Positions 1 through 64,000 of a stretch of DNA of 64,000 bases are shown piece by piece. Under the pieces are notes generated by a model. That model was not told the DNA's origin, did not search any database, and saw nothing but the letters and a program-made list of their open reading frames with translations. How positions within the stretch are numbered: the stretch's first letter is position 1; the number at the start of each line of letters is the position of its first letter. The DNA is from Branchiostoma floridae (Eukaryota > Chordata > Leptocardii > Amphioxiformes > Branchiostomatidae): assembly GCF_000003815.2 (NCBI RefSeq), contig NC_049983.1, forward strand, positions 21,445,650 to 21,509,649, given 5' to 3'. A program made the translations under genes and the position numbers.

Positions 1-3000
1 AGCAACAGATATTAGCGTCATCCAAATGCCTTTGTGCGTGAAGTTATGAAACACGAGATGTTACTGATGTAGCTGTAAAGGAGGTAACCTAAAGTTTCAT
101 TTTGAAGCCATTTATGGCCCTCTGAGATGGTTTTGGATTAAGAACGACTCGGGGAGAACATTCCATACTGTCACAGACGAATAGCAGGATTTGCCAGAAC
201 CCTAACTTTCCATCAATCACGAGGCTTTTTCATTCTATTCGCTCAATTGTGTCCTGTCCTCCAAATGACTTTTGGATGAGCTTGAAATGCCACTCCCTCT
301 GTGGCAGAATCTCCTGGGTATCTTTTCTCTACTTCAATTATACTCATGGCTACTTCTCTGGCTGCATTAAGCTGTAAAAGTGTCAGTTTTCTTCGTGCCT
401 CTAACCCTGGAAATGTCACCTTGCTAAAGATTAATGCATTCCCTTTTATCTGGGGCAGACAAAAGTGTCATAATGGACTTTTTATGCTACAGGCAGTTAA
501 AGTATTTGTTTCTGTAAAGAACACCTACCGATGCCTGATTTGTCAAGGTGTTAAGTGCTCATTTGAAATTCTGCCAGATTCAGGTTTACATTCATCACAC
601 AAACTTTTCAACTGATATCTACCAAATTGCAATATTATGCCCATACAATATTAATAATACTGCTCTAAAAAGTTGGAAGGGTGGCTTGAACCAGAAACTT
701 TAAAGTGAATGGAGTAAGATTATTAGTGTTAAGGATCAATTCGTACAGAACCTTACCCTCTTTGATTTGCTTTATTTAAGCAATCATTTAAAAATGATGA
801 TGATCTTTTTGTTAAGGTTTTTTTTTTTATATTTCTATCCATGGAGTGCAAGAGGTAAATATCCATCTGTGACTACTGTTACAGTTTGTCGACAGTTAGG
901 ACAGGTGAGGAAAGAATTGATTGAGGATGCCGGATGTAAATAACAGGCATCCTCAATCTTTGTGAAACTACGTGACAGATGGAGCTGTTACTTGTGGCAA
1001 GCTTTGGGCATAACCTGCATATGGTTTCTTGATTGGATGGGGCCAAAAACTCGTCCACTTTTTGGCCTTCTTTCCAATTTGCAATCAGTCCTTCAATCCT
1101 GGGAGACTGCAACAAAATCTGGTACATAAATCATCTGTTCATGACTTAATCCAATAAGGTATGGAAATGATGTGTTACTTGGTCCCAAATCCCAGCTGAA
1201 TGTTGAGTAATCTTCTCTCCTTCCAGTATCTTTTATCTATTTCGTACACTTCTACCACATGCACAATTATTACACCAATACTTTTTTCACACCAAAAGCC
1301 TACCTCAGTAGGAGGAGAGTTAATATCTAGAATTGAGAAGATACTGAGAATAGCTCGTTCCATTCCTCGTGCCTGTTGAGGAGTTGTGTTTCATGAGAAG
1401 TGATTTCCTGGTTGCGATGGTACGAGATGGAATCTGTATGCTCCAGGGACTTCCCCTGGGGCGGGATGAATAACCCAATTGATACAAGGTGATGGGGTAT
1501 AACGATCAATAAACTGCAAATTGGTAAGGAAGGAGCAGTACAGGATTGGGCAGGCCTGGATGTGTTCTGTGGAGGAAGAAACATTGGTGAAACACAGGTT
1601 CTAATTCCTGGGGTGATCCCTCTGGTGGATAGAACTACAGTATGCAGAACAATGCCCAACACAGAGGAGCTGGACAAAATTGATGAATATTGTTTTTACT
1701 GGCAAAAATTGATGGATAGATTTCTTGCAAATACATTTTTTGTACATTACTGTTTTATTGTACAGTTGCACTTTAAATCATGCACAAATTCATGCTTGTT
1801 GAAGTGATATTTGGTGCTAGATGTTCAAGGAAATAGAATCTGATGTCTTTTCAATAGAATATAATCTCCCTTTATTGCACATATATACTCCATAATCTCG
1901 CCTACCGAACATTTGTTCACATCACTGAGCTGAAGATGAGATCTGATCAGTTTCTTTGACTTACCTGCTTAGTTGAACCTCTTCAAAAGTTTTGTCTGTC
2001 CAACTATTAGATTTGTAGAGCATCAGGGATTGAGATTTCATACCCCAAGAATGCATTTGTCATGACAGCTATATTGTGCGTAGCTCTACTTCATTAGGTC
2101 GCCACTCAGCCTGCATGTTTTTCCCAGTTTGTTGTGTGAATAGAAGTTCACCTGACTTCATCATTATGAATGCCTCTTTCTTCATTAGAATGCAACCAGT
2201 GCAGCTGAGGTGTAACAAGCTGCTCTGTGGAGTTGATAAGGTGGTGCTAATTCTCTCTGCTCCATCTTTCACGGGATTTACTGACATTCTAATCCCGCGG
2301 GTATTGAACACCAAGACTGTGATAATCTCCGGTGATCGTAATGCCTAACCATTGATTTCTGACTCTTGCTAAGCCTGTGGGAATGATTCATGGCCAAAGA
2401 TGGTTTGGCTGAAGGACGTAGGGGAGAAGTGGCCTTATGCAGGTTTACTGCTTTGGCGAATGCTGCTCTATTATTCATGGATGTGCAGCAGCTATTCAAA
2501 GTTTTTTGTTAAAACTTCTTTCATGTTTTATTTGTACTTATATGTTCTGTTGTGTAGACAGTCACTAGACCCATTTATTTTCTCTGTAATATGTTTTTAT
2601 TTCTTTGTATTGTACCTTGGCCTGTACCTTGGCCCCGATGAAAATCAGTATGTCAAAACTGAATCAGGCTACCTGATGGCTAATGAGTCTGAAAATCTCC
2701 ATAAACAATAAAATAAAAACTTGTGTCTGATATTCTAACATAATACACCTTGATAGCCTTGCTGTAGTCAGCAGGGGTCATATCATTTCAGCTATAGTAT
2801 GCCACATTTGCCACTTGAATTTACAATAATATTGAACTGTTATAAGTCCAGCAAGAGAGGGAATGGGCAATAAAGGAATTCAAAACACATGTTCCATGCT
2901 CAACTGAATTTCAGAAATGGTTTACCTTACATCCCAAAATAGCCATTATAGACATAAAAGCAGAATACCTGCAGTGGTATAAGTCTTTGAATCCTCTCAA

Positions 3001-4647
3001 TGGAGCACATGGAAGATAAAACAGATATCGTGTTGCAGTTTTGAGGTTTTTTTTATGGAATAGGTAAGGTTACCCTTCTGCAGTACAAGGGTATATTGCA
3101 CCATTGTAATGGTATGACTTTTCAAGCTTATTAGAGATTGGAAAAGTAACTGTAGTGAATGTAGAAAATCAATAGACTACCATGCAGGGGAAGTCATGCT
3201 GGAATACGGAATGTATAGCCCTAATATGAACATCAGATAATCATGTTAAAAATAAAAAAACTTGTGCTTAGAGTCATATTGTGTTACCTGCACTTCAAAT
3301 TTCTAATCATTAGCAGCAAATGAAACTCCACAAAGTTGTGTTTAAAAGTTCACCACAGCTTTGCCTCGCTCTAAAACTTTGATGGGACCACAGAACAGTT
3401 TGCAGGAAAAGTTGACTGGAAGTTGTCCAGATGTAATTAGCAGGGAGACATGGAGGAGCCATGACTCTAGTACAAGGTTATAGCTGGTGCCGTACAGCAG
3501 CCAGCAGACTGTGACTTATCCCTGCTGAATTACCGGCGACAAAAGGCGCGCTGGACAGAAATGCTTCACCAACCCAACTGTGAAGATTGCCATTTCCGTA
3601 ATTGGCCCCGCACGCACACAATAAGTTTGGGGTGACCCTCGTGGCTGCCACAGGCACTGAGCACATTACTTTTATTGGGTACCTGAGGTTTAATTCTACT
3701 TCAATATGTTCCAAACCATGTCTGTTGTAGTAAAATGAGAAGCTGTGAAAAATTTGGTGTTTCTGCCAGCACTGGTGATGTCAAGAAGGCTCCAGTGCCA
3801 TAAACTTGTCTGGCTCACTTTGCTGACATATTGCACTTGGCTTTGGTGTTAAGTTTGCTGACTTCACAAGTAGGTAACCAATCCGGATGGAGGAGGAAAC
3901 TTTTCTCATTCTGCAGACTTAAACACCAGACTTTCATGCTGTCATTGTTACATAGGTTCCCCCCAAGCAACAATTTTGTCTTCAGTTTCTTCCTGGAATA
4001 TGTAAGTTGAATAAAACTGTAATGCATCAAAGGACAAAGCCTTCAGGCAAAACTTAAGTCCCTCCAGGGCAGATCGTGTCCTATTAAATGTGGCTGCCCA
4101 GAGAAAGGCCCCTCTTATCATTCTTGCATACATGCATGAAGGTGTCCTTGATCGGTTATTGCTGTACTCCGTGACATTGCCATGCCATCATCTCTAATCC
4201 CCACCTCTGCCATGGAACAGACAGGATGAATAGCAAGACCAGGCCCACTGCCCCTTGATATGATACTTCTTGCATCCAAAGTGAAGAGTTTAACAAGGAT
4301 TCATGGACATGAGACAATAAATTGATGTAACTGACCCGGTTGGATTAAAGGACTAGGTGGAATGCTTATTGACTAAAGATTTATTCATTGTATCTCTGGT
4401 CATTGGTGACATTGCGGTCCCCTCATTCTGCTGCCTTTATTGTATTGTTGTCTTGGGGTGAGTGATCACTGCTGGGCGACCCAGGTTCCCAAATAGGAAA
4501 TGAACAACTTGTAAGTACACGCTTCATAAAGAGAAAGTCTACCACATATATTGATCCATTATATCTTCTTGTCTCCGAAGGATTTCACAAAAACTTTGTA
4601 ATTAAGGTATTGATAGGAGACTTTGAATGTGAAATCATTCACTGGTC

Positions 4648-4815
4648 TCCAGCACTGTCAATAATAGAGAGCTTTAGGTATGATATTTCTCCAGTGGTGT
4701 GGAATGAATAGGTTTGGAAATTGAAATTCTGCTTTGGCCTGTAGTGTTGTCAATAATAAAAAGCCTTAGGTATGATATTTCTCCATTGGGGTGGAAAGAA
4801 TAGATCTTCCACTGA
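4648..4815. repeat. Imperfect tandem duplication, unit about 95 bp
   Basis: Two units share CACTGTCAATAATAGAGAGC versus TGTTGTCAATAATAAAAAGC, followed by the same TTAGGTATGATATTTCTCCA. The units start near 4648 and 4744. No coding potential seen. Confidence 0.7.
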
Positions 4816-6967
4816 ATAAAGGTGATGCTATTAGTCGGCTGAATCTTTGAGGAAATCCATTGTGGTTGTTGTAAAAGTTATTGCAGCAGTGTATAATGTA
4901 TTCTGGAGATGTAGCAGAATATTCACCAACTCATAAATGGGGACAAAATTTGCGATATTACAATGCGAAAGAGTGTAAAACCTACTACTGAAACTGCTTA
5001 ATTGTCATTTTGGGGATTGCTAATCAATGTTGGTACTAAATCAAGGTATCATAACAATGTTTTATCAGAGTCATTACAAGTTATTCTCGTCTCTATTACT
5101 GAATTTTAATAGCAAATAGCATCTTTGTGCTCTTTAGTATGCATGATTTCAGCTAAAGGCAATATAACCCAGTTGCAAGCAATTTAGAGTTTAGATTTAA
5201 ATCAAAGGAATTTTTATTTTTGTTCATTGATGGAAAATATAGAACTGCCTTTCATGCACTGAAAGAATCAAGTTTCAAGAAAGCATTCTGGTATCTGTTG
5301 GCTTTATGTTTCATAAAAAAAGAATCCCCTGTTATACTCAGCAGAATCCCTTGTGCCACAATAACAAAGTGATGATGGAAACCACTTCTTAGAACACAAA
5401 GTCTAGCAAAAGTGATTCAGACAGCCTGTCTTTTGTTAACACATTACACAGTCAACAATTGAGGGGACAGACTGGATTGGCAAGTGAAACTTTGAGCTAG
5501 AGCCGGCGTACCATTAGAACAGATGAGTTATGTCCGATAGTAACAATTCAACATGCATCATAATGCAAGGAAGATATTGGCAAAGTTGTGATTACGTCTG
5601 AAAATGTGCCAGTAAAACTGGCAGCGCGTAAAGATTGGCATGGGTTTGGCCAGAAGTGTTTGAGTTATAAAGTTGGAAAAGGATGGGGGCAATTATCTGT
5701 GCAAAGCCATAGGTCATTCTTCATCTGTAACTAACTGTCCTGATTTATGTTGTTAGCACCCAGCCTCATTTCAAGATGGCAGGGTAGCTATTACACAGTT
5801 GCAGTGGATGTGGCAAAGTTTAGGGATTGTGGTAATTTGACCTGTGCTTGTGTAGTTGATAGCATCCTGTGGTGTCAAAAGGGGCTGGATTGTCAGCTGT
5901 TATGGAGGCTCATACAATAAAGCCCAACATAACAGCAGACCACCAAGATATTGGTGGCGAAAAAGGGCGGCATGCTGGCGCCACATAGCTTCTGTATTCA
6001 CCCCAGAAACAGTAATCAGCACTTCACCTGTCTGGTTTATGAAATAGTGGGGATTTGCTGTCTGGCTGCTTCATTTTATATGTGTGAAGGTCAGTATGAA
6101 ATTCTGTAGGGCCGGAGCAAATTTGGTATTTAGATGCAATATCTTCATCTTGGCCGTGTATATTCTCGTGGGCTTGAAGTTGAACTGCTTAAAAGAGATT
6201 TCCTTTTGCATTTGACTTTTGATGACAGGGTAAGAATTTTTCAGAATTCAAAAAGCAGCACATAACATGTAATATCTATATTAGGAACATACGTGGGGCG
6301 GATTGAATGGTAACACTGAAATAGTGATTAACAGACTATTGGGCCTAGAAATCATTAAGGTATTTGAAATCTACAGATCTGCTCAATTTATTTTCTTTAG
6401 TATAGAAGCCTACTCCTTGACTGATTCTTGTAAATCTTTAACCTTCCTTCTCAAAAGTTCCATAAACACATGATCATGTGGCAATGAAGTAGCTAAGCCC
6501 CAGATAACTCACCCTTTCCATAAAGTTATGCCTCTGTACAGTGGTAATGAGAAGATCAGGTCCAATCATTTCGATCTGTAACTTTTGTCCCTGGGAAGGC
6601 ATAGATAGCCAATTGCTTCTCTCTTATCGAGTCATTCTGCCGCCCCAGCACTAAAGTTCAGCACAGATGTTAATCTACCAAAGGAAATTACGTCTAGGCC
6701 TCAAGTACACACAGGGCACAGGGTGCTCAGATCCTATTTCTGATAGTTGAACCTGTGCGGACACCTTTAACCTCCAAGTGGCTACAGTTTCTACGCTATG
6801 ATGCGCCTTAAGGGGTTTATATGGCATGCTACATCTCTAAAAGCTTTCATTTTTCTTCCTTTACTGATCAGATTGAACATGCTCGGTCTGTGAAATAGAC
6901 TGGAGATTTCATGAAACCTGTGACGTCAGGACTACAGTTTACAATGTACTGTTTTGTCCAAGTGGTC

Positions 6968-7166
6968 CATTGCATTAATAGCCATATTTTGAAGAAAAAA
7001 AAACAGTACTATGGCTTCAAAATGAAATAATTTTCGTAGTTCCCAACAGTTACATGTGTCAAGACACATTGCATTAATAGCCATGTTTAGAATTAAGTAT
7101 GTACTATTTCATCAAAATGAAATAGTTTTTGTATTTCCCAACAGTTACATGATGTATCAAGACATC
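6968..7166. repeat. Imperfect tandem duplication, unit about 99 bp
   Basis: Both units begin CATTGCATTAATAGCCAT and contain CAAAATGAAATA and CCCAACAGTTACATG. The units start at 6968 and 7067. No coding potential seen. Confidence 0.75.
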
Positions 7167-10100
7167 ATTGTTTTCTTGACTTGTGTTGCTGTCCCTGGTG
7201 CTGAAACAGCTGGTGTGCTGATAGGTTATTGACATGTTGGGAAGGCGCTTCCTGTTTGCATGCTACTCTTGTCCTCAGTGCTTAGTGGCCTTCACAGTAA
7301 CAGCTATAATCCGTCTTCATCTTTCCAAGTTCCCGTGCTAATCATAACCCTTTACCAAAGTAGGTCACCTGCAGAACCTCAGTTGCCCGATACATAATCA
7401 GTGCACAGACCTCATCATCGGGGGCTCAAAGGTCACAGAAGTCCTTGACCCAGAGATATTTCCTAGGTCAGGTATGTAATGCATAGAAAATTACCAAATC
7501 TTTTTCTGAATATTTCCACAGTTACAAATATTATTATATTACTTAACATTATTTTTATCAGATCTTTTCATTCTGTTGTATAAAACCCCTGTAAGGCCTT
7601 GGAAATTTGCCATTGTCTGCTGCTGCTGTATCTTTTGAAACACATGTCCATTTTCATTATGATAAAACAATACCTGGGAGCTAACAGGACTTTGCAGTGC
7701 TTTTGCTATATGTAGCAGTTTGCCTAAAGAGAAGTTTCTCATGGTGAAAAAGAACTTCTTGAAGTCCATAGCCAGAAGCAATAGCTATCGACTTTCAGGC
7801 AACAATGACCTTTTGGATGCATTAGTTTTAAGTTAGCCCATTCGTCATCCTTAGACAGGTAGATAAGTGAGATCTATTTCTTATAAGCCAGTAGCCACCA
7901 ATAATGACAACTGTTTGTATAGCACCAGTACTTTCAATATTGCTTTGCATTATCTCTTTAGTAGATAATAACCCATCATTTGTCATATAGTTTCAAAAGT
8001 TACCCACACTAATATGGATGTTTATTCTATTATCAGTACAATATTATGTTGTCTGAAAAATGTATATGCTTTAGGGGATGTTTCAGCTTCCTGTTTTTAA
8101 AGATACTTTAATCTCTTAAGTAGCACATGCTTATGAAAAATGTTATGTTTTTACATCAATTCTTAAGTCCCATTCATTTTAAAATTTTTCAACACAGTGC
8201 CGGGGAAAGAAACTTTCCTGTGCAAATGACAAAGTTTTCTTGTCTCTCCTTGATGCGTCCGTGTCCCTGATAAATCCTGTTAGAATTCTGGCAGATTTCT
8301 CTTTGTCCTTGGATGGTGAGCTTTTGACATCTTCCCTCCCATCTCAAGTATTGCTTGGCTTAGGAAAGGATACCATACCCTTGGTGAATACACATTTCCA
8401 CAACTGCTGCATTTGGCCTTGGGAGTTTGATAACTTGGTAATCTTGTTTGAGAACATTGGAGGGAACCCAGATGGGAAAATCAACTCAACTGTTGTAGTG
8501 TCTCCAGGGTCTTCCACAATACATCACTGCACTGCAGACCTTTGATTGACCTGACTCCTTTTGTAAATTCTCCCATTTTCCTCTGCAATGATACATAGTG
8601 AACAAATGCATATCCCATGTACATAGTAGTCTTTCCTAACTTTTCCGAATGCATGACAGATGAAATGAAATATCTATATTGTCTTTATGATGGAAGTGCT
8701 TGAAACTTTTATGTTACAGTGTTAGAGATAAGGTTGATTTGGTACATTTGTTTCATCACGTAGGACAGCAAATAGATGTTTCCTGTGTCACAAAGTAGCT
8801 CTGCACTAAAAGCCTTTCTGTCATCATTGTAAAGCTTTCAAGATTCAGCAGATACTTTTCTAACCCTGAAGCAGGGGGACTCCTTCAAATTGTTTTCTCC
8901 AAAGAAACTTAAATAGGCAAAGTTTCTTCTCCTACTTACGCTCCCCTGTACTGTGATTCATGAGCTGCATAAATTGGGTAGCTATAAAACACATGTAGGA
9001 ACATTCTCAGGCACATATGGTTTCTCTTTCCACTCAGCTGGGCAGAACATACCCCCATTAACTTTGTCTCCACCTACCACCTCCCATGTAATTCAGGCTC
9101 TGCAGCATTTCATGCAGAGGTCTTAAATTTCTTTTCACGCCCATTATAAAAAGGTGACTAGGTTTAATACCATGCCAGGTTTTTGTATGGTTTTAATTAA
9201 TCTTTGACCATATGTATGTTATAGTATATGTAGCCTGTGGTGCCGCCGTGGTTGATAATTATTGTCCATGAAGGTTGCAGTATTTCTTACGTTACTGTAG
9301 TAGAGGAGATGGGCAATGATGGGTAATAAGGCGTCGTAAAATATGAGAGTAAAATTGATGCTACATTTATTACAACATGTAGTATGATTATATTGCTTTT
9401 CATGTGGTTATTGTGATGATTCATTCAGCATGAGAGATTTTGTAGGACTATAAGTTTTACATCTGGAAATGGATGCATTTTGCATTATTTCAAGCGGTAA
9501 AAATGTTTTACTGCCTTATTGACAAAATTCTCTTGTCAGTTCAGTCAGATTGCTTTTATTGGTCTGATTTACAATATCCTTGGTGCAGGTTTGATATTTA
9601 GGAACAAATTTGAGATTCAGCTTCAGTGCTGCCGCAAGCCTTGGATTCCATGAGATGAACCTTGAATGTGAGAGCAGTGAAGTTCAGTTACACTCCTTAA
9701 TCAAACCTACATGTAGTAAGTGATATTTGAAAAGAGTAACTACTGTCATTGTTACTGCTATCCAGTCCACAAGTTTAGCCTTTCTACTTTTTTATTTCAT
9801 AACTTGTTGTTACTGTAAAACTTTGCAAGTTTGCCTAACCACCAAATCTGTAAGCCAGTATACCTGTTTCAGCACAGCATACAGACTAGCATGTTACAAG
9901 CATGTTGTGACTTTATACTGTGGTAATTGATACTGGAGAAATAAGGTGAAACATTTTGATATCATCTGAAGCATATTACCTTGCCTTGTATCCTCCCTTT
10001 AGGCATCACTTCAGCATAAAGTACAAAAATGAGTATCAACTTCCAATTAACAACTTGATTTATGTCTTGTTGCTATTTGCCGTAGACCCAGCTGTAGGTT

Positions 10101-13100
10101 TTTCAGAAAACAGATGTGGTGACACTTTGAATAAATCCCTGATGTAGACACTATCCCTATAGTGTGTAACGGTACATTAGTTGCTGTATATAGGGTCTTT
10201 CCTTGGGCAATTCGCAGGAGGGCAAGTAGTAGCATAGGGTAAAGCTGTGTATTGAATGGTAGGCTAGACGAACAACTAATAGGTCATTGAGGGCATCAAG
10301 GAGGGTTTTGCAGTGTTTTGTGTTGGCAGTAATACCTCGCGTGGGCTTGACTTGTTTCAAGAGCAGTAACATAATGGCCATGTCAGCAAAGAGCTCATCC
10401 ATTATCCAAAATGTTCAAATTCTTTTTGTTGCTATTTCCATTGTAAAGTTGGAATATTTCAAGGGAAAGTTAATAAGGGTAAAATTGGTATAATTTCCTC
10501 TTTAATGTACCAGATGAATATCATGAAAACCTGTTCCAATCCCTTTGCTTTCTGACATCACAGTGTATAACGTTATGAAAATTGAGCAGATCTAGACATT
10601 AAGTAATGCCATGACTCGCTTTATGGCTCTAGTGCACCCTAATAACTCCCTCCTATCTCACTATCACTTTTAAACAGTACTATAACGTTAATGTTCCTGA
10701 CTTTTATTGCCTCAGCCTAACTGTCACACAGGGGAAATCTCCATTTTCCCTGGCTCATTTATAGCCAAGCAAATGGAGACATGTCCACTGTGCCCTTTCC
10801 CTCCTCCTTCTCTGTAGTCGTAAGAGTCTTCAATTTGCTGATGGACAGTAATATTCCCCTCCCCACGAAGACGGGTTGCTTGTAAACCCTCGTCCCTCAT
10901 CCCGTGATTTCCCACAAGTCGTGTATTTAATGGCATGTTATGGCAGGATGTTGAAGGTATGTTTGTCGTAAAACGAGGCATTGATTGCGTAGAACTACCT
11001 ACATCATGTATTTAATGTTATTCTGGGCCATTAATGAAGATAGATGTATGAGAAAACTCTGCCACAAGAAGAAAAGTTAACAGGTAATTTAGATATAAAA
11101 AGTGAACCATGTAATTTTTTAATCTTTGATCTTGTAATGTCTACATGTACATTTGTACATCTCACAAAGAATTACTGATGTACTAATATCTACTAATAAA
11201 CCAGTCGTCTTTCTTTACGTAACAGTTAGTAGTAAAACACCATATCATTCTCCATGTTAAAGTTGGAGGGTTCTGTTTATCAGCTATCACATAGACTCAG
11301 CTTTAAGTCGTGCACTGGGACCTGTGTTTCTGTCAGTATTCATAAAAAGAAAACTGATTTAGTTCAAGCTAAAAGAAACTTTTCTGCTTTTAACTGTTTT
11401 TCTTTTTACATAAAGTAGTGTAGCACCATGGAAGAGGAGCCAACTATGTAACCATACATGGTGGCCAATAAAGCATTGCACACTCATCATTAACAAGTTC
11501 TTCTGGTAAACAACTTTGCACTAATTGGCTGTGTTCATCTACTGCATTCACTTTTTACAGCAATAACTATATATAACGTTATGCAATTGTGCACAAATAC
11601 CTGAAAATGAATCTCAGATAATTGCAGATATTGTCAAATTATCTTCATCGTAGCCTTAAAGCATATTGTTAACGAAGCTGTAAATCTTTGGCTTACTAAA
11701 ATGCTGTGTTATTGGAGATATACAAAATACAATCAGTCATATTGAAACATGAAATCACCCTTTTATATTAAGCATGAGAAATGTACTATGATTTTCCTAC
11801 CTCACACTTTTACAAATGAATATATATTTGATATTTACATGATTTTATTATGGATGGATGAGTTTTTTGATGAGTTGGTTTGTAAAAAAAATCGTGTTTC
11901 ATTTGTTTGTTGTAGCTTTTAGGCTGATGGTTGTGGTATTATCTGTAAAGCAGGCCACACCTCCCTTGTTGTTGTGCTGCTGCTGCATGGATAATGGTAG
12001 CCATCATCAGGCTGTTATCTGGCTGCCTACATCCCATTTACAGTATACCCTGTGGACTCAACAGAAATAGTGCTAAATGTTTCCCATTTTCCAAATGTGT
12101 CGAGGGACAAGCTCTTGTAATTCAGGCTTCTTTGCCTAAGGTATCGCTCCAAGGCGATGGATGAAGTAAAAGGCTTTTGAGGTTTGAAAAACAGGGATCA
12201 TTTCATAGGTTAGATCATCTGACTCATCTTGGGTAACCTCCAAAGTTAAGTTTTCTTTGGGTGAAAGTTTTGTGAAGAATGCAGTTTGTCACACACATTG
12301 CTATTAAGAAAGAAAAAGAAAACCTTTTACGAAGAGAGTAACCTGGGATACATCTGGGACATAGATCATGTGATTGTATTTTTATGCTCGGTCCCTGTAG
12401 CTAGCTCATGTAGCGTATACATTTGTACACCACAGTTGTATGAGTTTTGCATAAGTCAGCAGAGAGAGGATTAAGAGGCTTTGCAAAATGTGTGGTAATC
12501 AGAAGCATTAGTCAGCCCGCTGGAAGGTTCCCTGAACCAGACACATTACGGTGCTTCCAGCCACATTAAGGAGTAACGCAAAAATGATGCTTGTACCCAT
12601 CAACAGTTAAGCCCTAGTGCTAAATCTTATCCATTTTACTGTTTAGAGCGACTGTGTACTGGATATCTCCCCATGCAGGTAATTGCTTTGTAATGGGAAA
12701 CAATAGTTTACCCTGGCTGAAGCACTGACCTGCCCTGGAAAGTGCTACACTAATGGTTATGCTACATGTAGCCCTGTGCCAGCTTCGGTTTCTCCATCAG
12801 TCATTTGCAATAGGCTCCGATCTGTTATTTTCTAATTTTCTGCCGCTTAATGGGAGCATTTCTTCACTGGTTATCTCTCATAATATCTGTTCCTGCTTTG
12901 CCAGGTCTTTACTTTTGTATGCAGAATTGCTTTCTGGTAATAGCAGCTGCCGACTTAAGTTTCCATCACACCTGCAGGGAGAAGTGGTAGTCTTTAGGGA
13001 GGCCGCTTTTAATTGTGGCTTCCCACATACTTAGTGCAACTAGGAAGCAGACAAAGGCTGTTAGTGTTCTGGGTAGTTTGTATGGATATGAGGAGATAGC

Positions 13101-16100
13101 CCAGGGACCCAGAACCAAGAGGGACTCAGGCTGTGAATTTTAAGTACCAAAGTGAGTCAAGTCTGCCCGTTTTATTACAACAGACGTGCTATGAGATTGG
13201 TAAAATTTACTTCCCAAGATAAAAACTGACTTGCAGGCAGTTTGTACATACAGAAGTGATAAATATTGGGATTCCAGTAACAGCAACTACTGCATCGTAA
13301 GTTAAAACTGTGTTAAAGTGACCATGAAAGTGCATTGATCTAGTCTACTACTCCTTGTGTCTCTTCTCCTAGAAATATGACAGCAAACCAAGTCTCTTCA
13401 TATCAAGTAACAGTATATATCACCATGGAGAAAAGTTTGCATTCCACAGGACTAACCTTGTTTGGTTCTCAAGTACGCTGTGCAGTAGCAGACAATGGAC
13501 AAGCCTTTCATTACATTACTACAACAGTACAAGCACAGATTTACAACTTCAGCTGCAGTATGTCGTCAGTTTGATTTGAAACGAGCTGCCATTAGTGATT
13601 CAGAAATAGAATTTGCCATGATCAGTTTGTGAAGCTGGAGGTTATAAATTCGGGCCATGTGAGAGACTTTTTAAGGTGAATGTCCGGTTTACAGCGCTTG
13701 AACAATGTCTGCAAGAAACATTTGCTGGCAGAAACATATCGAGAGCAGTTGCCTGTAGGGCACTTCTTGCTAATATGTGTAGTATATGAACAAATAAGCA
13801 AAGGTCAAACAGCCTCAGAACTTGTAACTTTTTTCCATGTGATAGAGTGGATGGAAAGTTAAATTGAATGAGTTTGCAGATACAAAACAAAGCTTCAACT
13901 TGCACAACCTTAGATAAAAGAAAATGACAAACTACGCTGTACTTAAGAAACTCTGTGCACGGGCAGGAGATTCTTCATTTGTCACAATAAGTGAGCACAC
14001 ATCTTGGCATTGATAGGAAGGGGCCCCCGGCAATAAGACATTACCAATGATCAAAAGACGCCCACTGAAAAGTCCACTTGCTTCGTGATAGATCGCAAAA
14101 TGTTCAAGTTGCTTACACAAGTGCATGTAAAGAAGCCGTAGCTCTTTAAAGATTGATTTCCTGTGGAGAGTGTGAAACTTTAGGCCATCGCTGATGGAAG
14201 ACCAGGATTAGGGCATGGTGGTATTGAGCCCTTTTGATGTGCTGGATTTACAAATAAGCGGCTCATCTATAACTGCAGGACTTACATGTACATATCGTGC
14301 ATACAATAGTTGTGTGGACTATGGAATGACTGCCCATGGAAGGTGGACAATTCATTTGCCTTAAAGAATACAGATTGCCTTGTGTGTTTTATAATTAACT
14401 GAACATCCATGCATACATGCTGATTTTACCTGGAGCATATTTCAGTAATATTTGACTGGCAAGAAGCACATTTGCTGTGGCATGCCATAATGTATGGTGT
14501 TTAATCAACACATTATATTCAGAAACAATGGACTATGACAACATCATCCTCTAGTGCCAACACTCTATATTGTACATATCAGATAAAGATTTCATGTAAT
14601 ATCTGATCTGTGCTGTTATTACAGTGTAACTGTACTGAGGTGTTCCTACTTGTAAGTAGATCGATTTTTCACGGCTATGTTTGAGCTTTTGACACGACAG
14701 TTCACCTTTGCCTGGCTGGTGTCTGCTCCTTCCACACATCACACAAATAGGCAGCACAAGACAAAGTTGTATTGATCAGATCAAAGTCTAGCACATAATG
14801 TATGCAAAGATGGGCCGTAAATCAAAAGTTTCTTCCTTCCATCAGATACAAAAGTTTCCTGCTGGTACCAATCAATGAAGCATCAGGGCTTATATCGGAT
14901 TTCACCTATGGGGCATCATATTTCAGGATCATTCTATTAACACCTACGTTAATAGATCAATTTTTTTCGTCTTTCTTGGCAAAGCAACACGATCTACATG
15001 TCATTGAGGTTTTTTTTCTCGCATAAAAAAATGATGCTACCCTAAGGGATTCATTTGACATGCAAAGCCTTCAGTGTTCATTGATTTCATAAGATTTTTA
15101 CAGTATCATGCCAGTGGCAGGCAAAAAGGATGTCTACATTTGTATATATTACCATATGTTTCGAACTCATAGGGAAGAAAAGGATGCTGTGCCATGCAGT
15201 GATCACCAGTTAGCAATAACAATTACACCAATTACATTGCACTTGACAATAAATTTAAAACATTAAACTTTATACTGGTGCACAAGCATGTACATGTAGC
15301 ATCCTTATCTTGCAATTGTCCCAGACCAACGTTGCACCCTGGACATTTGCTATGTATAGATCCCTCTCTGTCGCTGCCATTTAATTTTTCAGGAGCACCT
15401 CTCTTTGCCATTCATTTCAGGGTAGACAAGATCAATGAAATCAATGGCGTTGCGGCATGTCGGTTTTCAGTCTTCATTCCTTTGGATGGGGACATGGGGA
15501 GGAAAGATTAGTCATTTATTTGAGACATGGTGGCTGGGCTGTGGTGCGGGCAGGGATTGTAATCTGCAGCTTCAGCTTTTTGTGTCCGGCGGGGAGCCTG
15601 GCACTCTTCATAGGGGAAATCAATAGAATGGGGAGAAACATTGAGAATCTTGTGGTGAACGTTCCTTACCCGGGGTTAAAGACGTATCTGAAGCTTCCTC
15701 CACAAACTTGTCCAGACAAGTAGGTTACACACCCTGTAGACATAGTTTAGCGGAGCATTCATTATGTATGTGTCAGGATAGTTTTGGTCGGGGGGAAGTG
15801 GGGACATTTATATTAAGTACTGGCGCTGTACATTGCATATTTTTTAACATTCTGTGCTCTCTATTGGATGCAAAGAAATCAAGTATTCTTTCAACAACAG
15901 TCCCTTGCCTTTGATATATAATTGAGGAAAATGAAAGTTTGCCTAACTTGGTTGAGACAAGATTAGGCATTCATTACTAATTTGGGTAAAATTTTGCTTT
16001 GTCCGTGACCTTATTTTGAGTTAAGTGTTCCAGCAAGATGGCTATGCAGTATTTTTGTCTTTTAGAAGGCCACTCCCATTGTTAACACTTAACAGATTCA

Positions 16101-19100
16101 AACCGCTCTTTGCAGCATTATTCATCGCTTTCTATAATGATAATGGCTGCACATGAGCAGCTTGAAAGGACACCCATTGAGCTACATTGTAGGCTCATAA
16201 ATCTACAGATGCCGTTATGGTAGGCATTCACTGGTGTGTTACTGGCTACAGCCATAACTTTCTACCATGAAGTAGCCCTCGGCTTGAATATCTGTTTCAT
16301 AGAGGTCAGATCGTATTTGCCACCATTATTACAACCTGTGTAATAAGTGGACTCAACTTGATGTTTTCATTTTTTCTTATCAATGATTAAAGGCTTTTGT
16401 CTGCATTTTGTATTACTGTATGGGGTTGCATACTCTATATCCTATATCCAGTGCTGTAAAGTGAAGGTAAGGTCAGCCTCTGAAGGGATAAACGGGTTTG
16501 GGAAGAGGAGATGAGAGGAGATAAGACAGGCTTATCCCCAGGGAAGGATGGGAGAGGTCATGTGTGCAGGTGTCAGCCCAACTTGCATCAATACACCCAC
16601 TGTCTCCCCACAATTTTACCCAGTTTTTATTACTCTTCCCCAAACATGGTTGCCATTATCTGAAATTCATCACGTTGACCCCCAGCGGGTCGATGGCAGG
16701 ATTTACGACGGACCTTGGAAATGTTTCCCGTAACATCGGTCAGCCTGTCATATCAGCTGTGGCCTTAAGCTGGCAGCAAGTGTCACATTGTCCCTTCATT
16801 GAGTGTTGTGAAAAGAAAAATGAACAAACTTTTGGAGGCATACAATGGGTGACAGATGATATATGAAAAAGATGAGGCTTCTTTCAGGTTGGCATAGAAG
16901 AGATTTTCCTAGCTCTATCTACTGGTGTTTGGGATAGGTGTGCACTCTTGATTTGGCCTACTAGAGGTAATAAAAACTTCCTCTGATATACTGACTCAAT
17001 AAAGATTCCTAGTGTCCCATTAGCATTGATGCAGACAGATCTCAGAGTAAGTTAAAGTTAAAGTTATTACTTTTAGTAAAGGGTGAACAGCATTGAAGCG
17101 TAACTCCTTTTCTGTGATAATTCTGTTATAAATGGCCTCATTCTTTTTACTGTCCACACCTCTGAGATGAAAGTAGTTCACATGTAGTATAGTACATATC
17201 CACACAAATAAAGCAAGTCTTGGTACATGAAGAGGAATATGTTTAGTATGCTCCCTACCCGTATTTCTTCTAAAACACTGGAATGGACTCTAATAAGGGT
17301 AGGGATAGCTAGAAAGGCTACAATTTTACAGAGCTAAAAGCTGGTATATGGGGAAAACATTATGATTGCGCAGTGATAGTGGGGGTTCTTTTCGTGCGGT
17401 ATATGGAGGAAGATAATGGTATTTTGCAAGGCACATTATGGTGCGTGGGTTTTCATGCCGATACCATGATACAGTCTTATTGTGTTAGGATGTACATGTA
17501 TAAATATTTGATCTGTGGGTGGTTCGCTTTTAGTGTGCCAAACTTTCAAATGCGTTGTCCGGGTAGGTTGAAGTGTGCTTAATGAGATTAAATCTTGAAC
17601 TATATATGGGCTTTGGATTTTACGAGAGCATTTGAAAATAAATTAAGCATCTTAACTGAAAGTTTCATCAATAGCGCCAACAGAGTTGCCCAAGGCCCTG
17701 AACTGATTAATGATCAGGTGGATCACTGCTGATATGACAGACTTGATGTTGTTTGAGGCTAGTTATATATTAACTGTTACCACGCTTATCCTCCAGGTAA
17801 TGATGGGCATTGGACCATCCCCTAACAGCTACGCTATATTGAACAAAGTTAGTTGCTAGAAGCAAGTATTGTGTGTCTTAAGGGTGGGTCAAGCGTGCAC
17901 GATGGCACAATGTGTCCATCCATAGTGCCGACACCTGGATCAATGTTTTGGTCCTTAAGTCATGCTCATAATAGAGATATGGCTCTATATTAATACACCG
18001 AAATCAATAAACATCACCTGTTCTACATCATAGGTCCCAGCTCTGGTGGAATGGCTATGCATGATAATAATCACCCCATGTGACTGTAATGTATAGTATC
18101 AACACACTGCAGTCTGTAATAGTAGGCTATTTAGGGAGGAAGCCAGAATTCTGTGACTTAGAATAGATAGAGCTTTTAGGGCAGTTCTCAGAGCTATATA
18201 TATTTCTCGTTGTAAACAGTTTTTATCCATTGCACCTTGATTCATTGTTGTGAATTGTTCTGATTGTAGCTGTGTTGCATAATAATATAGTCTCAGCAGA
18301 GATACGCAGCAGCATGTGTTGAATGCTACCATAATGAATGAGTGTGTGGTGTTTGGGCCAGCTTCATATGGAAACAGCTGGCACTGAGTGTGTGTTCCAT
18401 TTACCACTCTCCTGAAGCAAATACGCCAGCCAATATATCGCACTTCACAGTCAGGGGACTCAAATGTGATTAAAGTCGTTATGATGGGCTCACTCAGCTC
18501 TATAGACTGTACAACATGAAAGGTCTTCATGATGCTCCAATGTTTAGATTGCATTTCCTGAAGTGTCTGAAATGATTTTTTTTATCATTTTAATCTTGCC
18601 TAAAGTTTGGCAACAGCCGTGAAGTTTTATGGTTATGCTTGTACTTGTAAATTTTGTTTAGAAAGACCAAAATACATTGTAGCAAGAGATTGGAAAAAAA
18701 GGAAATGCTTTAATGTTCTATTCTATTACTACCAAATTTTCCCATCGAGAAGTGCAATGCCAGATATGTGCATAGTAACAACCCTATAAATCGACCTTTA
18801 AACCCTTCTGTTGCATAGAAGGCATGGCTTCAGAGAGCATGACCAAGCAGAACAGGTACATTGTTAGAAGTCAGATGGCCAGAACTGTAGTATTGCATTG
18901 CCCTTGTTCAAATTTAATTTGTTAACGGAATCATTGATCCAGTGGTGTAATACAGTAAGGAAACCTGTGAAACATTCATTTTGGGACTTTGTGTTGCAAA
19001 ATGTAGGTCATCTATAATAGCCAAGATCCATCACAGAAAGGGCCATTGGCCCATTTTCACTTTAATCAAAATGTAAAGAAAACTGAGCCCCAATTTGTGT

Positions 19101-20392
19101 CTGCACATATCCTCATCTAGTACAGGCATGTAATTTGACCCAAGGTAGCCTTCAAAGATATTTTACTGCCAGTATCTTAACCCGTATCTTGGATATGTGA
19201 CTATTTATTTCCAAATTGGGAAGGTGGTAAGGGCTTTAGGATCAAATTGAGCATGCATGAATAAAGTTGAAATCAGCAGATTTGCACCAATTTTATTTTT
19301 TTTATCCCACTGTTCGTCTCTGTGTAAAGTGTGAAGCCATTGAACCTCTGTGTAAGTCTATCCAATGCTTGTTCCCTTTCGGGACTGGACTTGATTATAT
19401 TGACGTCATAATGGCAGCTGGTTTTTTTGTTGTTTCCGTGGATGCCTGACACTGCATACTTGACTTGGAGACATGTAATTTGTGCTTGGAGATTACTAGT
19501 ACCAGGGGATGAGTGATAGCACCTTGCCAAACTCAGTCATCTGCAAATTAGGTCAAGTTACTTGACATACTTCCATTCACTCCTTTAATTGCAAAACAAT
19601 CAAACAGTATTAGAGGTTATTGATTTTCCCTGTTGGTTGTGGCTGTTTGCTTTCAATATCCAGGTGGTGGAGCAGGCCCTCATTATTGCGGCAGTAGTCA
19701 CTCCGACAGGGTACAAAATGTAATGGTGACAAACGACAACCCGGATGATCCACGCAAATCCCATCACATTCCAGCAGGCGCTCCAGGAGTTACTCATTTC
19801 CAGCCACTCCGAAAGTGGGTCATGGTGATGGGCTTTCAACAGGAGATGTGATCAAAGTTTGTTTGTCCTTGCTGTCCTTGGCAGGATGACTTGCTCACTT
19901 TGTAACATACAAAGAAAAGTGAATTTCATTACATCTCGCATTGTGCATATGCTTGTTGGGAGGGTTGCAGTTGGTAGAATTCTAATTTGTATGTTTTTTC
20001 ATCAAAAGATAATTATCTTAAAATGCCATTGTGTGCATCAAAATCCAACTTCAATTTTCTTCCCAAGGATTTCTGTGATGATTTTAGGAACATTTCATGT
20101 TAACATGGATGTAGAAACAATGCAAAGGTTCTCACTCATCTGTTTTCAAATTTATGGATCAGATTGGGCCCTAGTTTCTCCACCCAGGAGGCATGAATTA
20201 TTGCATGCTCGTAGATCAATTAACGATATCAGGTAGATAATTATCAGCACACATGCTGGATACATTGTAAAGATAAGCTTGTTCCAAATACCCTAGTTAG
20301 ATATTATCTCTCTTGTAGGGCCAGATCAATGCAGCCCCATTAATCAAGGTCAGGAAGACACTGGGCCCTATCATATAAATTTTGTATAGTTA

Positions 20393-20760
20393 GGCCACAC
20401 CAATTTAATTTCTTGGTTCACGGATTTTTTCATAAAAAATATGGAGCGAGAGGGCGAAATAAAAATAAAAATAAAACTTGTAAAATGGTTGGGGTAAAGG
20501 TGAGGGCTAATCCAAAACATAAAGAAAAATAGTTTTCAGCTTGAAAAAAGTACAAAAACACTATTACTGTACAGTAACAGCACCTGTTCATTGAAAATTA
20601 CAAAAGTAGTGTCAGTTTTTATGTTTGCTACACCAGAAAGTTGGTGAATGGCTTCATTAATGGTGAAAATTTGCTGAGTGGTAATTTTTATTTTTATTTT
20701 TTTTTTCAAAAAAATAGGAGCGAGCGAATCCGTGAACCAAGAAATTAAATTGGTGTGGCC
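20393..20760 (+). mobile_element. MITE copy 1, 34-bp perfect TIRs, TTA target duplication
   Basis: Begins GGCCACACCAATTTAATTTC and ends with its reverse complement; the TIR match is about 34 bp. It is flanked by TTA on both sides (20390-20392 and 20761-20763). The interior is AT-rich with A4T-type runs and no ORF for a transposase. A 3-bp TTA/TWA duplication with a G/C-rich terminus is what PIF/Harbinger-type elements give, so I infer a non-autonomous Harbinger-like MITE. A second copy lies inverted at 21942-22315. Confidence 0.85.
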
Positions 20761-20763
20761 TTA

Positions 20764-21938
20764 CACTGGTCACAGACCAAGGAAGTTAAATGAATTGGGG
20801 TAAATTGTACCTTGGATGTATTACATTCAAATTTTCAACCTATAAAGCATATGCTCCTTGAAGAATGGCTGCCTCCTTGTAGAGTATTCCAAACTCACAT
20901 ATGATTATGAATGATGATGATTTAGGAACAGAATGGTATATCTGATGATACATAGCCTGTAACTTGTGTTCCAGTAACTTTGCCTAGGAACTATAAGCAA
21001 CAAAGTGCCTTTGGTAACTTGCTTCATTACTCATCCACCAAAAAAGCAGTATTACTGCTTGAGTGCACCAAGAACACATCAGAATTAAGCTTGAGAAGTA
21101 TCATTATCAGTGGCAACATCTGCCGGTAGTCTGTGCGTATAAGCCCTTGTAAGCGTATTACTGGAACATCCACTTCCTGGTAAATTGTTTGCTCTGTACC
21201 TGCTGGGCCGGATCAATGCCTATTTCTAGTCAGAGTGAACAACGCAGCGTGTACCATCATGTTACAGTCCCTCCATTTCAAAGTCTGTGATTTCATAGAC
21301 AAAGCATGTGTTTTGTAACAGCTGGGGATTATACAATACTTTTTTGAGCAACTGGCAGTAATAGTTTGAGTGGTGGATCGATGGGGTTTAGGTTCTCAGA
21401 AGAAAAGTATGTTAGTTGTCATCCGTGGTAAACTATATTTCTCTCTATGACAGAATGAGAGCACCCTAAAAACTCATATATAATCCTACTTCCAAGGCAA
21501 GGGCCATAAATGTAACAGAAGCAAGCTTAAGGCAACTTAACAACCCTCTCTTTTTATGTTTAGTGTTACAATGTACGACACTAAAAGCACCAGTGGGTAC
21601 TCAGCCCTAACATAATTTGTCCGTCACACAAATCATTTTGTCTCATTTGATATGGCTTTTAGGCTGGTTCAGTGCAGTTTGAAACACAGCACGCAAATCT
21701 TGCCTTTGATCTAAAGGCAGTTGAATGTACCTTCTAGATACAACAGCAATAAAAGTTTGGGCCAAGGTCACATGCATGTAGGTTGTCTCATTCATGCTGG
21801 ACTGAAAAATTGACTTTGGTTTCCATATCGTAAGGGACTAAATAAAAGAGCACAACTCATACCACCCTACACTGGGCAGCAAATGTCAACATGTACATGT
21901 ATGTTAGTGGAAGTCTAAATCAGTTTTTCAGGTATATA
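20764..21938. other. Spacer between inverted MITEs
   Basis: About 1.2 kb of AT-rich sequence with no ORF or motif I recognise. In a transcript it would form the loop of the MITE-MITE stem. Confidence 0.4.
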
Positions 21939-21941
21939 TTT

Positions 21942-22315
21942 GGCCACACCAATTTAATTTCTTGGTTCACGGATTCGCTCGCTCCTATTTTTTGGAAAAA
22001 AAAAATAAAAATAAAAATAAAAATTACCACTCAGCAAATTTTCACCATTAATGAAGCCATTCACCAACTTTCTGGTGTAGCAAACATAAAAACTGACACT
22101 ACTTTTGTAATTTTCAATGAACAGGTGCTGTTACTGTACAGTAATAGTGTTTTTGTACTTTTTTCAAGCTGAAAACTATTTTTCTTTATGTTTTGGATTA
22201 GCCCTCACCTTTACCCCAACCATTTTACAAGTTTTATTTTTATTTTTATTTCGCCCTCTCGCTCCATATTTTTTATGAAAAAATCCGTGAACCAAGAAAT
22301 TAAATTGGTGTGGCC
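21942..22315 (-). mobile_element. MITE copy 2, inverted relative to copy 1
   Basis: The same element as 20393-20760 in reverse orientation, near-identical along its length, including the GCGAGCGAATCC terminus and the long AAATAAAAATAAA run. The right flank is TTA (22316-22318) and the left is TTT (21939-21941), a one-base-decayed target duplication. An ORF on the minus strand across its right half is a by-product of the AT-rich repeat. Confidence 0.85.
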
Positions 22316-25300
22316 TTAGAACTGCAAAGACTGTATCTGAATCCCCAGTTAGTATTGCCATAGTGGTGAGGGATTTTCCCTGGAATACACTTGTTATGAA
22401 GTTTTGAGGTTGTTTTTTTTTTTTAAACATTTGCACCCTCAGAGGTTTGCCTGGAATTTTTTTCCAGAGCAGCTTGTTACGTTGTCGGTAATTGTTATTT
22501 TTTGGCATGTGCTATTCCTTAGAGATTACTTGTATTCCTATTAACAGCAGTTTGTTAGAACTTCTCCAGTCAATTTGTTTTTGCCCCCGCTGTGCTGACT
22601 GGGGCTCCCAGACTTTCCAGCTTATTGCACATGTAGATTGTAGATAGAATAGGGAGATGCTTGATAAATGATCAGCAGCAGCCATCTCATTATGGCAAAA
22701 GTTATTCAATTGGTGCCATTTTTCATCATTTGTACTCATTTGGATGTACATATCCCTTGATCTTTATCAAAAACCCAGAAGAAATTAAAATTTCTCATGT
22801 TTTCCATTCACTTACTCCATATTTACCATATGAAAGTAACTGCGTCAGTTTTGAGATAATTCAAATTGAGCAAAATACCTGCCTTCCATTATTCAAAGCT
22901 GCTTTATACTTATGTTTGAATGATAATCTTTCAGGAAAGCGCTCAAACATTCAAGCTGACAAAAAGTGATACCAACACTGTTATTATTCTGGCAACACCC
23001 CACTGCATGGGCTTTTGACATGGTCTCTAGTATACAAGCCACGTTGTGCTCCCAATGGCTTTATTACACTTCCGAATATCAGGCTAACATTGACATTCCC
23101 CATGCACTGGATGACTGGCTTTTTAGTCCATCAAGGTGACTTCAAGGGCAACACACCTCCTTATCTTGTCTAAAGTTTTAATCGTTTTTCTGCAGTCCCA
23201 GATTTAAGGTTGTGATACAGTGCACCTAATCTTCCTGGTAAAGCTGCCAGAGGTTTTATGGCGGCCTTATCTGACTTGTTGCCTGATGGCGGGTACGTGA
23301 GTCTATTGCAGACAATGATGGGGTTGATAGCATGGAATATTTATTTCTTTACAGATGTCGTTAGCTGGTCCTTGACGTCTAGTTTTACAAGACTTCTTCC
23401 TGAGTATTTATCATTTTAAGCTTCAGGAGCAAGAGCAGTAGAATGGGTATGGGTAATCATGCAACCCCTGTGTGATCACTATCTAGGTTTGTGGTATATA
23501 TAATGGAGCTGTGGAGAATACATACGTATAGTTCTACCTATTTTTTTCTGCTTATCTTTTCAGTTTTATCACTGTCATTTCAAGCAGGGTAGCAGGTGCA
23601 AATTTTGGACCATACTGAGAAAAGTAGCTACTATCTGATTTCTAATATATTGTATATGGCGGGACTTATATTTACTTTCAGTGCCACAGGCTAAACTGGC
23701 AAAGGACAAAGAACTCTTGCTGTTTGCAATATGACTATGTAGCCCTAGGTAAAAAAAAATGGAAACCTCATGCGCTTGTTGGCATTGTGGTCTGTGCTAG
23801 AAATCCAATTATCTAACACAGTGATGGAAGGAAGGCATTTAGCTACAGTCCAAAGAAGTTTCCTCAGGCTTAAGCTGAAATGATGATCTCTTTTGTCACA
23901 TTTAGCCTGCAGCAAAGGGCCCAATATCCCATCAGCTTCTCTTCTGCCCCAGTTTCTCTATTGAACTGCAGTATCAGGTCATTCCAATACAGTTGATTTC
24001 AAGCGATCATGTTACCTGGCAGACTTTATGGATTGATTAATCTGTCCTGCTATATGATGAAAACAGATTTTTTTGTGTGTCCTGCTTCAATCCTACTTAA
24101 ATCATTGTTTACCTGTATTGTTTACACAGAATGTTGAATAATAGCTGGTGTGAGAGAAAGATAACTAGTATTAAGTTGCCATTTCCTATTTAAACACTTG
24201 CTTAAGTCAAAGATCATGCAAAGCTTGAAATAAAGATCACACTAGCTTTTTACACCATCAGTTGATGTACCGTCTTTCATAGAACGATAGGTAGATGAAT
24301 ATGGTAGATGAATATGGTGATAAAAGGAGAAAAGATCATACTATGTTTGTAGCTTTAGGCAGTTATATTTTCCCATTAGATGTCAATCATTTTTAATGTA
24401 TAGAAATCAGAATACTTTAATACTTTCTGTTTCCCTAGAGGTGCTTTAATCCTGTCCATATCAGTGTGCCTAAAAGGTCTGATTAAGTGTGCCTTTGTGG
24501 GATTGTACTAGTAGGTTAATAAATGTTTGAAACACATCCGGGCATCAGCTTAACCCCACGTCAAAACTGATCCATTGTTGACAATGTTATATAATTGTAG
24601 AGTGATTAGGTCCAGATGTAAGCCTGTCCATATTCCTCTCATCTTAGTGTCATCATGACTGTGGTCACTGTATACATATTATGGGGCTTTAAATCCTCTT
24701 CGTTTGCTTATGTCTGCTGTACCCAATACAGATTTGGTTAATATGTGGATGGACCCGCCGCAGAAAACTTTTGTTAGTAACTTCTTGGGGCTACACTCAT
24801 CAGGACTTCTCCTTTCCTGTACCCCTCTTCTACTAGTCTAGTGCCAACTTCTTCAGTCAACTCATCCTTTGTTTCCTCTAAAATGTTAGATTGGAAGATA
24901 TGCTAGTGTGTACAGGTATTTAACAGTATATGTGATGCATCAACTACTAGCATTAGTTGTGTCACCAGATACATAGCTATAATTATTCATTTATAAAAGA
25001 AATCATGTACTGGGTAGATAACCATTCATTTCTTTTACTTCATATGCAGAAATTTCACTTCAACCTGGTATGATCTGATGTAACTAGTAATCAAATTAAT
25101 GGGATGAAGTAGGAGATAATGATTTCTGCATGTTTCTCAGCTGGAGTTGTCCTCACAGGGTTCATCTGTAATGGAAAACTTCCTGTGAAGCAGCAGGAGT
25201 ATATGAAGCAAACTCACTTGATTGAGTAGCATTCTTTTCAAATTAATTTGTCTGTACTATCCGAAGCAGAATAGCAGACAGATGGTTGTGTTGATGGTAT

Positions 25301-26279
25301 GGGAAGGAAATTACTTCCAAATGAAGCATTTTTTTTTCAACGATATTGCACTGGTGCTCTTGCACTAGAACCCCCATCTGTCATTGCACTGTCCCACTGA
25401 GACTCAAACTCATCATTTTGATGTCAACGTCTGCAAAAGTTACTTCCATGACAGACTCTTCTCCTGTAATGAGCTGTATGACATTTTATATACTGCTGTA
25501 ATTAGGAACCCTGTTTGCATTGATATCGCTCCCACTGTTTTATCTCTGCCTCCCGCTGACAACCAAATGAGTTCATTACGATTCCTCGCAGAATGCTCTC
25601 CACTAATGACAGTATCTTATTAGTTATGAATCATTCAAAACAGCGATACTCGGGTTCTGAATACAGATCCTCATCAAGAGAAAAATGAATACTTCTGACG
25701 GTTTTATTTTAAGTTCAAAGTTTTTCTTATTCCATTCTTTATGCTATGAAGCCATATACTAAGAATTTCCAAAAATTTGATTTATGTATCTGATATAATG
25801 TAAGTACTCTCATTTAGAGAAGGATTTTAGATTGCTCTTTATTAACAATAGAATCCATCATCTCCTGCAGTTGATTGCACAATGATATCAAATTGGAACC
25901 GAGATTGCTGCTAAATAAATTTTCTATCAACTACCGCAAGATTTAATAGTGTGCTTTTGTCTGTGAATGTCTTAGCAGAATTGCTTTACAGGTTTAATGG
26001 TGGCGCAATGTCCCTCAGGCAAGAAGTATGGAAGCTTGTTCTGAGCGGGGCTGTTTTATTGATCGTGATTGGAACATAATGATTGCCGTTGCCATACTTG
26101 ACATGGTCAAAGTAAATTTGTACTGCAGTCATTCTAAGGGACGGAATCATTCAATCGATCCCTGAGCAATTGCAGTCTTGTGCCTACTTGTAAGTATTGT
26201 ACTCCATCTCTGACTCTGGATGTTAAGTAAGTGATAAATGATCATTCATATCATCACCTGTCAGATAACTTTTTAGCAC

Positions 26280-27352
26280 AGGGAAACTTAGGAGATGGTT
26301 CAATCAAGACAAACCACCTCATCAGTCAAGAGGATGGAGCTCAAGGTCATGCGTCCAGCACAAAAGTCTCTGAGCGGGACGAGGAAGGAGATTTGTAATC
26401 TGGTTTTGACAGTTAAGACTAACCTGGGTTTGACCTGTGGACGGGGAGACAGTGATAGCACCATTACATTTGGCATGTCTCAAAGATTTCATTCAGATGA
26501 CGCTCAGCCATGAAAAGTCAATGTCAGTTCATTATCTTGTGAAGAATACTTTAACAAGATCGTATTTCAAGACTGACTTGTCAGATGATAAAGAGAAGGT
26601 CATATTTCATTGCTGCCAAGAACCCATGGTTTGTACGTTTACGGCTTCTGAGGAGACTTTAAAGTGCAGGAAGTGCTTCAGTCGTCTAAGGTTGGTAAAA
26701 TCAATAACGGAAGGTGTAATCCATTTTACGGGTCTACAATTGAATACAAGTTCATCAATGTCTGCGGAGGTCAGTCAGATACGAACTTTGAGAAAGTGCT
26801 GACAAAGGAAGAGATATTCTCAGTAGTTTTGTCTTATCTGGCTGTGAAAACGAAGTTTCAAAATCTGATTCTTAGCATCAAAGTCTAAAAGATGGGCAGA
26901 ACTGAAAAAAAGGCGGACAGTAAAAGCCTTGGTTTGTCCTTTGCCCTCTGGCTTCAAGGTTGAATGGAATGACTCAATTTCACCTAAAATCTCATAAAGG
27001 GTGTTTGAAAGCCAGAGGTCTATATGTCTTTCAGGAGAAGTAGATGGATTACTGTACGTAGGCAGATGAAAGGTCACTTTGGCTGAGGAGAAGGTTGTAC
27101 ATGTCCTTGGTGCTGAAAAGGTGGCTGATTTGTGTTAAAGAAACTTTCCTCTCAGCTGAACTTCCTTACCTCGGAACTTGTTGTCTAGCCCTTCTTGTGA
27201 AAGTCATGGTTAACAAGAGAGTTGTATATGTACTGCTTGTAGCTGAAAGACGAATGCTTAGATTGTTGATTGTCTATAATTTACTTGGTAGTCATGATTC
27301 CCAGCTTTTGAGGAAAACTGCACTTGAATTTACCTTGAAACCAAATACATGA
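26280..27352 (+). other. ORF-dense stretch of unknown nature
   Basis: Several overlapping plus-strand ORFs with protein-like composition, in different frames: one from about 26270 reading LAQGNLGDGSIKTNHLISQE and ending DEEGDL then stop; one at 26664-26888 with SSKVGKINNGRCNPFYGST and EKVLTKEEIFSVVLSYL; one at 27095-27352. No family is recognised and no splice-joined model emerged. It may be a decayed gene or transposon fragment, or chance. Confidence 0.2.
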
Positions 27353-28257
27353 AGAGCCGTCAATTTTGAAGTGTGTTTGTGATGCATGCAGGTGATATAA
27401 CTGTAGGTCTGTAATGACTGAATAGGTCATTAAAGGCACTTAATGTAAAGCAAAAGTGACAGATTTATTGTGGTAATACCTCTTCTTTGACTGTCAAACC
27501 TGGCTGTAACTGCAAATGTTTGGCATTGGTCATATTCTAATCACGTTCGACAGAGTTGGTACGACAGAAATGGAACACATCAGCAAAGTTTCTGACATGC
27601 TGTGATATTGCCCATTAGTTGTACCAGCCCTGCCATCATCATTCTCTTGCAGGAGGGCCACGGGGCATGAAGGTCAGCAGAAGAGTCACGTTATCCCACT
27701 GAACGGGAGACTTTTTTAATCCCAGCTTAACAAAACTGTCGTCCAGACATTCCACAGTTCTACATGCATTGCTGGCTGGAATAGATCGCATGTGGTGTTG
27801 CCTTGGTGTCGGGGCCAACATGATGCAGACTCTGTTTTGTATGTTGATGGTTGAGCCCACCCATCCCCACCCCTAATCCTTTAAAATGTATGAAGAAAAG
27901 TAGTCTAGGAATGAGAATTCTCAATGAAATGGAAATTGAAGTGAAATGGAACCATCGTTGTGATATTTTTCATTCCTCATTTTGGTTTGCTTTAATCCAG
28001 ATACTTGTAGTTATGACATATACTTGTAATTACTTCTTAATTAAACATTCATCAAAAGACATTTGACAGACATTATTGGTTACGAATCCAAGTTAATGAG
28101 TTCTTTTATGTACTGATACATATCAGACAGAGAGACAAAGGGGCATAGATTGATATAAAGTTGATAACGAGCAGCATTCCCGCATTCCCCTTTGATGGAG
28201 GCATGGTTCATATTTATCCTGAATGACCTCTTCTGTTGATAGTTCCCAGCGACCTCT

Positions 28258-28270
28258 GGGTCAGAGGTCA
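28258..28270 (+). promoter_or_regulatory. Candidate DR1 nuclear-receptor element
   Basis: GGGTCAGAGGTCA is a direct repeat of two near-perfect AGGTCA half-sites with one base between, the form bound by RXR, HNF4 and COUP-TF type receptors. A further AGAGGTTA half-site-like motif follows 5 nt later. Function is unproven; it lies 1.25 kb before the first recognised plexin exon. Confidence 0.3.
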
Positions 28271-29523
28271 GGATGAGAGGTTATCTGTGTTGCGGTGTGA
28301 AGGTTTAAGTTAATGGCCATCACTGATTGACTGCACAGCCCCATAAGCACACAAATGATTCCTTAACCCTCCACTGGATCTGCCCATTACATGGTGAACA
28401 GGCCTTCATATTGCCTATAGATGTAGCTGAATGCCTTGCTCCCATGGGAGTCAAACTTCTCATACTTCTTGAACAGAAGTTTCTGAGTGATATGAGGCAG
28501 CACTTATGCTTAGTGCTTTCAAATACCATTTATGAATGATTTAGTAGTGGAACAGAAATGGAATGAGATGGGAATTAAAAATGATACGGTTTCAAGATGC
28601 CAACCTTTACAAAACACATGCTTTGAAAAGGAAGACAAATGTAACGTTAGCATTCTGGTTTCAGTCTGCTACAGGCTTTTCTTCATTTCTGTTATCTCTC
28701 ACTCTGTTTATAAGTTACTTTGCTGACAATGAAAGATGTCGGGGATGAAAACTTGACACTGACAATTATTGATGTTAGAGAGAGGATGTCGTCCCAGCCT
28801 GGAGTGAAGTGACAGTCTGTACATGGCAATCCATCCCATTACAGGAATCCTGTGGTAGTGTGTTGCTATAGCACCCTTGATTGGTTGGTAGCCCCTGTAG
28901 ATGAGCCAGATATGATACCAACATTTGTCATCCCCGATGAGGGTGGACACATTGCGATCTGGGGGTCATGATTCATCTGTGTATTGATCTTGTCCCGATA
29001 GGAAGGACTGGCCGCTCGTCCTGATAAGTTGCCGTGGTACAGCCTCATTATTGAACATGCATTTTCTGATTTCTATCACGGCCACACACACACACACTCA
29101 TGCATACAGATCTGATAGTTGATGTTTGATGTTCAGTAAATAGGGCATGCAAGAATGCAGGTTTTTGTGCATGCACTGTTGAGTCCAAGCCTCTACCGTT
29201 GGACCCCTTGCGATATGTGTAGGTTTTTTGAGCCTGGTTTTTCTCAGGACAACATTTTCCCGATTGAAGATAACTGCCAAATGAAAACACTGCTCCAACA
29301 GCAAAGGGTTCATAGAATAGTTAGAATGTGTGCATTTGATTCAAGTTGATTAGTGTATGTATATGTTTGATGGTACATTGTCTTTTTGTCACCAGTAATT
29401 GTTGGACTTCTCTATGTGGAGTACATAATGATGTCATGTTTAACATATTGTCCATAGAGGATGATATTCCAACTGTAGCTACTGTGGTCTTAGGATTGAC
29501 CAAGTGTTCTTGTGTGTTTGCAG

Positions 29524-31154
29524 GTTTCCCAGGTGAAAGTGGCAGAGTGTGGACAGTACAACTCCTGTGAGGAGTGTCATGGTGCTGGGGACCCCTACTG
29601 TGGATGGTGCACCCTGGAAAATAGGTGGGGAAGCCTCTGGTTCTTACATTATCTAAGAAAGTTTTTTTTAAAGGGATAAGAAAGTGTTATTTGGGAAATT
29701 TTGAATGGTTTGCACAGTCAACTTGCTCATTGGGCTCTCCATTCCTTTGCTAATACTAAGTTTAACTTTGGCTATATTTAGAAAATGGTATTATTCTTTT
29801 TCTATTTAGATTTCAACAGGTAATGTTATGTATCATTCTCACTGATCTCTTTGCATCTTGTTCCATGACAACCAGGTGTACCCAGAAGCAGGAATGTAAC
29901 GGCCATAACGAGGTGAACCGCTGGCTGTCCGTGGATGTGGACAGGTGCATCGAGATAACCCAGATCGACCCGCCCAACCTGCCCAGGGAAGGACCCAGAA
30001 CCAGCGTAAGGAGCCTGTTACTCTAGATGCCATAATCCCTGTTCATGATGCGATCAATACAGGGGATTAGTCTGAAGAATGAGGGAATTAAGTGGTGAAT
30101 TAGCGTATAGCCAAAAACAATTTCACTCATTTCAACACAGATAATGAAACGTGGAAGTACGGATAGTGATACAGACAGAGTGACTGAAGTTGCAGATTCT
30201 CTTCACTTTGTGTAATTTTCAACACTTTGTTCTGGTAGAATGACTATACTATCATTTTGTATAGAGAGTGTTAAGCTTTCTTGCGGCACTGTCAGTTGAA
30301 ACTGTTGATCATAGTGTTTAGCACTTGGTTTGTAGATGTAGATGTACATTTTGTACATGAAAACAAAAAGAAAAACTGTTAAGGATTTTATCTTCCTGTC
30401 AGCTTACCCATTGTCCTGCCTTCCCCAGCTGACCTTGGAGGTGGCGCGTCTGCCCGATGGTGGACAGACCTACGACTGTTCGTTTCGCCTCAACGCAGCA
30501 ACAACATTCACCAGCCCTGCCCGCTTTGACAACAACGGCAAGCTGGTGTGTGACGAGACCCCTCCCCCTGCACAGATACCCCCCATTCCTGTGGGCAGAG
30601 GTGGGTAGGACCTAATATATGATCTGTGCGAATACTAATTTGGATATAACAGCTATGCTTCAGTTCTTTTTCAATCTTCACAATGTAAACGTGTCTGGGA
30701 ATTAATTGTAGTAGTTGGAGGAAGTGTAAAATGTTATGTCTTTCCTGAATTGTTTTGCATCAATGGTCTTGGTTAATGCATGCATATCCATGTACCATTG
30801 CTAACAAACGTGGCATGTAGCATGATAAAGGTGAAAAATAAAATAATGTATGTGTCTATCTACTTAGTACTGACAAATAAGATGTGAGGCATGTGCAAGT
30901 TCCATCATGTTTCTTTGTGTTAGTTCAAGCAGATTTACAGTGTTGTTGAGTAAGTATGATAGAAATTTATGACTTGCATGACCAAACCTGAGGGCTGTGG
31001 ACAACGTGATGGATGTTCCTGCAAGTTGAGGTTACAGGGGGCGTTGTTGTGTTTCAGATCACGTCACCGTTGACCTGTGGGTGAGAGTTCGGGAGACACT
31101 CCGTGACATTGTCAAGGCGGGGTTTGACTTCTTTGACTGCAATGCTCTGAAATC
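29524..31154 (+). CDS. Plexin exons 1-4: PSI1 and IPT1
   Basis: Exons 29524-29624, 29876-30005, 30429-30600 and 31058-31154. The first opens VSQVKVAEC, matching the way plexin sema domains run into PSI1, followed by the cysteine pattern [20 protein letters not shown] and then RCTQKQEC in the next exon. IPT1 follows: [10 protein letters not shown], then a beta-sandwich-like stretch ending in the WVRVRETL segment. The last exon ends in [10 protein letters not shown], the start of PSI2. Exon phases join without a break. A second acceptor at 29532 (CCCAG) would drop three residues in the same frame, so the exact start of the first exon is uncertain. Confidence 0.9.
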
Positions 31155-34100
31155 GTGAGTGTCCTATTAAAAGCAGCCAACCTCTATTAAAGCGGAACAA
31201 AAGCTCAGTTGAAATATTGATATTCTTGCTCGGTAGAATAATGCAGATCTATGGTTTGGGGTGTTACATATTGTGTTTCATATGAGAAAAGCTTGTACGT
31301 GTAATTAGACTGAGTTGACCAGCATCCTTTCCATGTATTGTTGGTCTGTGTCTGTCTGAAGAGACGATAGCGTTAGGTGTACTACTGTACTAACGTACAG
31401 AATATCAGCCTAAATTACATGTACATGTATTGTAGGGGTACTAGATACTTTGAGAGGGGGTTATATTGTCTTAATGCCATCCATCATGTATATTAGATCA
31501 TGATTCGGTGATAGGCATGCATATGATGCTACCTGATTTAATACAACCTTTCTGTCCTGCCAGGTGTAACCCCTGTGTGACCAGTTCGTACAACTGTAAC
31601 TGGTGCGTGTCCGACAACAAGTGTACTCACAACATCGGTGACAACTGTCAGGATGGTGGCACCACTGTTGGACATGGGGTAAGAGAACTGCTGTCAACAT
31701 ATTCTACACTTCTGGAAATTTTTACCTGCTACCTTACGGCAGTTGATTAATTAATAATTTGGCTGTCAATTGATAAGGTCCCAGTGCGTTTTTCATTTAT
31801 TGTTTCCAGTAGATGTTAGACTACTGGGTGTTTATAGACAGAGAAAGGAATCTTAGCATTTTTCATGTTGTTAACATTGAGTGAGACGAGTCCAGTGGCC
31901 ACCCATTGTTGCAATTGAAAGAAGGCGCTGACTTATTCACATAGCCCTGTCAGTAAAGCTTTTTGTTCATTCTGGAACTTTTCAGATCTCATCACAGTCT
32001 TTGCAGAAACACAGCTACCTTGAAAAAGTAGAGATGTTGATTCAAGTTTCCCCGCAATGCTAAAATTGATTGGTCGGGCAGCTGCCTTGCTGCATTCACT
32101 CGATCGCCTCATAAAATTACCAACAGTTCAGTGACTTTGACACTTTCATCATTCACAACGTCCGAATCTGTTTAAATTAGGCAAGTGTGTTTGTCAATGT
32201 GTTAATTACATTGCAATTAATTGTCTGTTAGTCAAGATTGATTGCAAATGGGGTTTTCCGTGAAGTAGACAAATCTAGCCTTCGGGTGATTTTAATGATT
32301 GCACTTGACAGAACACAATTCGTCTAGACATTTCCAATTAAACAAATCACAATGCAAGCAGATAAGATGGATCATGTCTGCATCCTCTTCAATCTACAAA
32401 TTAATGTACAATCCACTTGTCTTTGTGTCTGTGATAACTCACAGAATACCCAATGCTGTGATTTGACTGGAACTGACTGGTTGAAAATCTGGTAACTATT
32501 GAACTTGACTCAATCAATGGGAGTGTTGCGACTCATTTGCTTACTGGGTCCTCACCCGTTGGCCATCATTAGCCTTCGATCAAACAATTTTAAGTTCTTG
32601 ACATCATGGATTTGGACTTTTGTCTCTTGTACAGGAAAGGAACTCCTGTCCCCTGATTGTGGCTCTGGGGAGTGTGGAGCTCATACCTGTGGGCCTGCCC
32701 AAAGCCATCAACATGAGCACCAGGAATGTGCCGGTACGGGACAACACTACTTACAGACATAATTAGTATTCAAGTTTTCTTTTTTAAATCAAGTTCAAAG
32801 AGCCTGATGTTACGATCATGAAGATCAAGAGTGGCTCAAAGAATAACTCTAGCAGCAACTCTTCTCCATAAGTGAGAAACATCCAGCTTATATTAGGCAA
32901 GCTTGATTTCACAGACTCATAGGCAAAGCAGGGGTTACAACTGCTACTAAGGAAATTTCCTGCCACATTTTTTTATGTTTTACAAGTTTTGCACCAAACT
33001 TTTCAAACACAGCAAATGTAAATGAATTGTGTGTGAATTTACAGTAACTGTTTTCCTTCACTGACATGTTGTCTTAGAGCTCACTAAGCATAAGAAGAGT
33101 GTTTGTTGTAGATGAAACACTTATTTTGTTTTGTTTATTGGAAGAATCTTCACTTAAAAACACAACAAATAGGCACTCCTTAAGTATTTTGCTGCTATGA
33201 CTTTGATAAGCGAGCACCAACACCCTGTTACACCAGCCCAGATGATAACTGATGAAACGTTCTCCCACAGGGTAATGCTAACGACTTCAGGTGCTCACTG
33301 AACATCAACGGTGTGTATGTCACGGCAGAAGCAACATTCAGGAACGGCATCATCTCCTGTTCCCCCAAACAGGTATGCTTTAAACAAGCCAAAGTTTGCA
33401 CTGATCTCATCTGATGTGCTTTTTTATTCATTGGAGTAACTGAGGACAAATCCCCTGTGTTCCCATTACCGGCAAGAGTTGTTAGCACAGCTACTGATGG
33501 AACCTGCTGTGTCATTCATTTGTCAACTTGTACATTGGATATAAAAGGATAAATTCGAAGGACGAAAGAAATCTGTTGGCACTCTCGAATTTGTAATTGA
33601 TGTACAGTTTGTATAAACTCATAGTTTGATCCAAAGTATTTTTTTTTCCATGTAAACTATCATGTTTCATGTCAGGCAGCATTGGATGCGTACATAGATA
33701 TTAACTGAATAAAACAAAAAGTCTATAGATATTTTTAACCATGTACGGTCTAAATGTAGGTCTAAAAATATTATTCATAGTTTACACCTCGTAGATTAAC
33801 TGCCAGGTCAAGAACAAGTTTGTTTCTGTCAGTGTGACGACTGATATCAGTCCAATATTTCTTACCATGTTTTGTGCTGAAAGCTGTCTAATGTAGCAAA
33901 TTTGTGTGCCTGTCCCACAGTACACTTACCCCCAGGATGTGCAGGAGTTGGCTGTTGCATTAGGTGCCAGTTGGAGGGGCAACAACATCATTGATAACCC
34001 TCTAGGCGTAACAGGCATGTTTTCCTGCATGATATTACTCTCATGATTGTCATACATGTATGATTTACCTTTAAGCCTTTAAAAATTGTTTAAGAGCTAT

Positions 34101-37100
34101 GTCTTCACTTTGTAACATACTGAAATTTTATACAGAGTAAACATTGGTGGCATCTATTATTGCAAAGTCAATTACATAAAGTAATCTAGACACATAATGT
34201 AAAATCATAATGATGTGTATCATGATTTAACAAGTTTTCATTAACAAATATTGATTCTTGACATCTCATAATGGGGTGGTTAACTGAAAGCTGTTGCTAG
34301 ATTTACTTTTTTACCTGAAATGTCTGTTGTAGACAGTCTTTTGACACTTTATGTTGTTCCTTGAAACAGTTACCTTGTACAAGTGCTCATCTCAGCGTAC
34401 AGACTGTAGCCTGTGTGTGACGGCGCCTCCCCGCTACTCCTGTGGGTGGTGTGAGGACACGTGCACAGTTCGTGAGGAGTGCCAGAATCGAGGGGATAGA
34501 TGGGAGCTGGAAAACTGCCCTGCGCCCATCATTACTGATGTAAATCCCTGTTTCATTTTCTGAGGAACTTTTTATGTATCATGATAAAGACTAACTTTTC
34601 ACATTCAAAATGCACAAGTTAATATTGGACAGAAGTAAAGTGGCCATGTCATAAAGTTTGCTCTTGATGGTTAATGCAATAGGGTGTTGGTTGTCTCATA
34701 GAATAATCCGTTTGATTTAGCAGATGAATAGATAATCTCTGGATATCAGTGTTACTGCAGGTGAGAGTATTCATGTGGCTGCATTGTTGTTTATAGTTCG
34801 CCCCCAAGAGTGGTCCTGTCAATGGTGGGACGAATGTGACGATCACAGGCGTCAACATGGGGCAGAGGTTCACTGACATCAATACTGGAGTGACCATTGC
34901 TGGACAGGCCTGTAGACCAATAGAAGACCAGTACAGCATCTCCAACAAGTAAGAAAAAAATCTTTTTCCTGAAAGTTCATTTTCATCACCAGGGACAAAG
35001 GTTGTAGAATTGCAATCAGTGGTTGTTGTTCGTTTCAGCCCTACAGTGTCCCTAATTGGTTGCATCATTAAGCCTTATAAGTTGTGCAGCACTTAATTGG
35101 ACATTCTGATGCACAATTGCATCTGATCAGTTAGTTCAGCACCAAGGACAGTGCTGATTGTCCAACTTAATGTGTTTGTAACATCCAGATTTCCCTTTTC
35201 TCCTCCCAAGGATCGAATATGCTACTGCACTTAATTGGACTTTCTGGTGCATAATTGCATCTTATCAGTTAGTTCAGCACCAAGGACAGTGCTGACAGTC
35301 CAACTTAAATGTGTTTGTATGTAACGTTGAGATTTCCCTTCTCTTCTCACAAGGATCTTGTGTACTACAGTACTTAATTGGACTTTCTGCTGCATAATTG
35401 CATCTGATCAGTTAGTTCACTAACTTAAAGCATTTGTAACATGGAGATTTCCCTTCTCTCCTCCCCAGGATTGTTTGTACTACAGGGCAGGCCATGACCA
35501 CCACCAGCGGACCTGTAGTTGTACAGGTAGGCGTGCAGGCTAACCAACAGGGACAGTCCTCAGACATCTTTTACTACAGGGTGAGTACAACAATGTTGAA
35601 GAAACAGGAAATCTTTAGACTTAAGTGTATTTTCCAAAGCTACTGTCTTAATGCATTTTCATATGGCTGTACATGGGACCCTGTGCCTATTCTAAGTTGT
35701 CAAAATGTACATGTACCTGTACTTATACAAAATGAGTCTGCTGTAATATAATGACCTTTTCAACCATATCAAATGACGCACTTGCCAGTAAATGGAATGC
35801 AGTGTAATAGCTGATATTCAGACTTATTGAATGTCATTCTACTTCAGATATTGATTTTGATGTACTATTTCCCAGGACCCCACGGTGACAGGTTTCCGAC
35901 CAGAAGTAGGGCCTCAGTCAGGAGGGACCCGAGTGTTCATCGAGGGGGAGCTGTTCGACACAGGCGGCAAGATCACGGCCAGGATTGGTCGTCCTGGTAC
36001 AGGGGAAAACATGTGGGCTCTCTGCATCGTTGATGAGTAAGTAGACTGTACCCTGTTGAACGAGGCAACTGTTCCCACTGTTTTCTGAACAGTTATCCTG
36101 TTTTCATGCTGGCCATTTTAATAGGGAATTCAATTTTGAATAGTGAAATCTTTTATTTGGAAAATAATCAGTGTTTTTTGTTCATTTTGGCCTTACAGTG
36201 CTCCTAATTGGTTGTATCATTAAGCTTGATAAGGTTTGCAGTGCTTAATTGGACTTCCTGATGCATGATTGTGTCTGATCAGTTAGTTCAGCACCAAGGA
36301 CAGTGCTGATTGTCCTCCTACAAGTCTATGATTAAGGTTGTATTATGAAGGTACAGTGATAAAAACTTAATACCAGAGCAAAATCAATGTTGTATGTATT
36401 TGCATGTATGTTGTTGATTGCGCTGATTTCAGACGTTTTCATTGCACTCATAATTTTTGGTAAGTGTTTCTAAAACGGTTTTGTGTTTTCCCTTAGGGCC
36501 AGCAGGACTAATGTGTCCGTGGAGTGTCAGACAGGCCACATCGATGCCACAGGCCAGTACACGCTACAGGTTCTGTTTGACGGACACCCGAGAGATGCAC
36601 CAGGAAAATTCAACTACACAGACGACCCCACCATCGTGGAGGTCTCCCCTCTCAAGAGCTTCACCAGTGGAGGACGGCAGCTGACAGTCAGAGGCACTAA
36701 CCTACGGATTGTGCAGGATGCAGCTGTCAGGGTGTCCACCTCTACAGCAACCAGGAGAAAGAGACAGGCTACTGAGGCCTCCATGGTAAAATTTATAGTA
36801 TCTATTACATCTGTGTGTCTAACATCCATTCATCTGAAGTCATTTTCAATCAATAATTCTCAGGCATCATAGTCTCATGCATAGCAGCTACAGACATTGA
36901 CAGTTCGTACCAGGTTGGTCTGTCCCAGGCATACTCCCTCCAGTTGGTTCCATAGACACCCAGCCCTTTGAGTGTGTTGTTTTGTTTCTCCCCTGCAGCC
37001 ATGTAAGATTGAGAGTGACAGCTTGATGAAGTGCCCCTCCCCCAACATGGGAGATAGTGTAGGGGACGTGGACCTGACCTTCCAGTTGGACAACGTCCAG

Positions 37101-40100
37101 ATCAGTCTGGCCAGCCTGCCAGGGTGTCAGGACAGTCCAGCCAGCTGCAAGTTTGTCTACGTGCCAGATCCTGAGTACTTCCCGTTTGAGGAGAACCCAA
37201 AGCAGCACACAGGAGGAATCCTTGCCATTGAGGTAATGATGTTTCCTGAAGATTGGGAAATGCTGTAGCTGTTACAGTTGTGGATTGTAGAAACAGTATT
37301 AGTGAAAGGTTTAAGACCAAAGAAATGAGTCCATGAATACAGTTACTTTCTATCATCAGAATTATAAAGTATGTCCATGTTGACAATAGTTTTTATTACT
37401 TTGGTCATATGAAGTAATTTTTCTACAGAGTTCATAAGGTTTTGAAATTCCTCCTTTTCTCAAGGGCTTTGCATTGTTATCTGTAGGTGAAGAGGCTTAT
37501 CATGATGAATTATTATGAGAACCTACATGAAGGTTATTGCATGTAACAACTACAGTATCTCACACAGATCTAGGAGTGCCAATATTGAAACATTTTCATC
37601 ACTCTAGGGCAGGAATCTTGACCAGGCTAGCTTCCAGGACGATGTGCAGGTGACCATTGGGATGGAGATCTGTAACGTGACTTCCCTCGATGATGACACA
37701 CTGACCTGTGAACCTCCAGAGTCCCAGCCACCGGGGCTGGACAGTGAAGGCAGGAAGTCAAAGGAAGTTCTCCCCATTGTAGTGGTGAGTTGTGCTTGTA
37801 ACAATGCCCTCTAGCACTTTGAACATGAATTGCAGTGCTGCACAGATTGTAGCCGTTCTTGCATCATAACGGGAACCATTACATGACATCAAACAGTTAT
37901 TCATGAAAAGACCTTGTACCATCTGCATTTATGATTTGTTTTGTCATCAAACCTTTGCCTAAATACATTGATTGCTAAACTCGAGCATTAAAAGAAACAT
38001 AGAAACCTTTTGGTTGGAAAAAAAGATAACAGTCAAAAACTGTTGTTTAACTGAAACATACATGAAACTTCCTAAATAATTTTTTCTTTTCTTTTTTCTT
38101 CTCCAGGTAAGAGTGGGTAATCTGAAGTTTGAAATCGGTGAGCTGCAGTACCAGATCGCGCCAGCAGGGCTAGTGTTTTGGGCCATCATCCTGATCGCTG
38201 CCGCCGGTGGGTTCCTGGTGCTCATCATCATCGCCCTGCTCTTCATCATGAGGAGTAAGAAGAAGGAGGCCAACAGGAGGTACGAGAAGATCATGGTGCA
38301 GATGGACACACTGGAGAGCAACGTCAGGAACGANNNNNNNNNNNNNNNNNNNNNNNNNNNNNNNNNNNNNNNNNNNNNNNNNNNNNNNNNNNNNNNNNNN
38401 NNNNNNNNNNNNNNNNNNNNNNNNNNNNNNNNNATATTATCTAAGCATTCAGTAAGGATTGGCTTGGTTATCAAGCTCTCTATGGTGCAACCAAATTAAA
38501 GCCTTCCATGGCAAGCAAGATCCCTCTTCTGTTCTTTTTAACTGTTTGATCAGAGCAACTACAAATACTTTGTTATATGAAATAGCAGTGAATATCAAAC
38601 CAGCAACTCCAAAAAATGTAAAGCATTACTTCCAATAAGAATGTTTTCCAAATGGTGTGCTGAAAACCTTATGTTTAACATGTTTGTCCTTGTATGTCTT
38701 ATATTGCTCACGGCTTAAGATAAGCAAGAGTTTTTTGGTTTATTTTTTTAGGCATTTTCATGTAGGATCATATCTTTACCTAGTAAGTTCTCCTTTTCTG
38801 TCTTCCAGCTTTTGCGGAGCTGCAGACAGACATGACAGATCTGACCTCTGACCTGGGCGGGACTGGCATCCCGTTCCTGGACTACCGTACCTACATGATG
38901 AGGGTTCTGTTCCCGGGACAGGACATGCACCCTGTGCTGAAGGAGACTAACGTAAGTGGCAGGCACCTCCTCTGGCCCTGATAGATTTTAGAAGCATGTG
39001 TAAACATGCATCAATAGTAAAAAGCTTGTACTCTGTTAGCAAGACTTTTTGCTCCATTCTAAGAAATATTTTGCAACAGTTTTAAAGCTGTCCTCAGTTG
39101 GGAACTGCTCATCAGCTGCAGGTATTTCAAGTCATCAAACATCAAAATGAAATGCACAAGAGTCCTAGATTACATGCTTACACAAGAAGCTTTCTAGGTT
39201 CAGAAGTCTTTCATAACGTTGTGGTTTGATTAGATAGCTTGGCTGAGTTTGTGGATCTGTTTGTGTTGTTGTGTAGGTGCGTGAGAGCCGGCGTGTGCAG
39301 TGGGAACAGGCCATGAACCAGTTCTCAGCCCTGCTCAACAACAAACACTTCCTCCTGACCTTCATCAGGATCATGGAGGAGAGTCGGGAGAGCTTCAGCA
39401 GCAGGGACAAGTCAGTTGGTCTTTTCTGCAGAATTTTACCTTGCACGTACCTTACCTCCACTACAGGGCTTTAGCCAGCTCGAAATTTTTTTCCGTCAGC
39501 CAATTACAATCGTCGCGAAAACCGCGAAAATTAATTAGAAGGACTGAACTGAGACCTTGAAAAACGGGTTTTAATGAGATTATCGTATGCGAAAGGGCGC
39601 CGACACACATTGTCAACAATCATAACAATACCAAAACAAACAGTGTGTGGCTTTTACGGCCGTGGACGGCGTCCCCAAGCCGCCTGTAGCTTCCACCAAG
39701 GATTTTTGTCCGTCAAGGTTGACGGATTGGTTTTAAAATTTTTCCGTCAGACGCAGCAAATTTCCGTTAATTGACGGAAAAACGGACGGTGGCTAGACCC
39801 CTGCTCCACTATCTCAATATGCACCAGGACTGTCTTCAGGACCTGATCCTCTGTCCCGGGCAGAACTTTGCTTGTTGGGCGTGACTAAAATTTGAACCAG
39901 TCGATCCAAAAAGTCTTTATTTTTGACATTTATGACATGAAATCAATTTTTAAAAATAGTTTCGTATTAAAATCATTCATTTAACAAAAGTGTTTGTTCT
40001 CATTTCTCCATAGGGTGAATGTGGCATCACTACTGACTGTGGCTCTGCATGGCAAGATGGAGTACTATACAGAGTGAGTAATTTATATCATTTTGTAACC

Positions 40101-43100
40101 CTAAAAGGTGGTTATAATGGCACATTTATACTGCTACAAAATGAAATTTATGGCATCTATAAAAACATGGGGTAAAATTTTACATCAATCTCATTTACTG
40201 AGGAAATGTGTAGTATAACATTACATGTGTTAAAAATATATTAACTGGAACATGCCATGCTTAATGGCATAATTTAACTTCTACCTTGTACAAAGGACAT
40301 ATAGCAATATGATGTACATTTTTGTCCCCTTGTCATCTGATTGTCCCCCTCCTTTCCCTATAGCATTCTGAAGACCTTACTGCTACATATGATAGAGAAA
40401 AGTGTGGAAAGGAATCCAAAACTCATGCTCAGGAGGTACGTAACAAGCAGTAATCATTTGTAACTACTGTTGTCATTTCTAGATGTTAATGATATTTTGG
40501 ATGACAAACTTGGTACTCAGCATGTGAAATAAGCATTGCTGAATACTTGATTCTGTGTTTTCAGGACAGAGAGTGTTGTGGACAAGATGCTAACAAACTG
40601 GCTGTCGATTTCTTTGTATCCCTTCCTCAAGGTATGTAGACTCAATCTTACATACCACATTGTCCTTTGTGTCCTAAAATAAAATAAAGTGTCGAAATTG
40701 CTTATCCTTTGATTTTGGATGTTGAGGTGTTTCAGATGCATTTATACATTCAGAATTCATTTAAAAGTTACAATTGGTTGGACACCAGAGTTAATGAAGC
40801 TTGAAGCAATTAAAGAAATCTTGCAAGATTATGAAGTGTACATATTTGAAATCTGGATGATGTGGTGTTGCAGGAGACAGCCGGCCAGCCCCTGTTCATG
40901 CTGTACAAAGCCATTAAGTACCAGGTGGAGAAGGGCCCAGTGGACGCCATCCTGGGGTTCGCCAGGTACTCCATCACGGAGGACAGGCTGCTGAGGGAAC
41001 AGGTCGACCACGAGGTCTTGGTGAGTCTTGGCTTTTTTCAGTCTTTCACAGTGCAGTTTTTACATTGCTCAGTGATCAGGTAAAAAGAGACTCAGTGCAT
41101 ATTATGCTGAATTGGTATTGTTCAGTTCAAAGGAATAAGAGACCTTGCTCCAAAGTTGTTGCCATAAGTCAGATTACCATGATCATGCTTGGGATGACTC
41201 TGTATCCCAAAATTGGTTCACATGAATCAGCACTTTGGCATGAAATATGAACTCCAAGATTGTGATGTATATGACTGATTGTATGTATGTATGCGTATAT
41301 ATGTACATGAAGCACGTTGTTGAAAATTATTCTCAGGGTTTGTTCTCAAACTCTAGTGGTAGATGTTTGACTTCAGATGATATCTATATTCATCAAGTTT
41401 GTGCATGTTCCCATCTTAATAGGTTGTTTTGAATCCCCCCAGACCCTGAATGTAGTATCCCTGCCCGGTGGTCCTAGTGGTCACCTGCCCTTCACAGTCA
41501 AGGCCCTGAGCTGTGACACCATCACACAAGTCAAGGACAAGATCCTGGACATGGCCTACAAGAACATCCCCTACTCCACACGGCTACATGCTGATGAGTG
41601 TGAGCTGGGTAAGCACAGGTTTACTGGCCAGAATTTTGTCTTCAGGATTTACTCATTTCTGTTTTATGTATTCTATGCTTCTAACACTATTCTTTGGCTT
41701 TAGATATATTATAGTTTTAAGATACTTCAAAAGAGTACAGTTTTCCTCATTGCAAACCTATTTGCAGATGCTGAGGTATTTGCTTAAAGGAGGAGGGCAT
41801 AGTATGACAATTATCTAACTTTCTCTGATATGTAGTACAGTAGTAGTATGTAGTTTTGAATATTATCCATTTCTGTCTTCGTTGTTTATCTTATTTGTGC
41901 AATGAGTAAAAGAAGCAAAACAAAACTGCATCTTTAAATGCTGTGAGAATGACTGATGACTGTTTTGTTGTTGTTAGAATGGAGACATGGCAGAGCAGGT
42001 CAGCTGATCCTGAGGGACACTGATGTCACATCAGAGATGAACCACAGGTGGAAGAAACTCAACACACTCGAGCACTACAAGGTGAGTGGAGTCAAACTCA
42101 TGCACACTAATGTAAGGTGCTGGAAAGGCTGCATTTCCCACATGGTCTAGTGAAAATGTACAAATGTAGATTGTAATCAGACGGATCAATCTGACATTTT
42201 TGACTGTTTTTTATAGTTTTACTGTGTTACTTTTGTCAGCTTCTTTTACGTCTCTTTAAAAGGAAATAATGTTGGCTTGAGTCTGATTACAAAGTCATGA
42301 TTCGTTGTGTCACAGATTTAAGCAGTATGAATTACAATGAGAGCGATTTCCAACTGAAACCACTTCTCTCACAGGTACCAGACAGCTGTAGTGTCGCTCT
42401 CCTGAGGAAGCCAGAACAGCAGATGAAGCTGGACAGGACGTTCGGTAAGAATGCCGACAGTAAGGGACATTCACATACCTTGCTGTGTGTCATGCTTACA
42501 TGCCATTTTCATGCTTTATTACATGCCATTTTCACACTTTAAGCAATGCCATGCATCTTTAATTTACGCATTACTACCTTTTTGTTGGATCATATTGATG
42601 GTGCTGGATGGATCTGTAAGTTTAATCATTCCTTCTGGCTGTTGCAGAAAACCTTGGTGTGAACCAGTCACTGTCCTCCTCGTCCCTGGCACCACTGATG
42701 CAGGGAGACCCTGAGGAGGGGTGTCGCTACTGGCACTTGGTAAGAATCTGCTGACGTCATTCCTCAGACCTACCATTATTCAGTATATGTCTGAGTTACC
42801 TCAAGGTAGACAATGATTTCAACCACACCATAACTGTACATCTGTTTTGGGTAGAGTATGGGATGCTAGTTCTTGATCTCACACTTAGATGGTTGTATAT
42901 GGAAAAGTTAATGTCTACTTTAGACTCAAGTATTGTACAAGATGTGTTTTTGTGTTTATCTTGACTCTGCATTTTGACTTGACATTTTTTGTACACAAAT
43001 GTTTAATAGAAATGTTGAAGCCCAACCCTATAGCCAAACAGTTCTTTCTACTTCTCTGAAAGTTAAAGTCATTAGTACCTGGTGACAGCTTCACACACTG

Positions 43101-46100
43101 TATAACACAAACTCCATCTTGGTGGCATTTGGAAATTCCAAGTTTCCATACTGTAGTATTACTTCAATTAATGAAGAAGTCCCAGTTTCTACTAGTACTG
43201 GTTCTCATGGCTTTCAGCTTGGCCCTGGCTTCAATGCTTTGCCTGTATTTATAGATCTTATTCCTTGTAAGGAGCCCTTTCATCCACAGCTATTGCTGTT
43301 GCTCCAAACTTTCATCTGCTGTTGTATGATGTCTTTTATCCCTGTCAGTTTGGATCCTTTTCCCTTGTCACAGGGTGCTTTGGTGTATGGGATGCATCGT
43401 TTTGGTTCTGTAGTGGTTTTAGGAACTTCCTTGACCTGTGGTATTGCTATCTCTACAACAATTGTTTTCTTAATCTCCAAGCAGATCCTACAGTGGCTCC
43501 GGTAGCCAAACACAGGCCGGCTTCACTCCTCTGGCAGCTTTTTATACTATCTGATGCTACTGTAGGATCTGCTTGGGAATAATTGTTTTCTACTCCCCCT
43601 GCATGAATAAGGTTATATTTGACCAAGAAGAAAGACTTTTAGTGAATTTTTTGCTGACAAAATAATTTGAGTATACCAGACACAGAATTGAAATGATGCA
43701 TCCCAAGTGGTATGGCCTATTACACACGCTTTTCCTCTCTCTTCTCTCTTCCCTGGATGACTCCTGATAGCAAGTGGAGGACTCTTGGGTGAATGACAAC
43801 TTTTCCAACCACCGTAATCATAAGGTAAAAAGACTTCTCAAAGAGATGCTTTGCCATACTGCCTGTGTGCAGTGTGTACCACAGCAGAAATGTTTCCTTA
43901 TGCTTTGTTTCTTCACATGGTTTCTGCATGCTTTACTTGCAGTTTTTTTCTCCATATTTCTTTCCAAAAGGAGAATCTTTGTGAACAGGCTTGCATGTAA
44001 GAATGCCTTTTCACATACACAGCTTTAATAACATCAACATTAGGGTGTTGTTTGCTGTGAGCTAACACACCTAGCTGGTGCCTTGCTTGGTGCTTTGGTC
44101 TTGCATTAAAAGAAAGAAAAAGCCAGCAGCAGCATATTGTACATTTGTTATACAATTTTTGTGTATTGTTCTGCGCCTGCAGCATTTCACAATAAGTATT
44201 TCTACACAAAAAACACTGCATTGGGTCCTTACAAAATCTCACATTCATGTGGATAAAGAGAGGATCAATATCAAATGTCAGAATGAATGTTCTCTTTTTC
44301 TACAAAAATGTTGTGCAGACTGCAAAATGTTGCCATACTGTAGAACACAACTTACAATTAACAATTGGGATTTTCCCGTTTTGATGCAGCAAAACTCATC
44401 CTCTACTTTGAGTTCTTAAGCTGGAATTGGTACACTGTTAAGTTGGAGAGTTAAAGCTAACAATATTTCCAGTTGTTTAATAGGTAGCAAAACTCATCCT
44501 CTACTTTGGGTTCTTAAGCCGGTATTGTTTGTTAAGTTGGAGTGTTGAAGCTAACAATATTTCCAGTTGTTAGGTAGCAAAACTCATCCTCTACTTTGAA
44601 TTCTTAAGCTGGTATTGGTACACAGTAAGTTGAAGTTTTGAAGCTAAAAAATACGCTAGTTAACGTGTCTCCCGTGCTCCGTTAGGTGAAGGCTCGGGAT
44701 GAGCTGGAGCGCTCCAACTCGGTGAAGAGGGACAGCAGGTTCCTGAAGGAACAGCGTGCCATCCCGGAGATCTACCTCACCAGGCTGCTGGCCACCAAGG
44801 TCAGGACACACTGTCACCGTCTGCATTACCTAAACCTGAGGGGGATCAGGGGTTGGTGACCCCACATTAGTGTGATAGACATGCTTTCTAGGCAATGGCG
44901 GAAACCACTTCAGCGTACACAGAGCACCATGCTTCTGGGATCCGATATTGGTTTCTTAAAGCAGTTTTCAGCTATTACATTCATCGCACTTCACAGTGCC
45001 AAAGCATGCAACTCTAAGAGTAATACAATAAATCCCATTGCATAAATGTAAGCTTTGTCGTGCAATTAGATAGCAGCAGTGGCTGTATGCACCTTTAGTA
45101 GTGATGTAAAAACATCACTATCAGCATTATGCATTTACTATCAGGTGAGATGTTAACTTGTTATATTAACTTGTTATGTATTTTTTACCTTGACCATCTC
45201 CAGGGAACCCTGCAGAAGTTTGTGGATGACGCCTTCAGTGCCATCCTGTGCACCAGCCCCGTTCCCCCCTCCATCAAGTACTTCTTTGACCTGCTGGATC
45301 ACGAGGCTAAGAAGCATGGGATAGATGACCCCGAGACTCTGCACATCTGGAAGACAAACAGGTAAGAAGGATAAACTTGAAAGTTCATTTGTGTTCATTC
45401 TGGTAAAGTTGAACTGTAATTTCCAACACAAAAAATTAGACTTACCCAAATTTCTGACTGAACAGCTCGAGTCTTTGTCAAGGAATGAATGTGACGTCAC
45501 AGAACCAGTGGATTGTTCAATCCTTGACAAAGACTAGAGCTGCTCAGTCGAAAATTTGTCCAATTTTCGTGTTGGAAATTACAGTGCAACTTTTCCAGAT
45601 GATAAGAAAGATAGCAAGGAACCTTAAACAGCACCTTCGTAACTCCTTACTGTATTGAATGATAGCTCTACAATCAAATCAACGATGATTTGTATCCCCA
45701 AGTTTGAACCATTTTCACTTTGTCTGTTCTCCACAGTGTGCCCCTGAGGTTCTGGGTGAATGTACTGAAGAACCCAGAGTTTGTGTTTGACATCTTCAAG
45801 TTGGGTATCGTGGATGCCTGTCTGTCTGTCATTGCACAGACTTTTATAGACTCCTGTTCTGCAGCAGAGCACAAACTGGGCAAGGTTTGTAACATTTGTT
45901 TTTAACATCCCTAGAGATGTTAAAGATTGTTTCAGAGTTGTGTGTTACCAGTATGCCTTCTTTTTTATCTCAGCAAAATTTGACCCAATTGATCTTGTTG
46001 CATTAGTCTTGTACATGGTGTATGCATTTCAATCTGTAGATATCATTTATCATGGGAACTAATTGGACAGCTAACACTGAAGGTAGTAAGAGCTTAATCA

Positions 46101-47177
46101 GACAGCTATCACAGGATGTAGAACTAACTTATTGTCAACCGCCTATGTTTTCTTCATCGCACATGCAGGACTCCCCCTCCAACAAGTTACTGTACGCACG
46201 TGAGATCCCGCAGTACCGACAGAAGGTCCAGACGTACTACAAGGAGGTGCAGCAGATGACGGCTGTCAGTGACCAGGAGATGATCACCCTGCTGGTGGAG
46301 GAAACAAAAGTCAGTCTGACTCACAACTTCTGTTACATAGCGCTTATCATGTTGGTTGTTCCTCTTTACTGTACTGTAGTATAACTGTGCAGGACATAAT
46401 GGTAATGTCATAATGTCTGTATTGTAACTATGAGTAATTTTTTTACATACATACATCAAAGCCACACTATACTTAAGATTACGATTACAAGCCATTACTC
46501 TATGACTCAATCTGTCTGTTGTGTTGACAGGACCACACCCACGAGTTCAACACCCTGGCAGCGGTGAATGAGCTGTATGACTATGCCATGAAGTACCAGG
46601 ACCAGGTACACCCTAATTTTACAGATTTCATTGTAGAAACTTAATAGATATCTGTGACAAGTGCTTAATATTAATTAATATTGATGAGACTAGACTAACA
46701 TGCATGGCCATGGGTAAGCAGACAGAGACACCTCAAGAGAGATACCTCCACGAATCAGAAAGGCTACAGTGGATGACAGAATAAACCAACTGTAGAAGCT
46801 CACAGCACCTGAGATATCATTGCAGAAGACTCCACTATAGATAGACCAGAATGCACAGGCCATGAAGGGAATGAATCACAATATCAGTATTTGATCAGTT
46901 TGTTTATAAGATTTGATTATGACAGTCATGTTTTTACTGAAAAACAATCATCAATTACTCATCAGCAGCAGCGGTATATCATCAATATCAAGATATGTAG
47001 TACTACATGTATGCCTGAAGTGCAAGGAAGTAAACAGGAAACAATTGAATGAATTTTTTACACCTGACCTTACAGCTGCTGGATGCTCTAGAGGAGGACA
47101 CCACCTGCCAGCGAATGCAGCTGGCTCACAAGTTTGAGACTATCTCAGCCAACATGGAGGGAGAGACGGACGTCTGA
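29524..47177 (+). CDS. Plexin, B-type-like (semaphorin receptor), 33 exons, 5' (sema) part missing
   Basis: Single-pass receptor for semaphorins; its cytoplasmic GAP acts on Rap/Ras-type GTPases and its Rho-binding domain binds Rho/Rac. I joined 33 exons by splice sites and continuous frame: 29524-29624, 29876-30005, 30429-30600, 31058-31154, 31564-31678, 32635-32733, 33271-33372, 33921-34014, 34370-34539, 34797-34948, 35469-35580, 35876-36036, 36497-36785, 36999-37232, 37608-37784, 38107-38333+ (runs into N gap), 38809-38951, 39277-39410, 40014-40073, 40364-40435, 40565-40631, 40874-41020, 41443-41608, 41978-42081, 42375-42444, 42648-42739, 43771-43824 (possibly optional), 44686-44799, 45204-45361, 45737-45884, 46169-46309, 46531-46605, 47076-47177. 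Order: PSI1-IPT1-PSI2-IPT2-PSI3-IPT3 to IPT6-TM-GAP/RBD/GAP. B-like marks are an RRKR site, the HYKVPD wording and C-terminal ETDV. The sema domain and start codon are not in any exon I recognise. A plexin-C-like origin is the alternative, raised by the CEP83 neighbour. Confidence 0.95.
31564..34014 (+). CDS. Plexin exons 5-8: PSI2 and IPT2
   Basis: Exons 31564-31678, 32635-32733, 33271-33372 and 33921-34014. PSI2 shows [20 protein letters not shown], a compact cysteine-rich module with the usual CxWC core. IPT2 follows with [19 protein letters not shown] and then [17 protein letters not shown], the same order as in known plexins. The exon at 33921-34014 ends one base into a valine codon, and the intron after it begins with GC rather than GT. 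The frame across that junction gives GVTVTLYKC, the normal entry to PSI3. Confidence 0.88.
34015..34369 (+). other. GC-AG intron in the plexin gene
   Basis: The exon ends CTAGGCGTAACAG and the intron begins GCATGT. Only this cut keeps the frame into PSI3 (GVTVTLYKC). The nearby GTAACA inside GGCGTAACAG would shift the frame and break the cysteine module. GC donors are a small minority class of introns and normally have a good CAG before the cut, as here. Confidence 0.8.
34370..35580 (+). CDS. Plexin exons 9-11: PSI3 and IPT3
   Basis: Exons 34370-34539, 34797-34948 and 35469-35580. PSI3 reads [20 protein letters not shown], then [17 protein letters not shown]3 starts [20 protein letters not shown], the classic IPT opening with the P-x-x-GPxxGGT signature, and ends SSDIFYYR. 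The 35469 exon is preceded by two imperfect copies of its own splice acceptor in the intron (35087-35468), so decoy acceptors exist there. The true acceptor is the last one, CTCCCCAG, because only it continues the frame. Confidence 0.9.
35039..35166 (+). repeat. Intron repeat, first copy (about 128 bp, partly palindromic)
   Basis: Starts CCCTACAGTGTCCCTAATTG and ends near GTGCTGATTGTCCAACTT. It contains the short hairpin CAGCAC-N8-GTGCTG and an outer imperfect stem (ACTTAATTGGACA with TGTCCAACTTAAT). A related copy is in the next intron at 36192-36315. It is probably a small non-autonomous transposon. Confidence 0.65.
35087..35490 (+). repeat. Tandem triplication that includes a plexin splice acceptor
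   Basis: Three units of about 141 bp start near 35087, 35227 and 35369. Each runs from CACTTAATTGGAC-like sequence through GAGATTTCCCTTCTC to an acceptor-like AAGGATC or CAGGATT and about 18 bases of exon-like sequence (ATCTTGTGTACTACAG versus the real ATTGTTTGTACTACAG). Only the last is the functional acceptor of the 35469 exon. Confidence 0.8.
35876..36785 (+). CDS. Plexin exons 12-13: IPT4, start of IPT5, furin-like site
   Basis: Exons 35876-36036 and 36497-36785. IPT4 opens [20 protein letters not shown] and IPT5 opens [20 protein letters not shown], both with the GG-turn typical of the fold. Within IPT5 the sequence [13 protein letters not shown] contains RRKR (36753-36764), a match to the R-x-K/R-R consensus of furin-type proprotein convertases. 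Vertebrate plexin-B receptors are known to be cleaved by such proteases in the membrane-proximal ectodomain; that this protein is cleaved is inference. Confidence 0.9.
36192..36315 (+). repeat. Intron repeat, second copy
   Basis: CCTTACAGTGCTCCTAATTG through GCACCAAGGACAGTGCTGAT matches the 35039-35166 repeat at roughly nine bases in ten, in the same orientation, one intron further on. Confidence 0.65.
36999..37784 (+). CDS. Plexin exons 14-15: end of IPT5 and IPT6
   Basis: Exons 36999-37232 and 37608-37784. The first continues IPT5 from [20 protein letters not shown] and ends in [18 protein letters not shown], then GGILAIE. The second carries IPT6: [36 protein letters not shown], and VLPIVV at its 3' end, which runs straight into the juxtamembrane [11 protein letters not shown] of the next exon. 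The motif order and cysteines match the membrane-proximal IPT domain of plexins. Confidence 0.9.
38107..38333 (+). CDS. Plexin exon 16: transmembrane and juxtamembrane segment, cut by N gap
   Basis: The exon encodes the last extracellular strand ([16 protein letters not shown]), a hydrophobic transmembrane helix (from [20 protein letters not shown] to the end of ALLFIM), a basic stop-transfer stretch ([10 protein letters not shown]), and the start of the cytoplasmic coiled juxtamembrane helix ([17 protein letters not shown]). The 3' end and its donor are hidden by the 100-N gap that starts at 38334. By comparison with other plexins only a few residues (about ECKE) should be missing before AFAELQTD in the next exon. 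Confidence 0.92.
38334..38433. other. Assembly gap of exactly 100 N
   Basis: A run of 100 N, the customary size for a gap of unknown length. It begins inside the plexin transmembrane exon and ends in intron, so the exon's donor site and the first bases of the intron are missing. The true gap length cannot be read from the sequence. Confidence 0.98.
38809..40631 (+). CDS. Plexin exons 17-21: N-terminal half of the cytoplasmic GAP domain
   Basis: Exons 38809-38951, 39277-39410, 40014-40073, 40364-40435 and 40565-40631. Diagnostic wording: [72 protein letters not shown], then NPKLMLRR and [15 protein letters not shown]. The LRR-TESV stretch carries the first conserved GAP arginine pair of plexins and is split by the intron at 40436-40564. 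The intron 39411-40013 holds a hAT-type MITE with an intact target duplication. All junction phases agree. Confidence 0.95.
39464..39803. mobile_element. hAT-type MITE with intact 8-bp target duplication
   Basis: The element starts CAGGGCTTTAGCCAGC and ends in the reverse complement of CAGGGGTCTAGCCACC. The identical octamer CTCCACTA flanks it (39456-39463 and 39804-39811). An 8-bp duplication with CAGGG termini is the hAT signature. At 340 bp with no transposase it is non-autonomous. Just inside the ends are TTTTCCGTCA-type motifs. It sits in the intron 39411-40013 without disturbing exons. Confidence 0.9.
40874..42444 (+). CDS. Plexin exons 22-25: GAP linker and Rho-binding domain
   Basis: Exons 40874-41020, 41443-41608, 41978-42081 and 42375-42444. 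The first reads [20 protein letters not shown], then [16 protein letters not shown]. The ubiquitin-like Rho-binding domain follows: [70 protein letters not shown]. The phrases [13 protein letters not shown] and HYKVPD are nearer to plexin-B than to plexin-A, as far as I can judge from memory of the families. Phases 0, 1, 0 and 1 join cleanly. Confidence 0.94.
42648..44799 (+). CDS. Plexin exons 26-28: variable loop, with a probable 54-nt cassette exon
   Basis: Exons 42648-42739, 43771-43824 and 44686-44799. Exon 26 ends CRYWHL and exon 28 begins [19 protein letters not shown], then [13 protein letters not shown]. Joining 26 directly to 28 restores WHLVK, the form found in vertebrate plexins. 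The 54-nt exon between them ([18 protein letters not shown]) is phase 0-0, has a strong pyrimidine tract before its TAG acceptor and an AAG|GTAAAA donor, and would add 18 residues to a surface loop. It may be alternatively spliced or not an exon at all. Confidence is high for exons 26 and 28, moderate for 27. Confidence 0.85.
43477..43576. repeat. Inverted repeat, 21-bp arms
   Basis: CCAAGCAGATCCTACAGTGG (from 43477) is matched by its near-perfect reverse complement ending at 43576 (CTACTGTAGGATCTGCTTGG), with a loop of about 58 bp. It lies in the plexin intron upstream of the 54-nt candidate exon. It may be a tiny MITE. Confidence 0.6.
44389..44650 (+). repeat. Three-unit tandem repeat, period 90-98 bp
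   Basis: Units start at 44389, 44487 and 44577 with GCAAAACTCATCCTCTACTT, followed by TTCTTAAGC and GCTAACAATATTTCCAGTTG (the last unit is shortened). The array ends about 35 bp before the exon at 44686 and, unlike others in this window, does not include the splice site. Confidence 0.8.
45204..47177 (+). CDS. Plexin exons 29-33: C-terminal half of the GAP domain and PDZ-ligand tail
   Basis: Exons 45204-45361, 45737-45884, 46169-46309, 46531-46605 and 47076-47177. Wording: [56 protein letters not shown] (with the second catalytic arginine in PLRFW), [78 protein letters not shown]. The protein ends MEGETDV, then TGA at 47175. T-D-V fits a class I PDZ ligand. Vertebrate plexin-B tails (TDL) bind PDZ-RhoGEF/LARG, so a similar coupling is likely. 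Confidence 0.96.
45399..45599. mobile_element. Fold-back MITE-like element with about 85-bp inverted repeats
   Basis: The left arm TCTGGTAAAGTTGAACTGTA pairs with the right arm whose reverse complement is TCTGGAAAAGTTGCACTGTA. The match continues through TTCCAACAC and AGTCTTTGTCAAGGA to a TGACGTCA-containing centre. No clear target duplication. It lies in the plexin intron 45362-45736, immediately after the donor. Confidence 0.75.
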
Positions 47178-49920
47178 ACGCACCGCGGAGAGAGGCTCAT
47201 CAGCGCTACAGGTCCAACATCCTCAGCTACTCTGTAACCAACCTCTGTTGCAACCATTGAAATGCTAATGGCAAACTGGCTGAGTCAGCAAATATATTCC
47301 AAATGCCAATCATTCCTGTTACTGTACACTTTAGTACACGTAACTCAATTTACCATATACAAAGTGACAAATGTATGAGAGTGTCAAGTTCTGGAACATA
47401 AAGGGCTATAGAGTATTGCACTGGGTTGCAGGCAAAGTGGCATCCTGAATTACAGCCTGTAAGTGGCTGTTCGATAGGTGAGGAATGTTGACGAAACACT
47501 ACCCTGAGGAGGACAATCAAAAAGACATGGACACAAATGTTAGTGCAATATTCAGGGCAGTTTTAGCCAGTATGGTATTTTCTGAAAGTCATTCCAAGGT
47601 GACAAAGGAAGGATGCATTTTTAACGTACAGAAACATTGATTGACTACCATACAGTGGTTGTCTACCATGCAGTAGTTTTACTGTTACATGTCACGGCCA
47701 TCATCTAATACTATCTCTCCCATTGTCAAGGCTGCTAAGAACTGGGCATCCTCACCAGCCTGTGATTCTGGGAGGGTTTTATATTTTACCACAAGCCAAA
47801 CAGGACAAATCTAAATCCAGGGCTTCCATCTAACATGTTGTTCTCTATACCTTTCTTCCCAATGCCTTTTATTCCAGTATTTTACTATTTTGTAAGAATA
47901 GATGCCAGCACTGCATGAGCCTGTCAGTGAGTAAGATACAAGGCCAATGGACCATTCCAATTTTAGTAAGGAAAACTGTTCCATAGTGAGGAGAAAGGAC
48001 AGTTTGAACAAATGTTTGTAATTCCTAACTCAAATATGAGATCAAACCCTTAGTTAAGGACCAAAGTCTTGCTTCTGCAAATAGAAAAACTAGCTAATGA
48101 TTTTGTTAAAAGTTAGAGGTAGGTATAATATAATGTATACGGGACTTTGGTATATAGCCAGTTGCACGGAGCTACACCAAAGCAATGCCTTGACACGTCA
48201 TGTCATGCACTTCATAGCTAAGCTTTGTACACAGTTTGTGCACTTATACAGACAACCACTGAATGCCTTACTTAGCTTAGTGAGTGCAAAAGAATTGCAT
48301 TTTTACATATTTTAGACAGCAAATGTGAGCAGTGTGTACTGTTGTGGAAGTAAGATAAATACAGTGTGGTAACATTTTTATTCCTCAATATTCACTATGA
48401 GATGTACAATTCAAATATACTGCACTGTTACCTTAATATTTGGTAGACATCATCATTATCCAGTATAGATGTCACACATAGGTTGTCACTCATAGGTTGT
48501 CATCCGTATTTGTTTTAGTAACTCTTATTATAGCAATGTTGTCTGTTATGATATGTGTGCATGAGTTGACTGGGTTTTGTATATTGCACAGTGAAACTAA
48601 TGTTGAAAACTTTTAGTTATTATGTTAACTGTGTTTGTAACATTGTATTTATTTCAATTTTCTCTATCAGGGTGGTTTTTCATAGCTATAAGTAACTTAC
48701 ATACCAAACTGAAGTGCTTCCATCATTCTTTATCTTCAATATATGATATTACATGTATTCCATGATTGATTTTTCTATGTATATGCCAAGATGTAGTTTC
48801 AATTTGTAGAAAGTTGTTCAACTCCTTTGTACATGCTATATTCAGAAGACAACCAGCCCGCAATGTCTTGCCTTAAGTTAGATATCAATTTTGAATTCCA
48901 AGGGGAAGGGCAGGATCGTCTAACTAACAATGTGCTTCTCTTTTTATCCCTGTTTGTACATGTTGGTTCAAAATCCAAAAGAGACAGACAAAAATTATTA
49001 ATGGGCTGGTTTTCTTCTGAGGAATTTTTTACTGTGGTAGTGGCATTATAAAACAAAATTGGTCAGCGTACTATCTTTATATGATTGTGGGAAAATTTGT
49101 ACATATCTGTAACGTTAATAATATTAATAACCTATGCATATCAAGGTAAATGATTGTGTGCAATAAGCAATGTTTTTTTATTGGGATCTATGGTGAAAAA
49201 TAAAGCTGAATGTGGTGTACAGTACTAATAGGGAATGATAGCTGTGTAACAGGTAGAGCCATAAACATGAAATCATTCGAGCTGTATTCATGTAGGCTGG
49301 AACATGATCTCTGGTGATCTCCTTTAGCCATACTACATAATCAACCTTTGCCATGTAGATGACATAGCCAGGTTTGTACTTGTATGTACCGACTGTGAGC
49401 CATACCATTTCATTGAGAGGGGTGTGCCATGGCAACATTCACCTCCATACAGAGCTGTACAAGTACTCTGGTGAAATTGCAAGTGAGGAAAAAGAGTCTA
49501 TTTTTCTTAGTGGAACACCTTGAAATGGGAGCTGAACTGATATCCATCTGTACATATCAGCTGTATCCATCTCTATGGAAGACATTTTGTCGTTAAGGAA
49601 CTATAATCTTGGTTTATAAGAGGCGATACATTTAAGCAAATACTCTCTTAATCCAGACTTATGATATCTGTACCTTAATGTGGTGATATCACTTATATCA
49701 ATTGATAGGAGCAACAATTTAAGGATTGATGTGTTTGAATGACATTTTGTATTTCAGATTTTGTACATCTGTGTTAAGCCTATGCTCTATTTTGCATTGA
49801 TTTGTGCTTGACTTTATCAATAAACAGGGTTGTCCAACTCCTATGCTTATGAAATTATTGACAAATTGGTACCCTGTATTACAAAGTTTTCAACAGAAAT
49901 AAAACCCTAACAAAGCTATT
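47178..49920 (+). other. Plexin 3' UTR
   Basis: No further splice-joined coding follows the TGA at 47175. The stretch is AT-rich with short ORFs only. AATAAA signals occur at 49199-49204, 49819-49824 and 49898-49903. The last is followed by a GT-rich tract (TGTGTATGTGGTTTGATTGT, from about 49930), a good downstream element. I place the main cleavage near 49920, with an earlier end possible near 49840. The exact ends need transcript data. Confidence 0.65.
49819..49903 (+). promoter_or_regulatory. Plexin polyadenylation signals (two AATAAA)
   Basis: Two canonical AATAAA hexamers, at 49819-49824 and 49898-49903, lie 2.6-2.7 kb after the stop codon. The second has a GT-rich downstream element about 30 nt on. 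No gene-like sequence intervenes. Confidence 0.6.
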
Positions 49921-50529
49921 ATCTATTGACTGTGTATGTGGTTTGATTGTTGCTGTTTCTTTACTTCCTTTAAGTAAAGTGTACAGTAATATTTGGTATG
50001 CTGGTAGATGTTCTTAAAACGAAGAAATGCCTAATTTACATAAGTAATAAAATGATATAATAACCTTCTTTGCTAAGATAAGAGTCGTTCTTTGGACAAC
50101 TTATATATTTGGGCAGAGAAGATCATGAACTGATATAATTTATGCAAAGGAGGACCATTGCACGGTCAACGAGAAACCTTTAGACTACCATGTAAGATCA
50201 TTTGGCAAAGCTTTGAAGCTCCAAAGTTTTCCTGCTCTGGAAAAAGTTTTCAATGGCAACTGTTCTCTTTCCGAGCCAACATGAAGTCCTCGTCTCAAGG
50301 ACGCCACCAAGTGGAATAAAATTGAATTGCAGCAGAGAAAACTAGCCGATTTGTTTAAAACCACATCAGCTATTTGAACATGGCCACTGAATGTTGTCAC
50401 TGAATCAATGGAGCGCCAATTTTATCCTCAGCTCTTGGTAATATCACAATAAAACAGCTCTTGATGTCTTTGAGTTTTGCCTTCTGCAGCACACCAAAAT
50501 TCTTACAAAATAACCTTCATCACACAGAA
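49921..50529. other. Short intergenic gap between convergent gene ends
   Basis: No exon recognised on either strand. It separates the predicted plexin cleavage site from the predicted CEP83 cleavage site. A minus-strand ORF at 50185-50400 has no family wording I recognise. Confidence 0.4.
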
Positions 50530-52616
50530 TCATGCAGTGGACAGATAGTTTTAATAATGTCTTTGGTAATGAAATACATACAAATCAGCACCTGATTAGA
50601 ACATTACATACATACAAACATACAATGTTACATCACATGACAGTACTGGTATTAATGTAAAAAAAACACCCCATATTAGGTGACAACACACCTGAGTTGT
50701 ACCAGTGCTATCTAAACCAAATCTTAGGTACATAAAAAAGGGTAAGAAACAATTGGCACAACACTATCACACCCATCATTACTTAATAGTTTATAGGGTG
50801 CAGAGTAACTGTCAGGAGTATCAGTTGGTGTGATAAAAAAAAGAACATGGCCATAATGTTATCTTCTGTTCACATTACCTAAAAATGTATAACAGTAGAA
50901 TGTTTTATGGGCAACGACCATTAGTAAAAAATATGTCTTAGTATCCATAATCTGTACCAAGACAGTGAACATGGTGTTCAGAAAAGTTTTATACATGTAC
51001 CAAATCTCTGCCCTTTATGGAATGGACTTAGTGCTAGAACTGTATCACAATACAACATCATCATCTTGTAACGTACAACCCAAAGGGAAGGACTAACGTT
51101 AGATAAAGAAAGTATGGCTTGATAAGATATCGTAAAATGGTGGTTGTCTGAGGCAATAGATTTCATTACAAAATACCTATATCACATTGACTTGTGGAAG
51201 TCATATTTTTGTATTAATTTTGCACAATCTACATCTTATCTAAAGTTGTGTCCTATCTGTGATCATCATAAAATGAGTATGTTATACTCCTAAACAACCA
51301 GTGCCTGACTTTGACAGCAGTGAACATGGAATGATATATGTGCACACAACACATACATGTATGTGAGTTGCATAGATACTGTGTGGCTCCAAACACACAT
51401 TCTGTGTCCTTAATATCTATATTCCTGTACTTCCCTATACGAAGGCAGTCCAATAATCGCTAACAATTGTACATGAATAACACAATACTGTGTGTCCCCA
51501 TATTGTCAAGAAGGGCCCATCAAACACTGAGAAAAATATGGAAAAGATGAGAAAAAAATTCTTGATGAGATCTCTTCTTGACTGCTTAGCTAGAGTCAAA
51601 CCTGTACAAGTAACAACCTCTGCAAAAGGACCACCTGGGAAATGTAACAAAGTTTCCAAGAGTGGTCGTCTTGGACAAGTTTGACCATATATAACAATTC
51701 ATTAGTTTACAGTTGTGTAAAACTCAAACCATTTCACCATCTTGTTACAGACAGTACACAGATATATCACACTTAACTGTTAATGTTTCCTAGCTGCCAT
51801 ATCATATAAATACAACACAAAGTATATAATACACCACATAAAGGAATGTACTGTAGGGTCTGCAGCCAATGGGATTAGTGAAGAACCACTTGTTTTCATG
51901 TGTCCTTGTGAAAATTGTGTACTATGTAATCTTCACAGGTTGTGGCTCAAAACCCATCATGATACAACAATAAGTCCTGATCATACACCACATAAACAAC
52001 ATATAGTAATGTCCATTGTATGTATTCAGAAGACAACCATGTACTGTATATCTAAAACCATGTACATGTATAATCTCTATCTAAAACATCTTTTTCGGTT
52101 GGTTGGTATGCTGTAAAATAACCACTAGATTAAATAAAACAAGTAAAGTATCAGTACTTTGGTATCACAAATCTGAATGCTATAACAGCCAACCCAACAT
52201 AACAAGTTACATGTATCTCCCTTCCCTACCTCACACTTATGATAATGTTAAGTATTCGTTAGCACCATGTTAGCTAAATCTGTGTAACACAAAGAATGCA
52301 AACTATCAGGCACATTATACTGTGCTGGGAATGCATACATGTACATAGTACTACAACAGGATACAAACAAGTGCCGTTAGAGTTAACAGTGCCTTTTTTA
52401 CCATGATCATAGAATGTTTTGCACAATGCTACATAAACACACAGCCTGAACACATAGAATACTTAACTGCAGGAAGGAATAAACCAAAGATTTTCATTTG
52501 CTATGTACATCCAAAGCACAATTGTACATAAATGGGATACAAAAAAATAAACACTCTTAATTGCAAACACTGCCTCCGCATGAAGCTTGCATTGTGACAT
52601 AACCATATTGCAGAGA
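50530..52616 (-). other. Probable original 3' UTR of CEP83
   Basis: If the nested transposons at 52625-59096 are removed, this sequence directly follows the CEP83 stop codon, because the left target duplication CCCTATAG (52617-52624) is the partner of CCCTACAG (59097-59104) over the stop. The stretch is AT-rich with no coding, and reads like 3' UTR on the minus strand. A minus-strand ATTAAA (50550-50555) followed by a GT-rich run is a plausible polyadenylation signal. Whether transcripts still cross the 6.5 kb of transposon to reach it is unknown. Confidence 0.4.
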
Positions 52617-52879
52617 CCCTATAGCAGGGTTGTAGTCAGCCTGAAATTATTTTCCGTCCCTTTGATTTTGAATCTTTTTGAAATATAGACCATCTAAATT
52701 GCTCTTTCCTGCATTTTGAGGTGTAACTTTTGCTGGTAGACTAAGCTGTTCAACGGCATCTGTCTTGGTGAAAACTTACACAAGGGAGACAGTTTATTAT
52801 ATCTTTACATATTGAATTTTGTTCATCATAGAGGATGGAATGGGCAAAATTTACAGCGGCGATCGCGTTATAGTTAACA

Positions 52880-53026
52880 CCCGTCAGCGTCAGTGACGCG
52901 TCAGAAATCGTCAGTGACGCGTCAGAAATCGTCAGTGACTGGTCAGAAACCGTCAGACATCGTCAGACGCCCGTCAGAATTCGTCAGAGTCAAACGCTGA
53001 CCAGTCAGCGTCAGCGTTAATGATAT
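52880..53026 (+). repeat. Left subterminal GTCAG array
   Basis: Thirteen GTCAG motifs in under 150 bp, several within CGTCAGTGACGCGTCAGAAA units, ending in the near-palindrome CGCTGACCAGTCAGCG. Such arrays are typical binding-site clusters for a transposase, but that role is inferred. Confidence 0.85.
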
Positions 53027-54732
53027 GTATGAGATGGGGTCAGGTTTCATGTTTATTTTGTACCCCGACAAGACAATAGCAATTTTGTCACCTCCTAGTG
53101 TGCGAGTTTTCGTTGCGATGTTGCGGCAGGTCGTTGACCCCCGAAATACGCAGCTTACGTGGATATGCCACGCTTCTGGGAGGGGAAAGTTGTTAACTTA
53201 ATAATTGCTCTTCTGAACAGCTTAAATACACACACAAACCTAAAAGGGGTTGGCAATGATTAGAGTATGAGTCATTCTTGTTGAAGATTAATTGCTAAAA
53301 AAAAAATTCAGTGTTGTCTTCTCAAGCCGACTGTGGCCATATTGTTTAAATTTATCACGTTGTTATTTGGGCTCTAACCGCTCGACCGATCTGAGACTGG
53401 GAGGGACTTATATACGGACTTTCAGTGCTTTAGCGACTCATTTGTTAGATCGTTATTTTCTACGGGTTTCATTTGATAAATGTAAGAAAATGGCATCGTG
53501 GTCAATAATGACACCGGGGAAATCGTCTGACACGGCCGGGTACAATCGACATTTTTGATCATGCGAAATTTCCAGGTACGGGTGAAGAAAAGCCGGCCTG
53601 AGAAACCAATTATTATATTCTTTAGCAGATAAATGACAGATTTTATCGAGATCGATTCTTGTCTTGCACTTGTCGGCAAATACCGATATTTTTTGTATTG
53701 CTTCAAAAACTCACACATCGACGGGAAACACGTGTAGTTTCCAATTTCCCGAGCAGAAACAGTCCGTGCGATTAGAAAAACAGCTCACAAAACTGCGATC
53801 TACGTAGTAGCTAAGTGAATACTCGTATATGATTGTAACGCAGTTTGAAAAGCTAGCAATGATATCCGATGTTACAAAACTGTGTCAGCGTTTTTATGTA
53901 TCCACGGAACAAAGAAAAATACGGCAAAATGTAAAGCACAGCGCATGCTAAAAAAGATGTTGGACCCGAACGTACCTTACGTGTAAACAAACATGAATGC
54001 TAGCGGTACAACTTCTCTGCGGGTTCAAACTGCGATTGATTAAGCCGAAGATTTAACTAAAATTTGTGCACTGTAACAAAAATAGCGAGAACCGTTTGGG
54101 ATCTGAATGAAACTGAACTATAGATTATACGATTTGATACATCGGCTTCTGATCGCGCGCGAAACAGCAGCTCCGAGGACGGCCACTACAAATGTACACT
54201 CTCCCACGATGCGCGATCTTGATTGACAGATCGCGGTTGTTTGAAGATCGTGCCGCCCGCGCCGGACTGTCTGAAACTTTGCAGGACGCAAATTCAATCA
54301 TTTTTGACAGCCAACCAGCAAAGAAGAAAACTGACAGCAGAAATAACTTGATACTTGTCTATAAATGAGGTTCTGTCGCCGGCGTTCGAAGAACCCCGAA
54401 ACATGGCTCGCAAAAAATAAACGAAAGACTTGCAGTTCGAAATCTAATACCGTAAGACCAAGGAGGTTACTTGGTAAGACGGAAAATTTGTGGCAACCAG
54501 GAACCGGGATAAATCTAAATGAGGGAAGGGCCCATGCAGAAATAAATGTTTTGTCCATCAGACGTGCCCGTCGAAACATTGAATGAGCCAACTGTCTCTT
54601 TCTGTCAAATTTATGCATGATCAACATATCCGATGCTTTATTTAGTACATTACTTGTGCTCGCAATTATGAGGGTAACGAATTTCTGTGTAGGCTCTGGA
54701 AACTACAAGGGCGTGTTTCCCGTCGGCGTGCG

Positions 54733-56043
54733 AGTTTTCGCAGGTGATTACAGGGGATTGTTGTAAACAAAACAAAACATTATCGTGTTTGGCGATAAGT
54801 GGAAGACAAGAATTGATCCGGTAAAATCTCTTGTTATTAATTAATGTTTTGAGTAGAGTTACTACTATATGGTTCCTCAAGGCGGTTTTATTAAATCCTT
54901 AGAATTTTTTCGCAGGTGATTACAGGGGATTGTTGTAAACAAAACAAAACATTATCGTGCTCGGGTAAGTTACGGCCTGTGATTCGATGGAGCTCGCCGA
55001 GGAGTGAAAAAAGGGCGCGGCCCTGCAAGGTTACCAGGGCGATGGAACTGAACATGAAATTCGAACCACTCCGTGACCGCAGTTGATCCCGCATGACCGC
55101 AACGTTTTTAGAACGTTTTTTTCATAATGTAACGTTACATTGCGGAAACAGGAACTCACCATATATGGGGCACACTAACTACTTTTGGTAAAACGTCAGA
55201 ATGCTAACAGTATTAAATATTAATTAAGAATTTATCAAATATTGACATCATTCGATGTGAATGACAAAAAGGGGCCCTCGCGGAAGCCGCATAATGGTAC
55301 CGTCCGAGCCCCGTTCGATCGAACGGCCGAACCACCGGGATGTGAAATGGCGGGAAAACGGCAGCGGTGCTGGCAGCGGTTCTGAAGAACCGTTACCATC
55401 ACATTTACGGGCTTCGTCCTCGGTGACAACAGTAATTTTGCTGACAATATAGGTAAATTTGCATTTACAATCCCTTTCCAAAGAACTTTATCCATCGCTA
55501 TTTGGTTTAATCATAAAAGGATTTCCTCTAGAGCGGATTATTAACCAAAAATGAGAAAAAAATCCCCATTTTACCTATTATTACCCAAAAAAAAGTTATG
55601 ATGAATTGATTTACAACAAAATAGCGACGGACAAACTAAATCTACATGAGGTAATCTGTCATCCTGTGAAATATGAGGGTCCAGAACGTTATCTCCACCG
55701 AGGACAGGGCACATGAAATAAATCTGATATTTTTAACCAAAATGTGTGTTTTTAACCCCAAAAATCCATCATATGAACATTATGTGCCCAGTTTTTTAAT
55801 TTCATTTCATTACTACTAGCACCTTGTGAAATTTCATTGCAATACGATCATGCTATCGGATTTTATAAGCATATACCCATTTTACCATGTCTACCGCCGT
55901 GTCACATACCGTAATTGACCAGAGTGTTTGGCGATAAGTGGAAGACAAGAATTGATCCGGTAAAATCTCTTGTTATTAATTAATGTTTTGAGTAGAGTTA
56001 CTACTATATGGTTCCTCAAGGTGGTTTTATTAAATCCTTAGAA
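54733..56043 (+). repeat. Tandem duplication (172-bp period), second unit split by a 964-bp insert
   Basis: Unit 1 at about 54733-54904 runs from TTTTCGCAGGTGATTACAGG through TTATCGTG to GTTTGGCGATAAGTGGAAGA and TTAAATCCTTAGAA. Unit 2 starts at about 54905, breaks at ATCGTG (54957-54959), and resumes at GTGTTTGGCGATAAG (55924) to end near 56043. The break point with GTG on both sides indicates a 3-bp duplication. Confidence 0.8.
54960..55923. mobile_element. 964-bp insertion inside the 6.2-kb element
   Basis: Defined by the interrupted second copy of a tandem duplication; flanked by GTG at 54957-54959 and 55924-55926. Its ends show a weak inverted match (GGGTAAGTTACGG...TGTGA against GGTCAATTACGG...TGTGA). 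It carries a CpG-rich patch at 55260-55440 and AT-rich remainder, with no ORF that I recognise. Possibly another non-autonomous transposon. Confidence 0.6.
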
Positions 56044-56189
56044 GTTTTGAGTCCATGGCAAACGTGTACAATCATCATCATCTGTGTACAATACATTTTA
56101 CCGCCATGGTAAAGATCACCGTAATTACGATAAGTTGATTATTAATTAGACATCATTAGCTACTTTTGTAGGCTAGGAATTTAGGTTTT

Positions 56190-56800
56190 CGTCCGCCGGC
56201 TTTTTCCTGGAAACACTGCTGCTCGTACCGTCAAGGGCGCAACTCAGCATGAAGACCTACCTGTTCCTGAGGGAGCTCTTGGGTCGGAACATCGCCATCG
56301 GACGTTCCTGCTCATCGGACAGTCGACCAGGGCATATTCCAACTATACGCCATGGCATATAATCAACCTTATGTGTTTTTGAATCTATTTATTAAGTGTG
56401 TTTTGTCTGATATCAGTTCAAAACTTCTGTTGAATTCACTAACACTAGTTCTAGTTCTACTTTGTTTAACGGTAGCTAGGCTAGAAAAGTAGGATTCAGG
56501 TCGACACCATCCGCTGGCTTCCTTGGCACTTGTCGAGGTTGCAACTCAGCCAAGACCTACCTGTTCCTGGCGGAGCTCTCGGGACAGAACATCGCTGACG
56601 GGCAGTCGACCGACGAAACCATACTCCAGGGCATATATTCAACCTTATGTGTTTTTTAATCTATTTGTTGTGTTTTGTCTGCTGTTAGTTCAAAAGTTCT
56701 GTTGGATTAACTAACATTGGTTCTATTTCTAATATGGATAAAGGGATTCGGGTTTCCATCCGTTTAATAGCTTCCTTGGCACAATGATGATCGTTGAGAA
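56190..56800 (+). repeat. Two and a half tandem units of 250-300 bp, with a coding-like fragment
   Basis: Units share CAACTCAGC, GACCTACCTGTTCCTG, GGAGCTCT and CAACCTTATGTGTTTTT; anchors at about 56241 and 56543, with a partial third from about 56748. Unit 2 reads NSAKTYLFLAELSGQNIADG in one frame. Unit 1 has the same peptide with a frameshift and changes. It looks like a duplicated fragment of former coding sequence, source unknown. Confidence 0.55.
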
Positions 56801-57610
56801 ATCTTACGTGTGTGCAACTTATGTACGCTTCATCATAACATATAACGTTTAAAACCTGGAAGGTAAGTTTATACCAGGTTTTCCATCATCATTCTGCTGC
56901 TATCCGATCGAAAATCATCTATTCCGAGTGTTGGAAATACGGTAAGTACATTGCTAAATGCGCTAGTGTATGAAGAAACCCAATGCCTTAAGTCATCTCG
57001 AGTCGCTGTGGTACCACATACAAAATGTTTCAGTATAAACCACAACTGAATCTGTCTAACAAAGAGAGAGACGCTTTGTGTGGAACATAACGATGTGGGT
57101 TTACGATACATGTCGTTCAAAAATATTCAAAATATATTCATCGACACTAAATATCGCTATCAAGTAGAATAAACCAAGAAAAAAAATCAAACACGGCGGA
57201 AAAACATGCACCGTGCTGATTGTTCTTACAATAAATGAATGAAGACCTTTATTGCACATTTTTGCCACACCGGGCCGGCGGGCCCGGGCGGTACAGTACC
57301 GGCGGGCCCGTTCTTTGAGAATGCCGCCAAACCAAGGTCCTTGGTGAAACTCAAAGAAGCCGCATGTGTCAATCAATTGAGCGGCGCGGTGGGAGGGTCC
57401 GGGTCAGACCCATTTTTCCTACAATTCTACCGGTATCTGAACATCTAATAAACATATTCACATGCACAAAACATCTATTGATTTTGATTACAACAATGCA
57501 GGCCTCATATTTTCACCCCAAACCCCAAAGATTGACAACATTTCCCACTTTCTAAACGCCACACAAAACTCTATCCTAAGCCGTGACGTCGTGATTACGT
57601 GTGTGTCATA

Positions 57611-57645
57611 CCAAGGACGTTACATCGTTGATGTAACGTCCTTGG
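57611..57645. repeat. Perfect 16-bp-arm palindrome with 3-nt loop
   Basis: CCAAGGACGTTACATC, GTT, then GATGTAACGTCCTTGG. The arms are perfectly complementary. It lies inside the 6.2-kb transposon. Such perfect hairpins are rare by chance and are often recent or functional. Confidence 0.9.
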
Positions 57646-58882
57646 TCATACCGAGGAGAAAATTGTCTCACTATAGAATCCTTGGTTATAATTAATAGGA
57701 AGCGAGGACGAAGTAGCTCTAAAATAGCCCCACCATTCCAGGTGTGTATTTGTCGAACGTTAAGGGTGCAAAGATATTCCTATTAAAATTCGTAGGTTTT
57801 CCGCGTGCTTGCGAGCGGATGTTCCCGATCGCTGATCACAAATTCGGCGGCAAAATCTTCGATAAAAAACACACCAAAACCTCTTCAAAGCGGATTATTT
57901 GACAGAGAACTCCTTTTTTTCAGTGCTGTGCCGTTAAATTCTTTATATACACTGATATAAACATAGCCAAACACGTGGTTCCTGCAAGCTCGGCCTCGCG
58001 AGGAGCCGCCAATCCCTTCGTTTCCCGCCAACAGTTGTGCAAATCTTGCCTACAGTAGCCAATCAGAGACACGTATGTGCTACGTCACGTAATATTTACA
58101 TACTGTTACGCAATGCTGGGCCCGTCGTCCGTAATGTAGCAGCTAAACATGGCAAAGTTTTCAGTTGAAGTTTACGCCGTATTTAACTTAAAAATACCGG
58201 GACTCGAACTTATATGATATTTTTACGTCTTGCACAATAATTATATAAAGGTAGCCCAGCCAAAAATGTATTTTTGTAGTCGATCATGGCCGGCAGCTCG
58301 CTTGTTTGATGGTTGTCTGCCGCTAGTTTCTGGCCGATGGGCGTGCTTTGCGTTGCCGAAAATAATATAACTGTTACATTGCCGCGTTCTTCGGGTTGAC
58401 TTTTTGGATTGACCTTTATTTTATTAAAAGAAATAGGTATCCTGAGAATGTTTCCCCACCTCAGAACTTTTTTACTACACAGTGTCGTGAACATGATGTT
58501 GACAATTTTGCTCCGATTTTTTGCAAACGTAGCGTTACACTACCTCCCGGCCGGCGCTCGCTGAGCAGAGTTTTATCGAGGAACGCTACTTTCGTGATAA
58601 AATCTATTGCAACAACAATAATCAACAGGCAAATAAAGAGCTGATGAGCAAAATAAGTAATTGATAAAGTAAGAACAAACAACTCCACTCTTTAATAGCA
58701 AGCAGTACCAGAAGAAAATGTCTGTATAATTCGATCTACTGAAATGCAGGCAAGATCGCCGTCTCTTTCCGCTGTTCCGTTTTTGTATCGGCAAGTTACT
58801 GCGCAGCATGACGCAAATAAGTTCTCCTCCCACTAATCTGTGATGTTACCGCGGCCTGCATATGAATGGTTCGTCATTTGAT

Positions 58883-59009
58883 AACGCTGACCAGTCAGAA
58901 ATGCGGCAGTCTCCGTCAGTGACGCGTCAGAAAAATGCTGTGACGGAATAATGTCCGTCAGAAATCGTCAGTGACGCGTCAGAAGTCGTCAGCGTCAGTG
59001 ACGGGTGTT
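58883..59009 (+). repeat. Right subterminal GTCAG array
   Basis: Eight GTCAG motifs, beginning with the same CGCTGACCAGTCAG as the inner edge of the left array and ending GCGTCAGTGACGGGTGTTAA. The motif orientation matches the left array rather than mirroring it. Confidence 0.85.
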
Positions 59010-59098
59010 AACTATGGCGTGAACGCCGCTGTATGTCTGTTCCCATCTGCAAAATTCCATCAAAGGATGGAAGGACAGGTGCTGGCTACAACCCTGCC

Positions 59099-59278
59099 CT
59101 ACAGGTCGAGATTGTCGATGAAGGCGCGCTCCCCGTCCTTCTTCTCCTCGTCCTCGTCGCTCCTCTCGTGCGGCGGCGGCCCCTGACCGGTCAGCACGTC
59201 CATCTGCTGCTTCTGCAGGTCGTCCAGCTCGTCCAGCCGCTGCCGCACCATGGATAGCTCCTTATGGTGCTGTCTTTC
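59099..59278 (-). CDS. CEP83: CEP83 last exon and stop codon
   Basis: Encodes ERQHHKELSMVRQRLDELDD, LQKQQMDVLTGQGPPPHERS, the acidic DEDEEKKDGE and a FIDNLDL end, with TAG at 59101-59099. The first part parallels the last coiled coil of human CEP83; the acidic end does not. The acceptor is CTCCCAG, and imperfect copies of this acceptor and exon start recur upstream in the intron. Two bases after the stop the sequence becomes the end of a hAT-type MITE. Confidence 0.92.
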   Translation of the reverse strand, partial: ERQHHKELSMVRQRLDELDDLQKQQMDVLTGQGPPPHERSDEDEEKKDGERAFIDNLDL

Positions 59279-62200
59279 CTGGGAGTACATGGGTGGGAGC
59301 TTTGGTTACTGATGCAAGCACATACAATGCATTTACACCATGGACAGTTCCTTATGGTGCTATCCCTCCTGAGGAGTACACAGTGGAGATGATGAGACCT
59401 TGGGTTACCATTGTAAGCATCTACAACAATGCCACCCCCGTCTTGTTTCCAGGTTCAAATCTGAATGTTATAATGCGCCAACACAGCAAGCTATATCTCC
59501 ATTCCATTTTACACCATGGACAGGTCCTTATGTTGCTGTCTCTCTTGGGAATGCAGGGTGGTAGAGATGGGAGCTTTTGTTACCAATGAATTAAAGCACC
59601 AAAGCTACACCCCTGTCTTGTTTCCAGTTTCAAATCTGAATGTTATAACAGTCAACATAACAACTTATATCTCCATTCCATTATACACCATGGACAGTTG
59701 CTAATGGTGCTGTCAATCCTGGGGGAGACAGGGGTAGAAAAGATGGCCACTTTGGTAAGAATCTGTCTACAATAAATTCACACCTTGTCTTGTTTCCAGT
59801 TTCAGTAAAACAAACCAAGCAGCCACCATAAAACGTACTACATGAGGAAAAAAGCAGGAGTGCTCAATACATGATTTAATGTGATCTTAGATACAAAAGG
59901 CAGCACAATCAGTAAGATCAGTTCAGAAATCCAGGCAGCCGTGAGATATGTGTCTCACCAACATGCACACCAATCTGTCAACCCTTCCTCAAAACTGCTG
60001 TACTTTTCAACTTCCACACCTCCTTAGGCTCTAGTAGACTGGTCTAGAGTGTAGAAGCTTTGAAGGAAATGTAGGTGAAATGTGAAATGTTCCACTCTAA
60101 AGCAGGTGAGAGCAGGAGATGACAGTTGGGATGTCCATGTCAGTTGGCGCGGCATACCTGTTCGATAAAACTCACGTAAGGCAGAGATGTGTCCAGTGGG
60201 AGCGTGGCCGAGGCAAACGACAGGCCTCCGATAGATATCTCGTGCAGCCCGCCGGTACCCGCCACAATCATGCTGAACTCCTTGTGTTTCCGGATGAAGT
60301 CGCGGAACTGTTTCTTCAGGCGGTTGTACATCTCTGCCGGGACGTTGCCCCTGGAGGATACAGGCATTTGTGAGGATGTTTTCTCACAGTAAAACCTACA
60401 CATTGCCAAGCAAAACTTACAGTCTAGTCACACACAGATTGTACTTAAAATGTACAGTATGATGTACTGTAAAAAAACTGGTGTGTTATGCCTAAAGGCT
60501 GTTTGCAAAAGAAAAACATAATCTTCACCTAAGTGTCTATGATGCTCAACAAAATTATATTTCTGCTCATGATTCATTTTAAATTCATGAATACATTTCA
60601 CTATCTGTTTCATTCCACAATCATACAGCAATATGAAAACTACAACGTTAATTGTAAGAATAATTTTGTATCATAACGTAAATAGGATACTATTACAGGC
60701 ATGGGAAGCAAACCTCACATACACAAGGTGTACAGAACAGTCACATATTTCATACCTTTCCTTCATTATTGTGATCCTAGCATGCGTGGCAAGACAGAAA
60801 CAGGCAAGAGTCACAGGCAAGACAGTGTACCAGGTTATCATGACAACATGATGCAGAGTTACAGTTAAGACAGTGAGGTGAAGGTGACAATGATCATGAC
60901 AATGTGCAAAACTTTAAAATGAACGCTTGAAGATCTTACTTACTTTCTACAGTAATAGTGATTATGTTTTAAAAGATTGAGTGCACAAAGATGACATTCA
61001 AGTGGGACTGCTATTTTAGTTGGACTGATATCTTGATGAGAGTATGACCTGAGTGTGACAATAAGTAATGGTAACAGTGTGAAGGTCTTACTTGAGTTTA
61101 TCTCTCTCCAAAACAGCCTCCTCCCGTCTGGCATCTACAATCTTCAGCCTGCTCTTTAATTTCTGCACAACTCGGGAGCAGTTCTTCTTCAGCTGAAGAC
61201 ACAGAAATATGGTCATGGTCGGTTAACTCCTGTTCATTTGGAGCAATGAACATCTTGGGGGTCAATTAAAAAGATGCAAAAAAATCCAAAATAATGATAT
61301 GAGATAATTATGAGTCAAACAAATTCTGGTTGAAAGTGCTGGTATGAAAGATTAACATAAGATGGGTACTAGTATATTGGTACTCTAAATTAAAACAAAC
61401 CTAAAGGCTAAAGTAAAAAAAAGTAGTTACTCAAGCTGTCAAGCATCTGGATATGGTTTTGGAAACGGTCAGCCGTTTCAACTGGAATCCACCAGTTTTC
61501 GTCAGTAACTTGAGTAAAAACTTTTTGGTGTATCTTATTACCTGGATGTCTAACCTACATCGACCTAAAGGCTTGCCCACTATGTTCATACATCGTGTAT
61601 TTGTTAATCAGTAAACAAACCCCATGTACAGTATCTCCCACCTTCCTCTGGTACTGCACAGACTGGTCCAGTTTCTGACTCTGTTTCTGGAGTTCCTATT
61701 TCTTATTCATCAGTAAACAAACCCCATGTATCTCCCACCTTTCTCTGGTACTGCACAGACTGGTCCAGTTTCTGACTCTGTTTCTGGAGTTCCTATTTCT
61801 TATTCATCAGTAAACAAACCCCATGTATCTCCCACCTTTCTCTGGTACTGCACAGACTGGTCCAGTTTCTGACCCTGTTTCTGGAGTTCCTATTTCTTAT
61901 TCATCAGTAAACAAACCCCCTGTATCTCCCACCTTCCTCTGCCTGGAGTTCCTATTTCTTATTCATCAGTAAACAAACCCCAAGTATCTCCCACCTTCCT
62001 CTGGTACTGCACAGACTGGTCCAGTTTCTGACTCTGTGCCTGGAGTTCCTATTTCTTATTCATCAGTAAACAAACCCCAAGTATCTCCCACCTTTCTCTG
62101 GTACTGCACAGACTGGTCCAGTTTCTGACTCTGAGCCTGGAGTTCCTATTTCTTATTCATCAGTAAACAAACCCCCTGTATCTCCCACCTTCCTCTGGTA

Positions 62201-63229
62201 CTGCACAGACTGGTCCAGTTTCTGACCCTGTTTCTGGAGTTCCTATTTCTTATTCATCAGTAAACAAACCCCATGTATCTCCCACCTTTCTCTGGTACTG
62301 CACAGACTGGTCCAGTTTCTGACTCTGAGCCTGGAGTTCCTATTTCTTACACAGTAAACAAACCCCATGTATGTCCCACCTTTCTCTGGTACTGTACAGA
62401 CTGGTCCAGTTTCTGACTCTGTGCCTGGAGTTCCTATTTCTTATTCATCAGTAAACAAACCCCCTGTATCTCCCACCTTTCTCTGGTACTGCACAGACTG
62501 GTCCAGTTTCTGACTCTGAGCCTGGAGTTCCTATTTCTTACTCTAGTCATCAGTAAACAAACCCCAAGTATCTCCCACCTTCCTCTGGTACTGTACAGAC
62601 TGGTCCAGTTTCTGACTCTGTGCCTGGAGTTCCCTCTCTAGATCCTCCACTCGCCTCTCCAGCGCCTGCCGCTCCTCCAGCCACGCCAGCCGCTTCTCGT
62701 TCACTCCTTTGGTCGCCTCCGTCTGCGCTTTGTCCGCTGCCTCACGTGCTGCCCGCAGCTATTGGGTAAAAGGGTGTTTGATGGTAAGTCTAGTTGTTCT
62801 GTTTTTTTTCAAAATATAGATGCTGTAACATATGGCCTAATAGTACAAACTATTAGATATTGAAAGCATTCTTGGGAATTTTACAAGGAAAATCAACAAC
62901 ATTTGCTCCAAAACGATGAGAGGGACAGAAAAAAATTTAAAGCTGGAGACAGCCCTGAGTACAATGCAAAGAGAAGAAATGTACTCTTCATACAAAATCT
63001 ATAACAGTTGTATCATAACAACATTGTACAATTGTCCCTGCTAACCTCATCTTTCAGCCTGTCCACCGCCTGTTTGAGTGAGCGGTTCTCTGTGGCCAGG
63101 TCATTCTCTGCCCCGGACATGTTCCTGAGTTGTGCCTGAGCCTCCTGAAGTCTCTGTCGCAGCTCTGAGTTGTTCGCTCGTTCTGTTTCCACCTCCCTCT
63201 GGATGGATTGTTGCTGTTGCACCCTACCC
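59099..63229 (-). CDS. CEP83: CEP83 (CCDC41) homologue, last five exons
   Basis: A coiled-coil protein of centriole distal appendages, needed for membrane docking in ciliogenesis. Minus-strand exons in transcript order: 63229-63046, 62758-62579, 61192-61092, 60350-60158, 59278-59099. They encode about 280 residues, roughly the C-terminal 40% judged against about 700 for the human protein. Diagnostic stretches are AENDLATENRSLKQAVDRLK, NVPAEMYNRLKKQFRDFIRK with HKEFSMIV, and ERQHHKELSMVRQRLDELDD, parallel to human wording around [19 protein letters not shown] and QHQRELSLLRKRLEEL. All junction phases agree. The 5' exons lie beyond the window. Unlike the human tail, this one is acidic and ends FIDNLDL. 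The stop codon sits inside a transposon target duplication. Confidence 0.93.
59247..59806 (-). repeat. CEP83: Tandem copies of the CEP83 last-exon acceptor region
   Basis: The exon-start segment reading ACCATGG...CCTTATGGTGCTGTC on the plus strand recurs at 59337, 59513 and 59687, after the real one at 59247. Spacings are 90, 176 and 174 bp. The two 175-bp units also share CTTGTTTCCAG and TTCAAATCTGAATGTTATAA, and a partial fragment ends near 59806. On the minus strand the copies carry decayed acceptors (CTCCTCAG, TTCCCAAG) and early stops, so they are decoys rather than usable exons. Confidence 0.8.
60158..60350 (-). CDS. CEP83: CEP83 exon with the conserved NVP...Y...RL block
   Basis: Encodes GNVPAEMYNRLKKQFRDFIR, KHKEFSMIVAGTGGLHEISI and SLPYVSFIEQ. 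This is the strongest identity mark of the gene: human CEP83 has [20 protein letters not shown] followed by HNEFRSL at the same place. Acceptor TATCCTCCAG, donor GTATGCCG; the phase matches both neighbours. Confidence 0.93.
61092..61192 (-). CDS. CEP83: CEP83 exon (coiled coil)
   Basis: Encodes LKKNCSRVVQKLKSRLKIVD and ARREEAVLERDKLK, aligned in position with the [20 protein letters not shown] region of human CEP83. Acceptor TGTCTTCAG, donor GTAAGACC. It ends two bases into a lysine codon that the next exon completes. Confidence 0.9.
61606..62640 (-). repeat. CEP83: Minisatellite, about 11 units of 95-97 bp, made of exon end plus splice donor
   Basis: On the plus strand each unit has CAGTAAACAAACCCC, TATCTCCCACCTTTCTCTGG, TACTGCACAGACTGGTCCAG and CTGGAGTTCCTATTTCTTA. 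Full units have their TGGTACTG anchor near 61651, 61748, 61841, 61999, 62099, 62195, 62291, 62386, 62473 and 62583 (the real exon); one near 61930 is internally deleted. On the minus strand every full unit contains TAG, then a 54-nt in-frame ELQAQSQKLDQSVQYQRK-like cassette, then a GTGGGAG donor. The spacer between cassettes is about 43 nt. Confidence 0.9.
62579..62758 (-). CDS. CEP83: CEP83 exon whose 3' end is tandemly amplified
   Basis: A 180-nt, phase 0-0 exon encoding LRAAREAADKAQTEATKGVN, EKRLAWLEERQALERRVEDL and ERELQAQSQKLDQSV, then QYQRK, followed by a GTGGGAG donor. It is continuous coiled coil. The last 54 nt, with the donor, are repeated about ten more times in the following intron (61606-62578). 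Confidence 0.9.
63046..63229 (-). CDS. CEP83: CEP83 exon (coiled coil)
   Basis: Encodes VQQQQSIQREVETERANNSE, LRQRLQEAQAQLRNMSGAEN and DLATENRSLKQAVDRLKDE, heptad-rich coiled coil, with a GTTAGC donor at 63045. Two acceptors 6 nt apart (CCCCAG and GGGTAG) keep the same phase, so the exon starts at 63229 or 63223 and may or may not add two residues. The preceding exon is not in the window. Confidence 0.88.
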
Positions 63230-64000
63230 CTGGGGACACAGAGGGAGAACTTAGCATTTGGATACACAAGATTGGCCTGTCACATATTGTGAGAACATTA
63301 CATATCAAACCAGATGATAAGGCAGTTATACAGTCAGATGTCTATAGTTATGTAGCCACCCAACTTGCTCAAAGCTTGATGACAATTGCATGTGACTGCT
63401 GTTTGCTGTGTCCCGCATTAAAATGAACATTATCATGTGTGAACATACAAGCAGCATGGATTACATACTATGTGCTATGATGAGCTATTGAAATACAAAA
63501 TAAAACATAAATATTGATCTGAGATCTAGAGAAAGACTATAGCTTCATTCTAATACATCTGAGAATCAAGATTGTAACCAATGTTCATCTATGGTGCTTT
63601 GGGCTGTGCAAAATTACCTGCATTTACTTTGTATTATTACAAGTGATAAACTTGTTAGGCAAACTAAGACTGTAGGGCTGCAACATGCTAGTGACATGGC
63701 ATCAGCAGACAATATACAGCCACCTTAGCATGCAAAACTGAAAACAAATGGCATTCATAACGTTACATAGGCTGTATTTGTTCAGTTATAGCTGTGGCAA
63801 TGATTAACCAAAGCAATTATAAGTTATGTAACAGTAGTGCACCTTAATCCGCAGGGTAACCTATATCTGTTGTGCTTAACAACACGGTATTAAGGGATAT
63901 TTACTGGACGGACAGTGGGTTCAAGTTGTAATATGTTGAAAATATTGTAGTTTGAAACTACCGTCCGTCGACCTGATATCCCTAAATACCCATTTCTGAA
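63230..64000. other. CEP83 intron, no exon recognised
   Basis: AT-rich with no further coiled-coil coding in frame with the 63229 exon start, so it is presumably intron reaching past the window. An imperfect inverted repeat sits at its end. Confidence 0.5.
63887..63990. repeat. Imperfect inverted repeat near the window edge
   Basis: TATTAAGGGATAT and GGACGGACAGT on the left pair approximately with GACGGACGGTAG and TATTTAGGGATATCAGG read on the opposite strand from the right, with a 40-bp AT-rich centre. It may be a small MITE or the end of one. Confidence 0.4.

Follow-up and report, generated by a model that had tools for sequence, protein, structure and literature searches.

Probable nested DNA-transposon insertions at the stop codon of CEP83 in the amphioxus Branchiostoma floridae

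The 3′ end of the amphioxus CEP83 gene in the window (the whole stretch of 64,000 nucleotides of Branchiostoma floridae DNA that was analysed) very probably carries two nested DNA-transposon insertions, since each part of the inserted sequence has independent genomic copies and the divergences of the two parts differ. That transposons insert at the end of a gene in two steps is already known, and CEP83 is a tidy, testable case in which both insertions are individually commonplace; no title or abstract opening among the papers listed by the literature searches described this CEP83 insertion. The outer structure and the adjoining exon comprise the following features:

52617-52624, no strand assigned: left copy of the 8-bp target duplication of the MITE, CCCTATAG (minus strand CTATAGGG)
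52625-52851, plus strand: left part of the MITE, with the terminal inverted repeat (TIR) CAGGGTTGTAGTCAGC at 52625-52640, delimited by alignment with seven both-ended copies
59034-59096, plus strand: right part of the MITE, with the TIR GCTGGCTACAACCCTG
59097-59104, no strand assigned: right copy of the target duplication, CCCTACAG (minus strand CTGTAGGG)
59099-59281, minus strand: coding part of the putative last CEP83 exon, from open reading frame and splice acceptor (5′ boundary approximate to a few bases)

The identification of the gene as CEP83 is supported by a tblastn comparison with the human sequence: nine of the 12 matches were collinear over residues 27-700, the remaining three, with E values of 0.76 to 6.6, being weak and not collinear, and residues 663-700 matched positions 59293-59180. 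The exon at 59099-59281 resembles the conserved final coding exon, and the G or C at the third position of 54 of its 60 codons argues for coding up to the stop. Among the four CEP83 exon ORFs compared with Pfam, two gave matches under the curated cut-offs and two gave none; the best match of the exons to solved structures had an E value of 0.21.

The two octamers (7/8 identical) were located where the original prediction had placed them, enclosing a CAGGGTTGTAG...CTACAACCCTG element of 6472 bases in total. The right octamer includes the TAG that terminates CEP83 (59101-59099, minus strand), the minus-strand end of the gene reading GAC CTG TAG, then GG, then CAGGG; the element thus begins two bases after the stop, and TAG is retained in both duplication copies, both as had been proposed. 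The octamers adjoin the TIR exactly (52624-52640 pairs with 59081-59097, 17 nt, 94% complementary), and both have a central TA. The 49 fetched relative loci yielded 42 related elements with both ends: the flanking octamers were identical at 7 or 8 positions in 32 of these and at 6 or fewer in the remaining ten, whereas none of 126 control pairs, offset outwards from the related elements by 10, 25 and 40 bases, reached 6/8. In consequence, the window octamers are judged to be a genuine 8-bp target duplication, and the claim of a hAT-type MITE duplication over the CEP83 stop holds; their single mismatch fits an old MITE. A fortuitous octamer match, with a rearrangement having brought the MITE up to the stop codon, is very improbable: the imperfect 7/8 identity and the ten relatives without a good duplication would be in line with such an origin, but the control pairs, on which its rejection was based, the exact abutment to the TIR and the central TA favoured by the family speak against it. 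The latter was the commonest, over-represented central dinucleotide of the relatives' duplications (9/32), and was absent from the other 23.

Without its interior, the outer element is a MITE of approximately 292 bp; what interrupts it is a 6182-bp element with TA on either side, to which it is unrelated. Its exact 16-bp end occurred 607 + 610 times (1217) in the genome (reversed-pattern control: 0), and left-arm matches elsewhere that spanned nearly the whole arm were 78-83% identical. MITE copies of 286-314 bp aligned end to end with the window arms, the inner element being omitted, and matches to the left arm went no further than 52852. The relative loci were drawn from two sets of MITE-arm matches, with 20 of 22 places taken from one and 29 of 39 scored places, the window not counted, from the other (L014 and L041 are the same place, and neither yielded both MITE ends). 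By its 8-bp target duplication and short TIR, the outer element is classed as a non-autonomous MITE of hAT type. In the search for a hAT transposase element with the ends of the MITE, 33 PF05699 matches were obtained genome-wide; the TIR was absent from the two that were fetched as 4-kb stretches. Among the first 100 listed places of the exact 16-bp end, a TIR pair lies 2956 bp apart on C1 (1299774-1302729). PMC3517528 describes the Buster hAT group and the MITEs belonging to it, among them Mar of Drosophila willistoni, with the target nnnTAnnn and TIR of 5 to 27 bp. The window MITE family resembles the Buster MITEs described there in its 8-bp duplications, short TIR, lack of coding capacity and many copies, and the Buster target given there fits both window octamers; a central TA is, however, the commonest but not the general state of the relatives (9/32, with 23/32 lacking it). 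Since no transposase was linked to the family, the assignment to Buster rather than to other hAT groups is unproven.

The original prediction had implied a single element of about 6.5 kb between the octamers; this was not borne out, as a second transposon, lodged within the MITE, accounts for 6182 of the 6472 bases:

52852-59033, no strand assigned: inner transposon of 6182 bp, inside the MITE, with TA at each end, TACAGCGGCG...CGCCGCTGTA
54910-55923, no strand assigned: approximately 1 kb unique to the window copy (the match jumps across it in 13 both-ended copies, a short repeat excepted)
54785-54909 / 55924-56048 and 54735-54792 / 54907-54964: duplications bounding this unique 1 kb

In all 13 copies in which both ends were read, the inner termini were present with unrelated flanks, and TA alone was common to both ends, with the inverted termini CAGCGGCG...CGCCGCTG. 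At least part of the inner element was matched at E 1e-20 in 16 of the 17 fetched copies. Matches to genomic copies of the inner element ended at 59031-59040 (11/17 at 59033), and MITE copies began from 59036. A single 6.47-kb hAT element, inserted in one event, would account for the hAT-like outer ends and for the one target duplication that bounds the whole span, but is extremely improbable and was rejected on account of the independent copies of the inner and outer parts: the interior possesses separate termini and recurs at unrelated genomic sites, the outer arms by themselves make up a family of uninterrupted copies of about 290 bp, 12 of the 17 non-window matches near the inner right end are 97-99% identical, and the divergences of the two parts lie about 14- to 32-fold apart.

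A TA target duplication is characteristic of Tc1/mariner-like DNA transposons. The inner element, which like TA-target DNA transposons shares only TA at its ends and possesses inverted termini, is classified as a TA-target DNA transposon; set beside Tc1/mariner, its copies are 4.9-6.2 kb long, and no transposase was recognised by Pfam in the ten ORFs of the window copy. Among six ORFs of related loci, Pfam detected DDE_3 in L071 and ribosomal protein S2 in the flank of L072, and gave no match in four; a 706-aa ORF in L069 had no Pfam match. The DDE_3 match (L071:1226-1783), in a stretch that contains a partial copy, was below the Pfam cut-off (E 2.3e-5, 24.7 bits versus 28.6) and lay about 4 kb from the shared part, unlinked to the inner element. 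At the inner insertion point, TA was found in none of the seven aligned MITE relatives, which mostly have T-runs there (the site is missing in L054).

The MITE differed at 27 of 291 sites from the consensus of seven relatives, which were those of the 49 loci with 286-314 bp and nearly the whole arm matched (two of the seven, L034 and L047, show poor duplications). In the inner element, 7/2046 and 3/1189 differences were counted for the ends (together 10/3235) and 27/1885 for the middle (ends and middle 37/5120), based on nine copies for the left 2050 bp, eight for the right 1200 bp and seven for the middle; L067-L072, L074 and L075, more diverged or incomplete, were omitted; L073 was used for the left end only, and L064, which carries an insertion, was excluded from the middle. 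The middle is more diverged than the ends, and 16 of its 27 differences are clustered at 57600-57644, next to a short palindrome, as though one event had produced them. With the B. floridae mutation rate (5.89e-9) and π (0.0397) given in PMC12862219, the age of the MITE is estimated at approximately 17 million generations, an upper bound, and that of the inner insertion at 0.53 million (ends) or 1.23 million generations (ends and middle). Judged by these divergences, the MITE is old and the inner insertion young, two events of very different age. From its age of about 0.5-1.2 million generations and the diversity of B. floridae, the inner insertion is probably still polymorphic; in the search of the assembly for an alternative haplotype, the native flank and the exon region 59105-60440 were found once each.

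According to the proposed history, a non-autonomous hAT-type MITE of approximately 292 bp would first have inserted at the 8-bp staggered target CTGTAGGG, which includes the stop; target copying would have retained CTG TAG on the coding side and left the protein unchanged, in agreement with the earlier claim that translation was spared. This insertion would have shifted the native 3′ sequence by about 300 bp and placed the AATAAA of the MITE 120 nt past the stop, where CEP83 may have come to use it. In a second step, about 0.5-1.2 million generations ago, the 6.18-kb TA-target element, in which no gene was recognised, would have entered the MITE between the stop and this AATAAA. The 3′ displacement of about 6.5 kb originally claimed was therefore right in extent, the native downstream sequence now being 6480 bp away, but not as a single event, since the MITE gave only about 300 bp. 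The candidate poly(A) signals are:

52793-52798, minus strand: AATAAA of the MITE, in CEP83 sense, 120 nt after the stop without the inner element and 6300 nt now
58691-58696, minus strand: ATTAAA, the first canonical-type hexamer after the stop (+402), in the inner element
58415-58425, minus strand: two overlapping AATAAA in the inner element (+673 and +678)

The inner element now separates the CEP83 stop from the MITE AATAAA; an AATAAA at 98-119 nt is found in only four of the seven closest MITE relatives. Poly(A)-type hexamers were not more frequent than in Markov simulations, either in the inner element (13 versus a mean of 8.3, P 0.07) or in the MITE (1 versus 0.65 expected, P 0.48). CEP83 transcripts ending in transposon DNA are plausible, and the RNA of this haplotype probably either terminates at a signal of the inner element or continues through some 6.3 kb. 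The nested structure might instead be silent, the main CEP83 3′ end being formed by an alternative last exon or an unrecognised signal. No canonical hexamer occurs in the initial 2.06 kb of native flank (chance P 0.21), so that the ancestral 3′ end may use another signal or lie elsewhere; against a silent structure stands the alignment of the last exon with C-terminal residues of human CEP83, and we consider a silent structure possible but unlikely. Rather improbable, too, is the proposal that CEP83 adopted the old MITE as its functional 3′ UTR and poly(A) signal, and that the young inner insertion segregates as an allele parting the stop from that signal.

An effect of a 3′ UTR MITE on expression is described in PMC5338036 for the rice Ghd2 sMITE, whose effect on translation was measured. 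Both MITEs occupy the 3′ untranslated end of their host genes, but the Ghd2 sMITE is Stowaway-like, whereas the CEP83 MITE is of hAT type, sits on the stop codon and contains a second element. If the proposal for CEP83 were true, two or three natural 3′-end alleles (long-insert, MITE-only, perhaps empty) would exist, the former two differing by 6.18 kb with the same protein, and would provide a natural 3′ UTR test in a cilium-assembly gene; if the inner insertion is polymorphic, sibling haplotypes in amphioxus crosses would show the effect of 3′ UTR replacement in a conserved ciliary gene. The site constitutes a two-layer, datable case of a target duplication carrying a stop codon through transposon insertion, with the protein intact and all adjacent 3′ sequence replaced.

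The displacement of the CEP83 3' UTR by about 6.5 kb, for which the original prediction had held one CAGGG...CCCTG MITE inserted over the stop codon responsible, is real but did not arise in a single event, since a hAT-type MITE and a transposon nested within it represent two insertions. The features concerned are as follows:
from about 59281, TAG at 59101-59099, minus strand: last coding exon of CEP83, C-terminal end RAFIDNLDL
52852-59033: inner element, ends TACAGCGGCG...CGCCGCTGTA

The genome searched comprised 513 Mb in 431 contigs (a chromosome-scale assembly of B. floridae with 19 chromosomes is described in PMC12373286). With a human CEP83 sequence as tblastn query, 12 matches were obtained, nine of them collinear on the minus strand and covering residues 27 to 700 of 701 over ~12.7 kb, from 71900 down to 59180 (positions beyond 64000 lie in the flanking sequence), leaving about residues 185-266 and 351-447 unmatched; the remaining three were out of order and weak (E 0.76, 1.7 and 6.6). 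The amphioxus protein continues for 26 residues past the C-terminal end of the human sequence used. Because 54 of the 60 last-exon codons end in G or C, the frame looks coding as far as the stop. Convergent with CEP83 on the plus strand is a plexin gene, in which three ORFs match Plexin_cytopl. Neither the exon region (59105-60440) nor the native flank (52250-52616) has a second copy in the assembly.

The MITE carries a 17-nt inverted repeat (94% complementary) that is directly adjoined by the octamers CCCTATAG and CCCTACAG. The genome has 607+610 exact occurrences of its terminal 16-mer CAGGGTTGTAGCCAGC and none of the reversed control. Among 49 relative loci (20 fetched by position, 29 from matches to the MITE arm), 42 elements were found with both ends; their flanking octamers matched at 8/8 positions in 22, at 7/8 in 10 and at 6 or fewer in 10 cases, compared with 0/126 control pairs matching at 6 or more. 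Judged by these flanks, the octamer pair is a genuine and neatly placed target duplication with the CEP83 stop codon inside, as had been proposed (32/42 relatives at 7-8 of 8). TA was the commonest central dinucleotide of the duplications (9/32), a likeness to the Buster group of hAT elements, for which the target nnnTAnnn is stated in PMC3517528; in the MITE family, however, central TA is not general. At least one pair of exact 16-bp MITE ends among the matches listed faces each other 2956 bp apart (G000:C1:1299774-1302729), a possible full-length hAT partner of the MITE.

The boundaries of the inner element were delimited from both families. On the right side, 17 genomic copies of one family end at 59031-59040 (11 at 59033) and the matches of the second start at 59036-59043; on the left side, MITE matches never extend past 52852. 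When 52854-59033 is omitted, seven copies (286-314 bp) can be aligned over their full length with the MITE arms, and the length of the join is consistent with a single TA; none of the seven aligned copies has TA at this position, most of them showing a T run instead, and the bases are absent in relative L054. Both ends could be read in 13 of the 17 fetched inner-element copies, all 13 with TA on both sides and unrelated flanks beyond. A Pfam comparison of ten ORFs from the inner element gave no transposase match. At locus L069, a 706-aa ORF without Pfam match is located ~0.6 kb from the part common with the window copy, and the fetched stretch has no left element end; this ORF and another of 280 aa, likewise without Pfam match (L069:1486-4528), adjoin a partial copy having the right end and are candidates for a coding relative of the TA-target transposon. 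A DDE_3 match below the Pfam cut-off (E 2.3e-5) at locus L071 lies ~4 kb from the shared part. The match in the 13 two-ended copies jumps ~1 kb of the window copy (54910-55923); this extra segment is bounded by partial duplications within 54735-56048 (125 nt at 98%, 58 nt at 97%), a structure that recombination between two versions of the element could have left.

Compared with a seven-relative consensus, the MITE shows differences at 27/291 sites (K2P 0.10); owing to subfamily structure, the age that this implies is an upper bound. The inner element differs from its close-copy consensus at 7/2046 and 3/1189 sites in the ends and at 27/1885 in the middle, where 16 of the 27 differences are packed into 57600-57644. 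Beside this cluster lies a short palindrome with perfect 17-nt arms (57610-57626/57630-57646), which suggests one local hairpin event at 57600-57646. The neutral probability of a second chromosome carrying the insertion is about 0.99 for the MITE and 0.14 (0.07-0.25) or 0.31 (0.23-0.40) for the inner element; all ages and sharing probabilities may be shifted by selection, by gene conversion and by which copies were used. The larger share of the displacement is recent and probably polymorphic.

Since CTG TAG was retained in the target copy, the CEP83 protein is unchanged and translation was spared, as originally predicted. Potential polyadenylation hexamers are:
120 nt past the stop with the inner element left out, CEP83 strand: AATAAA of the MITE
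+402, CEP83 strand: ATTAAA of the inner element
+673 and +678, CEP83 strand: AATAAA of the inner element

AATAAA is found at a similar position in 4/7 closest MITE relatives and anywhere on the CEP83-sense strand in 13/42 elements; the inner element now separates the stop from the MITE hexamer. The native flank contains neither AATAAA nor ATTAAA across 2.06 kb. Hexamer counts did not depart from Markov simulations in the inner element (13 versus 8.3, P 0.07), the native flank (0 versus 1.6, P 0.21) or the MITE (1 versus 0.65, P 0.48); the sequence therefore allows, but does not demonstrate, transposon-supplied 3' ends. Each step is ordinary transposon biology, and in rice a MITE located in a 3' UTR is already known to alter expression (PMC5338036).

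A CEP83 intron contains a tandem array (61607-62633) that seems to be an expanded exon edge, since its units of about 97 bp take in the last bases of the preceding exon (about 62580-62640) together with the splice donor. The 40-nt start of the last exon (59242-59281) recurs in the last intron, with 78-88% identity to the 59332 copy:
59332-59371: first intron copy
59508-59547: second intron copy
59682-59721: third intron copy

Exon-edge duplications are therefore present in two introns of CEP83.
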